Shown piece after piece: positions 1 through 64,000 of a stretch of DNA of 64,000 nt. The DNA is from Komagataeibacter oboediens (lineage in GTDB: Bacteria; Pseudomonadota; Alphaproteobacteria; Acetobacterales; Acetobacteraceae), in contig NZ_NKTX01000004.1 in the NCBI RefSeq assembly GCF_003207815.1, positions 1-64,000 of the forward strand. Direction: 5' to 3'. Both the position numbers and the translations under genes were made by a program. Under the pieces are notes generated by a model. It made no database searches. It saw only the letters and a program-made list of their open reading frames with translations, and was not told the origin of the DNA. Position 1 is the stretch's first letter, and each line of letters opens with the position of its first letter.

Positions 1-265
1 CTCACCCAGTCCAGACCGCCAATCATCACCCCCTAAAGAGCAACAATCGCGCCGCCAGCATATCCCTTCCAGATACTCTCTCTATTCTCTTGTCAAAGAA
101 CCCGCCGAAGCGGCATCGCCGTCCGGTGAAGGGGCTTTTACGGATATTCCCCCACCCTGTCAACGCCGACCTGAAAATACAGAAAATGAACGGAAAACAG
201 CCACTAAACCCATAAACCGTTCACAAACCGCACCAAAAAAAGTGCATGAAAATGAAAAATATATG
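1..265. other. non-coding stretch at window start
   Basis: No gene is supported here. The segment precedes the clpB terminator and holds only short frames with no recognisable domain. It could be the 3' flank of a gene outside the window. I see no tRNA fold, no rRNA-like conserved string and no repeat unit of the family found elsewhere in this window. Confidence 0.5.
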
Positions 266-292
266 AAAAAAGGAGGGGCAAGCCCCTCCTTT
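266..292 (-). terminator. intrinsic terminator of clpB
   Basis: An 11-bp perfect stem (269-279 with 282-292, GGAGGGGC against GCCCCTCC at its core) closes on a two-base loop. It is followed in the minus-strand direction by a run of U from the A-tract at 266-271. It lies about 28 bases past the clpB stop. The flanking A and T runs mean it could also work on the plus strand. Confidence 0.85.
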
Positions 293-319
293 CCTCAAAG
301 CACGTGCCGATCGCCAGAA

Positions 320-2923
<2,604 letters not shown>

Positions 2924-3259
2924 CTATTCCCTCGTCCCTTTCAATCAGGCGACATAACAGGTTGTGCCTTTGCGCCGTCCCTCAACAGGCAACGGCATGG
3001 CGCTGGATTCCAGATGGGATCAACTGGATGTTATTACAAGATATCGGGTGTGGATTTCCTTCCCCTGTTTCCTGTCATACCGCACCGGGCAACCCGGATT
3101 TCCATAAAAGGTAGCTGATCATCGCCAGCGGGTCTGCAACCTTGATCCAGGTCAAGGGTGCCGTGTCTTATCAACGTAACGGCCATTCACCCAGACGGTG
3201 CGGCGGCATGAAACCGGCATGGTCCCCACCCGGTCCGGGCAGGGACGCAAACAGCTGGC
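2924..3259. other. intergenic region upstream of clpB
   Basis: 336 bases between the stop of the aldo/keto reductase and the clpB start, both on the minus strand. No coding frame with recognisable features. It should contain the clpB promoter and leader. The one structured signal is the palindrome at 3142-3155, entered separately. Confidence 0.6.
3142..3155. promoter_or_regulatory. FNR/CRP-like palindrome upstream of clpB
   Basis: TTGATCCAGGTCAA matches the FNR/Anr consensus TTGAT-N4-ATCAA at nine of ten defined positions, and it is embedded in the longer palindrome CCTTGA-N6-TCAAGG. It lies about 220 bases upstream of the clpB start, which is far for a typical class II site, so its target is uncertain. 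It is reported because a perfect FNR box occurs elsewhere in the window (31761-31774). Confidence 0.35.
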
Positions 3260-4324
3260 CTATTTGCCTTTTCTGGCAATAGCGGGACCAAGCAGCAGAA
3301 GGTCGGCCGCCGACAGACGGTCCGACGCGGTGCTGGCCTGATGCCAGAACGGGTAGATCAGCGGCGGCGCGCTGGCGTCATCCAGACGGCTGACTTCCTC
3401 TGCCGTCAGGGTCAGGTCCGCCGCCTTCAGGTTGTCGATCAGCTGCGCCTCGGTCCGCGCGCCGATCACGATGGATGTCACCGCCGGGCGCTGCGCCACC
3501 CATGCCAACGCCACCTGTGCTGCCGAGATACCGCGTGATTCGGCAATGCTGACCAGCACCTCCACCACGTCATACAGTTTCTCGATATCATAAACAGGAG
3601 GTTCGCCCCATTTCTCGATCTGTCGCGTGCCCTCCGGCTGGGGTTTGCCACGCCGGTATTTTCCCGACAGCAGCCCACCGGCCATGGGGCTCCATACCTG
3701 CACGCCAATGCCCTGATCCACCGCCACGGGCAGGAGTTCGTATTCCGCCTCGCGCGCCTGCAGGGAATAATAGATCTGCTGCGCTACCGGCGCGATCAGG
3801 CGGTTGCGTTCGGCCGTGCCCAGCGCCTTCATGATATGCCACGCCGAGAAGTTGGATACCCCCGCATACCGGATCTTGCCCGCGCGGGTCAGGGTATCAA
3901 GCGCCTCCAGCGTTTCATCCAGCGGCGTCTGCCCATCCCATTCATGCAGGTAATACAGGTCGATATGATCGCGGCCCAGCCGCTTCAGGCTGGCCTCGCA
4001 CGCGCTGACCAGATGATAGCGTGACAGGCCCGCGTCATTCGCGCCCGTGCCCATGCGGAAACGGGCCTTGGTAGTAACCATGATGTCGTCGCTGCGGCCC
4101 TTGAGGGCCGCGCCAAGGATTTCTTCCGACACGCCGGTGGAATAGATGTCAGCCGTGTCGAACATGTTGATCCCGGCATCAATGCACAGATCGATCTGGC
4201 GACGCGCACCGGAAAGGTCAGTGTCACCCGTCTTGGCAAAATCACCCTTGCCGCCAAAGGTCATGGTTCCCAGCGTAAAGGCGGAAATCCGCAGGCCCGA
4301 ACGGCCAAGCTGACGGTATTGCAT
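3260..4324 (-). CDS. aldo/keto reductase
   Basis: A 354-residue NADP(H)-type aldo/keto reductase of the YajO/AKR11-13 style (TIM barrel). The catalytic tetrad is visible: D56 and Y61 in FDTADIY, K86 in TTK, and H127 in YLHEWD. The C-terminal cofactor loop has the family's IVIGARTEAQL segment. It probably reduces aldehydes or ketones in the cytosol; the substrate cannot be told from sequence. The gene stands alone between clpB and a dispersed repeat. Confidence 0.9.
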   Translation of the reverse strand: MQYRQLGRSGLRISAFTLGTMTFGGKGDFAKTGDTDLSGARRQIDLCIDAGINMFDTADIYSTGVSEEILGAALKGRSDDIMVTTKARFRMGTGANDAGLSRYHLVSACEASLKRLGRDHIDLYYLHEWDGQTPLDETLEALDTLTRAGKIRYAGVSNFSAWHIMKALGTAERNRLIAPVAQQIYYSLQAREAEYELLPVAVDQGIGVQVWSPMAGGLLSGKYRRGKPQPEGTRQIEKWGEPPVYDIEKLYDVVEVLVSIAESRGISAAQVALAWVAQRPAVTSIVIGARTEAQLIDNLKAADLTLTAEEVSRLDDASAPPLIYPFWHQASTASDRLSAADLLLLGPAIARKGK

Positions 4325-4391
4325 GTCTGTTCAATCCTTCTGCGTGAAGATATCCTGAGACTGTCTGAAAAGCCTGCCTGCAAACCAGAAA

Positions 4392-4476
4392 GACGTTTCG
4401 GGTGAAGTTTTTTCCAAAAAGCTTCACGGAATACCGCCTTTCTAAAAAAGGCAGCTCCCAAAAACCATCTGTTTTC
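4392..4476 (+). repeat. dispersed double-hairpin repeat, copy A
   Basis: One of seven related intergenic elements in this window. It has a first hairpin GTGAAG-TTTTTT-CC-AAAAA-GCTTCAC (4402-4427), then a second hairpin CCGCCTTT...AAAGGC (about 4435-4452), then the shared tail CTCCCAAAAACC. It lies between two minus-strand genes. Confidence 0.75.
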
Positions 4477-4528
4477 AAACAGTCTCCCAACAACTGGCGC
4501 ATGGCACAACAACACGCGCCGCGGGTAT

Positions 4529-5221
4529 TCAGGCGGTATAGGTCACGTTCAGTTCCCCCACCCTGGCGCAGGTCGCATGCAGCACGTCCCCGCGCCGGAC
4601 CGGCCCCACGCCCGAAGGCGTGCCGGTCATGATCAGGTCACCAGGCGCAAGCGCCACAAAACGGCTGAGGCAGGAAATGATCTCGGCCACGGACCAGATC
4701 ATTTCCACCAGATCGCCCTTCTGCCGGGATTCGCCATTCACGCTCAACGTAATGGCGCCGCCTTCGGGGTGACCGCAAACCGATACGGGAACAATGGATG
4801 AAATGGGACAGGACTGGTCAAACCCCTTGGCCAGTGACCATGGGCGCCCCGCCTTCTTGGCGGCTGCCTGCAGGTCACGCCGGGTCATGTCCAGGCCCAC
4901 GGCATAACCGTACACATGCGACAGCGCCTTTTCCACCGGGATGTCCTCTCCCTCGCGCCCGATCGCGGCCACCATTTCCACTTCATGGTGCAGGTCGGAC
5001 GTACTGACGGGAAATGTCAGCAGGCCACCACCCGGCACCACCGCGTCACCCGGTTTGGAAAAGAAGAAAGGTTCGGACCGTTCGGGATTGCTGCCCATTT
5101 CGCGTGCGTGGGCAGCGTAATTCTGCCCCACACACCATATCCGCCGGACGGGAAAGACACCCGCACTCCCCTCCACTGGCACAATGGGAAGGGTGTAGGG
5201 GGGAATCACGTAATCCGTCAC
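4529..5221 (-). CDS. fumarylacetoacetate hydrolase-family protein
   Basis: A 230-residue single-domain FAH-fold enzyme, cytosolic, likely a hydrolase, isomerase or decarboxylase of acylpyruvate-like keto acids. It has the family start [14 protein letters not shown], the [11 protein letters not shown] segment, the metal-site acidic residues in DLHHEVEM, and the C-terminal [12 protein letters not shown] motif. I chose a GTG start at 5221: AGGAG stands nine bases upstream and the protein then begins [12 protein letters not shown]. An ATG at 5257 would add 12 unconserved-looking residues. It resembles maleylpyruvate isomerase/fumarylpyruvate hydrolase homologues, but the substrate is not assignable. 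Confidence 0.88.
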
Positions 5222-5317
5222 GGTACGGTGCTCCTGCTGTTCGTATCCGGCGCGCATGGTGACACCGGGGCAAGGGACATGTCACGGCAAATGCAGGCAA
5301 CGACCGGAAAAGCCGAC

Positions 5318-5354
5318 ATAAAAAAAACGCCAGCCGGGTAATCCCGGCTGGCGT
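5318..5354 (-). terminator. intrinsic terminator of the ilv operon
   Basis: A 12-bp perfect stem (5327-5338 with 5343-5354, ACGCCAGCCGGG against CCCGGCTGGCGT) with a four-base TAAT loop. In the minus direction the A-tract at 5320-5327 gives the U run. It sits about 45 bases past the ilvC stop. Confidence 0.92.
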
Positions 5355-5399
5355 CTGGAAACAGGGAATGGCATGCCACCCCCGATCCCGGTCGTGAAA

Positions 5400-6452
<1,053 letters not shown>

Positions 6453-6471
6453 TCAGGTAAAAACGCGACCC

Positions 6472-6987
6472 TTACAGGATTGCCGCGCCACGGGCGATGG
6501 CGGCGACACCCGTGCGCGACACCTCGGCCAGGCCAAGGGGACGCATGAGGTCGATAAAGGCATCGAGCTTGTCGGTCGCACCCGTCAGTTCAAAGACGAA
6601 CGAAGTGGCCGAGGCATCAACGGGATGGGCGCGGAAAGCCTGTGCAATGCGCAGGGCATCGGCACGGCGTTCGCCACTGGCGATCACCTTGACCAGCGCC
6701 ATTTCACGCGCGACGTGGGGGTCCGCCGCCGTCATGACCGATACCCGGTACACCGGCACCAGGCGTTCCACCTGCGCGCGGATCTGTTCCAGCACGCGCT
6801 GGGTCGCGGTCGTGACGATATTGATGCGCGACTGGCGGCGGGTTTCATCAACCGCGGCCACGGTCAGGCTTTCGATATTGTACCCACGACCGGAAAACAG
6901 GCCGATGACACGCGCCAGCGCGCCACTTTCGTTTTCGACCTGAATGGAAATGACCGCGGAGACCGGGCTCTCCTGCTGCGTGGTCAT
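6472..6987 (-). CDS. ilvN: acetolactate synthase small (regulatory) subunit
   Basis: A 171-residue regulatory subunit of acetohydroxyacid synthase (IlvH/IlvN type). The N-terminal ACT domain (about residues 8-80, VISIQVENESGALARVIGLF) binds the feedback inhibitor valine. A C-terminal ALS_ss_C domain ends in RTGVAAIARG. I start at MTTQQESPVSAV, where AGGAAA stands eight bases upstream; an in-frame ATG 45 bases earlier lacks support. It lies between ilvB and ilvC on the same strand. Confidence 0.94.
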   Translation of the reverse strand: MTTQQESPVSAVISIQVENESGALARVIGLFSGRGYNIESLTVAAVDETRRQSRINIVTTATQRVLEQIRAQVERLVPVYRVSVMTAADPHVAREMALVKVIASGERRADALRIAQAFRAHPVDASATSFVFELTGATDKLDAFIDLMRPLGLAEVSRTGVAAIARGAAIL

Positions 6988-7092
6988 GATGGTGTTTCCT
7001 GACTGCTGAAGACGCCGGCACGCAGGCTGCATACCGGCAGGAAGGACGGAAAGGCACCCGGCGGCGGGAACGCCACCGGGGCGGACGGACGA

Positions 7093-8913
7093 TCAGACCA
7101 GCATGCGGCCTTCTGCGCTGATCTCGTCGTCCTGATCGGGGCCCAGCAGCATCTGGTTATGCGCCGCCCCCGACGGGATCATGGGGTAGCAGTTTTCATC
7201 CTGCGCCACGCAGATATCCGCCACGACCGGACCCGGATGGGCCAGCATGTCGGCAATCACGCCATCCAGTTCGCCCACGCATGTCGCCCGCAGGCCGCGT
7301 CCGTGGAAACTTTCCGCAAGCTTCACGAAATCGGGCAGCGCCGCGCTATAGCTTTCGGAATAGCGCGAATCATGCAGCAGTTCCTGCCACTGCCGCACCA
7401 TGCCCATGTACTGGTTGTTCAGGATGAACACCTTAACCGGCAGGCGGTACTGCGCGATGGTGGACAGTTCCTGAATGTTCATGAGCGTCGACGCTTCCCC
7501 CGCGATGTCGATCACCAGCGCATCGGGGTGCGCCACCTGCGCGCCAACGGCGGCCGGCAGGCCATAACCCATGGTGCCAAGCCCGCCCGAGGTCAGCCAG
7601 CGATTGGGCTTGCTGAAGCCGAAATGCTGGGCCGCCCACATCTGGTGCTGCCCCACCTCGGTCGAGACATAGGTATCACGCCCCGTGGCGGTCGCCAGTT
7701 CATGCAGGCGACGGATGGCGTATTGCGGGCGGATGATCGCGTCAGGCGCCATGTCCTGCGAAAAGCCGAGGCTGTCGATCTTCCGCCACTCACTGATCTG
7801 GTGCCACCACTGCGCGACATCGATCGGCTGGCGGGTATTGGCGGGGGTGCAGTCCCATTCCTCCAGCATCATCTCGATCACACGTCGCGCATCCCCCACG
7901 ATGCCGACATCGACCGGCACGATCTTGTTGATCTGGCTGGGGTCGATATCCGCATGGATCTTGAATGACCCGGGGGAAAACGCATCCAGCCGCCCGGTCA
8001 CCCGGTCGTCAAAGCGCGACCCCAGCGCGATCAGCACGTCACAGCCATGGGTGGCCATGTTGGCTTCGTACGTACCATGCATGCCCAGCATGCCCAGGAA
8101 GCGGCGATCGCCCGCAGGCATCGCCCCCAGCCCCATAAGCGTGGACGTGCATGGAAAGCCCGTCTTTTCCACCAGCCGGCGCAGTGCCGTGGAGGCTTCA
8201 GGCCCGGCATTGATGATGCCGCCACCGGTATAGAACAGCGGGCGGCGCGCGCCCTTCATGGCAGCCACGGCGCGGGCGATCACGTCGCGTCCCGGCTCGG
8301 TCTGCGGGTGATAGGACGGATGCGGCACGCGCGGCGCGTCACTGTAGGAGGCGGGGCCGACCATCAGATTCTTGGGCAGGTCAACCAGCACCGGGCCGGG
8401 ACGGCCGCTGCGCGCGATATGAAAGGCCTCATGCACGCACGGGGCCACGTCCTCGGGCCGACGGACAAGATAATTGTACTTCGTGGCCGGACGGGTGATG
8501 CCGGTGGTGTCGGCTTCCTGGAATGCGTCGGTCCCGATCAGCGGCACGCCCACCTGACCGGAGAAACACACAACCGGGATCGAATCCAGCATGGCGTCCA
8601 GCAGGCCGGTCACGGTGTTGGTGGCACCGGGGCCACTGGTGACAAGCACCACGCCCACCCTGCCGGTGGACCGGGCATAGGCTTCGGCTGCGTGAACGGC
8701 GGCCTGTTCATGGCGGACCAGCACGTGGCGAATCGCGTTCTGGCGGAACAGCGCATCATAAATGGGCAGGACCGCGCCACCGGGGTAGCCGAAAATAACC
8801 TCGACCCCCTGTTCGACCAATACGCGCAGAAGCACTTCCGCACCGCTGAGGACGGTCGTATCCGTGCCGGCGGCGTGAGGCTTCAGGTCTGTCTGGTGCG
8901 ATGCTGCGTTCAT
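7093..8913 (-). CDS. ilvB: acetolactate synthase large (catalytic) subunit
   Basis: A 606-residue ThDP enzyme that condenses pyruvate to acetolactate (or with 2-oxobutyrate), the first common step of branched-chain amino acid synthesis. Three domains are recognisable: the N-terminal pyrimidine-binding domain with the catalytic Glu in RHEQAAVHAAEAYAR, a central FAD-binding domain, and the C-terminal pyrophosphate-binding domain. In the last, the metal motif reads GEAS...NNQYMGMV where GDG/GDAS is the textbook form. The start is preceded by AAGGAGCAGGAAC. A promoter candidate lies at 8983-9011. It should pair with the IlvN product. Confidence 0.96.
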   Translation of the reverse strand: MNAASHQTDLKPHAAGTDTTVLSGAEVLLRVLVEQGVEVIFGYPGGAVLPIYDALFRQNAIRHVLVRHEQAAVHAAEAYARSTGRVGVVLVTSGPGATNTVTGLLDAMLDSIPVVCFSGQVGVPLIGTDAFQEADTTGITRPATKYNYLVRRPEDVAPCVHEAFHIARSGRPGPVLVDLPKNLMVGPASYSDAPRVPHPSYHPQTEPGRDVIARAVAAMKGARRPLFYTGGGIINAGPEASTALRRLVEKTGFPCTSTLMGLGAMPAGDRRFLGMLGMHGTYEANMATHGCDVLIALGSRFDDRVTGRLDAFSPGSFKIHADIDPSQINKIVPVDVGIVGDARRVIEMMLEEWDCTPANTRQPIDVAQWWHQISEWRKIDSLGFSQDMAPDAIIRPQYAIRRLHELATATGRDTYVSTEVGQHQMWAAQHFGFSKPNRWLTSGGLGTMGYGLPAAVGAQVAHPDALVIDIAGEASTLMNIQELSTIAQYRLPVKVFILNNQYMGMVRQWQELLHDSRYSESYSAALPDFVKLAESFHGRGLRATCVGELDGVIADMLAHPGPVVADICVAQDENCYPMIPSGAAHNQMLLGPDQDDEISAEGRMLV

Positions 8914-8982
8914 GTTCCTGCTCCTTCGCCCGAAGCCGCCGGGACAATCCGGCCAGCCGCATGAGGCGAAATCCCGGGGCCG

Positions 8983-9011
8983 GGTTTACGGAAAGCCTTG
9001 GCCCGCGTCAA
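8983..9011 (-). promoter_or_regulatory. candidate promoter of the ilv operon
   Basis: Read on the minus strand, TTGACG, 17 bases, then TAAACC, giving a predicted start of transcription near 8976 and a leader of about 60 bases to ilvB. It overlaps the last codons of miaA. The upstream 100 bases are unusually AT-rich for this genome, as an UP element would be. Confidence 0.45.
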
Positions 9012-9990
9012 TGCGCTTAATAACAAAAGAAATGATTTTATTACTCGATCTTTCCATTTGTTGCGCGACATCGCATTTTTCAAACCGTTTTTCATATAAA
9101 AATGTGTCCACCTCCGCCGCCAGCGCGTGATGGGCAAACCATGTCGCCTGCCGTTTCGTATACTGCCCGGTCAGACGGATCGCCTGCGCCGCGGCTGCCG
9201 CCATGTCCATGTCACCCCGCAGCACGGCAGCCAGTTCCAGCACGCCGTGCGCGCGCATGGCCGGCAGGGTGGGGGGCAGGTCCTGCGCCAGCAGGCGGGC
9301 GACCTCCGCCACGGCGCCATGGTCCAGCATGGCATGGAACCTGCGGGCGATGGCGGCCCGCAGCGCATCGCGTGGCGGATGCAGGCGTATGGCGACAAAA
9401 TGCGCACCAAGCGGCGGCAGCACGGCTTCACGCCGCCACCAGACCAGCCCATGGCCGGTGGCCTCACGCACTTCCCATGCGCGCGCGATGCGCTGCCCGT
9501 CGGTCGGGCGCAGGGTGGCGGCGGTTTCGGGATCACGCTGGCGCAGCATGTCATGCACGGCCTCTGGCCCAAGGCGATCGACCATGTCGCGCGCCTGTGC
9601 GCGGATCGCGTCAGGCGGCTGGGGAATATCGGCCAGCCCGTCGGTCAGCGCGCGGAAATACATGCCCGTGCCACCACAGAAGACCGGCACCCTGCCCGCG
9701 TCCCATGCGTCATGGGCCGCAGCAATGGCCTGCGTACGCCACCATGCGACACTGCCGGGCTCGGCCGCGGGCAACACGCCGTACAGCGCATGGGGCACGC
9801 AGGCTTCCTCGGTGGCGTCGGGGCGGGCCGTCAGGATACGCAGGTCGCGATAGACCTGCATCGAATCGGTATTGATGATGGTGCCATTCACCTGCCGCGC
9901 AAGCGCCAGCGCAAGTGCGGACTTGCCCGAACAGGTCGGACCCGCCACGATCACCGCCACGCGCGCCCGCCCGGACGGGGGGCGTGTCAT
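8986..9990 (-). CDS. miaA: tRNA dimethylallyltransferase MiaA
   Basis: A 334-residue enzyme that transfers dimethylallyl from DMAPP to A37 of tRNAs reading UNN codons. The P-loop GPTCSGKS is at residues 17-24, followed by the DSMQVYRDL substrate motif and the GGTGMYFRAL segment. The start is set by the MiaA domain; the open frame runs further upstream but there it is antisense to serB. The last ~45 residues, after the family's usual end near KRQATWFAHH, are encoded by AT-rich DNA and are not typical MiaA sequence. Divergent from serB with 30 bases between starts. Confidence 0.93.
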   Translation of the reverse strand: MTRPPSGRARVAVIVAGPTCSGKSALALALARQVNGTIINTDSMQVYRDLRILTARPDATEEACVPHALYGVLPAAEPGSVAWWRTQAIAAAHDAWDAGRVPVFCGGTGMYFRALTDGLADIPQPPDAIRAQARDMVDRLGPEAVHDMLRQRDPETAATLRPTDGQRIARAWEVREATGHGLVWWRREAVLPPLGAHFVAIRLHPPRDALRAAIARRFHAMLDHGAVAEVARLLAQDLPPTLPAMRAHGVLELAAVLRGDMDMAAAAAQAIRLTGQYTKRQATWFAHHALAAEVDTFLYEKRFEKCDVAQQMERSSNKIISFVIKRIDAGQGFP

Positions 9991-10020
9991 TGTCTCACAC
10001 CTGTCATATACCCGGACCCC

Positions 10021-10929
10021 ATGGCTGATTCCTCTTCCTTCTCCCATACCCTTGTACTGGTGGCCAACCGTGGCGCCACATCCCTCACGCAGGTTGACAT
10101 CCATGCCGCGCGTGATCTGGTGCGCGGTGATGTTCCCGTCACCCTGTCGGAAGGGGAAGCGGTCGAAATCGCCTGCAATGCCCCCGCGACATGGGTGCAG
10201 CCAGACATCGGGGCCGTGCGGGCCGTGTTTGCCGGACGCGGGCTGGACGTGCTGGTAACGCCACGTGACAACCGCCGCAAGCGCCTGCTGGTGGCCGACA
10301 TGGACAGTACCATCGTCAGCTGCGAAACGCTGGATGACATCGCAGCCCATGCGGGGATCGGGGAAAAGATTGCCGACATCACACGGCGGTCCATGAACGG
10401 GGAAATCGAATTCGAATCTGCATTGCGCGAACGTGTCGCCCTGCTGCGCGGCCTGTCCGTCAGCCTGCTGGAACGTGCGTGGCAGGACGTGAAACTCAAT
10501 CCCGGCGCGGTAGAACTGGTGCGCACCATGCGGGCGCATGGCGCGCGCACGGCGCTGGTGTCGGGCGGGTTCACGTTCTTCACCAGCAGGGTGGCGGCGC
10601 TGTGCGGTTTTGATGAAAACCATGCCAACACCCTGCTGGATACGGATGGCCAGCTGACGGGCACGGTGGGGCAGCCCATCCTCGGGCCGGACGCCAAGCT
10701 TGCGCACCTGCGCCGTCTGGTGGCGGAAGGTGGCATGGACATGCGTGATGCCATGGCGACGGGCGATGGCGCGAACGATCTTGCCATGCTGCGCGTGGCC
10801 GGTGCGGGCATCGCCTTCCATGCCAAGCCCGCCGTGCGGCGCGAAATCACCAGTCAGGTTAATGAAACCACCCTGCGCACCCTGCTGTTCGCGCAAGGAT
10901 ACCGGGCGGACGAATTCGTCACGGCGTAG
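10021..10929 (+). CDS. serB: phosphoserine phosphatase SerB
   Basis: A 302-residue HAD-superfamily phosphatase catalysing the last step of serine synthesis. The nucleophile motif DMDSTIVSCETLD places D93 and D95 at the active site. The later HAD motifs are present: SGGFTFFTSR and GDGANDLAM. About 80 residues precede the HAD domain, as in other alphaproteobacterial SerB proteins. The 3' end overlaps the convergent CDF transporter gene by 11 bases. Confidence 0.95.
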   Translation: MADSSSFSHTLVLVANRGATSLTQVDIHAARDLVRGDVPVTLSEGEAVEIACNAPATWVQPDIGAVRAVFAGRGLDVLVTPRDNRRKRLLVADMDSTIVSCETLDDIAAHAGIGEKIADITRRSMNGEIEFESALRERVALLRGLSVSLLERAWQDVKLNPGAVELVRTMRAHGARTALVSGGFTFFTSRVAALCGFDENHANTLLDTDGQLTGTVGQPILGPDAKLAHLRRLVAEGGMDMRDAMATGDGANDLAMLRVAGAGIAFHAKPAVRREITSQVNETTLRTLLFAQGYRADEFVTA

Positions 10930-11878
10930 GCATGCTGCCGCTGTCGGCCGTGCCCGGGGGCTGGGTGCGGCTGTCCTGTGCCTCGATAAAGACACGTGTC
11001 ACTTCGGGATAGGCCTGCTTGATCTGGCGTTCCAGCGCGCTGACCACGACTTCCACCTGTCCCGCCGTCATATCGTTGCGGAAATCGAGGCTGATCACCA
11101 CCAGCACGTCACGCGGGCCGAAATGCAGGGAACGGATTTCATTCAGCCGTTCCACCCCGCTGGCCGCCAGCGCCATACGCCGTAATGCCGCCAGCACCTC
11201 CGGCGCCACCCCTTCACCCGTCAGCAGGGACTGGGATTCACGCGCAAGAAAGGTGGCCGTCACCGCAAGGATGCATGCGATGATGATGGAGGCCACGCCA
11301 TCGAGCACCGGCATGTCCAGCCATTCGGCAAGAATATTGCCCAGCAGCGCCACGCCAAGGCCGCTGAGTGCCGCCGTATCCTCGAACAGGACGGTAAAGA
11401 CGGTAGGGTCCTTGCTCATCTGCACGGCCTCGACCCAGCCACGGCGGCCCTTGCCTTCCTTGCGGAACGCCCGCAGCGCCATCAGCCAGACCGAGCCTTC
11501 AAACACGATACTGGCCATCAGCACGACGTAATTGACCAGAACGTGCGCCACGGGCTGCGGATGGATGATGTGGATGATCCCTTCATACAGGGATACGCCC
11601 GCCCCCAGACCGAAAATCAGCAGCGCCACCACAAAGGTCCAGAAATACAGTTCCAGCCCGAAACCGAACGGATGCATGGCAGTGGCGGGACGCGTCGCGC
11701 GGCGCATGCCAACCAGCAGCAGCCCCTGATTGCCGGTATCGATCAGGGAATGGATGGCCTCGCTCAGCATGGAGGCGCTGCCGGTCATGAAGGCTGCGGC
11801 AAACTTGGTTGCCGCCACCAGCAGGTTGCCGCCAAGGGCCGCGAAGATGACAGTTCGGGAAGATGAGGAATGCGCCAT
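10919..11878 (-). CDS. cation diffusion facilitator family metal exporter
   Basis: A 319-residue inner-membrane protein of the CDF family, which exports Zn2+, Fe2+, Mn2+ or related ions against protons. It has about six hydrophobic segments. The early membrane segment contains SEAIHSLIDTGNQG, the position of the TM2 metal site. A charged cytoplasmic C-terminal domain (from about 210) resembles the dimerising metal-sensing domain. The TM2 site reads H-x3-D, the form often associated with zinc, but the ion cannot be assigned firmly. Convergent with serB. Confidence 0.9.
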   Translation of the reverse strand: MAHSSSSRTVIFAALGGNLLVAATKFAAAFMTGSASMLSEAIHSLIDTGNQGLLLVGMRRATRPATAMHPFGFGLELYFWTFVVALLIFGLGAGVSLYEGIIHIIHPQPVAHVLVNYVVLMASIVFEGSVWLMALRAFRKEGKGRRGWVEAVQMSKDPTVFTVLFEDTAALSGLGVALLGNILAEWLDMPVLDGVASIIIACILAVTATFLARESQSLLTGEGVAPEVLAALRRMALAASGVERLNEIRSLHFGPRDVLVVISLDFRNDMTAGQVEVVVSALERQIKQAYPEVTRVFIEAQDSRTQPPGTADSGSMPTP

Positions 11879-12020
11879 TGATTTTTCAATATGAAGTCCG
11901 GCTGCATCCTATCGTGCCGCCACGGCTTTTAACAGGGCGCACGATCCGGCCATACCGGTTGCGGCTGCAGGCCTGCCTGTCCTATGGTCGGGGCGCAATG
12001 CCCACGGAGTACCTGTCCTG

Positions 12021-12872
12021 ATGCGCACCACTGTCATCCAGATGGCGCCCGGCGCATCCGCGCCCGAAAATATCAAGCATGCCCGCGCCCTGATCACCGC
12101 CGCCATCAGCGCGGACAAGCCCGACCTCGTCATGCTGCCCGAAATGTGGAGCTGCCTTGGCGGAACACGGGACATGAAGTTCGCGGCGGCCGAAACCCTG
12201 CCCGCCCCCGATGGCGCGGGGGAAGCGGGGCCACTGTACCGGTTCCTGTCGGATATCGCACGCGATCATGGCGTGATCGTCCATGGTGGGTCCATAGGGG
12301 AACGACATGGCGACAGGCTGTTCAATACCTCCCTGCTGTTTGACGCAAAGGGGCGCGAGCGCGCGCGCTATCGCAAGATCCACCTGTTTGACGTCACCAC
12401 CCCCGGTGGCGAAGGGTACCGTGAAAGCGATACGTACGAACCCGGTGCCGATATCGTGACCGCCCCGCTTTCGCCGGACCTGACGGCGGGGCTGGCCATC
12501 TGCTACGATATCCGCTTCCCCGCCCTGTTCCATGCACTGCGGGCGCGAGGGGCGAACGTACTGCTGGTGCCTGCCGCCTTTACGGTGGAAACGGGGCTGG
12601 CCCATTGGGAAACGCTGCTGCGCGCGCGCGCGATCGAAACGCAGTGCTGGATGGTCGCCTGCGGCACCACCGGCACCCATACAGATGAAAACAGCCAGAA
12701 GCGCCGCACGTACGGCCATTCCATGATCATCGACCCGTGGGGCACCGTCGTAGCCCAGGTTTCGGACGGCCCGGGGTGGAGCACGGCGCGCCTTGACCAC
12801 ACGGTAACCGACAGCATCCGTGAACGCATGCCGGTCATGGCGCATCACCGCCTGTCCATCCATACCCCATGA
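12021..12872 (+). CDS. nitrilase-superfamily amidohydrolase
   Basis: A 283-residue carbon-nitrogen hydrolase with the catalytic Glu-Lys-Cys triad: E41 in LPEMWS, K119 in YRKIHLFD and C161 in AICYDIRFP. The sequence is close to the Nit1/Nit2 (omega-amidase, deaminated-glutathione amidase) branch, which repairs deaminated glutathione or hydrolyses alpha-ketoglutaramate. That subfamily call is inference from the C-terminal layout. The stop overlaps the NAD kinase start in ATGA, so the two are translationally coupled. Confidence 0.9.
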
Positions 12873-13672
12873 ATGACATGTCGTACCCCGGCTGGACCGA
12901 TGGGTACCTTCCCACGAAGCTGAGCTTTGCCGCCGCCCCCAACGAAAGCGCGCAGCAATGGCTGGAGCGACTGGTGGAACAGTACGGGCAGTGCCCGCCT
13001 GATGAGGCAGACGCGCTGGTCTGCCTTGGCGGCGATGGCTTCATGCTGGAAATGCTGCATACGACGCTGGGCCGCCCGCTACCGGTCTATGGCATCAACT
13101 GCGGGACGGTGGGATTCCTGATGAACCCCGCCGTGCCTGATGACCTGCCCACCCGCCTTGCCACAGCCCAGACCGCCATCCTGCACCCGCTACGCATGAA
13201 AGCCACGACAATGGATGGCAGATGCATCCATGCCCTTGCGCTGAATGACGTGTTCCTGTTCCGCCAGACACGGCAGGCGGCGAAAATCCGTATCGGAGTG
13301 GACGGGCGCGTGCGGCTGCCCGAACTGATATGCGATGGCGTCCTGATTTCCACGCCCGCGGGGTCGACCGCCTACAACCTGTCCGCGCACGGGCCGATCG
13401 TGCCGCTATCGGCCAACCTGCTGCCGCTGACCCCCATCAGCGCGTTCCGTCCACGCCGGTGGCGTGGCGCGCTGCTGCCTTCCACCGCGCAGGTCTGTTT
13501 CGATATTCTGGAAACCGACAAACGCCCCGTGGCCGCCGTGGCTGACTTTACCGAAGTGCGCGATGTGATTTCTGTTGAAATCAGCGAAGCGCGGGAACTG
13601 CAGACCACCGTACTGTTCGATCCGGGGCAGAGCCTGTCGGAACGGATCATAACCGAACAGTTCACTGCGTAA
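12869..13672 (+). CDS. nadK: NAD kinase
   Basis: A 267-residue kinase that phosphorylates NAD to NADP. The GGDG motif is at residues 54-57 ([11 protein letters not shown]), the NE/D region in [14 protein letters not shown], and the glycine-rich [20 protein letters not shown] block is intact. It overlaps the upstream amidohydrolase by four bases, so it is the second gene of a two-gene operon. It is followed by repeat copy B and the convergent metalloprotease gene. Confidence 0.95.
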
Positions 13673-13681
13673 GGGATTTCC

Positions 13682-13773
13682 CCAAAAAACAGGCAACAGT
13701 TTCCTGGACGCTGCTTTTTTCAAAAAGGCAGCGTTTTTCGGAAGCTTTTTGCAAAAAGCTTCACCAAAAACGT
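13682..13773 (-). repeat. dispersed double-hairpin repeat, copy B
   Basis: Inverse orientation relative to copy A. Hairpin CGCTGCTTTTTT-CAAAAAGGCAGCG (13709-13733), then GAAGCTTTTTGCAAAAAGCTTC (13741-13762) and the end mark ACCAAAAACGT. It fills the gap between convergent nadK and the YgjP-like gene, where it could terminate both. Confidence 0.8.
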
Positions 13774-13786
13774 TCATTATGATCCA

Positions 13787-14548
13787 TCAGGCCGGAGCGA
13801 TCCGGTGCAGGCTGGCACCATTGTCATGCAACCATTTTTCGGCCTGACGCCGGTGGGGGGTCAGCCGGTCCACCAGCAGCCAGAAATCCGGCCCATGATT
13901 CATGTGCCGCAGATGCGCAAGTTCATGGGCGATGATGTAGTGCTGCACCTCCTGCGGGGCCATGACCAGCCGCCAGCACAGCATGATCGACCCATCGGAT
14001 GAACAGCTGCCCCACCGGCTTTTCGTATCACGCAGCCTGACCTGCGTCGGTTTCAGGCCACAGGTTTCGGCCTGCGCGCGCAGGCGGCCGGGCAGGAGGG
14101 CCTGTGCCTGCGCGCGCAGATAGGCACTGACACGACGGGGAATGAATTCCTCCGCCCCGCTGACATGCAACCGTCCCTCTTCCAGCCATACGCCACGCCG
14201 CGCATCGGGACAGTGATGGATTTCATAACGCTGCCCATCCAGCACGACATGGCCGCCATGGTGCAGTTCAACAGGCGGTGGCAGGCGCGACAGCCCCGCC
14301 GCCACCCATGCGGAATGCGCCCGCAGCAGCGCCAGCCCATCCGCCCTGCGTGCCCCGCGCGGGAGGGTGATGATGACATGCCCGCTACGCGGATCGATCC
14401 GCATGGAAATACGCCGCGCCCGGACCGAGGTCCGCCAGCCTACCGTGACCTGCCCGGATGCAATCGGCACGACCTCCGTTCCGGCTGTCACCGCATCCCT
14501 GCCGTTAAAGACTGTTTCAGAAGTCCACCCACGAAACACCCTGCTCAA
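13787..14548 (-). CDS. YgjP-like M48-type zinc metallopeptidase (DUF45)
   Basis: A 253-residue SprT/YgjP-like (DUF45) protein. The zinc-binding motif HELAH is at residues 208-212, followed by the HMNHGPDFW segment that supplies the third ligand region. The preceding RDTKSRWGSCSS is the hallmark of the family. Predicted cytosolic; the substrate is unknown. The first 30 residues are poorly constrained and a later start is possible. It lies between two repeat copies (B and C). Confidence 0.88.
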   Translation of the reverse strand: MSRVFRGWTSETVFNGRDAVTAGTEVVPIASGQVTVGWRTSVRARRISMRIDPRSGHVIITLPRGARRADGLALLRAHSAWVAAGLSRLPPPVELHHGGHVVLDGQRYEIHHCPDARRGVWLEEGRLHVSGAEEFIPRRVSAYLRAQAQALLPGRLRAQAETCGLKPTQVRLRDTKSRWGSCSSDGSIMLCWRLVMAPQEVQHYIIAHELAHLRHMNHGPDFWLLVDRLTPHRRQAEKWLHDNGASLHRIAPA

Positions 14549-14560
14549 TTCATAAGGAAG

Positions 14561-14640
14561 TTTATGGTGAAGCTTTTTTCACGAAGCTTCAGAGAACGTC
14601 GCCCTTTTCCAAAAAGGGGGTACCCAGAAACTTTTACTAC
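14561..14640 (+). repeat. dispersed double-hairpin repeat, copy C
   Basis: GGTGAAGCTTTTTTCACGAAGCTTC is the first hairpin (about 14566-14590). GCCCTTTTCCAAAAAGGGGG is the second (about 14600-14620). The shared tail TACCCAGAAACTTTTACT follows. It sits between two minus-strand genes. Confidence 0.78.
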
Positions 14641-14645
14641 TCTTA

Positions 14646-15134
14646 TCAGCGGCGGGGCGGACGCGTGCGGCAGAATGCGTCCCGTGGGGCTTCGCCCGGC
14701 CAGTCAACCACATGGTCTTCCAGCATGCCCGCCCTGCGTTCACTGATTACCCGGCCACTTACGGACACACCTGCCTCATGCACCGTATCACGGGTGCCGG
14801 ACACCAGCGGGTGCCACCATGGCAGCGGTTCCCCGTCACGCACCAGCACGTATCCGCAGGTGGGCGGCAGCCAGTCGATATCCGCCAGCATTTCGGGCGT
14901 CAGGCTGATACAGTCCTGCACCCGGCGCTGCCGATGTTCATAATCGGTACACAGGCATGATGTGGTGTCCAGCAGGCGGCAGGCGACATCGGTAAACAGG
15001 ACTTCGTCCGTCTCGTCCTCGCGCAGTTTGTGCAGGCAGCACCGCCCGCACCCGTCACACAGCGACTCCCACTGCGCAGAAGACATCTGGTCAAGAGGCG
15101 TCGTTTCCCAGAATGGCGGGGTATCATCTGTCAT
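14646..15134 (-). CDS. YcgN/YkgJ-type cysteine cluster protein
   Basis: A 162-residue member of the UPF0260/YcgN group of cysteine cluster proteins, thought to bind zinc or iron. It has CDGCGRCC near residue 28, a further Cys in the VACRLLD stretch, CLC in SCLCTDYEHR, and a later Cys in the CGYVLV segment. The length matches the family. The biochemical role is not established. It is 34 bases downstream of the small permease gene and may be cotranscribed. Confidence 0.88.
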   Translation of the reverse strand: MTDDTPPFWETTPLDQMSSAQWESLCDGCGRCCLHKLREDETDEVLFTDVACRLLDTTSCLCTDYEHRQRRVQDCISLTPEMLADIDWLPPTCGYVLVRDGEPLPWWHPLVSGTRDTVHEAGVSVSGRVISERRAGMLEDHVVDWPGEAPRDAFCRTRPPRR

Positions 15135-15168
15135 GGTCGTGGTCCTGCCGTATCATATCCATAAAACC

Positions 15169-15654
15169 TTACTGGCCGCCCACCGCTGCCATTGCGCACA
15201 GCACGATCATGCCGAGGGAAAATGTCACCACCCCCGCCACCGGCAGACCCAGCAGCGGCAGCCAAAGCAGCCGGAGCCGCATTTTCGCATCCGCCCCGAG
15301 CCCGCTGGCCGTACGCGACAGGCCCGGCGGAATCCGGTCCAGCACCCGCAGCAGCGGCCACATCGCGGCGGGGGCGAGACACAGCCCCTGCATGACACAT
15401 CCCGCCATGCTGCTGCCATGCGCAAGCCACGGCCACCAGACCGCAAGACCCAGCCCCGGCAGCACAAGGGACAGCATCATGCCCCGCAGCAGCACGCACC
15501 ATGCCGGCCACGCGCGGTACAGCACGACATGCACCGCCACCACCAGCCCGCACGCCACCGCAAGCCCCAGCGCGATACAGGCCCCGTCCACCCCCAGCAG
15601 ACCAGCCGGTCGGATACCAAGGTCAGGCAGCATCAGCCCGCATCCCGCAACCAT
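15169..15654 (-). CDS. short ABC-permease-like membrane protein
   Basis: A 161-residue, strongly hydrophobic protein with four or five membrane segments. The C-terminal part reads like the EAA loop of binding-protein-dependent permeases (LSRTASGLGADAKMRLRLLW followed by LPLLGLPVAG). The loop's usual glutamate and first alanine are lost, and the whole is about 100 residues shorter than PotB/PotC-type permeases. Its start overlaps the end of the binding-protein gene by 22 bases. It is the only permease-like gene in the cluster, where two are normal. I infer a reduced or repurposed permease; confidence in the ancestry is moderate. Confidence 0.6.
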   Translation of the reverse strand: MVAGCGLMLPDLGIRPAGLLGVDGACIALGLAVACGLVVAVHVVLYRAWPAWCVLLRGMMLSLVLPGLGLAVWWPWLAHGSSMAGCVMQGLCLAPAAMWPLLRVLDRIPPGLSRTASGLGADAKMRLRLLWLPLLGLPVAGVVTFSLGMIVLCAMAAVGGQ

Positions 15655-16661
15655 GTATCAAAGCGCTGTGACAGCGCGGGATAATGTACCTGCCAGAACT
15701 GCACATCCACCGGCAGCGCCACGGGCGGGTGCGCCGTATCAGGTGGTGTGGCGGCGGGATAGCGGACACGGAACGCGGCCTGCTGCGCGGGCTGGACAAT
15801 AAAATGCAGCAGGTTGCGCGCCTGCCCCAGCCGGAAGGCCGACTGCCCCGCCACCACGCCCCATGACAGGCCATAGGACAGCGCCATGTCGGTATTGATG
15901 CCGATCGTGTTCCTGTGTCGCACGGAAATGTTGTGCACCGCATCGTCGGGTGCGCTGCTCATCAACACCTGCCCGCGTTCGAGGATACTGGTGGCGTCCG
16001 TCGGGGTGGACCACCACGTGATATAGGGGCGAAGCTGGCTCAGCTTGCGAAAGGCCCGGTCCACACCCTGCGGGGTAGCCAGCTGGTTATAGACATCGCC
16101 CGGTGCCACGCCATCGGCCATGAGCGCGATTTCCAGCGTGGTGCGCGGGTCGCGACGCAGGCCACGCTTGCCGGGAAAGCGTACGATATCCCAGAAATCG
16201 GCCCAGCGTGGCGCGGACCTGTGCCGTGTCTGGTCCCATGCCACCACCACCTGCGCGGTCAGCCCCGGCACGCCACACCCATCGGGGTTGGTGGCGCTAC
16301 CGGCCAGATGGATGACCAGTTCCCCCACGCAGGCGGCGCGTATGGTGCTGTCCTCGGCAAAGACCAGCGACCATGTGCCCGCGCGTCCCGCATGAAGGCC
16401 GTGCGCGTCGAGGTCCACCAGCGACCCGTTCCATGCCTTGCGCACCACCGGCTGCCGGGCGCTGCGCGCAAACGGCTGCAGAAAGGCCGCATCCTGCGCC
16501 TGTCCAAGCTGCGACTCCGTACTGGCCACCACAAGCGCGGCCCTGTGCCGCACGGGAACCGCCGCACCCGCCGGGGCAGGCAGCACGGCGGGGACGGACG
16601 CGGCCGCCAGCAGGCAGGACAGGGCGGCACGGACACGGGGACGGAACGCAAACTGGAACAC
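15633..16661 (-). CDS. PotD-like periplasmic substrate-binding protein
   Basis: A 342-residue exported protein. The signal peptide covers about residues 1-33 (arginines, a leucine/alanine core, APAGAA). The mature part resembles polyamine/spermidine-type solute-binding proteins: ADFWDIVRFPGKRGLRRDPR, TLEIALMADGVAP and the RAFRKLSQLRPYITWW block are typical of that group. Ligand residues cannot be assigned safely. It lies 45 bases after the degenerate ATPase gene and overlaps the short permease gene, so the three look like one operon. It may work as an orphan binding protein. Confidence 0.82.
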   Translation of the reverse strand: MFQFAFRPRVRAALSCLLAAASVPAVLPAPAGAAVPVRHRAALVVASTESQLGQAQDAAFLQPFARSARQPVVRKAWNGSLVDLDAHGLHAGRAGTWSLVFAEDSTIRAACVGELVIHLAGSATNPDGCGVPGLTAQVVVAWDQTRHRSAPRWADFWDIVRFPGKRGLRRDPRTTLEIALMADGVAPGDVYNQLATPQGVDRAFRKLSQLRPYITWWSTPTDATSILERGQVLMSSAPDDAVHNISVRHRNTIGINTDMALSYGLSWGVVAGQSAFRLGQARNLLHFIVQPAQQAAFRVRYPAATPPDTAHPPVALPVDVQFWQVHYPALSQRFDTWLRDAG

Positions 16662-16706
16662 GGACAGGAAACAGTCCTTTCAGGCATGGGCAAAGGATGC
16701 CGGACG

Positions 16707-17822
16707 CTACCCCATTTCACCCCGGAACGGAAAGGCAATTGCCTGCCCCGGCTGCCAGGCCAGTATGGCCACCTGCCCCGCCGTCACCCGCTGCAGGGCC
16801 GCGGTGGGCGGACGGCGCGCCAGCAGTTCCTCCCCATTCGCCAGACGGAATCGCAGCAGCACGTGATCGCCCATCTGGCGCATGTCCGTCAGGGTCGCCT
16901 CCAGCACGGGCGGCCCGTCGGGATCGGCGCCCCCCACCATGCCGGGCCGCGAGGGAAACATGACCGCGATCCGGTCCGGCCGGATGCATAGCGTGGCCAG
17001 CTGGTCCGCCTCCACCCCCGTGGCGGCCATGGCCTCGACCGGCAGGCCACCGGGCAGGTGCGCCACGGCCACATCGTCCTCGACACCGGCCACCCGCACC
17101 GTCAGGCTGTTGGCATGGCCAAAGCCGGTGGCCACCCGGTCGCACGCCGGACGGTCGAACAGGTCCAGCGCCGTGCCAAGCTGCACGATCTCCATGCCGT
17201 CCATGTAGCCGATCATGTCACCAAGCAGCAGCGCGTCCTCACGCTCACGCGTCAGCAGCAGCACGCACAGGCCACGCGCGCGCACCAGTCGACCAACCAG
17301 CCGCCGCATGGCCACGCGGGCCGCAGGCGGCAGGGGCGTGAACGGGTCCTCCAGCACCAGCACGGGCGGTTCGAACACCAGCGCCCGCCCGATCATGACA
17401 CGCAGTGCCTGCTCGGGCGAAAGCGTGTCGGGGCGGGCCTGTTCCAGCCCGTCCAGCCCCAGCAGGGCAAGCGCCGCGCGCACGCGTGCCGCCACGGCGT
17501 GCGGCCCCTCGCCACGCGCCCGCAGCGCAAAGGCCAGATTGGCCTGAACCGTCATGTGGGCAAACAGCGGGTCACGCCAGCCCACCAGCGCACAGGACCG
17601 CTGCCCCGGTGGCGCGGCGGTCACGTCCACACCGTCAACCGTGACCTGTCCCCCGAAGGTGGGGGCGTGACCCGCCAGCATGTCCGCCAGCACCCGCAGG
17701 CAGTCGGCCCGGTCGTTCACAACCGCCAGGCACGTACCCGCCATTGCGGAAAAAGACAGGTCCGGCGCACCGGAAAAGGCCCGGAGCGCGTTGACAACCA
17801 GCCGTATGGAGAAAGGAGACAT
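16707..17822 (-). CDS. degenerate ABC-transporter ATPase homologue (PotA-like pseudo-ATPase)
   Basis: A 371-residue protein that aligns end to end with PotA/UgpC-type ATPases, including the C-terminal TOBE-like part (about 230-371). Every catalytic motif is altered. The Walker A position reads NDRADCLRV (36-44) with no Gly-Lys-Ser/Thr. The Q-loop Gln is replaced in GWRDPLFAH (81-89). The signature is LSPEQ (134-138), Walker B is VLVLEDPF with D and E swapped, and the H-loop His is Arg in LLTREREDAL (near 192). The frame is open over its full length with genome-typical codon use, so it is not an obvious pseudogene. ATP hydrolysis is unlikely. A structural or regulatory role with the two downstream genes is inference. 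Confidence 0.8.
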   Translation of the reverse strand: MSPFSIRLVVNALRAFSGAPDLSFSAMAGTCLAVVNDRADCLRVLADMLAGHAPTFGGQVTVDGVDVTAAPPGQRSCALVGWRDPLFAHMTVQANLAFALRARGEGPHAVAARVRAALALLGLDGLEQARPDTLSPEQALRVMIGRALVFEPPVLVLEDPFTPLPPAARVAMRRLVGRLVRARGLCVLLLTREREDALLLGDMIGYMDGMEIVQLGTALDLFDRPACDRVATGFGHANSLTVRVAGVEDDVAVAHLPGGLPVEAMAATGVEADQLATLCIRPDRIAVMFPSRPGMVGGADPDGPPVLEATLTDMRQMGDHVLLRFRLANGEELLARRPPTAALQRVTAGQVAILAWQPGQAIAFPFRGEMG

Positions 17823-17848
17823 GCGATAACAGAAACCTGACTGGGGAG

Positions 17849-17860
17849 ATAACGCGTTAT
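17849..17860. promoter_or_regulatory. 12-bp perfect palindrome in a divergent promoter region
   Basis: ATAACGCGTTAT is a perfect palindrome lying between the divergent starts of the ABC-like cluster (17822) and the small membrane protein gene (17922). It could be an operator for either side. There is no family-specific match. Confidence 0.3.
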
Positions 17861-17921
17861 AAGCAATGGTTGCCTCCTTACCAGAGGGTTATTGACTTCA
17901 TTCGTCCCAAAGGAAACGATC

Positions 17922-18179
17922 ATGAGCAAGACAGAAACAATCAAGCACGTCACGCAAGAAGACCTGCAGGCCCTGAAGGGTCACATCGAAAAGCTGCTGC
18001 ACACGCACGGCAAACAGGCCCTGCACGATGTTGCCAGCAAGGCCGAGCAGCTGGCGGGCCAGGCGCGTGAAAACCTTGCGGAACACGCACCCAAGAAGAG
18101 CGGTTCACGCGCTCGTTCGCTTGTTGCTATCGCCATTTTCTCGGTGATCGGCTATTTTCTTGGCCGCGCAACGAAATAA
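17922..18179 (+). CDS. small DUF883-like membrane-anchored protein
   Basis: An 85-residue protein with an amphipathic, alanine/lysine/glutamate-rich helical N-terminus (about 1-55) and one C-terminal membrane segment (SLVAIAIFSVIGYFLGRATK). This is the layout of ElaB/YqjD/DUF883 proteins, which attach ribosomes or associate with the inner membrane in stationary phase in E. coli. The start at 17922 follows AAAGGAAACGATC; the frame also opens 30 bases earlier without a good ribosome site. It is paired with the next membrane protein gene 40 bases downstream. Confidence 0.75.
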   Translation: MSKTETIKHVTQEDLQALKGHIEKLLHTHGKQALHDVASKAEQLAGQARENLAEHAPKKSGSRARSLVAIAIFSVIGYFLGRATK

Positions 18180-18219
18180 GGCTTTCTAGCCTGCTGCAAC
18201 CAGAGGATACGCGAGCATC

Positions 18220-18654
18220 ATGAGAATAGGCGAAATCGGCAAAACCATCATTGAAGGGGAACTGACCCTACGCAAGCTGATGGCGATCCGTCTTGGTCGT
18301 CAGGCCGCATTCCTGGTTGTGGCAGCCATCTTTGCCTTCTTTGCGGTTATTTCGGGCCATGGGCTGCTGTGGGCCTTCTGTTACCAGACACTGGGCTTCA
18401 GCGCCCTTGGTTCGGCCGCCACCGTATTCGGTGCGGACCTTGTGGTGGTCATCATGGGGCTGGTCATGGGCCGACGCTCCTACATGACACCGGAAGAGAT
18501 CCGCGTGCGATTCGCACGTGAACACGCCCTGAACGAACTGCGGCAGACCGTTGCCCTGTCCGCCGTGGCCACCACGGTTGCAGGTCCGCTGACCCGCCAT
18601 ACCGGCCGGGCGGTGTGGAACCTGTTCAGGGCCATGACAGGCCGCGGGAAATAA
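18220..18654 (+). CDS. holin-like/YqjE-type small membrane protein
   Basis: A 144-residue protein with two hydrophobic segments (about 30-50 and 60-87) and a charged C-terminus. It resembles the phage-holin superfamily III/YqjE proteins that commonly follow DUF883/YqjD genes. That neighbour relation (DUF883-like, then YqjE-like) supports the call. Role unknown; probably envelope stress. It is not evidence of a prophage. Confidence 0.65.
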   Translation: MRIGEIGKTIIEGELTLRKLMAIRLGRQAAFLVVAAIFAFFAVISGHGLLWAFCYQTLGFSALGSAATVFGADLVVVIMGLVMGRRSYMTPEEIRVRFAREHALNELRQTVALSAVATTVAGPLTRHTGRAVWNLFRAMTGRGK

Positions 18655-18676
18655 CCCGCCCGGGCCACCGGCCCGA

Positions 18677-18712
18677 ACTATCTGGCAATGATCTACGTCA
18701 TTGCCAGATAGT
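18677..18712. repeat. 15-bp perfect inverted repeat
   Basis: ACTATCTGGCAATGA (18677-18691) pairs perfectly with 18698-18712 across a six-base loop. No T run follows. It lies after the YqjE-like gene, next to a smaller GGGCC/GGCCC hairpin (18662-18674), and about 120 bases before marR. It may be a terminator or an operator. Confidence 0.6.
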
Positions 18713-18774
18713 ATCCATGCTGAAATTGCATTGGCTCACATTGTCGTTTTCTGGAAACGTGCAGCTTACGAAGA

Positions 18775-18807
18775 TACTAAGCACGCAAATGGTTTGTATG
18801 CTTAATA
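18775..18807. promoter_or_regulatory. candidate operator of the MarR regulator
   Basis: Inverted half-sites TACTAAGCA (18775-18783) and TGCTTAATA (18799-18807) match at eight of nine positions. They stand 27 bases upstream of the marR start, where autoregulatory MarR sites usually lie. Confidence 0.35.
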
Positions 18808-18834
18808 ACTGTATGTCCATGCTGGCGGAACAGA

Positions 18835-19308
18835 ATGTCCGATTTGGAGCGCAACGAGAAGGAACTGTCGTTCGGTCGCCGTCTCGCCCGGCTTGGCGCC
18901 GCGTGGCGTCGGCAGGTCGATCGTGACCTGCACGAATACGGCCTGACGGAAGCGACATGGCGGCCGGTGCTGTACCTTGGCCTGCTGCCCCCGCCAGTGC
19001 GCCAGACCGACCTTGTCCGCGCCCTCGAAATCGAAGCTCCGTCCGTTGCGCGCCTGCTTGATGTATTGGAACGCCGCGACCTGGTGTTCCGTTCCCCCGA
19101 CAGCGAAGACAAACGGTCCAAACTGGTCAGCCTGACAGAAAAGGGCGAACGCACCGCCCGTCAGGTCCGCCATGCGGTCGAGGCCGTATCCAGCCGCCTG
19201 CTGCAGGGCATCTCCACGCCGGAGCTGCAGGCATGCTATTCCGTCTTTGAACGGATCGAAGCCAACCTGTGCCAGCGTGCCAGCACGCCAGCCGGGGAAC
19301 AGGCATGA
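18835..19308 (+). CDS. MarR-family transcriptional regulator
   Basis: A 157-residue winged-helix regulator. The DNA-binding part spans about residues 45-115: PPVRQTDLVRALEIEAPSVA is the recognition region and DSEDKRSKLVSLTEKG the wing. The C-terminal helices form the dimer. Its place just upstream of an efflux cassette suggests that it represses DUF1656-hlyD-nodT in response to an aromatic or lipophilic ligand, as EmrR, SlyA and similar regulators do. The first 20 residues before AWRRQVDRDL are typical. Confidence 0.9.
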   Translation: MSDLERNEKELSFGRRLARLGAAWRRQVDRDLHEYGLTEATWRPVLYLGLLPPPVRQTDLVRALEIEAPSVARLLDVLERRDLVFRSPDSEDKRSKLVSLTEKGERTARQVRHAVEAVSSRLLQGISTPELQACYSVFERIEANLCQRASTPAGEQA

Positions 19309-19507
19309 TCCTTCTTTCCCCCCGCCCTTCCCCGATGCCGCACGCCGCATGGCAGACGTCCCCGGCTGGGGATGCGACATCCGTGCGGTTTGTTCCCTTT
19401 GCCGGTTTCTTCCATGCGTCTGGTCGGCTACAGATAGCGGCGGACAGGGATGGCCTGCCCGCGCCTGCTTCTCCTTCAACGGGACCGTTCGGAATGAGAA
19501 CCGCCTG

Positions 19508-19702
19508 ATGCTGAGCGAATTCAACCTCTTCGGTGTCTTCATGGCACCGATTGTCGTCTATGCCGTCGCCGCGCTGCCCGTCACCATGCTGCTGCGATCA
19601 CTGTTATGGTGGTGCGGCATAATGAAATGGTTCTGGCATCTCGCCCTGTTTGAGGTTGCGCTATACACTTGCGTCCTCTGCCTGATGATCCTGTACATCT
19701 GA
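19508..19702 (+). CDS. DUF1656 small inner-membrane protein (AaeX/YtcA type)
   Basis: A 64-residue protein with two membrane segments, opening LSEFNLFGVFMAPI, the hallmark of DUF1656. In AaeXAB and similar efflux systems such a protein is encoded between regulator, adaptor and pump. Here it stands 28 bases upstream of the HlyD adaptor. About 200 bases separate it from marR, where no gene is seen. Confidence 0.85.
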   Translation: MLSEFNLFGVFMAPIVVYAVAALPVTMLLRSLLWWCGIMKWFWHLALFEVALYTCVLCLMILYI

Positions 19703-19730
19703 CTGTCCCAAGAAGGTTCGAGAAATCCCC

Positions 19731-20642
19731 ATGCCACTCCTTCGCACCCTGATCCGTGTGGTCCTGACTCTGGCTGTCGTGATGATGGCCGCCGTCATGG
19801 GCGTCACCTTGTGGGACACCTACATGATCGCCCCCTGGACACGTGACGGACGTGTCCGCGTCTATGTCGTGGACGTGGCGCCGGAAGTATCGGGAACGGT
19901 GGTGCAGCTGCCCGTGGTCGACAACCAGTTCGTGCACCGGGGCGACCCCCTGTTCGTGCTTGACCCCGTACGTTTCCGCCTGGCCATCCGCGAGGCACAG
20001 GCCCGTCTGGACGGCGCGCTGGAGGACCTGAAGCTCAAGCAGAATGACGCACGCCGCCGTATGGGACTGGGTGGCATCGTATCGGCGGAAGAACAGGAAG
20101 TCTTCAACTCGAACGTGGCAACGCAGATCGCGTCGGTTGACGCGGCGCGCGCGGCCCTGGATCTGGCCAAGCTGAACCTGCAGCGCTCCATCCTGTATTC
20201 CCCGGTCAACGGCAACATCACCAACCTGAACCTGCGGGTGGGCGACTATGTCACCGAAGGTCATGCGCGACTGGCCGTGATCGATGCCGATTCCTACTGG
20301 GTCAACGGCTACTTCGAGGAAACGAAGATGTGGGGCGTGCACGTAGGGGACGAGGCACGTGTCAAGCTGATGGGCTACAAGGACATCCTGCCCGGCCATG
20401 TCGTCAGTATCGCCCGCGGTATCAACGACCAGAATGGCAGGCCCGACGGGCTGGGCCTGCAGGATGTCAGCCCGATCTTCACATGGGTCCGACTGGCGCA
20501 GCGTATCCCGGTCCGTATCCACCTGGACCATGTGCCTGACAGCGTGACACTGGCGGCCGGCATGACCGCCACGATCAGCGTCGGTCCCCAGTCCCGTACC
20601 CAACGCGGCCGTCTGACGACATGGCTGCAAGACCACCTGTAA
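19731..20642 (+). CDS. HlyD-family membrane fusion protein (AaeA/EmrA type)
   Basis: A 303-residue periplasmic adaptor with an N-terminal membrane anchor (about 7-28), a biotinyl-lipoyl half (VAPEVSGTVVQLPVVDNQFVHRGDPLF), a short helical hairpin (about 85-140), the second lipoyl half (LYSPVNGNITNLNLRVGDYV) and a beta-barrel domain. It should link an inner-membrane pump to the NodT outer-membrane channel encoded 16 bases downstream. The partner pump is not encoded here. Confidence 0.92.
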   Translation: MPLLRTLIRVVLTLAVVMMAAVMGVTLWDTYMIAPWTRDGRVRVYVVDVAPEVSGTVVQLPVVDNQFVHRGDPLFVLDPVRFRLAIREAQARLDGALEDLKLKQNDARRRMGLGGIVSAEEQEVFNSNVATQIASVDAARAALDLAKLNLQRSILYSPVNGNITNLNLRVGDYVTEGHARLAVIDADSYWVNGYFEETKMWGVHVGDEARVKLMGYKDILPGHVVSIARGINDQNGRPDGLGLQDVSPIFTWVRLAQRIPVRIHLDHVPDSVTLAAGMTATISVGPQSRTQRGRLTTWLQDHL

Positions 20643-20658
20643 GGCGCCGGGCACGATC

Positions 20659-22176
20659 ATGAACATCAACGCAGTTACCCGCCGGACCGGCCTGTTCCTG
20701 ACATCGGCCATTTTCCTGGCCGGTTGCACGGTAGGCCCCCGCTACCAGCCCGACCGGATGAAACCCCCGGCCAAGTTTACCGAGGACGACCACGCCGCCA
20801 CCAAGGAAGAGATCGAGGAGACCAACAAGGAACTGAAGGAGTGGTGGCACCTCTTCAAGGATCCGGAACTCGACAAGCTGGTGGATAAGGCGATCGCGGG
20901 GAACTACAACCTGCAGGTCGCGGGCCAGCGGATCATGGCCGAACGCGCGATCCGCGACGTGCAGGCATCGCAGTGGTATCCGCAGGTCGATACGCAGGCA
21001 TCCGCTGGTGATGTGCGGTATTCGATCAATATCGACAATTGGCCGCTGCGGCCCGGCAATCCGGTCAACCATCCGCAGGCATCGTACCTGGGCTACGGGT
21101 TCAGCGCCAGCTGGCAGATTGACGTGTTCGGTCGCATCCGCCGCAGCGTGGAAGCTGAAAATCGCGCGGTCGAGGAATCGATCGAGGACCGTCGCGCCGT
21201 CATGGTCATGATGCTGTCCGAACTGGCCGGTGACTACATGATGCTGCGTGACCAGCAGCTGCGGCTGGAAATCGCCAACAACAACATCCATGTGGCGCAG
21301 GATGCCTATGACCTGACCAACCGCCTGTACCTGGAAGGCGTGGGTAACACCATGCAGATCGCACAGGCCAAGGCGGAGCTGGATTCGCAGACGGCGGCGC
21401 GTGAACCGCTGAAAACCCATATCTCCCAGATCACGCATGCGATTGACGTGCTGATGGGGCAGATGCCCGGCACATCGGAACTGGAACTGAAGGTGGCCAG
21501 GCCGCTGCCGCCGGTGCCGGAATTCCCGTCCACCCTGCCGTCCATGGTCATTGCCAACCGTCCTGACATCCGCAAGGCCGAACGTACCTATGCCGAAGCC
21601 ACGGCACGCATTGGCGTGGCCGTTGCCCAGCTTTATCCGAACTTCACCATTCCGCTGAACTTCAACCCCAATGCATCGGCCCTGTATCAGGTGTTCCAGA
21701 TGGGGGGCATGAGCTGGCAGTTCCTGATGATGGCCTCGCTGCCGCTGATGCATGGCGGCAAATATACCTCCCAGATCCGCATGGCGCAGGCTGCGGCCGA
21801 AGCCAGCCGACTGGCCTATCGTCAGTCCGTCCTGAATGGCTTCAAGGAAGTCGAGGACGCGATGGCCGCATGGCATGATGATGAAGAACACACCGAACTG
21901 CTGGCCAAGGCTGCGGAAGACAGCGCATTGGCCAGCGAGCGTGCACGCAAGCTGTATGCTGCCGGTCTGGTCGGCTTCCTGGAAGTACTGACAACCGAAC
22001 GCACGACCCTGAACGCCCAGAATGCGGAGGCCATGGCACGGCTGGAACGCCTGCAGGACGCCATCAACCTTTACACGGCACTTGGCGCGGGCTGGCAGGG
22101 TATTGCCCTGACCAACACCACCCTGCCTGTCTCGCTGGAAAAACAGAATATTCTGGCACGCGCTTTCCAGCAGTAA
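20659..22176 (+). CDS. NodT-family outer-membrane efflux lipoprotein
   Basis: A 505-residue TolC-like outer-membrane factor. The lipobox LAGC puts the lipidated cysteine at residue 23, followed by the family's TVGPRYQPD. Two OEP repeats (about 60-265 and 280-490) form the trimeric barrel and tunnel. It ends the MarR-linked efflux cassette. A hairpin at 22187-22218 lies just after the stop. Confidence 0.92.
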   Translation: MNINAVTRRTGLFLTSAIFLAGCTVGPRYQPDRMKPPAKFTEDDHAATKEEIEETNKELKEWWHLFKDPELDKLVDKAIAGNYNLQVAGQRIMAERAIRDVQASQWYPQVDTQASAGDVRYSINIDNWPLRPGNPVNHPQASYLGYGFSASWQIDVFGRIRRSVEAENRAVEESIEDRRAVMVMMLSELAGDYMMLRDQQLRLEIANNNIHVAQDAYDLTNRLYLEGVGNTMQIAQAKAELDSQTAAREPLKTHISQITHAIDVLMGQMPGTSELELKVARPLPPVPEFPSTLPSMVIANRPDIRKAERTYAEATARIGVAVAQLYPNFTIPLNFNPNASALYQVFQMGGMSWQFLMMASLPLMHGGKYTSQIRMAQAAAEASRLAYRQSVLNGFKEVEDAMAAWHDDEEHTELLAKAAEDSALASERARKLYAAGLVGFLEVLTTERTTLNAQNAEAMARLERLQDAINLYTALGAGWQGIALTNTTLPVSLEKQNILARAFQQ

Positions 22177-22555
22177 AACCTTTCTGCCAGCTGGCCCATA
22201 TAACGTGTGGCCGGCTGGGCATGCCCCCGGCCCTGCGTCTGTCTGTTTTATCCGCGACAGGGGCAGGGAAACGGGTCTCAAACCTGTTACCTTCAGTTTT
22301 ATGTAAAACGTCAGATGTCTTTGCGAAGTAACGCAGAGATACGGGAAAGAACAGATGCCCATAGCATCCCGGACAGGCGCAATGTGACCTGCTGGCATGA
22401 CTTTTGTCGTGCACTGCCAGAATGACAGGCTTCAGCCCTTTATAGGGAGCAGCAGACCGTTGCGATCCGCAGAAAGGGATATGTTCACTTAATTCAATAA
22501 AATCATGCCGGATGATTGTCCTGTGTCACGCATATGCTAAACAGGTCAGCACATG
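22177..22555. other. intergenic region between nodT and tRNA-Leu
   Basis: No gene supported. A ten-pair hairpin with one G-T pair (22187-22196 with 22209-22218) follows nodT without a U run. Near the right end, TTGTCC (22517-22522), 16 bases and TAAACA (22539-22544) make a weak promoter candidate for the tRNA. Confidence 0.5.
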
Positions 22556-22643
22556 CGAGCTTGGCGGAATGGTAGACGCACGAGACTTAAAATCTTGCGC
22601 CCGCAACAGGGCGTGCGGGTTCGAGTCCCGCAGCTCGCACCAC
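22556..22643 (+). tRNA. tRNA-Leu(UAA)
   Basis: A complete class II tRNA. The acceptor arms GCGAGCT and AGCTCGC pair fully. The anticodon loop CTTAAAA has TAA at 22589-22591. A variable arm (TTGCGCCCGCAACAGGGCGTG region) and the T-arm GCGGGTTCGAGTCCCGC are present, and the 3' CCA is encoded. The variable arm length fits leucine. The tRNA is followed by an integrase remnant and AT-rich genes. Confidence 0.97.
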
Positions 22644-22696
22644 GCAACACATTGATTTAATTTATACTTTATAAATTCCTGCAATCAGGTCTGGAT

Positions 22697-22981
22697 TTGC
22701 TACACACCCTGCTCCACCGGAGCCCTCGTATGGGGAGTAGAGGAGAGCTTATTCAAAAACAATCTGATTACTATTTTCGTTATCGCGTTCCTGCTCGTCT
22801 CAAGGGAAGCAGACATCTGGCATCCGCGGCAAAAGCCAAGGGGCAAAGTGAACAGATCAAGCACAATCTGGCACGTATGATTAGTGATCTTCGGGGCTTT
22901 TGCGTGGGATGCCGATGCCCTGATCCCAACCTGTCACTGGCACCATCAGACAGGTTAGTTTCACGTCCTGCAGTTTCATAA
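22697..22981 (+). pseudogene. integrase N-terminal remnant
   Basis: A 94-codon frame 53 bases after tRNA-Leu. The first half reads like the N-terminus of a tyrosine recombinase (GELIQKQSDYYFRYRVPARL, cf. the DUF6538-type arm of phage integrases). After about residue 65 the similarity ends and the frame stops. A further short stretch in another frame (about 22945-23083, ITDLEPETIYQTADTVAGCL) may be the continuation after a frameshift. There is no catalytic domain. I read it as the remains of an island integrase that used the tRNA as attachment site. Confidence 0.55.
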
Positions 22982-23494
22982 CTGATCTGGAACCGGAAAC
23001 AATATATCAGACTGCGGACACAGTAGCCGGTTGCCTCTCATCGCTCAGAATGAACCAGCAGTATCTTCCAACCACCGCCTGAGCAAACAGGATGCTGCGG
23101 GTATTGATCATCTTACAAAAACGGCTGTCCATTTCCGATTATGGCGGTGCATCAGGACAAAAGGTGCTGCTCTACGCTTCTGTTTTTCATCAATCAGGTC
23201 AGTAGCGTTTCATCTTCCACGTCATTCTGGTCACTTATCCATCCTGCTGTGGTATTCACCTTCCAATTCCGAATTCTGTGCAAAAATCAATGGATTTCCA
23301 AAAAATATACAGCCAGAAACCGCAATGAATATCACCACCCAGAACATTCTTTTGTTATTTATAATGAATAAATAATATAATATTTTATCGAAAATATAAT
23401 AAATTAATCAAGAAATCCTTTTACTCTCAATTCAGATATTTGATTGCCAAGAGTCTGTAATTTTGCGATGCACATCGAAAGATAAAAAAGCAAT
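22982..23494 (+). other. decayed AT-rich stretch after the integrase remnant
   Basis: No intact gene. Short overlapping frames show no conserved domain. Composition drifts from genome-like to very AT-rich (from about 23270), ending in the promoter region of the next gene. It probably holds further island debris. Confidence 0.5.
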
Positions 23495-25222
23495 ATGGAG
23501 AGAAACGTGAGTAGATTTATCCAGAGGCATGCACTCCAGAAACTAACCTTTCTGGTCGTCGCCATACTCACGTCACTGATCATCTGCTACCGATATCAAA
23601 TCATAAACCAGTTCTCTGTTCTGTTTGGAGATGATTACGATACGGTTATAGAAATTTCCATATTACACCATTGGAAAAATGTTTTCTTCAATGGTGAAAC
23701 ATGGAGCTCCACTCAATACTTCTTCCCATATCTGAAAACTCTTGGATATAATGATGGATACTTTTTATTTGGTATTTTATACAGCATAAGTCAATTTTTT
23801 ACAAAAAGTCCATTCATTTCCAATGATGTGACCGGTATTTTTCTTCATGTTATCGGTTTCTGTCTTTTTTATATCATGTGTCGCACCGTATTCAGGTTTC
23901 AATTTATTTCATCAATATTTGGTTCATTTATATTTGTAACATCAAATAATATATGGATAAATTCTGCGCATCATATCCAGATATTAATGATATACTTCAT
24001 ACCAGCATTGATCATTCTTTTCTACATATCACGTGAAAATTATATTTCTGGAAATCGAAAACGTTCTTATCTCTATGCTTTGTGCTGTAGTGCATTATGT
24101 GCTGCATGTTTCATGACAGGTTATTACATCCTGTGGTTCTTTGTATTTTCCATTTGCATACTTTTAGCGACGGTTTCCACGATTTCATGCATTCGAGGAA
24201 ACATAAAATCTGTATTCAATGCAGAAATCAATTTGTACCCATATTATTTCATTCTTTTATCTTCTTTTATTACATTAATGGTTCCGTTCCTTTACGTATA
24301 CCTAAGCAAAGCCCGCGAAACCGGCATGCACTCATGGGAAGAAACCTATGCCTATCTGCCACATCCTTATGATTTACTTCACATAGGACATTGGAACGGA
24401 GGGGTCATATTTGCCATTTCCGTTCTCAACCAGCTTGGGCAATGGGGAGTGGGCAGAGACCTTGTACTGCGCACGCCTTATCATTTCAGTGAACTTCTGG
24501 TCGGATTTCCGCCTGTTACCCTTGCCTTGGCCTTCTGGGGTGCCTGGGCAGGCACACGATATGGAACAGCACGTTACAGTAGAACAATATGGCTGATATT
24601 TTCGGTTACGAATATTATCATCCTGCTGCTCTGTTTCAAGCTCGGGCCACTTTCACTGTGGCAACTGGTCTTCCATCTTGTGCCGGGCGCAAAAGGATTG
24701 CGGGTCGTCAGTCGGTTTTTCCTGTATGAAACCCTCCCGTTATGTATTGCACTTTCACTTGCCTGCGATTTCCTTCTGCAACGCAGACAATATGTGCTGA
24801 CAACCGTCCTTCTGCTCATTGTTGTCTGTGAACAGGTGAATTTCTCTCCTGTTCTGGGCCTCTCCCTGAACAGGGAGCAGGCGCTTTATGACAGCGTTCC
24901 AGATAAACCCGCCCAATGTAAGGCATTCGTGGTAGCAGACACACCGCCTGCCGTCCCGGATAGTGGATACGACCTTTATCATGGCAATAGTTTTGCCATG
25001 CTGTATTCAGAGCTGGCACAGATCCCGACCCCTATGGGATTTTCCACCTTCAATCCCCCGGATTGGGACTTCAGTTCACCTTACGATGGAGTTCCCGGCG
25101 TTACGGATATTGCAGTGAGAGCAGTTCACTATGCCTCTGCCCACAATTTTTTACCTGGTCTGTGTGAATTATCCATCACAAAAAACACAGCTTCATGGCG
25201 AAACCTGCGCTCCATACCGTAA
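23495..25222 (+). CDS. multi-pass membrane protein, GT-C glycosyltransferase-like
   Basis: A 575-residue protein with about ten to twelve hydrophobic segments and a short soluble C-terminus. After the first membrane segment the loop carries FGDDYDTVIE, an acidic pair where GT-C enzymes keep a catalytic Asp motif. This suggests a polyprenyl-phosphate-sugar-dependent glycosyltransferase, but the family is not recognised with certainty. The N-terminal half is strongly AT-rich (many A/T third positions), unlike neighbouring genes, which points to transfer. It is followed by a GtrB-like gene 283 bases on. Confidence 0.55.
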   Translation: MERNVSRFIQRHALQKLTFLVVAILTSLIICYRYQIINQFSVLFGDDYDTVIEISILHHWKNVFFNGETWSSTQYFFPYLKTLGYNDGYFLFGILYSISQFFTKSPFISNDVTGIFLHVIGFCLFYIMCRTVFRFQFISSIFGSFIFVTSNNIWINSAHHIQILMIYFIPALIILFYISRENYISGNRKRSYLYALCCSALCAACFMTGYYILWFFVFSICILLATVSTISCIRGNIKSVFNAEINLYPYYFILLSSFITLMVPFLYVYLSKARETGMHSWEETYAYLPHPYDLLHIGHWNGGVIFAISVLNQLGQWGVGRDLVLRTPYHFSELLVGFPPVTLALAFWGAWAGTRYGTARYSRTIWLIFSVTNIIILLLCFKLGPLSLWQLVFHLVPGAKGLRVVSRFFLYETLPLCIALSLACDFLLQRRQYVLTTVLLLIVVCEQVNFSPVLGLSLNREQALYDSVPDKPAQCKAFVVADTPPAVPDSGYDLYHGNSFAMLYSELAQIPTPMGFSTFNPPDWDFSSPYDGVPGVTDIAVRAVHYASAHNFLPGLCELSITKNTASWRNLRSIP

Positions 25223-25505
25223 TGGTTTATATTTCCACATAGTAAAATATCCAGAATGCACACGTTGATATATCCAAAAATAAAATTTTTAACTTATGGA
25301 ATTACGTTTGGTATATAATTAATATGTTTATTATTTGATTTTATCTTCACGTAATGGAAATTTAACATGAATTAAATTCATGGTATTTTTTTTATCAATC
25401 CGTTCGGCTATATCAGGTCCACAGTTGATCTTACCATGTTTATTTCACGATAGTGGGCCTTACGCTCTTTTACTAAAGCATTTCTCTGTTAATGTCTGGA
25501 TTGTC

Positions 25506-26507
25506 ATGACGGATTTTATTTCAAGAAAAAATAAGAATACCCTGTCTGTCGTGGTTCTTATCCCCTGCTACAATGAAGAAACAACCGTATTTCAGGTTGT
25601 ATCCGATTTCAGGAAATATCTGCCGGATGCCGTTGTCTATGTATATGACAACAATTCAACCGATAATACCGTCCGAAGGGCACTGGATGCCGGCGCCATC
25701 GTGCGCCGGGAAAGCATGCCGGGCAAAGGAAATGTCGTCCGTCGCATGTTTGCGGATATTGACGCTGATTTCTATATTCTGGTGGATGGGGATGCGACTT
25801 ATGATGCCTCTGCAGCACCGGAAATGCTTGCGCTGGCATCCAGCAATGGCCTCGATATGGTCAATGGCGCACGCGTCAGTACCGCCACGACGGCCTACCG
25901 GCCCGGACATGTTCTGGGCAACAAGATATTTACCCTGCTTGTAAGATCCGTATTCGGAAAAAGGATATCGGATATCCTGTCCGGCTACAGGGTATTCTCA
26001 CGCCGTTTCGTCAAATCCTTTCCCGCTCTCTCAAGCGGGTTTGAAACCGAGACGGAATTTTCCATTCATGCCCTCGATCTCCGCATGCCGATCGGGGAAA
26101 TCCGGACACGCTATTTCGAACGGCCGACAGGATCACAATCCAAGCTAAACACATGGAAAGACGGGTTCAGGATCATGGCCCTGATTTTCAACCTCATAAA
26201 GCTCGAACGGCCTCTGGTGTTTTTTTCCACTGTCGCGGTGGTCCTGTTATGTCTTTCCCTTATGGCCGGCATGCCAGTCATTATTGGCTGGCTTCATACG
26301 GGGCTTGTTCCACGTCTTCCCACTGCACTCCTGGCAACAGGTTTTATCATCCTGTCAGCCCTGTCGTTTACCTGCGGGCTGATCCTGGACGTGGTCTATC
26401 TGGCCCGCACGGAAGCAAAACGGCTGGCCTATCTCGCCCAGCCTTCCCCTACGTCATATGACGCAACCTGTTCCCTGGCTGCCGTGGAACTTGTTGCCAG
26501 CAACTGA
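25506..26507 (+). CDS. GtrB/DPM1-like family 2 glycosyltransferase
   Basis: A 333-residue GT2 enzyme. The N-terminal catalytic domain (about 12-230) has VLIPCYNEE, DNNSTDNT and the DGD motif (94-96). Two C-terminal membrane segments follow (about 239-262 and 274-300). This is the build of enzymes that load glucose or mannose on undecaprenyl or dolichyl phosphate. I start at 25506; an ATG 126 bases earlier would add a hydrophobic, AT-rich leader that does not belong to the domain. It likely supplies the donor for the upstream GT-C-like protein. No GtrA flippase gene is present. Confidence 0.82.
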   Translation: MTDFISRKNKNTLSVVVLIPCYNEETTVFQVVSDFRKYLPDAVVYVYDNNSTDNTVRRALDAGAIVRRESMPGKGNVVRRMFADIDADFYILVDGDATYDASAAPEMLALASSNGLDMVNGARVSTATTAYRPGHVLGNKIFTLLVRSVFGKRISDILSGYRVFSRRFVKSFPALSSGFETETEFSIHALDLRMPIGEIRTRYFERPTGSQSKLNTWKDGFRIMALIFNLIKLERPLVFFSTVAVVLLCLSLMAGMPVIIGWLHTGLVPRLPTALLATGFIILSALSFTCGLILDVVYLARTEAKRLAYLAQPSPTSYDATCSLAAVELVASN

Positions 26508-26761
26508 CCATTACGGCCCTTATCCCGCGCATATGGACCATGACGGGAAACCCGATATGCCACAAAGAGGAAAGGGGGATTTCGGTTTACACTTAGCGAA
26601 CCCCCGGTTCCATTCCTCCAGACGGTTTATCCTTCACCGCACCCGGGGCGGTTCATGCAGGGAGGCCATGCCGTGGGCGGCCTGCCGCCACCCTGCGCAG
26701 GCAGACCTAAATACGGTATAAGAATGCGCTTGTCTTTTCTTGCCCAAGGTACGCCGCCTGC

Positions 26762-27829
<1,068 letters not shown>

Positions 27830-27925
27830 TTACGTTCGTACAGATAAAAACGTCTCCTTCATGCCGTTTTTATTCATGAATACTGCCTCATGCACCTGTG
27901 CATGAAATATACATCAAATCATGAA

Positions 27926-28002
27926 GACGTTTTTGGTGAATCTTTTCTCAAAAAACTTTGGAAACCGCCTCCTTCCGGAAAAAAGACGGCATGCCAGGTT
28001 AT
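27926..28002 (+). repeat. dispersed double-hairpin repeat, copy D (degenerate)
   Basis: GACGTTTTTGGTGAATCTTT marks the left end. The first hairpin is damaged (TCTTTTCTCAAAAAACTTTGG). The second is reduced to ACCGCCTCCTTCCGGAAAAAAGACGGC. It lies between the convergent L,D-transpeptidase and phosphoketolase genes. Confidence 0.6.
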
Positions 28003-28016
28003 CCCGACGCCAGTAT

Positions 28017-28046
28017 AAAAAAAGGGAGGGCACTACTGCCCTCCCC
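28017..28046 (-). terminator. intrinsic terminator of the ackA-xfp operon
   Basis: A nine-bp stem (GGGAGGGCA 28024-28032 with TGCCCTCCC 28037-28045) and a four-base loop, with the A-tract 28017-28023 giving the U run on the minus strand, about 30 bases past the xfp stop. Confidence 0.88.
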
Positions 28047-28074
28047 TTTCCGGAACCCTGAGGAACCTGACGCC

Positions 28075-30444
28075 TTATGACCAGCGCCAGTTACGGATTT
28101 CCGGCAGATCCTGACCATATTCAGCCACGTAACGCGTGTGCTCAACCAGCTTGTCACTGATGGCCTGGTTGGCATACGCCGCCTTGGCCGCCAGCCCCGG
28201 CACATGCCGTATAACGTTCTGCACCAGATGGAAACGATCCAGGTTGTTCCGCACAGTCATATCGAACGGCGTGGTGGTGGACCCTTCTTCCCGATAACCA
28301 TGCACATGGAAGTTGCGGCAGTTGGTCCGCTTGTAGATCAGCTTGTGAATCAGCGCGGGATAGCCATGGAACGCAAAGATCACCGGCTTGTCGGTGGTGA
28401 ACAGGCTGTCGAACACGAAATCATCCAGACCATCCGGGTGCTGGGACTTCGATTCAAGGGTCAGCAGATCAACCACATTGATCACACGGATCTTCAGGTC
28501 CGGCAGGTGTTTATTCAGCAACTGTACGGCTGCCAGCGTTTCGATTGTCGGCACGTCACCGGCACAGGCCATGACCACGTCGGGTTCACCGCCCTTGTCA
28601 TTGCTGGCCCATTCCCAGATCCCGATGCCCTTGGCGCAATGCGCAATGGCGGAATCCATGTCCAGCCACTGCGGCTCGGGCTGCTTGCCGGCCACGATCA
28701 CGTTCACACGGTCACGGCTTTCAAGGCATGATTTGGCCACGCACAGCAGGGTGTTGGCATCAGGCGGCAGGAACACCCGCACCGTCTTCGCCTTCTTGTT
28801 CAGCACATGGTCGATGAAACCGGGGTCCTGATGGCTGAACCCGTTATGATCCTGCCGCCACACATGTGACGTCAGCAGGTAGTTCAGCGATGCGATCGGC
28901 GCGCGCCATGAGACCTCATCAGCCTGCTTGATCCACTTGGCATGCTGGTTGACCATCGAATCCACGATGTGGATGAACGCCTCATAGCATGACATGAAGC
29001 CATGGCGACCGGTCAGCAGGTACCCTTCCAGCCAGCCCTGGCAGGTGTGCTCGCTCAGGATTTCCATCACATGGCCATCAACCGCCAGATGGTCGTCGTA
29101 ATCGAAGGTCTCGGCGTTCCATGCGCGGTTGGTCACGTCCAGCACCGCGTTCAGACGGTTGGAGTTGTTTTCATCAGGCGCCAGCACGCGGAAGTTGCGG
29201 GCAGACAGGTTGGCCTTCATCACATCACGCAGCCACGTGCCCAGTACGCGGGTACCTTCGCCAAGTTCATGCCCCGGCGAGGAGACGGTCACGGCATAAT
29301 CCGTCACATCCGGCAGGCGCAGGTCACGGCGCAGCAGGCCACCATTGGCATGCGGGTTGGCGCTCATGCGACGGTCACCCTTGGGCGCCAGCGCCGCGAT
29401 TTCCGGCATCAGGGTACCGTTTTCGTCAAACAGTTCTTCCGGCCTGTAGCTATGCAGCCATTCGTCCAGCAGCTTCAGGTGGGTCGGGTTGGTCATGTCG
29501 GTAATGGGCACCTGATGGGCGCGCCAGTACCCTTCCGTGCGCAGGCCATCCACCGTCTTGGGGCAGGTCCAGCCCTTGGGCGTGCGCATGATGATCATGG
29601 GCCATGCCGGACGCGCGGTTTCATTCTTCTCGCGCGCGGCTTTCTGGATGTCCGCAATCTTCGCAAAGGCCGTGTCCATCGCCGCGGCCATTTTCTGGTG
29701 CATGGTGTCGGGATCATCGCCCGCCACCTCGATCGGGTCATAGCCGTAGCCCCGGAACAGGCTGAGCAGTTCCTCGGTAGGGATACGGGCAAGCACGGTC
29801 GGATTGGCGATCTTGTAGCCGTTCAGGTGCAGGATCGGCAGGACCGCGCCATCAGTCTTGGGGTCCAGGAACTTGTTGCTGTGCCAGGATGTCGCCATCG
29901 GGCCGGTTTCGGCTTCGCCATCGCCCACGACACAGGCTACGACCAGGTCAGGATTATCGAACGCCGCGCCATAGGCATGGGACAGCGAATACCCCAGTTC
30001 CCCACCTTCATTGATGGAACCCGGCGTGGTGGGTGCCGCATGGCTGGGAATGCCACCGGGGAAGGAGAACTGCTTGACCAGCTTCGCCAGACCGTCCGCA
30101 TCCTGCGATACTTCGGGGAAATACTCGCTGTACGTGCCTTCCAGATAGGTGCTCGCCACCACCCCCGGCGCCCCGTGGCCCGGCCCAGCAACGAACAGGA
30201 TGCTGCGATCCTGTTCACGGATGATGCGGTTGAGGTGCAGGTACAGGAAGTTCAGGCCCGGCGTGGTGCCCCAGTGACCCAGCAGCCGGGGCTTGGTATG
30301 TTCCAGCTTCAGCGGTTCACGCAGCAGCGGGTTCGTCAGCAGGTAGATCTGGGCAATCGACAGATAGTTTGCTGCATGCCACCACTTGTTGAACAGCGCG
30401 ACATCCGCTGCGGACAGCGGTGTTGCGGATGCAGTTTCACTCAT
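28075..30444 (-). CDS. xfp: phosphoketolase (xylulose-5-P/fructose-6-P)
   Basis: A 789-residue ThDP enzyme of full family length. It cleaves xylulose-5-phosphate (and often fructose-6-phosphate) with phosphate to acetyl phosphate plus a triose or tetrose phosphate. Recognisable parts are the N-terminal [18 protein letters not shown], the [11 protein letters not shown] motif, the ThDP/Mg motif GDGEAETGP with a later Asn, and the C-terminal [11 protein letters not shown] block. It lies 42 bases downstream of acetate kinase, which turns its acetyl phosphate into acetate and ATP. Together they give a carbon-saving bypass of glycolysis. Confidence 0.97.
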
Positions 30445-30486
30445 TTCCGTTCCTTCCGAGACATTCTATCCCTGTCCGGCCTGCGT

Positions 30487-31698
30487 TCAGGACAGACACA
30501 TCAGCACATGCCGACGGATTGTCGTTTCCTCATCGGTGGGGATGACCCGCACCTCCACGGCACTATCCGGCATGCTTATGATTTCATGGTGAGCGGCATT
30601 GGCCTGCGCATCAAGGCGGACACCCGCCCATTCCAGCCGTTTGCAGATCGCCGCACGGATCAGGGCGTCATGTTCCCCGATGCCCGCGGTAAACACCAGC
30701 CCGTCCAGCCCCTGCAGCGCCGCCATCATGCCGCCGGCCTGCTGGGCAAAACGATAGACGAACAGGTCAAGCGCCTGCGTCACCTCCGGGCTGACCCCGG
30801 CATGGGCGTGCAGGTCGCGCATATCCGCCGACAGGCCCGACACCCCCAGCAGCCCGGAGCGATGGTAGAGGATATTTTCGATTTCCGCCGCACCCAGCCC
30901 TTCTTCCTTGAGCATGTACAGGATGACGCCGGGGTCCAGATGCCCGCACCGTGTCCCCATGACCAGGCCATCCAGCACTGAAAAGCCCATGGTGGTATCA
31001 ATGCTGCGCCCGGCCTGCAGGGCACACAGGCTGCCCCCGCTGCCGATATGCGCGACAATTGTCCGCCCCTGCGCCAGATGTGGCGCCCGTGCGCGCAGAA
31101 CGGACGCAATGTATTCGTATGACAGCCCATGGAACCCGTACCGTCGCACGCCCCGGTCGGCATAATCCCGCGGCAGGGCCTGCGCCTGCGCAACCGCGGG
31201 CAGGGTATGGTGGAAACCGGTATCGAAACACGCGACCTGCGGCAGGTCGGGATGCTGGTCCAGCAGCGCGCGGATGGGCGCAAGACTGCCGGGCTGGTGC
31301 AGCGGGGCGAAGGGGGTCAGGGCCGCAAGCCGGGCCAGAATATCCGGGGTGACCCGCACGGGGGCAATGAATTCGGGACCGCCATGCACCACGCGATGGC
31401 CAACCGCCATAAGGTCCACGGTCCCCAGTTGCCTGCCCACCCATTCCATCAGGGTTGCCATGGGGCCATGATGCGCCGCATCTTTCGCTCCCTCGGCGAC
31501 GGGGGCCCATTTTTCATCCACCAGCACGCGGCCTGCTGCATCATGGGCGACGAAATGGGGATGGATGCCGATTCCCTCAAGCTCCCCCGATGCAATACGA
31601 TGGCTGGGGGAGGCCGCCGTTTCCCCCGGCTCAATGGCAAACAGGGCGAACTTCAGGCTGGATGATCCTGCGTTCAGTGCCAGCACAGCGCGTGTCAT
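30487..31698 (-). CDS. ackA: acetate kinase
   Basis: A 403-residue acetate/sugar kinase (ASKHA fold) that interconverts acetyl phosphate + ADP and acetate + ATP. The signature ALNAGSSSLKF lies near the N-terminus and the second signature RYGFHGLSYEY midway. I start at 31698 (MTRAVLALNAG) with GGGGGAGACAGGC directly upstream; the frame opens 63 bases earlier but overlaps the FNR box, so it is unlikely. It is first gene of ackA-xfp. There is no phosphotransacetylase gene beside it, so acetyl phosphate from phosphoketolase is the probable substrate. Confidence 0.96.
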   Translation of the reverse strand: MTRAVLALNAGSSSLKFALFAIEPGETAASPSHRIASGELEGIGIHPHFVAHDAAGRVLVDEKWAPVAEGAKDAAHHGPMATLMEWVGRQLGTVDLMAVGHRVVHGGPEFIAPVRVTPDILARLAALTPFAPLHQPGSLAPIRALLDQHPDLPQVACFDTGFHHTLPAVAQAQALPRDYADRGVRRYGFHGLSYEYIASVLRARAPHLAQGRTIVAHIGSGGSLCALQAGRSIDTTMGFSVLDGLVMGTRCGHLDPGVILYMLKEEGLGAAEIENILYHRSGLLGVSGLSADMRDLHAHAGVSPEVTQALDLFVYRFAQQAGGMMAALQGLDGLVFTAGIGEHDALIRAAICKRLEWAGVRLDAQANAAHHEIISMPDSAVEVRVIPTDEETTIRRHVLMCLS

Positions 31699-31760
31699 GC
31701 CTGTCTCCCCCCTGTTTTTTACAACCGGCAATATGTCACGCTGATCTGCCATTCGTGACA

Positions 31761-31774
31761 TTGATGCGAATCAA
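31761..31774. promoter_or_regulatory. consensus FNR box upstream of ackA-xfp
   Basis: TTGATGCGAATCAA is an exact match to TTGAT-N4-ATCAA. It lies 63 bases upstream of the ackA start on the minus strand, a normal distance for an activator site over or next to the -35 region. It predicts oxygen- or redox-dependent control of the phosphoketolase operon by an FNR-type regulator. Confidence 0.7.
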
Positions 31775-31854
31775 TTGCCTACATCGGAGCAGGCTTCAAG
31801 GAAGCGAAATAATGGGCTGCATCCCGCATGTTGCATCCATCAGGCATGGGTACA

Positions 31855-31868
31855 TTGACCCGAATCAC
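31855..31868. promoter_or_regulatory. degenerate second FNR-like box
   Basis: TTGACCCGAATCAC matches eight of the ten fixed positions of the FNR consensus. It lies 94 bases from the perfect box, about nine helical turns, on the same side as an upstream auxiliary site would be. Confidence 0.35.
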
Positions 31869-32020
31869 GACAAAAACAAATGTAAATCAAACGGTTAGTT
31901 CAATCATGCCGTGACAGGCAGCCCCCCGCGCACGGCTGCCCTGCCATGGCAACGCATATCACATCCGCGTGCCACACGTCCGGTCATTCCTGCCCGCACT
32001 TATGGCGGCCCCTGCCCGGA

Positions 32021-32701
32021 TCAGGAAAAACGCCGTTCCAGCGCCGCCTTTGCCGCCGCACGCGCCTGCCCCGCATCCCGTCCCACACGGATCAGCGCCG
32101 GAATCTGGAACGGGTTGCAGACAATGCTGCGCACAAGCGCCCCGACCGCCAGACTGCCATCCGGCCGCAGCGCCACAACCGCGGCAGGCGGCAGGGTCCG
32201 GTCCGCCGGGTCACACACGACACGCATGACGGCAAAGGGCACCTGCCGGGCCGCAGCCATTTCCGCCACCACGCCACTTTCCATATCCAGCGCCACGCAC
32301 CCTGTCTGGTGGAACAGGGCCGTCTTGCGCGTGGCTGCGGTAACAATCACGTCGCTATGCAGCAGATCGCCATTGATGACATCCGCCCGGTCCGCCCCCA
32401 ACCAGTCCAGCAGGGCGGGAGCAGCAGCCAGACGTTCACCATTGACCATGACATGACGTGGCATGACCACCGCCCCGGGCCGGAGCGCGGGATCCAGCCC
32501 CGCCGCAAGCCCGAAGGACAGCAGCGCATCCACCCCGCCTTCCACCAGATCCAGTACAGCCTGTCGCGCACCGGACAGGGTGGCCCCACTCAACCCGAAA
32601 CGGGCCGTGGGCAGGAAGGGACGGATCAGGGATGCTTCCGCCTCCATCCCCACTACGATACCCAGCCGGGAGAATGGGGACACAGATACACTATCGGACA
32701 T
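32021..32701 (-). CDS. hpnG: hopanoid-associated phosphorylase HpnG
   Basis: A 226-residue nucleoside-phosphorylase-like protein (PNP_UDP fold). HpnG releases adenine from adenosylhopane to give ribosylhopane or its phosphate, the second side-chain step of bacteriohopanetetrol synthesis. Visible: the N-terminal GIVVGMEAEASLIRPF, SFGLAAGLDPALRPG, and the substrate-binding ALDMESGVVAEMA (the DMES motif of phosphorylases). It is the last gene of the hopanoid operon, 15 bases after shc. The gene for the preceding enzyme, HpnH, is not next to it. Confidence 0.9.
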   Translation of the reverse strand: MSDSVSVSPFSRLGIVVGMEAEASLIRPFLPTARFGLSGATLSGARQAVLDLVEGGVDALLSFGLAAGLDPALRPGAVVMPRHVMVNGERLAAAPALLDWLGADRADVINGDLLHSDVIVTAATRKTALFHQTGCVALDMESGVVAEMAAARQVPFAVMRVVCDPADRTLPPAAVVALRPDGSLAVGALVRSIVCNPFQIPALIRVGRDAGQARAAAKAALERRFS

Positions 32702-32716
32702 TGTTACCGCCCCCAG

Positions 32717-34750
32717 TCAGAAACCATAGCCAACACGGCCGGAGTTGCTCAGCTGCATGTTCCGGTACCGCGCCAGGGCCAGAAGCGGAAAGAACTGCCG
32801 GTAACCATGGTAGCGCAGGTAGAACACCCTGGGAAAACCGACGGCATTATAGGGTTCTTCCTTCCATTCGCCATTCCTGCCCTGCGTGCGGCCCAGCCAG
32901 GCAATGCCCCGCGCCACGGCCGGGTCATCCCGCAGGCCGACCGCCATCATACCCAGTACGGCCCATGCGGTCTGTGAGGCCAGGCTCTGCTTATAGTCGC
33001 CATGCGCACCGCCTTCATAACTCTCGCAGCCTTCGCCCCAGCCGCCATCGGCACGCTGGTGGCGACGAAGCCAGTCGACCGCACGGATAATCATGGGATC
33101 GCCATGCGGCATCCCGGCGGCATTGAGCGCGCACAGCACGGACCACGTGCCATAGATGTAATTGGTGCCCCAGCGCCCGAACCACGATCCGTCCTTTTCC
33201 TGCTCCCTGCGCAGATAGGCGATACCGCGTTCGATCGCGCCGTGGTCCTCGACCTGACGCAGCTGCGCGAGGAAGGAAATGCAGCGCGCCGTCACGTCCG
33301 CCGTGGGCGGGTCAAGCAGTGCGCCATGGTCGGCAAAGGGAATGTGGTTGAGCACGTCGCGGCTGTTATCAACATCGAATGCGCCCCAGCCGCCATTGCT
33401 GCCCTGCATGCCGATGATCCATTCCCGCGCGCGGGCAATCGCATCCGCATTGGCCGGGTCACCGTCGCGGTGCAGCAGCATGCCGACAACGGCGGTGTCG
33501 TCCACATCGGGGTAATAGTCATTGGCGTACTGGAACGCCCACCCACCGGGCCGGACATCGGGACGGTTGATGGACCAGTCCCCCCTGACATTCAGGATCT
33601 GGCGTTCACGCAGCCACCTTGCGGCAGTCGCCAGTTTGCGTTTCGTCTCCTCCGGCGCGATGCCGCCGGGACCGGATGCGGCCTCGATCATGGCATGACC
33701 GGCCAGACCGGTATCCCAGATGGGGGAGACACAGGGCTGGCAGTACGTCTCCTTGCCCTGATTGACCAGCAGGCGCTGCACCGCCTCCCACGCGGCTTTC
33801 GCGCGCGGGTCGTCATCGGATATGCCCAGCGCGCGGAACATCATGACCGTATTGGCCATGGCGGGGTAAATGGCCCCAAGCCCATCCAGTCCGTTCAACC
33901 GTGGCTCGATGAAATCGACTGCCGCCTTTATGGCCCTGCGCCGCGTCTTTTCGGGGATCAGGCGTTCAGCAGGCCGCAGCACCGCATCCGCATAGCGGAA
34001 CACATGCCCCCAGACGGAGCGGTATGGCCCGCGAATCCAGTCCCGTACCTTTCCGGGCGGCGTCACGAACAGTTCGTGCACATGCACCCGGCGCGGATTG
34101 ACCGCAGTGGGGCGGAGTGCCGCCAGCACCAGCAGCGGCGCGATCACCGTGCGCGACCAGTAGGACATGTTCCATACCGAGAACAGCGCCCTGCGCGGCA
34201 GCAGCATGATCTCGACCGGCATGACGGGGGCCGCGTCCCATGGTACGTCACCAAACAGGGCAAGCTGGATACGGGTGAACACATTGGTCCGCTCCGCCCC
34301 GCCATGGTCAAGGATGGCCTGCCGTGCGCGCACCATGTGCGGCGCATGCACGCTGTCGCCAATCGCCTTGAGGGCAAAATACGCCTTGACCGACGCCGAC
34401 AGGTCGAACGTTCCGTCCTGATACAGCGGCCAGCCGCCATGCGCGCCCTGGATCCGGCGCAGGTATATCCCGATCCGCTGTTCCAGCGCGGGGTCAATGC
34501 GGTCCAGATAATGTTCCAGCAGCACGTATTCCGCCGGGATGGTGGCATCGGCCTCCAGATCAAAGACCCAGTGTCCGTCATCCGCCTGCCGCTTGCCCAG
34601 TGCCGCATGCGCGCGCGTTACCGCCTGGTCCAGATCGGCCGGGTCCAGCGGAGCATCCGGTGCGACACGGGGTCTGGTCGCCCGGCGGGGTGTTGCTGTC
34701 GTCTTGCGGGCGCGGGATGCTGTGGTCGTCGTCTCGGGTGTCTTTGCCAT
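32717..34750 (-). CDS. shc: squalene-hopene cyclase
   Basis: A 677-residue class II terpene cyclase (HpnF) that converts squalene to hopene/hopanol at the inner membrane. The catalytic acid motif DVDDTA is at residues 415-420, and several QW repeats are present (for example GSWFGRWGTNYIYG and GGWGEGCES). The lid residues of the QGAHGGWPLY region are also typical. A Thr/Ala/Arg-rich N-terminal 30 residues precede the fold and look disordered. It lies between hpnE (49-base gap) and hpnG. Confidence 0.97.
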   Translation of the reverse strand: MAKTPETTTTASRARKTTATPRRATRPRVAPDAPLDPADLDQAVTRAHAALGKRQADDGHWVFDLEADATIPAEYVLLEHYLDRIDPALEQRIGIYLRRIQGAHGGWPLYQDGTFDLSASVKAYFALKAIGDSVHAPHMVRARQAILDHGGAERTNVFTRIQLALFGDVPWDAAPVMPVEIMLLPRRALFSVWNMSYWSRTVIAPLLVLAALRPTAVNPRRVHVHELFVTPPGKVRDWIRGPYRSVWGHVFRYADAVLRPAERLIPEKTRRRAIKAAVDFIEPRLNGLDGLGAIYPAMANTVMMFRALGISDDDPRAKAAWEAVQRLLVNQGKETYCQPCVSPIWDTGLAGHAMIEAASGPGGIAPEETKRKLATAARWLRERQILNVRGDWSINRPDVRPGGWAFQYANDYYPDVDDTAVVGMLLHRDGDPANADAIARAREWIIGMQGSNGGWGAFDVDNSRDVLNHIPFADHGALLDPPTADVTARCISFLAQLRQVEDHGAIERGIAYLRREQEKDGSWFGRWGTNYIYGTWSVLCALNAAGMPHGDPMIIRAVDWLRRHQRADGGWGEGCESYEGGAHGDYKQSLASQTAWAVLGMMAVGLRDDPAVARGIAWLGRTQGRNGEWKEEPYNAVGFPRVFYLRYHGYRQFFPLLALARYRNMQLSNSGRVGYGF

Positions 34751-34799
34751 TATTCCATGTTCCCCGTGTCATGACGGGGGCCTGTTGCAGATCCGTACA

Positions 34800-36116
34800 T
34801 CATTGTTCCGGTCGGCCCGGCGTATTCCTGCGGGCATGGACAGCCTGCGCCGCCGCGGCACCTGACCTGATTGCGCCCTCGATTGTGGCGGGCAATCCGG
34901 TTGCCGTCCAGTCACCCGCCAGCAGCAGGTTGGGCGCCATGGTCCGCGTGCCGGGCCGCAGGCGGTCCTGGTGCACGGTCGCGGCAAAGGTCGCGCGTTT
35001 TTCACGCACGATACGCAGCGGTGGCATGGCAACCGGCAGAGGCGCCGTGGCGGCCGGGTCGATCGCGGCGCGGACTTCGTTCCAGATAATGGCCGCCAGT
35101 TCATCAAGGTCGCGCGTGGCATAGCGGTTGGCGGCACTGACCGTAACCGACAGGATCCGATCCTTGACGAACACCCATTCACTGATACCGCCCACAACCC
35201 CGATAAAACGGGCCTGCGCCAGTCCGCCGGTCAGCACCGGGGCATCGGGCAGCAGGAAATGCACGTTCAGGATCGACTCGAACTCATCCGGGGCGCTGAA
35301 CCCCGGCAGGTCGGCCGCCAGCAGGCTGGCCGCCACGGGTGCCGGCACCGCCATGATCACCGTATCATTCGGCCCCATCGCAATCCGTTCATCCCCCACA
35401 TGCAGGGCGGCAACCCTGCCATCGACCATCTCGACCGCGCTGACACGGCTGCCGGTCCGCACCTCGGCCTTCAGCACCGACAGGTGGTCAAGTGCCGGGT
35501 CCACGAAGCTTTCCGACAGTCCGACCGCCGGAAAACGGGGAAGGCAGTTACGTCCCCCCCTCGCAAGGCTTTCCTTCACCACGGCGCCCAGCAGGGCGGC
35601 GCTGCCGGTATCGAGCATGGTGTTGAGGACGGATATGGCAAAGGGTTCAAGCAGCCTGCGGGCAAGGCTGCCAGGCTGCAGGCAGTCCGACACCACCATG
35701 TCGGGCGTCGCCTCCATCAGCGCCATCAGGCCGCGCAGTTCCGCCAGCCGCATGCCGGGCACGCGCCTGCGTTTTGACAGCACCCATAACGGCACCCGCC
35801 CGCGTGACAGGTCCAGCGTCCAGCGCAGCCGGTCGGCAAGGTCCACAAACGGGAAAACCGGTCGCTTCGGCCCCACCAGCGTATCCTGCGCGCCGATCAG
35901 GCCAAGATAGCGGTACACCGCCGGGTTGCCAGACAGCAGCAGGTGATTGCCATTGTCGATCCGGCAGCCAAGCTGGCGGTCAAGATAGGATCGTGCCCGG
36001 CCGCCACAGGCGGGACCGGCCTCGTACAGACTGACACGCTCGCTGCCACCCGCCAGCTCAACCGCCGCCGACAGCCCGGCCAGCCCGCCACCTACAATAT
36101 GGACATGTCCCGGCAT
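34800..36116 (-). CDS. hpnE: hydroxysqualene dehydroxylase HpnE
   Basis: A 438-residue FAD-dependent amine-oxidase-fold enzyme that reduces hydroxysqualene to squalene. The N-terminal dinucleotide motif is HIVGGGLAGLSAAVELA, followed by the FAD-type YEAGPACGGRARS. The C-terminal FAD-contact region has LLLAGDWTATGLPATIEGA. It starts three bases after the hpnD stop, as part of the hpnC-D-E squalene module that replaces a eukaryotic-type squalene synthase. Confidence 0.93.
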   Translation of the reverse strand: MPGHVHIVGGGLAGLSAAVELAGGSERVSLYEAGPACGGRARSYLDRQLGCRIDNGNHLLLSGNPAVYRYLGLIGAQDTLVGPKRPVFPFVDLADRLRWTLDLSRGRVPLWVLSKRRRVPGMRLAELRGLMALMEATPDMVVSDCLQPGSLARRLLEPFAISVLNTMLDTGSAALLGAVVKESLARGGRNCLPRFPAVGLSESFVDPALDHLSVLKAEVRTGSRVSAVEMVDGRVAALHVGDERIAMGPNDTVIMAVPAPVAASLLAADLPGFSAPDEFESILNVHFLLPDAPVLTGGLAQARFIGVVGGISEWVFVKDRILSVTVSAANRYATRDLDELAAIIWNEVRAAIDPAATAPLPVAMPPLRIVREKRATFAATVHQDRLRPGTRTMAPNLLLAGDWTATGLPATIEGAIRSGAAAAQAVHARRNTPGRPEQ

Positions 36117-36119
36117 GGG

Positions 36120-37001
36120 TCAGGCCACCAGCGCGCGCAGCGCCACAAGCACCTTGCGCGGGCGGGACAGGGAGACACGCTTTTCCGGCGTCCCCCACCC
36201 CTGCCGTTCCTGTGCGGCAAGAATGGCGGCATAGGTCGCGCCCATGACGCGTGCGGGCCGCATGGCCGTGCGGTCACACAGCCGCATGGCGCGGCCGGCT
36301 GCACGGAAATGGTCATGCGCGCGACCGGCAAGAATACGCCCCACCTGTTCCAGCCGGGGCGCATGCACCACGGCGGCGGGCTCGGGCGTTATGCCGAAAC
36401 GTTCCAGCAGTTCACGCGGCAGGTACAGCCGGCCCAGACGCGCATCCTCCGCCACGTCGCGCAGGATGTTGGTGATCTGCAGCGCGCGCCCCAGATGGTA
36501 GGCGACCTGATCGGCATGGGCCGAGGCATCGCCAAACACCCGCACCGACAGCCGCCCCACGGCGGAAGCCACGCGGTCGCAGTACAGGTCGAATGTCGCC
36601 TCATCCGGCGCGACGACGGGACCACGGGCGTCCATTTCCATCCCGTCGATCACGTCATTGAAGTCCTGCTGGCGCAGGTCGAAACGACGGATTGTCGCCA
36701 TCAGCACGCGGTCAATTCCGTCACGCGCCTCGCCCGCATACAGGCGGGCAATGCGGGCGCGCCAGTCTTCCAGCCTGCGGCACTTGTCGTCCGGCTCGCC
36801 TTCATCATCGGCCACATCATCGACAAGACGGCAGAAGGCATAGACCGCATACATGCCATACCGCCGTTCGGGCGGCAGGATACGCATTCCCTTGCCAAAG
36901 GACGTGCCCGACCGCACCACGATCTGCTCCACCTCGGCCAGATCGGCGGGATCGCAGCCCAGTACCGGGGCCTCATCATGCCGCGCGCGCAAAAAACCCA
37001 T
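36120..37001 (-). CDS. hpnD: presqualene diphosphate synthase HpnD
   Basis: A 293-residue head-to-head prenyl synthase that joins two farnesyl diphosphates into presqualene diphosphate. Its first Asp-rich motif is RLVDDVADDEGEPDD, and the second lies in the QITNILRDVAEDARLGRLYLP block. It sits 82 bases downstream of hpnC. Both HpnC and HpnD are squalene/phytoene synthase homologues; the better-conserved catalytic Asp motifs mark this one as the synthase. Confidence 0.93.
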   Translation of the reverse strand: MGFLRARHDEAPVLGCDPADLAEVEQIVVRSGTSFGKGMRILPPERRYGMYAVYAFCRLVDDVADDEGEPDDKCRRLEDWRARIARLYAGEARDGIDRVLMATIRRFDLRQQDFNDVIDGMEMDARGPVVAPDEATFDLYCDRVASAVGRLSVRVFGDASAHADQVAYHLGRALQITNILRDVAEDARLGRLYLPRELLERFGITPEPAAVVHAPRLEQVGRILAGRAHDHFRAAGRAMRLCDRTAMRPARVMGATYAAILAAQERQGWGTPEKRVSLSRPRKVLVALRALVA

Positions 37002-37083
37002 TCCCGCGTGTTCCGTTCACTTTACGAATTTCAGTTCCGCCTGTTCTTAGCGGCAATCACGACCAAGGACAAAATCGCGCCCA

Positions 37084-37947
37084 TCAGACCAGCGTGCGCA
37101 TGGCTCCCGCAAGCGCGCGCGCCACATCCATGCGCGATAGCTTGACGCGACGCGCAATGGGGTCTTCCACCCGCAGCCGCTGCGCCAGACGCCTTGACAG
37201 GCCCACGATAACCGCCGCCTCCATGCGCATGCGCCGGTCACGGATCAGTCCGGGCAGCAGCGCCGCATGCCGGTTGAGTTCATCCACCCGGTCCAGCAGT
37301 GCATTGAACACCCGCCGCATTCCCGGCAGCGTATGGCCACGGCGCAGGTCATCCACGCTGACACCCTCGCGCTCCAGCCACGGACGCGGCAGGTAGCAGC
37401 GGTCCAGGTTGCGCAGGTCATCGGCACAGTCCTGCAGGTGGTTGATGATCTGCAGCGCGGTGCACAGCGCATCGGACGGGCCGAACGTGCCCGCGTCCTC
37501 GCCGTGCAGCTGCAGCAGGAAGCGGCCGACGGGATTGGCGGAATAACGGCAGTATTCCTCCAGTTCCTCCCACGTATCATAACGGTTTTTCACCGCATCC
37601 TGCCGAAAGGCCACGATCAGGTCGGTGGCGGTGTCAGTGGATACCCCGGTCTGTGTCAGCGTGCGGCCCACGCGCACCGCCGTCTGCGCATCCGGCCGCT
37701 GCGGCGCCATGCGCTTGCCCAGTACCACGTCCTCCATGGCATTGAGGCGCGTGATCTTGGCATCCGCATCCAGCCGGTCGGTATCGACTATGTCATCGAT
37801 CACGCGGGCAAAATCATAATAGGCATGGACATGCGGACGCAGCCTGCGGCTGATCAGCAGGGAGCCTACGGGAAAGTTCTCATCCCCGGCATCCTTGCCC
37901 GACGAGACATCCTCGCTGCCCCACACGTTCCGCTCCTCACTGTTCAC
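37084..37947 (-). CDS. hpnC: hydroxysqualene synthase HpnC
   Basis: A 287-residue squalene/phytoene-synthase-fold enzyme that converts presqualene diphosphate to hydroxysqualene. Motifs: FARVIDDIVDTDRLD and INHLQDCADDLRNLDRCYLP. The N-terminal GDENFPVGSLLISRRLRPHV is typical of HpnC. Its start overlaps the hpnB stop in a four-base ATGA, indicating coupling. Confidence 0.93.
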   Translation of the reverse strand: MNSEERNVWGSEDVSSGKDAGDENFPVGSLLISRRLRPHVHAYYDFARVIDDIVDTDRLDADAKITRLNAMEDVVLGKRMAPQRPDAQTAVRVGRTLTQTGVSTDTATDLIVAFRQDAVKNRYDTWEELEEYCRYSANPVGRFLLQLHGEDAGTFGPSDALCTALQIINHLQDCADDLRNLDRCYLPRPWLEREGVSVDDLRRGHTLPGMRRVFNALLDRVDELNRHAALLPGLIRDRRMRMEAAVIVGLSRRLAQRLRVEDPIARRVKLSRMDVARALAGAMRTLV

Positions 37948-39176
37948 CCTACGTCATCCCCCATGCTGCGGTTCATTACGGCTGCGGTGCCCTCACCGCG
38001 CATATGTGTCGAAATTGCGCCATCGGGTTCGGTATAGGCGCGGCTTTTCCACACCACGCCCCGGCCCCGATGGTGATCCAGCGCCGAACCGATCGTTGCC
38101 AGCGTATAGAACCCGGCAATGACCGGCAGCAACAGCGCCCATGCCGGTGACTGGTTAAAACGCCGCATGGTGGGGGTGTACGACGCCATGGACATGACCC
38201 ACGCCCCCGCCCCCAGCAGGCATGGCAGGCCGTGGCTGAACAGCGCAAGCTGCAGCGGCACGATCCACACCAGCACCATGCCGATGACGGTTCCCACCAG
38301 CATGAGCGGCGAATAGCCAAGCTGCACATAGGCCGTGCGCGCCACCATGCGCCAGATATCCGCCGGATGGGGATAGGGCCGGATCGAGCGGGCAAGGCAG
38401 CTGTGCCCCAGGTATATCCGGCCGCCGCTATGCTTGATGTGGGCAGCCAGCGTGCAGTCATCGATCAGCGCGCCGCGCAGGCTTTCGATTCCACCGATCC
38501 GCGCAAGCGCGCTCCAGCGCACCAGCACCGTGCCCCCTGCCGCCCCGGCCACCCTGCTGCGCGGGTTGTTCACGCTGGCGAAGGGATACAACAGCGCGAA
38601 AAAGAAGACGAACGCCGGGACCAGCATGCGCTCGGCGGGACTGGCGCAGTTCAGCTCCACCATTTCCGATACCTGATCCAGCTTCCCGGCCTGGGCCCTG
38701 GCCACCAGGGTCGAGACATGGCGCGGGTCATGGGTAATGTCCGCATCGGTCATCAGCACGAACCCCGTGGAATCGGGCATCATCTCCCGCGCCCGTGCAA
38801 CGCCCTGCGCCACCGCCCACAGCTTGCCGCTCCAGCCTGCAGGCCGCGCCTTTCCATTGACCACCGTCAGCCGCCTGCGCGGGTCGGGAATGGTGCGCGC
38901 CAGCCGGCCCGTGCCATCGGTGCTGTTGTCATCCACCAGGATGACATGCATCTCACCCGGATAATCCTGCGCCAGCAGGGAACTTATGCACGGCACAACC
39001 GATGCCGCTTCATCCCGCGCGGGTACCACGATGCAGACTTCCGGACAGTCCGCGGCCCGAAGCTGCGCGCCACGCACGGGGGAGAGGATCGGTCCCGCCT
39101 GCCAGAACCAGCCGTGGCAGAAAATCAGTCCAAGCCAGATGACGAACACCAGAATGGAAAGCGCAAGCAGCAGCAT
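37944..39176 (-). CDS. hpnB: hopanoid-associated glycosyltransferase HpnB
   Basis: A 410-residue GT2 protein. An N-terminal membrane segment (about 1-20) is followed by the GT-A catalytic domain with ILVDDNSTDGTG and the DAD-type metal motif in VLMTDADITHD, then three or four C-terminal membrane segments (about 280-375). HpnB proteins occur in hopanoid clusters; the sugar and acceptor are not proven. I start at MLLLALSILVF (GAGGA upstream); a frame 51 bases longer lacks support. It begins ten bases after hpnA. Confidence 0.88.
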   Translation of the reverse strand: MLLLALSILVFVIWLGLIFCHGWFWQAGPILSPVRGAQLRAADCPEVCIVVPARDEAASVVPCISSLLAQDYPGEMHVILVDDNSTDGTGRLARTIPDPRRRLTVVNGKARPAGWSGKLWAVAQGVARAREMMPDSTGFVLMTDADITHDPRHVSTLVARAQAGKLDQVSEMVELNCASPAERMLVPAFVFFFALLYPFASVNNPRSRVAGAAGGTVLVRWSALARIGGIESLRGALIDDCTLAAHIKHSGGRIYLGHSCLARSIRPYPHPADIWRMVARTAYVQLGYSPLMLVGTVIGMVLVWIVPLQLALFSHGLPCLLGAGAWVMSMASYTPTMRRFNQSPAWALLLPVIAGFYTLATIGSALDHHRGRGVVWKSRAYTEPDGAISTHMRGEGTAAVMNRSMGDDVG

Positions 39177-39186
39177 GACAGGGTCC

Positions 39187-40182
39187 TCAATCCAGCATTC
39201 CGTGCTGACGGAACCAGTCGATCGCATCCTTCACCGCGTCCCGCGCGGGGCGGGGGGCATAGCCCAGTTCCCGGATTGCCTTGTCAGAGGAAAAGAACAT
39301 CTTCTTGTGCGACATGGCCAGCATTTCGGTCGTCACCCGTGGCGCAATGCCAAATGCACGGGACAGCCATTCGCTGGCCACGGCCACGGGCCAGATCACG
39401 GCCTGCGGCAGGCTTATCCGCGGCGGGGCGACACCGGCGAGTTCGGCCGTCATGGCGAACAGGTCGCGCAGCAGGTAATTCTGGCCACCCAGAATGTATT
39501 TTTCCCCGATCCGCCCGCGCTCCAGCGCCAGGGCATGCCCCTCGGCCACGTCATCCACGTGCACGATGTTGACGCCGGTATCGACATAGGCCGGCATGCG
39601 GCCCGCCGCGCAATCCAGGATCATCTGCCCCGTGGGCGTGGGCTTGATGTCGCGCGGGCCCACGGGCGTGGACGGGTTCACGATCACGGCAGGCAGCGCG
39701 CGTTCATGCACCAGGCGCAGGACTTCCTGCTCGGCACGGTATTTGGAACGTTTGTAGATGCCGATCACGCCATGTTCATGAACCGGCGTTTCCTCATCCG
39801 AAATCGTGCCGTCACCAATCAGGCCAAGGGCCGCGACGGACGAACAGTAGACAATCCGCTCCACCCCCGCCTTCTGCGCCGCCAGCATCAGCGCGCGCGT
39901 GCCTTCCACATTGGCGATCATCATGGGCACCGGGTCGGGAACCCACAGCCGGTAATCCGCCGCCACATGGAATACGTAGCGGCAGCCTTTCACCGCCGCG
40001 TCGAAACTGTCGGGGCTGGACAGATCCCCTTCCACCAGTTCGGCGGGCAGGTCACGCAGGTTGGTCAGGTCGCTTCCCTTGCGTACCATGAGCCGGAGGG
40101 TATGGCCACGCTCCACCAGATTACGGGCAACAGCGGAGCCGACAAAACCGGTCGCACCGGTTACAAGGGTTGGGGCAGTCAT
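39187..40182 (-). CDS. hpnA: hopanoid-associated NAD-dependent epimerase/dehydratase HpnA
   Basis: A 331-residue extended short-chain dehydrogenase. The cofactor motif GATGFVG is at residues 9-15, and the YxxxK pair lies in GIYKRSKYRAE. HpnA is a marker of hopanoid operons with a proposed role in sugar side-chain modification, not proven. It is the first gene of the operon running to hpnG and divergent from the hpnL-like gene, with about 190 bases between. Confidence 0.9.
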   Translation of the reverse strand: MTAPTLVTGATGFVGSAVARNLVERGHTLRLMVRKGSDLTNLRDLPAELVEGDLSSPDSFDAAVKGCRYVFHVAADYRLWVPDPVPMMIANVEGTRALMLAAQKAGVERIVYCSSVAALGLIGDGTISDEETPVHEHGVIGIYKRSKYRAEQEVLRLVHERALPAVIVNPSTPVGPRDIKPTPTGQMILDCAAGRMPAYVDTGVNIVHVDDVAEGHALALERGRIGEKYILGGQNYLLRDLFAMTAELAGVAPPRISLPQAVIWPVAVASEWLSRAFGIAPRVTTEMLAMSHKKMFFSSDKAIRELGYAPRPARDAVKDAIDWFRQHGMLD

Positions 40183-40376
40183 GGTCTGAACGATCGCTCC
40201 GTCAGGGGACAGAATTCACGATTGCGATTACGGACTCGCAACCAGCGGGCGTTCCATTTATCCCGACACCTCCCGGTGGCGCCAGACCCTGCTGTAGTGT
40301 AAGTCAGGCACAACCGGCCACTGAGGCATGAATTTTACCCGGTGTCCCGACGCCAACAGACCAAGACGGATCTTTT

Positions 40377-41453
40377 TTGAGAAAGCTCACCATCCTGCTG
40401 GCCATCCTTGGCCTGGCCCTGCTGACTGGCTGCACCGCGTGGCTTGGCGCGGGTTCGGTCATGAAGGCCATCGTCTCCATCGGGTTTGCCGGCTTCATGG
40501 CGACCGTCATGGCCCAGCTTGCAGTTGATGCAATACTGGGTCTTGCATGGCACGCAGCTTGTCGGGACATTCCGTTCGTGCAGTTGCTGGTTTCGCGCAT
40601 GATCCGTGACGCCGCCGCCTCCTGCCTGCCGTTTTCGCAGCTGGGCGGCATGGTGCTGGGCATCCGCGCCACGTGTTCGAGCGACCTGTTCGCCGGGACG
40701 AAGGGCCGCCATATCGATGGCAGCGAAGCCGCCTGCGCCAATCTGGTGGACATCACTACGGAGGTAATGGGCCAGATCCTGTTCATCCTGACCGCCGTGG
40801 TGTGCCTGGTGGCCCATCAGCAGTCCAGCCCGTTCGCCCGGCCGGTCATGATCGGCCTTGTGCTGCTGAGCATGGGCATCGCGGGCTTTGTCTATACCCA
40901 GCGCCGCGGCGGCGACCTGCTCAAGCGCGCGGGCAAGATGCTGGGCAACAACATGGCCGCCCAGTGGCAGGACGCGATGCTGAGCAGCGCCGACAGCATA
41001 CAGGAACGCTTCGACGCCATCTGGTCCCACCCCAGCCGCATCGTGCAGGGCGCACTGCTGCATTACGTGGGCTGGCTGGGCAGTGCGGCCACGATCTGGG
41101 TGGCCTACTACTTCCTTGGCGCGCATCTGGGCTTCAGCGGCGCCATCGCGATCGAGGGCGTAGCCTGCGGCATCATGTCCGTGTCATTCCTGGTGCCAGC
41201 CGGATTGGGAGTGCAGGAAGCCGCCTATATCGCCCTTGGCTCGGCCTTCGGCATCGCGCCGTCCGTCTCGCTGGGGCTGTCGCTGCTGCGCCGCGGGCGT
41301 GAACTGGTGATCGGCATTCCCATGCTGCTGCTGTGGCAGGGAATGGAAATGCGCGCCCTGCGCCGACGCTCCACACAGGCGGACACCGCGCCGGCGGTTG
41401 CCCCCGTGTCCATCCACGACCCCGCGCCGCCCACGGACATCACGCGGGATTGA
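40377..41453 (+). CDS. HpnL-like (lysylphosphatidylglycerol synthase TM-type) membrane protein, copy 1
   Basis: A 358-residue integral membrane protein of the HpnL/UPF0104 (YbhN) type with about eight segments. The C-terminal block SVSFLVPAGLGVQEAAYIALG with the following LSLLRRGRELVIGIP is the family core. The start is a TTG at 40377, with AGACGGA about eight bases upstream; the first in-frame ATG would remove the first membrane segment. Proposed roles of the family include flipping hopanoids or related lipids. It is divergent from hpnA and related to the gene at 55035. Confidence 0.82.
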   Translation: MRKLTILLAILGLALLTGCTAWLGAGSVMKAIVSIGFAGFMATVMAQLAVDAILGLAWHAACRDIPFVQLLVSRMIRDAAASCLPFSQLGGMVLGIRATCSSDLFAGTKGRHIDGSEAACANLVDITTEVMGQILFILTAVVCLVAHQQSSPFARPVMIGLVLLSMGIAGFVYTQRRGGDLLKRAGKMLGNNMAAQWQDAMLSSADSIQERFDAIWSHPSRIVQGALLHYVGWLGSAATIWVAYYFLGAHLGFSGAIAIEGVACGIMSVSFLVPAGLGVQEAAYIALGSAFGIAPSVSLGLSLLRRGRELVIGIPMLLLWQGMEMRALRRRSTQADTAPAVAPVSIHDPAPPTDITRD

Positions 41454-41499
41454 TCTCCCGCGCCCCTGTGAACCCCAGAGCCAGACAGACAGCCCCACC

Positions 41500-42402
41500 A
41501 TGACGGACCAACCCGTGCCCCTGTTCGATACGCTGGTCATTATCGGCCCCGGCCTGATCGGGTCCTCCATCCTGCGGCGCGGCATGGAAGACCGGCGCAT
41601 CGCACGTCGGCTGGTGGCCTGTGACATAAGCCCCGAGGTCCGCGCCCGCGTGACCGAACTGGGCATTGCCGACCGGGTCGAATCCGACCCCGCCACCGCC
41701 GCACGGGGTGCGGACTGCGTGATCATATGCGTGCCGGTGGGTGCGATCGCCATGGTTGCGGCCCAGGTCATGCCGGTCATGAAAAAGGGGGCGATCCTGA
41801 GCGAGGTCGGATCGGTCAAGACCACGGTCATGGAAGCCATGACGCCACTGCTGGCGCAGTATCCCGATATTGCCTTCATTCCCGCGCACCCCATGGCGGG
41901 CACCGAGTTTTCCGGCCCTGATGCCGGGTTCGCCACCCTGTTCGAGGACCGGTGGTGCCTGCTGACCCCGCCCGGACATACCCCGACCGACGCCATCAGG
42001 CGCGTTACGGAATTATGGGAAATGATGGGCGCACGCGTGCGCAGCATGACCGTTGACCACCATGACCGCGTCTGCGCCATTGTCAGCCACCTGCCACACC
42101 TGCTGGCCTTCACCATATGCGGCACGGCGGATGACCTGGCCGATGAAACGCGATCGGAAGTGCTGGATTTCGCGGCATCAGGCTTTCGGGATTTCACCCG
42201 CATCGCAGCGTCCGACCCGACCATGTGGCGCGACATCTTCCTGAACAACCGCGAGGCGCTGCTGGACATGCTCGACCGTTTCATCGCGGATGCGCAGGCC
42301 ATGGGTGACGCCATCCGCACCGGCGATGAAGACGTGATCGTCAGCCGCATCAAGCGCGGCCGAGCCATCCGGCGCAGCCTGATTGAAAACCGACAGGCCT
42401 GA
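41500..42402 (+). CDS. tyrA: prephenate/arogenate dehydrogenase TyrA
   Basis: A 300-residue NAD(P)-dependent dehydrogenase of the tyrosine pathway. The Rossmann motif GPGLIGSS is at 16-23, HPMAGTEFSG near 132 and the catalytic-region SHLPHLLAF in the C-terminal helical domain. It has no ACT or chorismate mutase domain, as in other alphaproteobacterial stand-alone enzymes. I start at MTDQPVPLFD; the frame extends upstream into hpnL sequence. Cyclohexadienyl specificity cannot be resolved by eye. Confidence 0.92.
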   Translation: MTDQPVPLFDTLVIIGPGLIGSSILRRGMEDRRIARRLVACDISPEVRARVTELGIADRVESDPATAARGADCVIICVPVGAIAMVAAQVMPVMKKGAILSEVGSVKTTVMEAMTPLLAQYPDIAFIPAHPMAGTEFSGPDAGFATLFEDRWCLLTPPGHTPTDAIRRVTELWEMMGARVRSMTVDHHDRVCAIVSHLPHLLAFTICGTADDLADETRSEVLDFAASGFRDFTRIAASDPTMWRDIFLNNREALLDMLDRFIADAQAMGDAIRTGDEDVIVSRIKRGRAIRRSLIENRQA

Positions 42403-42490
42403 AAACGGTTTTTCAAAAGATGGAGGTTTCCGGCTGCCGCCTTTTTTCAGACAAGGCGGCGTTTCAGGACGCTTTCTGAAAAAAGCTTCA
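42403..42490 (-). repeat. dispersed double-hairpin repeat, copy E
   Basis: GCTGCCGCCTTTTTTCAGACAAGGCGGC (about 42433-42459) is the GC-stem hairpin, and GCTTTCTGAAAAAAGCTTCAGC the second. It spans the whole gap between tyrA and the convergent pyk, and its right end supplies the pyk stop codon (TGA at 42490-42488). Confidence 0.78.
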
Positions 42491-43927
42491 GCTAACGGTG
42501 GCAATCCGCAGCGTATTGGTGCTGCCCGCCACCCCGAATGGCAGTCCGGCCACGATCACCACCGCGTCTCCCGCTACGCCATAGCCATCGCCCTTGGTCA
42601 CCGCCAGCGCCTGATCCACCACGCTTTCGATATTATGAACGGGGGCTTCCTGCCCGACCGAGACCGCCTGCACACCCCACGCCACCGCCAGCCTGCGGGC
42701 GATGTCATCGGTCGGCGTCAGGCCAAGGATGGGACAGCCCGGCCGTTCCCGCGCAATGCGCAGCGCCGTGCGGCCCGACAGGGTGAAGGCCACCACGGCG
42801 GCGGCATCAAGGGTGGCGGAAATCTGCCGGGCGGCGGCGGCAATCGCGCCGGGCACATCATGGTCGGGGTCGGGGCTGGAGGTTTCCATCTGGCGACGCC
42901 AGACCTCGTCTTCCTCCACCCTGCGCACGATCCGGTCCATGATGGCGACGGCTTCACGCGGATATGACCCCACCGCCGTTTCGGCCGACAGCATGACGGC
43001 ATCCGCCCCGTCAAACACGGCCGTCGCCACGTCGGACGCCTCCGCGCGGGTAGGAGTGGGGGCGGAAACCATGCTTTCCAGCATCTGGGTCGCCACCACG
43101 ACGGGGCGACCAAGCTGCCGGGCAACGCGGATGATGCGCTTCTGCGCCAGCGGCACGCGTTCAGGAGGCAATTCGACACCCAGGTCGCCACGTGCCACCA
43201 TCACCGCGTCCGACAGAGCGACGATTTCGTGCAGGTTGTCCATGGCCTGCGGCTTTTCCAGCTTGGTCATGATCCATGCCCGGCCAGCAGCCAGTTTCCG
43301 GGCTTCGCGCACGTCTGCGGGGCGCTGCACGAAGGATAGGCCGACATATTCGATGCCAAGGTCCAGCGCAAAGGCCATATCCACCCGGTCCTTGTCCGTC
43401 AGCGCGGGAATGGGCAGGACCACATCGGGCACGTTGACCCCCTTGTGATCCGACAGTGGACCACCCAGCACGACCTCCGTCAAAAGGAAATCATCGCCAC
43501 GCCCGCACACCCGCAACGCCAGCCGCCCGTCGTCAAGCAGCAGGGTGCTGCCCTCGGCGGCGGCGGCAATGATTTCGGGATGCGGCAGGCAGACCCGGGT
43601 CTCGTTCCCCGGTGTGGGATCAAGGTCCAGCCGGAACCGTGCACCAGCACTCAGCTGCACCTTCCCATTGGAAAAATGGCCTACGCGCAGTTTTGGCCCC
43701 TGCACGTCGGCCAGAATGCCAATGGGGCGGCCCAGTTCGGCCTCGACATCACGAATCACGGCATGGCGGGCCGCATGGTCGGCATGGGTGCCGTGGGAAA
43801 AATTGAGCCGGAATACATCCACCCCCGCCACAGCCAGCGCACGGATGGTCGCGTGATCTGACGTGGCCGGACCCAGGGTTGACACGATCTTGGTCCGGCG
43901 CAGGGCGCGATAGGGGGTATCCGGCAT
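42488..43927 (-). CDS. pyk: pyruvate kinase
   Basis: A 479-residue glycolytic enzyme making pyruvate and ATP from phosphoenolpyruvate. Motifs: RRTKIVSTLGPAT, LNFSHG, the catalytic Lys in MTKLEKPQAM, and the VMVARGDLGVELP and TPTRAEASDVATAV blocks. A C-terminal alpha/beta domain follows. I start at MPDTPYRALRR with GGAGAAGAA just upstream; the frame runs 141 bases further into the SH3 gene and is not needed. It is the last gene of a likely thiF-dsrE-SH3-pyk run. Confidence 0.95.
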   Translation of the reverse strand: MPDTPYRALRRTKIVSTLGPATSDHATIRALAVAGVDVFRLNFSHGTHADHAARHAVIRDVEAELGRPIGILADVQGPKLRVGHFSNGKVQLSAGARFRLDLDPTPGNETRVCLPHPEIIAAAAEGSTLLLDDGRLALRVCGRGDDFLLTEVVLGGPLSDHKGVNVPDVVLPIPALTDKDRVDMAFALDLGIEYVGLSFVQRPADVREARKLAAGRAWIMTKLEKPQAMDNLHEIVALSDAVMVARGDLGVELPPERVPLAQKRIIRVARQLGRPVVVATQMLESMVSAPTPTRAEASDVATAVFDGADAVMLSAETAVGSYPREAVAIMDRIVRRVEEDEVWRRQMETSSPDPDHDVPGAIAAAARQISATLDAAAVVAFTLSGRTALRIARERPGCPILGLTPTDDIARRLAVAWGVQAVSVGQEAPVHNIESVVDQALAVTKGDGYGVAGDAVVIVAGLPFGVAGSTNTLRIATVS

Positions 43928-43956
43928 TTTCTTCTCCAGCCTGTTTCCATCAGTCA

Positions 43957-44949
43957 TCAGGAGGGGGATATGACCTCCTGCGGCAACAGCCCCCACATCG
44001 TGCTGCGTTCCAGCCAGCCGCTGTACTGCTTGACCGATACCTTGCACCACGACGTTCCCGCCTGACACTGGCGCACGGTGCCCACCACGCCGGGGCGCAG
44101 CACGGCCACGACGGATGATGTCGGGCTGGCATCCGAACGCAGCATGACCGCACCCTTTATGTCCGCCGCATCAGCCACATCCGCCACGTGGCCGACAATG
44201 CGCGTATCCGCCCGGCCGATCACGTCGGTTTCCTTGGCGGTGGGCTGGCCTGCCTGCTGGGCATCGCCCTGTGGGGGCAGTCCCGGAATGACAAACGTGC
44301 GGGTTCCCACCAGGGTTGCCTGATGGACCCAGCCCTTCTGGCCATCCGAATCCTCCACCAGGCGCCAGACATCGAACTCACGCTCGATTTTCACCGGCAG
44401 GCCGCGACGGTGGTACACCCAGTCAATGGGATAGCGCTGGCCCGGCCCGGTGCGCAGGTTGACCTCATCCGCACGAAATGCGGCAAAGCGCGGCAGCGGC
44501 AGGCCGGTCACGCTGCCCTTGGTGTTATCCACCGGGGCAAGCGTCGCAGGTGATGTATCAGGCGCGGAAGCCGCCGTCGCATGCGCAGGCGGCGCAGGCT
44601 GCTGTGCACTACCGGCAACGGCAGCCGCCCCCGCGCCGGTCGCGGCCCCCGCCGCCGCACCGGCCACGGCAGCAGCATGGTGGTGGCGGTGCCCCCCTGC
44701 CGCGTGGGCTTTCTTCTCTTTACCCGCATGGGCATGGGTGGACGCCGTGCCCAGGGATGTCGTGCCGGCCGCTGTCTTGCCATGATGGGCGTGATGGTGT
44801 GACGTGGCCTGCGCCACGGCACGATCCATATGCCCCCCACCCATAAGCAGAACCGCCGCACAGGCTGTCAGATACCCCCACCGCACGGGGGCGCGGGACG
44901 GCACACGGGCCGGTCGCGCAAGGAATTCATGCCGCACGCACTGCGCCAT
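43957..44949 (-). CDS. exported SH3-domain protein with His/Ala-rich region
   Basis: A 330-residue protein with an N-terminal hydrophobic segment (about 24-46), a low-complexity His/Ala/Gly/Thr-rich region (50-140, several HHHAHH and HRHHHAAA runs), and a C-terminal half with two bacterial SH3-like (DUF1058 type) units. The first begins EVNLRTGPGQRYPIDWVY, the second VMLRSDASPTSS. Such proteins bind cell-wall peptides. The His-rich part might bind metal, which is inference. 15 bases downstream of the dsrE-like gene and 29 upstream of pyk. Confidence 0.82.
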   Translation of the reverse strand: MAQCVRHEFLARPARVPSRAPVRWGYLTACAAVLLMGGGHMDRAVAQATSHHHAHHGKTAAGTTSLGTASTHAHAGKEKKAHAAGGHRHHHAAAVAGAAAGAATGAGAAAVAGSAQQPAPPAHATAASAPDTSPATLAPVDNTKGSVTGLPLPRFAAFRADEVNLRTGPGQRYPIDWVYHRRGLPVKIEREFDVWRLVEDSDGQKGWVHQATLVGTRTFVIPGLPPQGDAQQAGQPTAKETDVIGRADTRIVGHVADVADAADIKGAVMLRSDASPTSSVVAVLRPGVVGTVRQCQAGTSWCKVSVKQYSGWLERSTMWGLLPQEVISPS

Positions 44950-44964
44950 CGTGTTCTCTGATCC

Positions 44965-45351
44965 TTACAGGGTTATGATCTGCCGCCCCCGGGCGGCTTC
45001 AAGAAAAGCGGGCACACCCGCCACCTGCACGCCAGGCAGCAGGCGGTCCGCCGGAAGATCGCACAGTTTCAGCGCTGCTTCACAGGCCATAAGTGTCGCA
45101 TCCAGTTCAATTACCGCATCGCGCAACGTATCCATGCCCGCGACCCCACGCGCGCGCACCAATGCATCATCACCCGCATCATGCAGCCCGATCCAGTCAC
45201 GCGCCAGCGCATGCACCCCGCGTCCCGCCGCGAACATGATGACGGGACGGCCAATGGCCAGCGCGCCTGCCGCCATTACGAACGCATAATGCGCACGGGC
45301 ATATGCGCCATCATATAACAGGATAGCCAGCGCCCCGTCGTCACGCATCAT
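44965..45351 (-). CDS. DsrE/DsrF-like small protein
   Basis: A 128-residue alpha/beta protein of DsrE-like build (ALAILLYDGAYARAHYAF, VIMFAAGRGVHAL, and a late CEAALKLCDLPADRLLPGV with two cysteines). DsrE-like proteins carry persulfide sulfur in relay systems. Its start overlaps the stop of the E1-like gene by four bases, so a joint role in sulfur transfer is plausible but unproven. Confidence 0.72.
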   Translation of the reverse strand: MMRDDGALAILLYDGAYARAHYAFVMAAGALAIGRPVIMFAAGRGVHALARDWIGLHDAGDDALVRARGVAGMDTLRDAVIELDATLMACEAALKLCDLPADRLLPGVQVAGVPAFLEAARGRQIITL

Positions 45352-46172
45352 GATGCCGTCCCTTCCGGCACCCCGCAGGCCACAGGGGCTGCGTCACGGT
45401 GGGCGGACAGGTCGTAAATGGCCGGATGCGCACCACACAGCGCGCAGTCAGGATCAGCCGGCAGGGTAATGGTATGGAAACGCATGGCCAGCGCGTCCCA
45501 CACCAGCAGCCGTCCGGCAAGGCTTTCGCCGATCTGCAGGATTTCCTTCAGCGCCTCGGTCGCCTGTAACGTGCCCATCACCCCTGTCACCGCGCCGAAC
45601 ACGCCCGCTTCCGCGCAGGACGGCACCGTGCCCGCAGGCGGGGCTTCGGGATACAGGCAGCGATAGCATGGACCGCCCGGGCGGAACGTGGACAGCTGTC
45701 CCTCGAACCGCAGCACGGCGGCGGAGATCAGGGTCCGTCGTTCCAGCGCGCAGGCATCGGCCACAAGGTAGCGGGTGGCGAAATTATCGCAGCCATCACA
45801 CACAATGTCGTAGTCACGCACCAGCGCGCGGGCGTTGTCGGCTGTCATCCGGGCGTTATGACAATCGACCCGTGTTCCCGGATTGATCGCATGCATGGCG
45901 CGGGCGGCCGACTCGACTTTCGGCTGACCGATCCGGTCGGTCACGTGGGCGATCTGGCGCTGCAGGTTGGACAGTTCGACCACATCGTCATCCACCAGCC
46001 CGATCCGCCCGACACCCGCGGCGGCAAGATAGAGTGCGACGGGAGAACCCAGCCCCCCCGCGCCGACAATCAGAACACTGGCCTTTTTCAAGGCGTCCTG
46101 CCCCGTTCCACCAACTTCGGGCAGGAGAATGTGGCGCGCGTAGCGCTGAATTTCGTCTTCGGAAAAATTCAT
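45348..46172 (-). CDS. ThiF/MoeB/HesA-family E1-like adenylyltransferase
   Basis: A 274-residue enzyme that adenylates the C-terminus of a ubiquitin-like sulfur carrier (MoaD or ThiS). The nucleotide loop is VGAGGLGSPVALYLAAAG. The DDDVVELSNLQRQ and CDGCDNFATR motifs are conserved, and zinc cysteines lie in CYRCLYPE and CALCG. I start at MNFSEDEIQRYARH with GGAGG upstream. There is no rhodanese domain, so it is MoeB/ThiF-like; which one cannot be told. Overlaps the dsrE-like gene in ATGA. Confidence 0.92.
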   Translation of the reverse strand: MNFSEDEIQRYARHILLPEVGGTGQDALKKASVLIVGAGGLGSPVALYLAAAGVGRIGLVDDDVVELSNLQRQIAHVTDRIGQPKVESAARAMHAINPGTRVDCHNARMTADNARALVRDYDIVCDGCDNFATRYLVADACALERRTLISAAVLRFEGQLSTFRPGGPCYRCLYPEAPPAGTVPSCAEAGVFGAVTGVMGTLQATEALKEILQIGESLAGRLLVWDALAMRFHTITLPADPDCALCGAHPAIYDLSAHRDAAPVACGVPEGTAS

Positions 46173-46370
46173 CCCTGCCTCCTGCCCCGACCGGTCGCGC
46201 ATCCATGGCGGATACACCGCGCCCGGTGCGGGATGCAGCCGGATGCGCCGGACATCAGATCACGATTACGTGATAATTTCTTCAACCAATCATGAAACCA
46301 ATGCATGCCGGATATGTTTCCAGTATAGTCCAATAACAGCCGTGAAACCATCTGGGGGGAGTATAAATCA

Positions 46371-46994
46371 ATGTCTTATCTTTCCCGCATGGAAATTCCC
46401 GACAGCATCGCCACCCTGCGCCGCCAGCAGGCGCGCTGGGTCTGTGCGGGCACACTGGCGGCGGCCACAACGCTGTACGCCACGTCACCGTTCTTCACGC
46501 TGTGGTCCATCACGTCGGCCATCCGCACGCATGACATGGGCAGCCTGAATACCTGTCTCAAATGGGAATCGGTGCGCAACGGGCTGAAGACGCAGGCGGT
46601 CGATACCCTGCTTGGTCCCCAGCACGCGGATGACGAACTGCCGGAATTCGGCTCATCCTTCGCGTCATCCGCCATGTCGAACGCCATTGACGAGGAAGTG
46701 CGCCCAGACAAGCTGGGCATGCTGGTGGATCATCTCCTGCCACATGAACAGCCAGGCGCGCCGCAGACCCTGTTTGGCCTGATGCGGCATGTGCACATGC
46801 ATTTCACCCATCCGGGCGTGTTCGAGGCAAGCGTGATCATGCCAGGGCATGAAAACGAAACACCGCTGCGCCTGCAGATGCGCATCCATGCCTTCCAGTG
46901 GAAGATCCATCGCGTGGACCTGCCCGCCCCCAGGCACGACCCGCTGGTCGAGGCATCGGCAGGGCCCGTGCCCCAGCCACTTACCCAGCCCTGA
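46371..46994 (+). CDS. DUF2939 protein
   Basis: A 207-residue protein with one membrane or signal segment (about 23-45, WVCAGTLAAATTLYATSPFFTLW), then SAIRTHDMGSLNTCLKWESVRNGLKTQ, which fits the DUF2939 pattern of an N-terminal anchor and small alpha/beta domain. Function unknown. It is divergent from the E1-like gene and convergent with the DUF3126 gene, with a strong hairpin in between. Confidence 0.72.
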   Translation: MSYLSRMEIPDSIATLRRQQARWVCAGTLAAATTLYATSPFFTLWSITSAIRTHDMGSLNTCLKWESVRNGLKTQAVDTLLGPQHADDELPEFGSSFASSAMSNAIDEEVRPDKLGMLVDHLLPHEQPGAPQTLFGLMRHVHMHFTHPGVFEASVIMPGHENETPLRLQMRIHAFQWKIHRVDLPAPRHDPLVEASAGPVPQPLTQP

Positions 46995-47000
46995 CACGCA

Positions 47001-47032
47001 GGCCATGGCGGAAGGCTGCTTCCGCCATGGCC
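47001..47032. terminator. bidirectional hairpin between convergent genes
   Basis: A 14-bp perfect stem (GGCCATGGCGGAAG with CTTCCGCCATGGCC) around a four-base loop, between the DUF2939 and DUF3126 stops. There is no U run, so termination may be weak or factor-assisted, but position and stem strength fit. Confidence 0.65.
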
Positions 47033-47042
47033 CGTGAGGAAA

Positions 47043-47270
47043 TTACTTCGGCGCGGGGAGATCTTCTTCCAGAACGGTCATGTGGACGGCGTAGGACACT
47101 TCGCCTTCGTCCTCGTCACGGTGGACCGTACCCACCACTTCACCATTGACCGCCAGTTCGACGGACAGACCGGCACGCGGCGGTGCATTGACCGTCAGCC
47201 CCGGCGAACCCAGCAGACGGCGCAGGCAGACCTGAAGACGCGAAATTTCGGAAGAGGACATGGCAGCCAT
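47043..47270 (-). CDS. DUF3126 small protein
   Basis: A 75-residue protein with EISRLQVCLRRLLGSPGLTV and ELAVNGEVVGTVHRDEDEGEVSY, the layout of alphaproteobacterial DUF3126. It is cytosolic, of unknown function. The start is at 47270 or at the Met three codons later (47261); the frame reaches 47342, but the upstream part looks non-coding. Confidence 0.78.
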   Translation of the reverse strand: MAAMSSSEISRLQVCLRRLLGSPGLTVNAPPRAGLSVELAVNGEVVGTVHRDEDEGEVSYAVHMTVLEEDLPAPK

Positions 47271-47534
47271 GAAACGTATGTTCTCCAAAATGGCAGGACC
47301 CGCCAGAAATAGGATCAGGGCCGGATATGGCCCGGTGGTCAACGCGCGTGGCAGGTCCGGTCAGGATCGCGCGGCTGCCCCGCTACAGCGCGGGCATCGC
47401 CGCAGGCTATAGGCACATGTGTGCGCCCCTGCAACCGCGTGCCCATGATTTTCCCCAACGCCGCCGCGCCCCTGCCACGTTTCCCCGGTTCCATGACCAT
47501 ACCGCAACACCAGTAAGAAGGGAGAACAAAGACC

Positions 47535-48089
47535 ATGCGCCTACGATCTTTTCCCCGGCTGATGCTGCTTGTGGCCCTGCTTGCTCCCCCCATCGGGCTG
47601 ACAGCTCTTGCCGCCAGCCTGCCACAGCCCGGCACGATCACCGAAACCAGCCTGGATCTGAACGCGCGCAGCCTGTCACGCCAGATCCATGAAGATGGCG
47701 CAGAGGCCACGGTCAGGACACTGGACACGCATCGGGCATGGCCGCGCCTGCGCCGTGCCGTGGCGGCGGGATGGGGAGGGTGGATCGAACTGGTGCCCGA
47801 CCTGATCGCCCATACGGATGACGCGACCACGCGCCAGCTGCGCACTGCCCTGCGTCAGGCGTTGCCACGTAATCCGCATGCCGTCCTGTCGGTTCTGGAC
47901 CCCGGCAACGGGCCGCTGCTGGGGGCGGGGGCACTGTGCACCCCGCATGGCATGCCCGCCCGCTGGACCCGTGACAGCATTCACGCCATCAGCGCCGAAC
48001 ATGACATTCACCTGACCCATCAGGTCAATGACTGCCTGGCTGCACTGTCAGCCAGTGCGGCTACTGGAACGGCAAATAGCGGAACGTGA
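47535..48089 (+). CDS. secreted hypothetical protein
   Basis: A 184-residue protein with a clear signal peptide (about 1-27, SFPRLMLLVALLAPPIGLTALAA). The mature part is helical and arginine-rich with two cysteines (CTPHGMP and DCLAAL), which could form a disulfide. I do not recognise a family. The 3' end overlaps the convergent porin gene by 29 bases. Coding support comes from the signal peptide and codon pattern. Confidence 0.65.
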   Translation: MRLRSFPRLMLLVALLAPPIGLTALAASLPQPGTITETSLDLNARSLSRQIHEDGAEATVRTLDTHRAWPRLRRAVAAGWGGWIELVPDLIAHTDDATTRQLRTALRQALPRNPHAVLSVLDPGNGPLLGAGALCTPHGMPARWTRDSIHAISAEHDIHLTHQVNDCLAALSASAATGTANSGT

Positions 48090-49941
48090 CGTAAATGGTG
48101 TTCCCCCCCGTGGTGGGGGACGCCCCGTCTCCGCCCTTATAGGCGAATTTGCGCAGGTAGGTGTACTGCACGCCCGTCATCACCGCACCATAGCCACCCT
48201 GCAGCACATGCCACCAGCCGCCCACCGTCAGGTCGGCCAGGGTATGGGTCTGGGCATCACAGCTGCCGCCGGTGATCATTTCCACATTACAGCTGCTCAG
48301 GGCCAGGTCATTCACACCATAGCCATACTGGTTGCCATCCGTACCGGTATAGGTGCGCCGCCCGGCATGCTCCACGCCGCCATACAGATAAACCAGCAGG
48401 TCGGGTGTCGGATGCCCAATCAGCCCCATGCTGCCGATGATTTCAGGAATGGGCGCGGGCGTGCCATTGGCCTTGAACGTGGCGTCGGGCAGCATGCCGG
48501 GGCCATAGCGGCCAATGCCCTCACCCGCCAGCACATTGCCGGTAAACTGCAGGAAACGTGGAATGACATGCACCGTCACGTCACCGCCGACGCCCCCCGC
48601 AAACGACACCCGTTCACGGATCGGACCGCCATTGGCTGATTGCGACATGGCCTTGAACCAGCGCGCGAGGCCGTAAATTTCGTAATGCGCGGGCTTGGTG
48701 TCCAGCGCGCCCTTCAGCACGATGTCCGGCGCGACATCCATGCTGTATTTGGCATTGGGGTTGAGCATGCCGGCACCTGCATTGCTATAGAGCAGGTGCG
48801 TACCGGACTGGAGGGTATTATTGATCAGCATGGGATGGTCGCCACCGCCTGCACACGTGTCATTCGTGGAATCAACATCCGAGCAGCTTCCCGACGCGGC
48901 GTAAGCCACCTGCGGTGCCTCCAGCGACAGCCCCAGCCACCATTTGCGACCGAAATCCTTGATGAAGCGGATCTGCGGCACGCGGGTGAACACGATACCC
49001 GGTATCTGGTTGTTATCGACCACCGGCGGCAGCTGTTCATGACGTGACAGCAGGCCCTGCGTATAGCCCGTGGTCAGGCTCCATGCCTGCCCCGCCAGTA
49101 CGTGGAACCCCCATTTCGTGTTGCTGTAGGTCATGTACGCCTGCCGGATTCGCGGCGTGTAGCTATTGGTCTGGTAACTGTTGGCAGTGCCCGCGGCCCC
49201 ACCGAAATCGGTTTCGATATAGCCCGACAGGGTCTCGTCCTTGGTGGGCGATCCCTGCAGCAGCACGCTCAGGCGCGTCAGCTGCGCGGACGGGCGGTAT
49301 TCGCCCGTATGGGCGTTGGGACTGTTGGCATAGGGGAAGCTGCCCCAGCTTGTGGCAGGTCCGCTGGTCAGGTTCTTGCTGCGGTAGATGTTCGAGAAAT
49401 CAATGAATCCACCCAGCCGCACCGATACCCCGCCAATGCGGAAAATGGGCGGCAGGCTGTCCACGCCCGTCTGGGTAATGGCCAGCGGGCTGGAGGAATC
49501 AAGGTCGAGCCGGGGCTGGGTGGGGACGATGGATTCCGTCATGGTGTTTTCGGCCGCGGCGGCCGCCTGCGCGTCATCCGACAGGGTCGGGCCGCCAATG
49601 GTCAGGCGCGACAGGTCGGGCATGGCCGTGATCTGACCCATCGTGCTGGTGCCGGATGCCCCCCCGCCCGACGGGTGGCCGCCAGACCGCAGCGTGCGCC
49701 CGGCCACGACATGCTGGCTGCCATGCGTCATGCCGTGATGGGCTTCCAGTTGTTCGACCTTGGCTTCCAGCCGCCGCATTTCAGCGTGCAGGGCGCGGAT
49801 TTCCGCCATGTCATCCGCACGGGCACCCTCGGATACGACCATGCCACCCAGCATGACCACCAGCCCGCCCAGCAGCAGGCGCGGCCGGCGTACCCCGTCG
49901 GGATGACAGGAACCACGATCCACTTTCCAACAGTAATCCAT
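48061..49941 (-). CDS. DcaP-like outer-membrane porin
   Basis: A 626-residue exported protein. A signal segment (about 22-42, LLLGGLVVMLGGMVVSEGARA) is followed by a short coiled coil (MAEIRALHAEMRRLEAKVEQ), a low-complexity linker, and a long beta-barrel region with alternating aromatic strands: VRLGGFIDFSN, RLSVLLQGSP, YIETDFGG, HVLAGQAWS. This matches DcaP-type trimeric porins, which admit small organic acids or carbon sources. It ends in Phe-Gln, not quite the usual terminal Phe. The frame extends to 50076 but that part has no signal-peptide logic. Confidence 0.8.
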   Translation of the reverse strand: MDYCWKVDRGSCHPDGVRRPRLLLGGLVVMLGGMVVSEGARADDMAEIRALHAEMRRLEAKVEQLEAHHGMTHGSQHVVAGRTLRSGGHPSGGGASGTSTMGQITAMPDLSRLTIGGPTLSDDAQAAAAAENTMTESIVPTQPRLDLDSSSPLAITQTGVDSLPPIFRIGGVSVRLGGFIDFSNIYRSKNLTSGPATSWGSFPYANSPNAHTGEYRPSAQLTRLSVLLQGSPTKDETLSGYIETDFGGAAGTANSYQTNSYTPRIRQAYMTYSNTKWGFHVLAGQAWSLTTGYTQGLLSRHEQLPPVVDNNQIPGIVFTRVPQIRFIKDFGRKWWLGLSLEAPQVAYAASGSCSDVDSTNDTCAGGGDHPMLINNTLQSGTHLLYSNAGAGMLNPNAKYSMDVAPDIVLKGALDTKPAHYEIYGLARWFKAMSQSANGGPIRERVSFAGGVGGDVTVHVIPRFLQFTGNVLAGEGIGRYGPGMLPDATFKANGTPAPIPEIIGSMGLIGHPTPDLLVYLYGGVEHAGRRTYTGTDGNQYGYGVNDLALSSCNVEMITGGSCDAQTHTLADLTVGGWWHVLQGGYGAVMTGVQYTYLRKFAYKGGDGASPTTGGNTIYVTFRYLPFQ

Positions 49942-50245
49942 CAGTCTGGCGCGTCTGCCCCTGAACATACGGTTAATAAAAAACCACCTGTCCGCGCCCG
50001 ATGCATGTACTGATGATGAATACAGTAACAAACGGACGCGGCAGATAAAAAACCACTCCCTTTCCTTATCCGGCATACGCCGGATGGAATAGAGGAATGG
50101 CCTGCACCCTATATAGAAAAAACGTTCAACTGCTATGCATTAACTATTCTCATGCACGGCATATATTCGCATGATTGCGTTTATTCCACACCATTCCTTC
50201 CCTTAACTCAAGACCTCGACATGGCTGAATGAAGGAGTAATGGAC
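49942..50245. other. divergent promoter region between porin and aquaporin-like genes
   Basis: About 300 bases, AT-richer than its neighbours. No gene supported beyond the possible 45-codon upstream extension of the porin frame. It should hold promoters for both directions. No repeat or operator stands out. Confidence 0.5.
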
Positions 50246-51130
50246 ATGACCGCACCCCGGCAGCCCGGTTCCCGCCCCATTGAGGACCGGCCACTCGCCG
50301 GGTCGCCCCACCCCGACCATCCCTTCCACTGGAAGCTGTATGGCTGCGAACTGGTGGCCACGGTGGTGCTCATGATCTGCGGAATCGTGTCCGTCACGGT
50401 CCTGACCACGCCCTATACCGCCATTGGCCGGGTCCTTGGTCCCCACCCCATCGTGCAGACGGCGCTGTGCGGGCTGTTTTTCGGACTGTCGGGCACGGTT
50501 GCGGCTTTCACCCCGTTCGGGCGCGTCAGCGGGGCGCATGTCAGTCCCTCCGTCTCGCTGGCGTTCAGCCTGGCGGGACGGCTGGGGATCGTGGACCTGT
50601 GCGGGTATGTGGCGGCCCAGATGGCGGGGGCGTGTCTTGCCACCGTGCTGCTGGCGGCACTCGGGCATGTCCTGCCCGGATGGGGGCGGATGGTGCAGGC
50701 ATCCGCCTATGCCGCGACCGTTCCCTTCTCCGGGGTTGCCATCGTCTGGCCGCTGGTGACCGAAGTGGTGCTGACGGCCCTGCTGGTGCTGATGCTGTGC
50801 TATCTGGCGGGGCATCCGGTCCTGAAATGGCTGACGCCATGGGCGGGTGGCCTGTTCTTCCTGTTCTGCAACCCGGTTTCCGCATGGCTGTCGGGCAACA
50901 GTTCCAACCTTGCGCGCAGCTTCGGCCCCGCCGTCGTGGCGGGACAGTGGGAGTCGTTCTGGATCTACGCGCTGGGGCCGTTCACGGGGGCTGCACTGGC
51001 GATATGGCTGATCCGCTCCCGGCTTCTGGGCCGGATCGAAGTGGAAGAGGCACGGCTGGTCAATTTCGGCCATCATGGCCGCATTCCTTCCCTGCTGCAT
51101 CCGGGACGCCACAGGGAAGACAACATCTGA
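50246..51130 (+). CDS. MIP-family (aquaporin-like) channel with altered NPA boxes
   Basis: A 294-residue protein with six membrane segments and the internal two-fold layout of the MIP family. The first box is GAHVSPSVSLAF (SPS at about 100-102 in place of NPA). The second is GNSSNLARSFGPA (NLA at about 221-223) with the selectivity Arg kept. The changed boxes make water or glycerol transport uncertain. The start at 50246 has AAGGAG eight bases upstream; an ATG two codons earlier is too close. It resembles atypical bacterial MIPs, and the substrate is unknown. Confidence 0.85.
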   Translation: MTAPRQPGSRPIEDRPLAGSPHPDHPFHWKLYGCELVATVVLMICGIVSVTVLTTPYTAIGRVLGPHPIVQTALCGLFFGLSGTVAAFTPFGRVSGAHVSPSVSLAFSLAGRLGIVDLCGYVAAQMAGACLATVLLAALGHVLPGWGRMVQASAYAATVPFSGVAIVWPLVTEVVLTALLVLMLCYLAGHPVLKWLTPWAGGLFFLFCNPVSAWLSGNSSNLARSFGPAVVAGQWESFWIYALGPFTGAALAIWLIRSRLLGRIEVEEARLVNFGHHGRIPSLLHPGRHREDNI

Positions 51131-51239
51131 AATCACGCTAACTTACCGTGGTTATCCATCGCCGCACTTGCAATTCGTTAAAATCATTCCCAAGATCACC
51201 TTACTGAATACGAATCGGGCCCGCCGCCCGGTTCGCAGG

Positions 51240-51396
51240 CGTTCTCAGGGCGGGGCGAAATTCCCCACCGGCGGTGTTTGTTCCCTGTAACAGGGGCATA
51301 AGTCCGCGAGCGCCCGGCCGCAGTACATGCGGGCGGGGTCAAGCAGATCCGGTGCAATTCCGGAACCGACGGTTACAGTCCGGATGAAAGAGAACG
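51240..51396 (+). ncRNA. FMN riboswitch (RFN element)
   Basis: The conserved RFN strings are present in order: TTCTCAGGGCGGGGCGAAAT, CCCCACCGGCGGT, CCGCGAGCGC, GCAGATCCGGTG, CGACGGTTACAGTCCGGATG and the closing AAAGAGAAC, which pairs with the 5' GTTCTC. It precedes ribD and should turn off the riboflavin operon when FMN binds. Confidence 0.97.
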
Positions 51397-51407
51397 GAAA
51401 CTATGCT

Positions 51408-51432
51408 CCTGCCTTCCGTGCGTGAAGGCAGG
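51408..51432 (+). promoter_or_regulatory. expression-platform hairpin after the FMN aptamer
   Basis: CCTGCCTTC (51408-51416) pairs with GAAGGCAGG (51424-51432) around seven bases, about 12 bases after the aptamer. Four U follow at 51440-51443, so it could be a weak terminator. It covers the region after an ATG at 51403, which argues that this ATG is not the ribD start. Confidence 0.5.
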
Positions 51433-51528
51433 CCAATGGTTTTACGCGCCCTGGGTCCGTCCGGATGGATGGAGTACTGTGTTTTGGACGCGTTGCCACA
51501 GGGTGTCATACCCCCTTCAGGCCCAGAC

Positions 51529-52533
51529 ATGCCCCCTGCCATCGCGCAGGCCTTTCGCGCGGCGGTGAACGAGGCCGCCCGCCATGTGGGCGCGACCGCC
51601 CCCAATCCGCCGGTGGGCTGTACCCTGCTGGACCGTGATGGCGCCATCCTGGCGGTGGGTGGCCATCACCGCGCCGGAACCCCCCATGCCGAAATACAGG
51701 CCATAAACCAGTGCCGTGAGCGCGGCCTGCTGGATCGCGCCCATACGGCGGTCGTCACACTGGAACCGTGCAACCATACCGGTCGCACCGGCCCGTGTTC
51801 GCAGGCGCTGCTGGCGACACCGGTCCGCGATGTCTGGATCGGCGTGCGCGACCCCAACCCCCATGTCGAAGGGGGCGGGGCGGACCACCTGCGCCAGCAT
51901 GGCTGCGATGTGCACGTCCTGCACCCCACGGGCCCGCAGGGCGAAATACAGGCCATGTGCCGCAGCCTTCTGGCCCCTTTCGCCCACTTCATGCGCACGG
52001 GCCAGCCATGGATCACGGTCAAGCAGGCACTCGACGCCACGGGATCCATGGTGCCACCGGCGGGCCGCACCACCTTTACCTCCGCCGCGTCGCTGGACCT
52101 TGCGCACCGCCTGCGTCGCGCGACGGATGCGGTGATTACTACCGGCAGCACCATCCGCGCCGACAATCCGGGCCTGAACGTGCGCCGGGTGACCGACCAC
52201 CCGAAGCGCGCGCCGCGTGTGCTGGCTGTTTGCACCCGGACGGGGGAAGTCGACGCCGCCTACCTGCAGGCCGCGCAGGACCGTGGCTTTGCGGTGCAGG
52301 TCTGTACCGACATCGCGGCCCTGCCCGACATGCTGGGTCAGGCCGGGGTCACGTGGGCCATGGTGGAAGCCGGGCCGCAGCTTCTGGCGGAAATCACGGC
52401 GCGGAACCTGTGGCACGACTGGCTGGCCATTACTGCAGGCCATGGTGGCACCGATCATTACAGCATACGCGTGCGGGAGGGGGACGTGACGCCACTGCAC
52501 CTGTTTCCCGAACTGGCCGCAGTGAAGGAGTAA
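51529..52533 (+). CDS. ribD: riboflavin biosynthesis deaminase/reductase RibD
   Basis: A 334-residue bifunctional enzyme for the second and third steps of riboflavin synthesis. The N-terminal zinc deaminase has HAE (53-55) and the CNHTGRTGPC pair (C81, C90). The C-terminal reductase has TSAASLDLAHRLRRATDAV and the EAGPQLLAEI end motif. I start at MPPAIAQAFRAAV, the usual RibD beginning, though its ribosome site is weak; an ATG at 51403 lies in the riboswitch platform. It is first gene of ribD-E-BA-H, with ribE starting three bases after its stop. Confidence 0.93.
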   Translation: MPPAIAQAFRAAVNEAARHVGATAPNPPVGCTLLDRDGAILAVGGHHRAGTPHAEIQAINQCRERGLLDRAHTAVVTLEPCNHTGRTGPCSQALLATPVRDVWIGVRDPNPHVEGGGADHLRQHGCDVHVLHPTGPQGEIQAMCRSLLAPFAHFMRTGQPWITVKQALDATGSMVPPAGRTTFTSAASLDLAHRLRRATDAVITTGSTIRADNPGLNVRRVTDHPKRAPRVLAVCTRTGEVDAAYLQAAQDRGFAVQVCTDIAALPDMLGQAGVTWAMVEAGPQLLAEITARNLWHDWLAITAGHGGTDHYSIRVREGDVTPLHLFPELAAVKE

Positions 52534-52535
52534 GC

Positions 52536-53153
52536 ATGTTTTCCGGCATTATCGAACATCAGGGCCGCATTACCGCCGCACGCCGGCTGGACCGGGACCT
52601 GGACATAACCGTGGCCACCGGCATCCCCGACCTGACCATGGGCGAAAGCATTGCCGTCAATGGCGTGTGCCTGACGGTCACGTCGTTCGATGCGGCGGGC
52701 ACGGCCACGTTCTTCATCAGTTCGGAAACGCTGGACCGCACGGCGCTGGGCCGGCTTGCGTCAGGCCACACCGTCAACCTTGAACGCGCGGTCACTCCCA
52801 CCACCCGCCTGTCGGGCCATATCGTGCAGGGGCATGTGGATGGAACAGGACGGCTTGCGGCGGTGCGACAGGAAGGGGAGGCCCGTCACATCACCTTCAC
52901 CGTACCGGCCCGCCTGCGCCGCTATCTGGTGGAAAAGGGGTCGATCACGATCGACGGCATCAGCCTGACGCTGAACGATGTCGGTGCGCCGGGCGAAGGG
53001 GGCTGTGACGCGGATGAATTCCGCATCGCCCTGATGATCATCCCCCACACCTGGGACCATACGACCCTTGGTACCCTGCAGGCAGGGGACCCCGTGAATA
53101 TCGAAGTCGATGTCATCGCAAAATATGTGGAGAGCGTATGTCAGTATCGTTGA
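52536..53153 (+). CDS. ribE: riboflavin synthase alpha subunit
   Basis: A 205-residue enzyme that dismutates two lumazines to riboflavin. It has two lumazine-binding repeats: the first from MFSGIIEHQG with GESIAVNGVCLTV, the second from LSGHIVQGHVDGTG with KGSITIDGISLTLN. It is preceded by AAGGAG within the ribD end. Its 3' end overlaps ribBA by 16 bases. Confidence 0.96.
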   Translation: MFSGIIEHQGRITAARRLDRDLDITVATGIPDLTMGESIAVNGVCLTVTSFDAAGTATFFISSETLDRTALGRLASGHTVNLERAVTPTTRLSGHIVQGHVDGTGRLAAVRQEGEARHITFTVPARLRRYLVEKGSITIDGISLTLNDVGAPGEGGCDADEFRIALMIIPHTWDHTTLGTLQAGDPVNIEVDVIAKYVESVCQYR

Positions 53154-54403
53154 TGCCCCCGGCACTGGCACAGGCCGTTGCCACCATCCGCCGGGGCGGG
53201 ATGATCATCCTTGTGGATGACGAGGACCGCGAGAACGAAGGCGACCTGGTCATGGCCGCCGAACTCATGACGCCGGATGCCATGAATTTCATGGTCACGC
53301 ATGCGCGTGGACTGGTGTGCATGCCCATGTCGCCCGAACGCGTTGCGCAGCTCAACCTGCCCATGATGACACAGGTGAACACCTGCCCGCGCGGCACGGC
53401 CTTTACCGTATCGATCGAAGCGCGTGAGGGTGTCACCACCGGCATTTCGGCTGCCGACCGCGCCGAAACCGTGCTGGTGGCCGCAGCGCCCGACGCGAAG
53501 CCTGCGGACCTGGTTTCCCCCGGGCATATCTTCCCGCTGCGCGCGGTGCCGGGCGGGACGGTGGCGCGCCCCGGCCATACCGAGGCATCGGTGGACCTTG
53601 CCCGCATGGCGGGCCTGATCCCGGCCGCCGTGATCTGCGAGATCATGAACGAGGACGGTACCATGGCTCGCATGGACGACCTGCGCCCCTACGCCACGCG
53701 CCACGGGCTGCAGATCCTGTCGATTGCGGAACTGGCGAAATGGCTGGAGGCCAACCCGCTGAACACCGTGCCCGACGCGCCACCCGCCATCGAACAGGTT
53801 GCCCGCGCCCACCTGCCCAGCCGCTTTGGCGGCCCGGACATGATGATCCATGCCTTCCGCGCGCCCGACGGGACGGAACATGTCGCCATGGTCAAGGGGC
53901 AGCCCGACCGCGCGGGCGCTGTCCCGCTGGTGCGGCTACATTCGGAATGCGTAACGGGCGATGCGCTGGGGTCGCTGCGATGCGACTGCGGCGCGCAGCT
54001 TCAGGGCGCGCTGGAACAGATCGGACAGGCGGAATCCGGCGTTCTGGTCTATGTGCGCGGGCATGAAGGGCGTGGCATCGGCCTTGCCAACAAGATCCGC
54101 GCCTATGCCCTGCAGGATGAGGGGCTGGACACGGTGGATGCCAACCACCGGCTGGGTTTCCAGACCGATGCGCGTGACTGGCAGGCGGCATCCGACATCC
54201 TGCGCGCGCTGGGGGTAAAGCGGCTCGACCTGCTGACCAACAACCCTGACAAGGTGCGTGCGCTGGAACGCCATGGCTTTGACGTACGTGAACGCATCAC
54301 CCTTGCGGTGGAACCCAACCCCTTCAACCGGGCCTATCTGGAAGCCAAGCGCACCCGGATGGGGCATGCCCTGTGCGAACCCGCAACAGCCGACGTGCAC
54401 TGA
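53138..54403 (+). CDS. ribBA: fused DHBP synthase / GTP cyclohydrolase II
   Basis: A 421-residue bifunctional enzyme that starts both branches of riboflavin synthesis. The N-terminal DHBP synthase (about 1-210) has VDDEDRENEGDLVMAAE and the HTEASVDLARMAG block. The C-terminal GTP cyclohydrolase II domain has HSECVTGD and LRCDCG (zinc cysteines) and RGHEGRGIGLANKI. Both sets of catalytic residues look intact, unlike some alphaproteobacterial RibBA proteins with a dead second domain. Confidence 0.95.
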   Translation: MSVSLMPPALAQAVATIRRGGMIILVDDEDRENEGDLVMAAELMTPDAMNFMVTHARGLVCMPMSPERVAQLNLPMMTQVNTCPRGTAFTVSIEAREGVTTGISAADRAETVLVAAAPDAKPADLVSPGHIFPLRAVPGGTVARPGHTEASVDLARMAGLIPAAVICEIMNEDGTMARMDDLRPYATRHGLQILSIAELAKWLEANPLNTVPDAPPAIEQVARAHLPSRFGGPDMMIHAFRAPDGTEHVAMVKGQPDRAGAVPLVRLHSECVTGDALGSLRCDCGAQLQGALEQIGQAESGVLVYVRGHEGRGIGLANKIRAYALQDEGLDTVDANHRLGFQTDARDWQAASDILRALGVKRLDLLTNNPDKVRALERHGFDVRERITLAVEPNPFNRAYLEAKRTRMGHALCEPATADVH

Positions 54404-54469
54404 GAAAAGTTTTTTATCAACAGGTTATTTTCATACACTCTCTACACCTTAAAACGGAAAACGCCGGAT

Positions 54470-54955
54470 ATGAGCACCAACATCCCCTCCACCCCCGCAC
54501 AGCTTGAGTTCGCCCGCGCGCCGCGCATCGCCATCGTGGTCAGCCGTTTCAATGAAAACGTGACCCACGGGCTGCGTGATGGCGCGCTGGCATGGCTGGA
54601 GGAACACGCCATCTCCATGCGACCGGACGATGTCATGTATGCGCCCGGGGCATATGAGCTGCCGCTGCTGGCACAGACACTGGCACGCACCGGGCGGTAT
54701 GACGGGGTGGTATGCCTTGGCTGCGTGATCAAGGGCGATACCGCGCATTTCGAATTCATAAGCCTGGGCACCGCCGTGGGCCTGCAGCAGGCGACGCTGA
54801 ACACCGAAGTGCCGATCGCCTTTGGCGTGCTGACCACCTATACCGACGAACAGGCCGTGGTCCGTTCGCGCGACGACGTGCACAACAAGGGCCGCGAAGC
54901 GGTCGCCGCCTGTGTTGAAAGTATCGCATTGCTTCAGAAAATCAGAGGCTGTTAA
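54470..54955 (+). CDS. ribH: 6,7-dimethyl-8-ribityllumazine synthase
   Basis: A 161-residue lumazine synthase that condenses the ribityl-uracil and DHBP. Motifs: IAIVVSRFNENVT, the substrate-binding APGAYELP, CLGCVIKGDTAHFEF, and FGVLTTYTDEQA. It starts 66 bases after ribBA and ends the riboflavin operon. Confidence 0.95.
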   Translation: MSTNIPSTPAQLEFARAPRIAIVVSRFNENVTHGLRDGALAWLEEHAISMRPDDVMYAPGAYELPLLAQTLARTGRYDGVVCLGCVIKGDTAHFEFISLGTAVGLQQATLNTEVPIAFGVLTTYTDEQAVVRSRDDVHNKGREAVAACVESIALLQKIRGC

Positions 54956-55034
54956 GATAGACACAGGACCGGTTAAATGGCTGAAAACAGCCTTTTAATG
55001 GTCCTGTTTCAGGGACTGCGGACAGGGATGGCGA

Positions 55035-56045
55035 ATGCGGCAGCTTACCTTCATCGCCGGGGCATTCGGTATCGGCCTGACGATATGGATGCTGGGGCGT
55101 TTTGGTCTGCATGACATCCTGCGGCTGATTGCGGCCGGCGGGTGGAGCATCCCTGCCATCATCATTTTCCATGCAAGCCAGGTCTGTGTCTCGGCGCAGG
55201 CATGGCGAACGCTGGCCCAGACCGGGCGCGCGCCGCTGGCCTTCATGGATTTTTTCGCCCTGCGCTGCGCGCGCGAAGGGATTAACAACCTGCTGCCGGT
55301 GGCCCAGGTGGGCGGTGAGGTCATTACCACCCGCCTCATGGCCCGGCGCGAGAACATGGGCATAAAGCGCGCCGCTGCCGCGACGATCTGCGACCTGACG
55401 ATCGAACTGCTCAGCCAGGTCACCTTCACGCTGATCGGGCTTGGGGTGCTATTCTGTCTGGTCAACCGGTCGCATGTGACGGATGAATTGATGGAAAGCG
55501 CCGGGGCCGCCGTCCTGCTGGGCGCCGTGTTCTTTGGCAGCCAGTATCTGGGCGCCATTTCCCTTGTGGAAAAACTGCTGGTGCGCATCGCGGCCCATCT
55601 GGGATGGGACGGGGTGGATGACATCCGCGGCCTGCATGCCGAAATCATCGCCCTTTACCGCACGCATGAAAATTCGCTGCGCGCGGGCGCGTTGCAACTA
55701 CTGGGCTGGTCGCTCGGCACGTTCGAGGTTTTCCTTGTACTCAAGGCCATGGGGCATCCGCTTTCGCTTGCTGACAGTTTTGTGATCGAAAGCGTGGGAC
55801 AGGCGGCAAAGTCGGCAGGCTTCGCCGTACCCGGCGCGCTGGGCGTGTCGGAGGGGGGATATATCATCATCGGGGGGCTGTTCGGCCTGTCGCCGCAGGT
55901 AGGGATCGCGCTGTCGCTCATCAAGCGCCTGCGGGAGATTGCATGGGGCCTGCCGTCGCTCGTGGCATGGCAGGTCATGGAAATACGCTGGATCCGTCCC
56001 GCCCCGTCCACTGCAGGGGAAGCGCACCTGCCCGGTCAGTCATGA
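55035..56045 (+). CDS. hpnL: HpnL-like membrane protein, copy 2
   Basis: A 336-residue integral membrane protein with about seven to eight segments. The central NNLLPVAQVGGEVITTRLMA and the late KSAGFAVPGALGVSEGGYI are the HpnL/YbhN family marks. Located 141 bases upstream of hpnN on the same strand, it is the better candidate for the hopanoid HpnL. It is distantly related to the gene at 40377, sharing the GxxGVQEA/GVSEGG core near the C-terminus. Likely role: lipid flipping or hopanoid movement, by inference. Confidence 0.85.
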   Translation: MRQLTFIAGAFGIGLTIWMLGRFGLHDILRLIAAGGWSIPAIIIFHASQVCVSAQAWRTLAQTGRAPLAFMDFFALRCAREGINNLLPVAQVGGEVITTRLMARRENMGIKRAAAATICDLTIELLSQVTFTLIGLGVLFCLVNRSHVTDELMESAGAAVLLGAVFFGSQYLGAISLVEKLLVRIAAHLGWDGVDDIRGLHAEIIALYRTHENSLRAGALQLLGWSLGTFEVFLVLKAMGHPLSLADSFVIESVGQAAKSAGFAVPGALGVSEGGYIIIGGLFGLSPQVGIALSLIKRLREIAWGLPSLVAWQVMEIRWIRPAPSTAGEAHLPGQS

Positions 56046-56186
56046 TGCCCGCGCCATGCGCGGTCACGTCGTGTGACAAAGAACCACCTTGCATCGGGAC
56101 CGCATCATGGGCCAAACCGGGCCTCTTCACCGACTGCCGCGCCTCATGCGGCACGACGTAGGTTTCTGAAGGGCTGAATACTCGTC

Positions 56187-58781
56187 ATGCTATCGGTACC
56201 GCTTGGGCGCCTTGTCGCTTTCTGTTCCCGTCGTGCCATTGCGGTGGTGCTGGTCTTTGCGTTTCTGATCGTAGGGGCAACCTATGCCAGTTACGCGCTG
56301 CTGGGCGTGACCACGGATACGGGGACGATGTTCTCGGCCTCGCTGGACTGGAAAAAGCGGTCGGACGAGATGGGGCGGCTGTTTCCCCAGAAACAGGACC
56401 AGCTTGTCGCCGTGATTGACGCGGCCCTGCCGGAAGAGGCGCAGCAGACCGCGCTGGCGCTGGCGGCGAAGCTGCGTGACGACCATGCCCATTTCAATTA
56501 CGTCACCACACCCCAGACCGACCCCTATCTGGTGCGCAACGGCCTCATGTTCCTTGACGCCAAGGCGCTGGAGCGGGTGCTGAACACCACCATCACCGCG
56601 CAGCCATTCCTGAGTGAACTGGCCGCCGACCCGTCGGGACGCGGGCTGTTCAACGCGCTGAACCTGATCGCACTGGGCATAAGCCAGGGACAGGCCGACC
56701 TGGGCCCCTTCCATGCCGCACTGGACGGGTTCGCCACGACGCTGCAGCACTCGGTCTCGGGCACGCCCGAACCCCTGTCGTGGGAACGCCTGCTGGCGGG
56801 CGATCTGGCGGACCTTGGCGGCAAGTACCAGTTTGTCGTGACACAGCCCAAGCTGGATTATGATTCCTTCCAGCCCGGCGGGGCCGCGTCGGACGCCATC
56901 CGCAACGCCGCCAACAGCCTGCCGTTTGTCCAGAGCGGGCGGGCGCATGTCCACATCACCGGTGATACCCAGATCGCGGACGAGGAATTCGCAACCGTGG
57001 CCGAAGGCATGGTGGCGGGCCTGCTGGGGTCGCTGGTGCTGGTTTCGCTGTGGCTGATCCTGGCGGTGCATACGTGGCGCATCATCATCCCCATCATCAT
57101 CACGCTGGTCTCCGGCCTGCTGCTGACCACCGGTTTTGCGGCAATCGTGGTGGGCAAGCTGAACCTGATCTCGGTCGCGTTCGCCATCCTGTTCGTGGGC
57201 ATCGCGGTGGACTTCGCCATCCAGTTCTCGGTCCGGTTCCGCGCGCAGGCCCTGCCGGACGGTTCCTCACCGGGGCTGCTGGACGCGCTTGAGCAGACCG
57301 GTAATGAAACCGGCCACCAGATCCTTGTCGCCGCCATGGCGACCTCGGCGGGATTCCTTGCCTTTACCCCCACCGCCTTCGTCGGTGTGGCGCAGCTTGG
57401 GCTGATTGCCGGGTTCGGCATGCTGTTCGCCTTCATCTGCACGCTGACGCTGCTGCCCGCCCTGCTGCGGCTGTTCCGGCCCACATCCGGGCATGGCAAG
57501 ATCGGGTTTGCCTTCGCCCGCCCGGTCGACGTGGCGATCCGCCATCATCGCAAGCCGATCCTTGGGGTTTTCGTGGTGATCGCGCTGGTGGGCGTGGCCC
57601 TTGTGCCCCGCCTGACCTTCGACGCGGACCCGCTGCATACCAAGAACCCCAAGTCGGAGGGAATGGTCACGCTGGGCATGCTGATGTCGGAGCCGCAGTA
57701 CTCACCCTATACGGTGGATGTACTGATGCCGGACCTGGATCAGGCCGCCGCCATGTCCGATAAACTTTCAAGCCTGCCAATGGTGCATGACGCGCTGTGG
57801 CTGGGATCGCTGGTGCCTGCGGACCAGAAGGACAAGCTACCCCTGATTCAGGACGCCGCGAACATCATGCTCCCGACGCTGCTGGTTCCCAACCCCGCAC
57901 CCGCGCCGGATGCGGATGCCCTGCGCACGGCAGCGGCAAAGACGGCGGCGGCACTTGGTGGTGTAATGGACAAGCTTCCCGCCGATGACCCGCTGCGCCG
58001 CATCCAGTCGGCGCTGGCCCACCTGTCGCAGGCGGATGACCAGCGCGTGCTGGCCACGAACGAGGCACTGGTACGCTTCCTGCCCATGCAGCTGAACATG
58101 CTGCGTGACATGCTACAGGTAAAACCGGTTGCGATTTCCGACGTGCCCGCGCAGCTGGCGCATGACTACCTGCTGCCTGATGGGCGTGCGCTGGTCGAGG
58201 TCCATCCGACGAAGGACATGAAGGGCAACCGGGCGCTGCACACCTATGTGGAGGAAATCCAGAAGGTCGCTCCCATGGCGGCGGGATCCGCCATCGACAT
58301 CGTGCAGAGTGCGGCGACCATGGTGCATGCCTTTGTCACGGCAGCGGCCGCCGCCATCGTGATGATCGCCATCATCCTGGCGGTGGCCCTGCGCAAGCTG
58401 CTGGATACGGCGCTGGTGCTGGCGCCGCTGCTGCTGTCGGCGCTGATGACGGTCATCCTGATCATTGTAGTGCCGGAGCAGCTGAACTTCGCCAATATCA
58501 TCGCACTTCCCCTGCTGCTGGGGGTGGGCGTGTCGTTCAACATCTATTTCGTCATGAACTGGCGGGCGGGGATCAAGCTGCCCCTGTCCAGCCCGACGGC
58601 GCGCGCGGTGCTGTTTTCCGCGCTGACGACGGGCACGGCCTTCGGGTCACTTGCGGCGTCCCACCATCCGGGCACCGCCAGCATGGGCCGGCTGCTGCTG
58701 CTGTCGCTGGCCTGCACGCTGGTGGCGACGCTGGTTTTCGTGCCGGCCCTGCTCCCCAAGCGTCCGATCGACGAGGAATGA
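56187..58781 (+). CDS. hpnN: hopanoid transporter HpnN (RND family)
   Basis: An 864-residue RND-superfamily (MmpL-like) exporter with about 12 membrane segments: one N-terminal, five from about 275 to 430, then a second half from 450. It has two large periplasmic loops (about 40-275 and 480-715). The FVGIAVDFAIQFSVRFRAQ segment carries the family's membrane Asp. HpnN moves hopanoids to the outer membrane and supports cell-envelope integrity. It follows the hpnL-like gene and is closed by a strong terminator. Confidence 0.93.
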   Translation: MLSVPLGRLVAFCSRRAIAVVLVFAFLIVGATYASYALLGVTTDTGTMFSASLDWKKRSDEMGRLFPQKQDQLVAVIDAALPEEAQQTALALAAKLRDDHAHFNYVTTPQTDPYLVRNGLMFLDAKALERVLNTTITAQPFLSELAADPSGRGLFNALNLIALGISQGQADLGPFHAALDGFATTLQHSVSGTPEPLSWERLLAGDLADLGGKYQFVVTQPKLDYDSFQPGGAASDAIRNAANSLPFVQSGRAHVHITGDTQIADEEFATVAEGMVAGLLGSLVLVSLWLILAVHTWRIIIPIIITLVSGLLLTTGFAAIVVGKLNLISVAFAILFVGIAVDFAIQFSVRFRAQALPDGSSPGLLDALEQTGNETGHQILVAAMATSAGFLAFTPTAFVGVAQLGLIAGFGMLFAFICTLTLLPALLRLFRPTSGHGKIGFAFARPVDVAIRHHRKPILGVFVVIALVGVALVPRLTFDADPLHTKNPKSEGMVTLGMLMSEPQYSPYTVDVLMPDLDQAAAMSDKLSSLPMVHDALWLGSLVPADQKDKLPLIQDAANIMLPTLLVPNPAPAPDADALRTAAAKTAAALGGVMDKLPADDPLRRIQSALAHLSQADDQRVLATNEALVRFLPMQLNMLRDMLQVKPVAISDVPAQLAHDYLLPDGRALVEVHPTKDMKGNRALHTYVEEIQKVAPMAAGSAIDIVQSAATMVHAFVTAAAAAIVMIAIILAVALRKLLDTALVLAPLLLSALMTVILIIVVPEQLNFANIIALPLLLGVGVSFNIYFVMNWRAGIKLPLSSPTARAVLFSALTTGTAFGSLAASHHPGTASMGRLLLLSLACTLVATLVFVPALLPKRPIDEE

Positions 58782-58802
58782 TCCCGCCGCTGCGGGATAC
58801 AC

Positions 58803-58835
58803 AAAAGGCCGCATCCGAAAGGATGCGGCCTTTTT
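58803..58835 (+). terminator. intrinsic terminator of hpnN
   Basis: AAAAGGCCGCATCC-GAAA-GGATGCGGCCTTTT: a 10-bp GC-rich core extended by A-T pairs, a GAAA tetraloop and a T run, about 20 bases past the hpnN stop. The A run on the left could let it serve the opposite strand too. Confidence 0.95.
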
Positions 58836-58839
58836 CATG

Positions 58840-58930
58840 AAAAAGTCTCTGGCAAAGCTTTTTTCAGAAAGCCTCGAAAGAACGCAGCCTTTAAAAAAGG
58901 CTGCACCCAAAAACTTCTGTTTTCCTATCA
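58840..58930 (+). repeat. dispersed double-hairpin repeat, copy F
   Basis: GGCAAAGCTTTTTTCAGAAAGCC (first hairpin, about 58851-58873), GCAGCCTTTAAAAAAGGCTGC (second, about 58884-58904), then the tail ACCCAAAAACTTCTGTTTTC. It lies between the hpnN terminator and the convergent DUF3297 gene. Confidence 0.82.
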
Positions 58931-58938
58931 GACAGGGT

Positions 58939-59175
58939 TCAGGACTTGAACCAGACCTCGACCGGGCCCTTGACCTTCATGGCCATCGGGTTGCCGAAAC
59001 GATCGGTGCCACGGCCTACGGCCAGACGCACCCAGCCTTCGCTTATGCAGTATTCCTCGACGTTGTTTTTCTCGATGCCCTTGAAACGCACGCCAATGCC
59101 GCGATCAAGCAGGGCCTCGTTGTAAAAGGGGCTGGCGGGATTGACGGACAGACGGTCCGGCGGGGTATCGGTCAT
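58939..59175 (-). CDS. DUF3297 small protein
   Basis: A 78-residue protein, RLSVNPASPFYNEALLDRGIGV at the start and NVEEYCISEGWVRLAVGR midway, matching the length and pattern of proteobacterial DUF3297. Cytosolic, function unknown. The start at 59175 (MTDTPPDRL) is preferred over a longer frame to 59247. Confidence 0.82.
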   Translation of the reverse strand: MTDTPPDRLSVNPASPFYNEALLDRGIGVRFKGIEKNNVEEYCISEGWVRLAVGRGTDRFGNPMAMKVKGPVEVWFKS

Positions 59176-59233
59176 ATCTGGTCTTTTTCCGTATGGTGAA
59201 GGTGAAACGCTGTCTGACATAGCGGCAATGCCG

Positions 59234-59860
59234 TTAGTCTCCAACACCCTGCATGTCGTCTTCCTCCACCGCGCGGATCAATGCCTGCCCTCGGGTAATG
59301 TCGGTTATGCGGGTGCGGACCTCCGCCTCCCGTGCCGCGGGCAGGGTGATCTGCATGCCGACCCCCTGCGCGCCGAAATCCTCGCCCACGATCTGGCAGT
59401 CCATGCTTTCCAATCGCGCGCGCAGCAGGGCATGGTCGGAAAAACCGCAGGTGAAAGTCAGGGACACCATTTCCACGATCGGAATGCGGTCAGCCGTGCG
59501 CAGGCATTCCGCAGCCGTCCCGCCATAGGCCCGCACCAGACCGCCTGCACCCAGCTTGGTGCCGCCAAACCACCGCGTGACCACAACCACGGTGCGGTCA
59601 AAGCCCTGCCCTTCGATCACCTGCAGGATGGGGCGGCCCGCCGTGCCGCCGGGTTCGCCCGCGTCATCGCTGCGATAGGTCTGGCCGATCAGGTAGGCCC
59701 AGCAGTTGTGGGTGGCGTCGGGATCGCTGACGGATGCAATGAATTCCATGGCGTCCGCAGGGGTGGAGGCGGGTGCCGCCTGCGCCAGGAAGATGCTTTT
59801 CTTTACCTCCCGCTCCAGCATGACGGGTTCGCGCAGCATGAAGCGTTCGGGGGTACTCAC
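59234..59860 (-). CDS. YigZ/IMPACT-family protein
   Basis: A 208-residue protein of the IMPACT (UPF0029) family. The central THNCWAYLIG, DDAGEPGGTAGRPILQVIEG and VTRWFGGTKLGAGGLVRAYG motifs are complete, and a small C-terminal ferredoxin-like DUF1949-type domain follows. YigZ-like proteins have been linked to translation regulation and peptidase activity, neither certain. The start overlaps the radA stop by four bases. Confidence 0.9.
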   Translation of the reverse strand: MSTPERFMLREPVMLEREVKKSIFLAQAAPASTPADAMEFIASVSDPDATHNCWAYLIGQTYRSDDAGEPGGTAGRPILQVIEGQGFDRTVVVVTRWFGGTKLGAGGLVRAYGGTAAECLRTADRIPIVEMVSLTFTCGFSDHALLRARLESMDCQIVGEDFGAQGVGMQITLPAAREAEVRTRITDITRGQALIRAVEEDDMQGVGD

Positions 59861-61263
59861 CCGGCCGTCTCCTCCATGGCGCCCGTAAACAGGCTGACCA
59901 GATCACCCAGATGACCGATTTCCTGTATGCCCAGCCCATCCGGGGCGGAGGGCTTGCGGTTACCACGTGCAATACGGCGCGGCAGGAAGGCCTGCTCGAA
60001 TCCCAGCTTGTGGGCTTCCTTCAGGCGTGTATCAGGCTGCGAGACCTGACGGATCTCGCCTGACAGGCCGACCTCACCAAAATAGACCGAGCCCGCGCTG
60101 GTAGGCTGCCCGGTCGCGGCAGAAACAAGGGCGGCGGCCACCGCCATGTCGGCCGCAGGTTCCCCCACCCGCAGGCCGCCTGCGATATTAAGGTGGACAT
60201 CCATGGTGTTGAGCTTGATGCCACACCGCGCTTCCAGCACGGCCAGCAGCATGTTCAGCCGCCCCGTATCCCACCCCACGACCGCGCGCCGCGCGCCACC
60301 ATCCCCAGCCTTGGGAGACAGCAGGGCCTGTACCTCCAGCAGCACGGGGCGCGTGCCCTCCATGCCCGCAAACACGGCGGAGCCCGCGATATGCCCGCGC
60401 CGTTCAGCCAGAAACAGGGCTGAAGGGTTGGGTACTTCCTCCAGTCCCTGATCGGTCATGGCGAACACGCCGATTTCGTCAGTCGCGCCAAAACGGTTCT
60501 TGGCCGCGCGCAGGATGCGGAACTGGTGCCCACGGTCGCCTTCAAAATACATGACCGCATCGACCATGTGTTCCAGCACGCGGGGACCGGCCAGCGCCCC
60601 TTCCTTGGTGACATGCCCCACCAGGATCAGGCTGAAGCCACGCTGCTTGGCCAGGCGGATCAGTTCAAATGCGCAGGCACGGACCTGGCTTACGGTACCC
60701 GGCGCGCTTTCCACCGTTTCCATCCACATGGTCTGGATGGAATCGATCACGACCAGCGCCAGATCCTTTTCCGCATCCAGCGTTGCGACAATATCAGCCA
60801 CGTTGATGGCGGCGGCCAGTTCCAGCGTCGGCGCTTCCAGCCCCAGCCTGCGCGCACGCAGGCGGATCTGGTCCACCGCTTCCTCGCCCGATATGTACAT
60901 GACCTTGCGCCCTGCACGGGCCAGCGCGCATGCGCCCTGCAGCAGCAGCGTCGACTTGCCGATACCCGGGTCGCCACCCACCAGTACGACGGATGCCGGA
61001 ACCAGCCCGCCGCCCAGCACGCGGTCCAGTTCCCCGATACGGGTCTCGATACGTGGCGGCGGCGGCGTGTCGCCCGCAAGGCCGACCAGATTGATGCGCG
61101 CGCCGGTACGCCTGCGGGCATTGGTGCCGCCGGTTGCGGTGGGTTCGACCGTTTCCTCGACTATGCTGTTCCATGCGCCGCAGGCATCGCACCGGCCCGA
61201 CCACTTGGGGAAGACCGCCCCGCAGGACTGACAGACAAAACGGTTAGCGGGCCGACGCGCCAT
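59857..61263 (-). CDS. radA: DNA repair protein RadA
   Basis: A 468-residue recombination factor that drives branch migration with RecA. The N-terminal zinc finger has C11, C14, C25 and C28. The RecA-like ATPase has Walker A GDPGIGKS at 97-104. The RadA-specific KNRFGATDEIGVF motif is present, as is a Lon-protease-like C-terminal domain from about 290. Full family length. Coupled to the yigZ-like gene by a four-base overlap. Confidence 0.96.
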   Translation of the reverse strand: MARRPANRFVCQSCGAVFPKWSGRCDACGAWNSIVEETVEPTATGGTNARRRTGARINLVGLAGDTPPPPRIETRIGELDRVLGGGLVPASVVLVGGDPGIGKSTLLLQGACALARAGRKVMYISGEEAVDQIRLRARRLGLEAPTLELAAAINVADIVATLDAEKDLALVVIDSIQTMWMETVESAPGTVSQVRACAFELIRLAKQRGFSLILVGHVTKEGALAGPRVLEHMVDAVMYFEGDRGHQFRILRAAKNRFGATDEIGVFAMTDQGLEEVPNPSALFLAERRGHIAGSAVFAGMEGTRPVLLEVQALLSPKAGDGGARRAVVGWDTGRLNMLLAVLEARCGIKLNTMDVHLNIAGGLRVGEPAADMAVAAALVSAATGQPTSAGSVYFGEVGLSGEIRQVSQPDTRLKEAHKLGFEQAFLPRRIARGNRKPSAPDGLGIQEIGHLGDLVSLFTGAMEETAG

Positions 61264-61357
61264 GATGGCTCCTTGGACAAGAACAGATCGTGTATATCAT
61301 ATATGGAACGACCGGCCGCAAAAGTCAGAGGGCGCGTGAAAAGCCCTGGCCAAACAG

Positions 61358-61448
61358 AAAAAGTTTTTGGTGACGCTTTTTTCAAAAAGCTTCAGAAGAA
61401 CACGGCCTTTAAAAAAAGGCGGCACCCGAAAACTTCTGTTTCCCTATC
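61358..61448 (+). repeat. dispersed double-hairpin repeat, copy G
   Basis: The clearest copy together with F: AAGTTTTTGGTGACGCTTTTTTCAAAAAGC (first hairpin about 61373-61390), GGCCTTTAAAAAAAGGCGGC (about 61403-61423), tail ACCCGAAAACTTCTGTTTCCC. It lies between mlaF and radA on the minus strand. Confidence 0.82.
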
Positions 61449-61450
61449 AA

Positions 61451-62248
61451 TCAGTTCCGCACATCAATCTTGATCGGTCCTTCGCGGCGACCATGGGTAA
61501 ACTGGTCCACCACCGGGTTGCCACTGTCGAACAGCCTTGATGGCAGCCCCTGCCAGATCAGCCTGCCCTCATACAGCATGCCGACCCGGTCCCCGATCCG
61601 CTGGGCGGAGGCCATGTCATGCGTAATGGCGATGGCGGTCGATCCCAGCTTGCGCACGCAGTCGGCAATGAGCCCGTCGATTACAGCCCCCATGATGGGG
61701 TCCAGTCCGGTTGTCGGTTCATCGAAGAACAGGATTTCAGGACGTGCCGCAATCGCACGCGCCAGTCCCACGCGTTTCTGCATGCCCCCCGACAGTTCGG
61801 ATGGCGACAGCGCGCCCACGGCGGGGTCCATGCCCACCTGTTCCAGCAGGGCACCCGCGCGTTCGCGGGCCTGCGCACGGGTAATGCGCGGGCCATGGCC
61901 CGCACGTGCGGCGGCGACAAGGCCGAACGTCACGTTTTCCCAGACACTCAGGCTGTCAAACAGCGCGCCATTCTGGAACAGCATGCCGATCCGGGCCATG
62001 TAGGGTTCACGCTGGCGAGGCGAAAGTGTCGTGACATCAACGCCATCAATCTCGATGGAGCCTGCATCGGGCGTGATCAGCCCCAGTATGCACCGCAGCA
62101 GCACAGACTTGCCCGTACCCGACCCGCCGATGACCACGAACGACGTGCCGCCCATGACATCAAGGTCCACCCCATCCAGCACCACCTTGGGGCCAAACGC
62201 CTTTTTCAGGCCGCGGATGCGGATCTTGGGTGTCTGTGTGTCTGTCAT
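61451..62248 (-). CDS. MlaF-like lipid-transport ABC ATPase
   Basis: A 265-residue ATPase of the Mla/Ttg2A type that powers phospholipid movement between membranes. Walker A GGSGTGKS is at 41-48, the Mla-typical LFQNGALFDSLSVWENV Q-loop region, the signature LSGGMQKR and Walker B ILFFDEPTTGLDP are all intact. I start at MTDTQTPKIRI, overlapping the mlaE stop in ATGA. The longer frame to 62506 lies inside mlaE. No mlaD gene follows. Confidence 0.93.
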   Translation of the reverse strand: MTDTQTPKIRIRGLKKAFGPKVVLDGVDLDVMGGTSFVVIGGSGTGKSVLLRCILGLITPDAGSIEIDGVDVTTLSPRQREPYMARIGMLFQNGALFDSLSVWENVTFGLVAAARAGHGPRITRAQARERAGALLEQVGMDPAVGALSPSELSGGMQKRVGLARAIAARPEILFFDEPTTGLDPIMGAVIDGLIADCVRKLGSTAIAITHDMASAQRIGDRVGMLYEGRLIWQGLPSRLFDSGNPVVDQFTHGRREGPIKIDVRN

Positions 62249-63042
62249 TGGGAAAAGAACACGTCCGTCAGAAGATAGTCGAATGTCAGCAACAGGATCG
62301 AGGCCGCAACCACGGCCGCCGTCGTCGCCGCCCCCACGCCTTCGGCCCCGCCCCGACTGTGATAGCCGTGATAGCAGCCCATAAGCGCGATCAGGAACCC
62401 GAAGATGGCCGCCTTCACCAGCCCCACCGTCACGTCCATGACCTTGAGCGAGGCAATCGTGGCCGTGATATAGGCGGAAGCCGAGAAATCCAGCTTCATC
62501 ACGCACACGGTAAACCCGCCCAGCACACCCAGTATGTCGGCCACCAGCACAAGGAACGGCAGCGCCAGCGTGCCCGCCACCAGCCGTGGCGTGACAAGAT
62601 ACTTGATGGGATTGGTGGACAGGGTGGTCAGCGCGTCAATCTGGTCAGTCACCCGCATGGTGCCGATTTCAGCCGACATGGCGGCCCCCACCCGGCCCGC
62701 CACCATCAACCCCGCCAGCACCGGCCCCAGTTCACGCGTGACCGCAAGGATGACAATCCCCGCAATGGCGTTCTGGGCATGGTACTGGGCAAAACCGGTA
62801 TAGGACTGGAGCGCGATCACCCCGCCCGAAAACAGCGCCGTCAGGGCCACGACCGGCAGCGAGAAATAGCCGATTTCAACCAGCGTACCCCACAGCGTGC
62901 GCCAGTAGAACGGGGGGCGGACCACATGCGACAGGGCAACGGCGGCAAACAGCGCCACCCGCCCCGCCATACGGACGATATCCAGAACGGCCCTGCCCAA
63001 TCCGGCAATAAAATCGAGTACGCCGTTCACGACGCCTCCCAC
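62245..63042 (-). CDS. MlaE-like lipid-transport permease
   Basis: A 265-residue permease with five or six membrane segments and the MlaE signatures TRELGPVLAGLMVAGRVGAAMSAEIGTM and TPRLVAGTLALPFL. It partners MlaF, which overlaps its stop by four bases. Probable role: maintenance of outer-membrane lipid asymmetry or sterol/hopanoid-like lipid transport. Confidence 0.93.
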   Translation of the reverse strand: MGGVVNGVLDFIAGLGRAVLDIVRMAGRVALFAAVALSHVVRPPFYWRTLWGTLVEIGYFSLPVVALTALFSGGVIALQSYTGFAQYHAQNAIAGIVILAVTRELGPVLAGLMVAGRVGAAMSAEIGTMRVTDQIDALTTLSTNPIKYLVTPRLVAGTLALPFLVLVADILGVLGGFTVCVMKLDFSASAYITATIASLKVMDVTVGLVKAAIFGFLIALMGCYHGYHSRGGAEGVGAATTAAVVAASILLLTFDYLLTDVFFSQ

Positions 63043-63160
63043 GCATGAGGGTGATCGCCAGACCGGATGACAGGTTCAGCAGACATATCCCTGCCGTAGC
63101 GCGGCAGGCCACCCACGTCAAAGCGAAAGCGCATGATGGACCACGACCACGCCCACGGGC

Positions 63161-64000
63161 CTACGGCGCGCCGGAGCCACCCAGGCGCCGGTTGCAGGCA
63201 TGGCGCCACATATTGCACGCCACCATGCAGCCCACGCCCGCCATGACCACCACCGCCAGCGGCGCGGGCGTGCGGAAGGCAACATGCCCCAGAATGAAGC
63301 CACTGGCCGCCGCAAGGGAAAACTGGATGGTGCCCATCAGTGCCGAAGCACTTCCCGCCTGATGGCCATGATGGGTCAACGCCAGCACCGTGGCGTTCGG
63401 CCCGATAAACCCGAGGCAGCCGGTAATGCTGCTGATCAGCACACAGACCAGCACGGGATGGGCAGGCCCCGCAACGCCCGCAAGCGACAGCGTCAGGCAT
63501 GCGGTCGCCGCCAGCAGGCAGCACGCAATGCCGCCATCAAGCAGCCGCGACAGGTCGATCCGGTGCACAAGGCTGCCGTTCATCTGCGCGCAGGCAATGA
63601 ATATCCCCGCATTCAGCCCGAAAAACACCCCGAACTGCGTAGGCGTGAACCCCAGCAGATGTTCGAACACCATGGGCGCGGAGGTGATGTAGGCAAACAT
63701 GACGAACGAGGAGAAACTGTTGATCAACGCACTGGACATGAACACCGGTTCACGCACCAGCCCGCCATAACGGGCGATCGTGCCGGTCAGGGAAAAGGCT
63801 ATGCGCCTGTCCACCGGCATGGTGTCGGGCATGGTAGCCAGTACCGTCACCAGACCTGCCGCACCATAGATGACCGCAATGATGAAAATCCACCGCCAGT
63901 GCCCCATCATCAGCACCAGGCTGCCCAGTGACGGTGCAAGGATGGGCATGACCCCGAACACCAGCATGAGCTGTGACATCATCCGCGCGCCGGCGGCCCC
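63161..64000 (-). CDS. Bcr/CflA-type MFS drug exporter, 5' end outside the window
   Basis: The C-terminal 279 codons of a major-facilitator protein; the frame is open to the window edge (residues GAAGAR before MMSQLMLVFG). The MPILAPSLGSLVLMMGHWRWIF segment is the Bcr/CflA pattern, with the conserved PxxGPxxGG-type region in altered form. About eight membrane segments are visible and the N-terminal third is missing. It probably exports a drug or small metabolite by proton antiport. Confidence 0.85.
   Translation of the reverse strand, partial: GAAGARMMSQLMLVFGVMPILAPSLGSLVLMMGHWRWIFIIAVIYGAAGLVTVLATMPDTMPVDRRIAFSLTGTIARYGGLVREPVFMSSALINSFSSFVMFAYITSAPMVFEHLLGFTPTQFGVFFGLNAGIFIACAQMNGSLVHRIDLSRLLDGGIACCLLAATACLTLSLAGVAGPAHPVLVCVLISSITGCLGFIGPNATVLALTHHGHQAGSASALMGTIQFSLAAASGFILGHVAFRTPAPLAVVVMAGVGCMVACNMWRHACNRRLGGSGAP

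Follow-up and report, generated by a model that had tools for sequence, protein, structure and literature searches.

A conserved ABC importer remnant with a degenerate ATPase and a reduced permease in Komagataeibacter and other Acetobacteraceae

In type I ABC importers such as PotD-PotABC and MalFGK2 of Escherichia coli, the ATP sites are intact and two complete permease chains are present. Pseudoenzymes such as catalytically dead kinases are well known, and in heterodimeric ABC exporters with one degenerate nucleotide site the partner subunit keeps a working site. Such exporters, whose ABC subunits have preserved non-consensus catalytic motifs over evolution, have been reviewed (PMC7756269). 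Here, we report on an importer-like locus of Komagataeibacter oboediens in a stretch of 64,000 nucleotides (contig NZ_NKTX01000004.1, positions 1 to 64,000), which is called the window throughout, and on its relatives in the Acetobacteraceae. Among the titles and abstract openings returned by searches of the open-access literature, none was found to describe this importer remnant, and the passages found in PMC12041372 do not deal with these genes.

In the window, three open reading frames on the minus strand encode a 371-residue ATPase homologue with a PotA-like nucleotide-binding domain (NBD) and a TOBE domain (16707-17822; open reading frame, profiles, fold model, and motif alignment), a 342-residue PotD-like solute-binding protein (SBP) with a GTG start (15633-16661; open reading frame and profiles), and a mini-permease of 161 residues (15169-15654; open reading frame, helix model, and EAA-like loop); the three lie where a sequence-only reading of this DNA had placed them. 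The ATPase and SBP genes are separated by 45 bases, the SBP and mini-permease genes overlap by 22 bases, and the N terminus of the SBP was judged by eye to be signal-peptide-like. On the same strand, a gene for a YcgN-family cysteine-cluster protein (14646-15134) lies 34 bases downstream of the mini-permease, followed 97 bases further on by a gene for a YgjP-like metallopeptidase-domain protein (13787-14548), both being conserved neighbours. On the plus strand, divergent from the cluster, are a gene for a small protein of 87 residues with a weak, sub-threshold DUF883 match (17916-18179), which is a neighbour in part of the loci, and a conserved gene for a small membrane-like protein of 144 residues with a sub-threshold match to the holin superfamily (18220-18654). 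Promoter and terminator scans gave nothing usable above background. Elsewhere in the window, a tRNA-Leu gene (22555-22642) is followed by a fall of the GC content to about 0.33 (22555-24000), which resembles the edge of an integrated island, and a second ABC ATPase, MlaF-like by eye, has an intact Walker A and signature (61499-62200).

The ATPase homologue had been described as aligning with PotA-type proteins over its full length, and PotA-type models do span most of it: the NCBIfam potA model matched residues 47-359 (E 5e-40) with 137.5 bits, far under its curated cut-off of 355.6, and the PhnT model matched at E 2.6e-41, while the Pfam cut-offs were passed by TOBE_2 (45.5 bits) and ABC_tran (34.1 bits). 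Set against intact relatives, the protein keeps the NBD and TOBE fold of a PotA-type ATPase and lacks its catalytic residues, with NDRADCLR in place of GPSGSGKT at Walker A, Trp (GWRD) in place of the Q-loop Gln, LSPEQ in place of the LSGGQ signature, ED (LVLEDP) in place of DE at Walker B, and Arg (LLTRERED) in place of the switch His, so that the motifs had been read correctly from the letters. The Walker A Lys was found in none of the 54 clade rows and none of the 32 rows of alignment A2, and Walker A as a whole was absent from all 65 degenerate rows, one of which (L129) does not align at all in this stretch. The clade-commonest residues at the positions of the Q-loop Gln and the switch His are likewise non-canonical. 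For Walker B, the proposed loss holds for the ED order of the window but not in the same form for the wider family, which mostly reads LLLDDP, with the first Asp kept in about 70% of weighted sequences and Asp most often standing where the catalytic Glu would be (0.64 weighted).

The orthologue search and motif comparison suggested by the sequence-only reading were carried out, and motif losses common to at least 17 genera were found. Within the genus, the pseudo-ATPase was present in 18/18 other Komagataeibacter genomes searched (the gene of G001 runs off the end of its contig), at 76-98% identity and with a frame open without stops, and the closest named record, from K. intermedius TF2, shares 98% identity with the window in the ATPase. 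The sequence-only reading had noted a gene free of stops and frameshifts in the window; in G322 (L076:1370-2442), a shift of frame around codon 45-50 divides the ATPase, through decay of this one copy or an error of sequencing. In the family, a profile of the degenerate protein matched 78 of the 299 Acetobacteraceae genomes sampled at E <=1e-70, of which 51 (E <=2.3e-76) formed an upper group and 27 a weaker one; the motifs were absent from 48 of the 48 genomes read in the upper group and intact in 12 of the 12 read in the weaker group. Three upper-group genomes stand outside the 65-row reading, two of them read separately (G189, G322) and one not read (G280), and alignment A4 comprises 30 of 31 rows, L127 being left out.

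The 65 degenerate rows (48 sampled genomes, 12 further Komagataeibacter genomes, and five named Gluconobacter loci, some of which may be one species present in two collections) cover 17 genera of Acetobacteraceae with motif losses in common, and the ATPase of an eighteenth genus (G019) is degenerate as well. Named genera carrying the gene are Komagataeibacter, Gluconobacter, Brytella, Swaminathania, and Ameyamaea, and the system is also present in small genomes of 1.7 Mb (G249) and 2.2 Mb (G088). In a quick tree built with the motif columns masked and after removal of 12 near-copies, 54 degenerate rows fell on one side of a branch, apart from the intact relatives (SH-aLRT 99); row L003 of this tree is an intact MlaF-like protein whose N terminus was trimmed in the alignment, and it is not degenerate. 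The five losses had been regarded as independent; since they are common to the clade by descent, they cannot count as independent events in this strain.

Despite the loss of its motifs, the pseudo-ATPase was modelled by AlphaFold2 as a complete NBD and TOBE fold (mean pLDDT 91.8, pTM 0.87), with a TM-score of 0.85 to PotA (8zx1_A) and MalK (9bcr_D). Residues that are the same as in intact relatives include L86, F87, H89, N95, R141, R146, and residues of the TOBE domain. Of these, L86, F87, and H89 stand just behind the former Q-loop and are conserved at 0.90-0.92, in a region that lies near the permease coupling helix in known importers. Furthermore, new residues have become fixed in the clade (among them P85, A182, and R326 at 0.97; C279 and F289 at 0.95), and the TOBE part is under tighter constraint than the NBD part (pN/pS 0.204 vs 0.317).

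The permease remnant of the degenerate loci has about 150 residues, and its model consists of four long helices and one short EAA-loop (coupling) helix (pLDDT 77.9). Its match to BPD_transp_1 (PF00528), at 16.2 bits, does not reach the Pfam cut-off of 26.4, and this family was matched at E up to 0.01 by 11 of the 47 mini-permeases kept in alignment A3, from which eight of 55 sequences were left out. With Foldseek, the best match was PotC (8y5f_C, E 0.032); the best 30 structural matches were all membrane chains of ABC importers, none of them attaining E 0.001. The most conserved part of the family is the EAA-like loop, in which R114, L119, G120, A121, W131, and L135 are kept at >=90% and P133 is invariant among the 47 sequences, and the conserved R-T-A-x-G-L-G-A ... 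W-L-P-L stretch could be aligned by eye with the EAA loop of PotB. The evidence on ancestry is divided: profiles favour PotB in more loci, and PotC is indicated by the iterated profile as well as by Foldseek. Neither of the two full transmembrane subunits of a complete type I importer was found at the degenerate loci, where the PotB and PotC profiles gave partial, weak matches. Taken with the intact Acetobacteraceae relatives, which encode an ATPase, an SBP, and two full permeases, these data support descent from an ABC importer, and the earlier view of an importer-derived cluster, in which a PotD-like protein is exported and the permease is reduced, is upheld.

Gene order is strongly conserved, the ATPase gene being followed by those of the SBP and mini-permease in 65 of 67 degenerate loci, with L053 and L056 as exceptions that end at a contig edge. 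Of 34 degenerate loci from 32 distinct genomes, all have the holin-like gene upstream; downstream, YcgN is present in 33 and YgjP in 32, and the small divergent gene occurs in 22 loci. None of these neighbours was found in the 12 intact loci. YcgN also occurs without the remnant nearby in most of the other Acetobacteraceae examined, 18 of 20 loci, some of them cut by contig ends, giving no SBP match. In two genomes, an opposite-strand 401-residue open reading frame, presumably for a 5-aminolevulinate synthase, stands between SBP and mini-permease (L114:9361-10566, L118:9531-10736).

Several other origins were considered. Decay in a single strain was rejected on the genus-wide presence and the 65 degenerate rows, and a chance open frame in GC-rich DNA was rejected on the conservation at the protein level over genera. 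Repeated loss of the same motifs is not favoured, the degenerate rows being one clade, and neither is a horizontally acquired cassette, because the same neighbouring genes recur across genera.

The SBP passes the cut-off of SBP_bac_8 (PF13416), with 72.1 bits against 27. Its solved relatives are 4i1d, 3rpw, MotA, and GABA binders, and the best of them include GABA, opine, and polyamine binders, these ligand classes being taken in part from entry names. Polyamines, to which the sequence-only reading had tied the ancestral importer, are one candidate ligand among several. In G031, the SBP lies between the holin-like gene and YcgN, without ATPase or permease, and of 17 small genomes followed up from the SBP search, 15 had the SBP and two did not; the latter (G071, G073) gave no SBP match at E 1e-30, for which reason the system may be dispensable. 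Twelve of the 15, together with G031, make 13 SBP-only genomes from six further genera, which is a new observation and, covering the 17 small genomes and G031, a lower bound. Neither ATPase nor mini-permease was found in any of the 13 SBP-only loci, matches to the ATPase profile being partial and elsewhere in the genome; the holin-like gene adjoins the SBP in 13/13 and YcgN and YgjP stand behind it in 11/13. Three g124 genomes considered as SBP-only were rejected, as their SBP differs, groups with the intact relatives, and sits elsewhere.

On the SBP tree, from which 19 named rows were left out (near-copies, including two of the thirteen SBP-only genomes, as well as L234 and L235), the SBP-only genomes stand in two places, one nested among complete loci (98) and the other on long branches; from these placements, the ATPase and mini-permease have likely been lost at least twice. 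Since the SBP persists where both partners are gone, it looks like the functional core of the system, with the ATPase and mini-permease as an accessory, ATP-independent membrane scaffold that is dispensable in these genomes. For the same reason, and because the ATPase has lost its ATP-site motifs, the job of the remnant is probably other than ATP-driven uptake.

Regarding selection, the remnant is under purifying selection that is relaxed relative to its neighbours in Komagataeibacter, where the ATPase had a median pairwise dN/dS of 0.205 (19 sequences), and the SBP and mini-permease, with 18 sequences each, had medians of 0.316 and 0.439. None of these sequences contains a stop, and all three medians exceed the values of eight neighbouring genes (0.026-0.176). 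The medians in Gluconobacter were 0.117, 0.081, and 0.161, respectively, based on the pairs that remained after divergence filtering (10, 7, and 12 of 21). In g67, dN/dS was 0.295 for the ATPase and 0.519 for the mini-permease (maximum 0.93). The signal region of the SBP had a pN/pS of 1.01. The selection on a non-catalytic role that the sequence-only reading had proposed is supported by losses shared over at least 17 genera and by dN/dS well under one; absent or drifting orthologues, or close relatives with intact motifs, would have spoken against it, and neither was found.

We give an even chance to the reading in which the three genes are the vertically inherited remnant of a PotABCD-type importer, selected without ATP hydrolysis, with the SBP as core on a scaffold of pseudo-ATPase and mini-permease. 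That a whole ABC importer has turned ATP-independent, its pseudo-ATPase and mini-permease serving as a platform for a repurposed SBP that stands alone in reduced genomes, is a tentative proposal that could well be wrong. In such a scaffold, the EAA-like loop of the mini-permease would dock onto the pseudo-ATPase at its retained L-F-x-H groove, the TOBE domain would be the most constrained cytoplasmic surface, and the two proteins together may anchor or tune, independently of ATP, an SBP whose periplasmic work could be ligand binding or buffering, or a chaperone-like task. The Komagataeibacter dN/dS above all eight neighbours, the frame break in G322, the weak homology of the mini-permease, its g67 pairs with values of up to 0.93, the two small genomes without an SBP match, and the dispensability of the scaffold in SBP-only genomes count against the scaffold reading. 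The first two of these, together with the SBP signal region (pN/pS 1.01) and the recurrent disappearance of the ATPase and mini-permease genes, would also fit a useless remnant in slow decay whose loss is still pending; this we consider improbable, given frames open over at least 17 genera with one break known, the low Gluconobacter values (0.08-0.16), the new fixed residues of the pseudo-ATPase, and the retention of the system in a genome of 1.7 Mb.

In a transmembrane sensor or regulator, ligand binding by the SBP would be passed on by the mini-permease, and the TOBE domain would capture or free a partner in the cytoplasm; such a role has a precedent in MalK-MalT, where an importer ATPase binds a partner of this kind. 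The tighter constraint on TOBE than on NBD agrees with it, as does the joint behaviour of ATPase and mini-permease, which occur together in 65/65 complete loci and are both missing from the 13 SBP-only loci. We hold it to be rather unlikely all the same, because the operon has no regulator as a constant neighbour, with a MarR-type gene near in some loci only, and because the SBP persists without the relay, so that the role of the SBP cannot depend in every case on signalling across the membrane via the ATPase; a sensor role, as the sequence-only reading had suggested, is possible, and the data do not need it. Could the remnant instead be part of a working importer, pairing its pseudo-ATPase or mini-permease with intact subunits from elsewhere? 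Another PotA-like ATPase with intact motifs (L002) is encoded in the genome of the window, and ATPases shared between importers are known (PMC7658222). Against this stand the lack of an intact ATPase or full permease at the locus, the four helices, which are few for a transport channel, and the joint absence of ATPase and mini-permease in SBP-only genomes, and we regard such pairing as very improbable. A small probability also attaches to a periplasmic or envelope task, related to metals or cysteine, that the SBP would share with YcgN and YgjP: both genes follow in nearly all of the 34 degenerate loci and stand behind the SBP in most SBP-only genomes, as counted above, yet in most of the other Acetobacteraceae examined YcgN occurs without the remnant, and in g65 no YcgN stands behind the SBP. 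The pairing of YcgN and YgjP behind the SBP (13787-15134 in the window) is seen over many genera, even without ATPase and mini-permease, and a functional link is possible.

An importer ATPase that has lost all its motifs, kept with a shrunken permease over many genera, amounts to a natural test of what ABC parts can do without ATP, and the SBP-only genomes amount to a natural deletion of the pseudo-ATPase and mini-permease genes. The three genes are conserved in industrial vinegar and cellulose bacteria and are unstudied as far as the titles and abstract openings reached by open-access searches show.

The closest known systems include the type I importers of E. coli, which the pseudo-ATPase resembles in its model and the mini-permease in its best fold match, PotC. 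The ATP sites of these importers are intact and their permeases comprise two complete chains, whereas here the Walker A Lys is missing from every clade row. The intact PotABCD-like operons of other Acetobacteraceae (L130, L132-L135, L137, L138, L140) lie on one strand and have an ATPase 33-37% identical to that of the window; where the gene order was read, the ATPase comes first, then the SBP and two full permeases. They differ in their intact motifs, in their PotB-like (about 400 residues) and PotC-like (about 270 residues) permeases, and in lacking all the neighbours conserved at the degenerate loci. With the heterodimeric ABC exporters, the locus shares subunits whose catalytic motifs depart from the consensus and have nevertheless been kept in evolution, but the locus itself has no gene for an intact partner, and its motifs were lost together.
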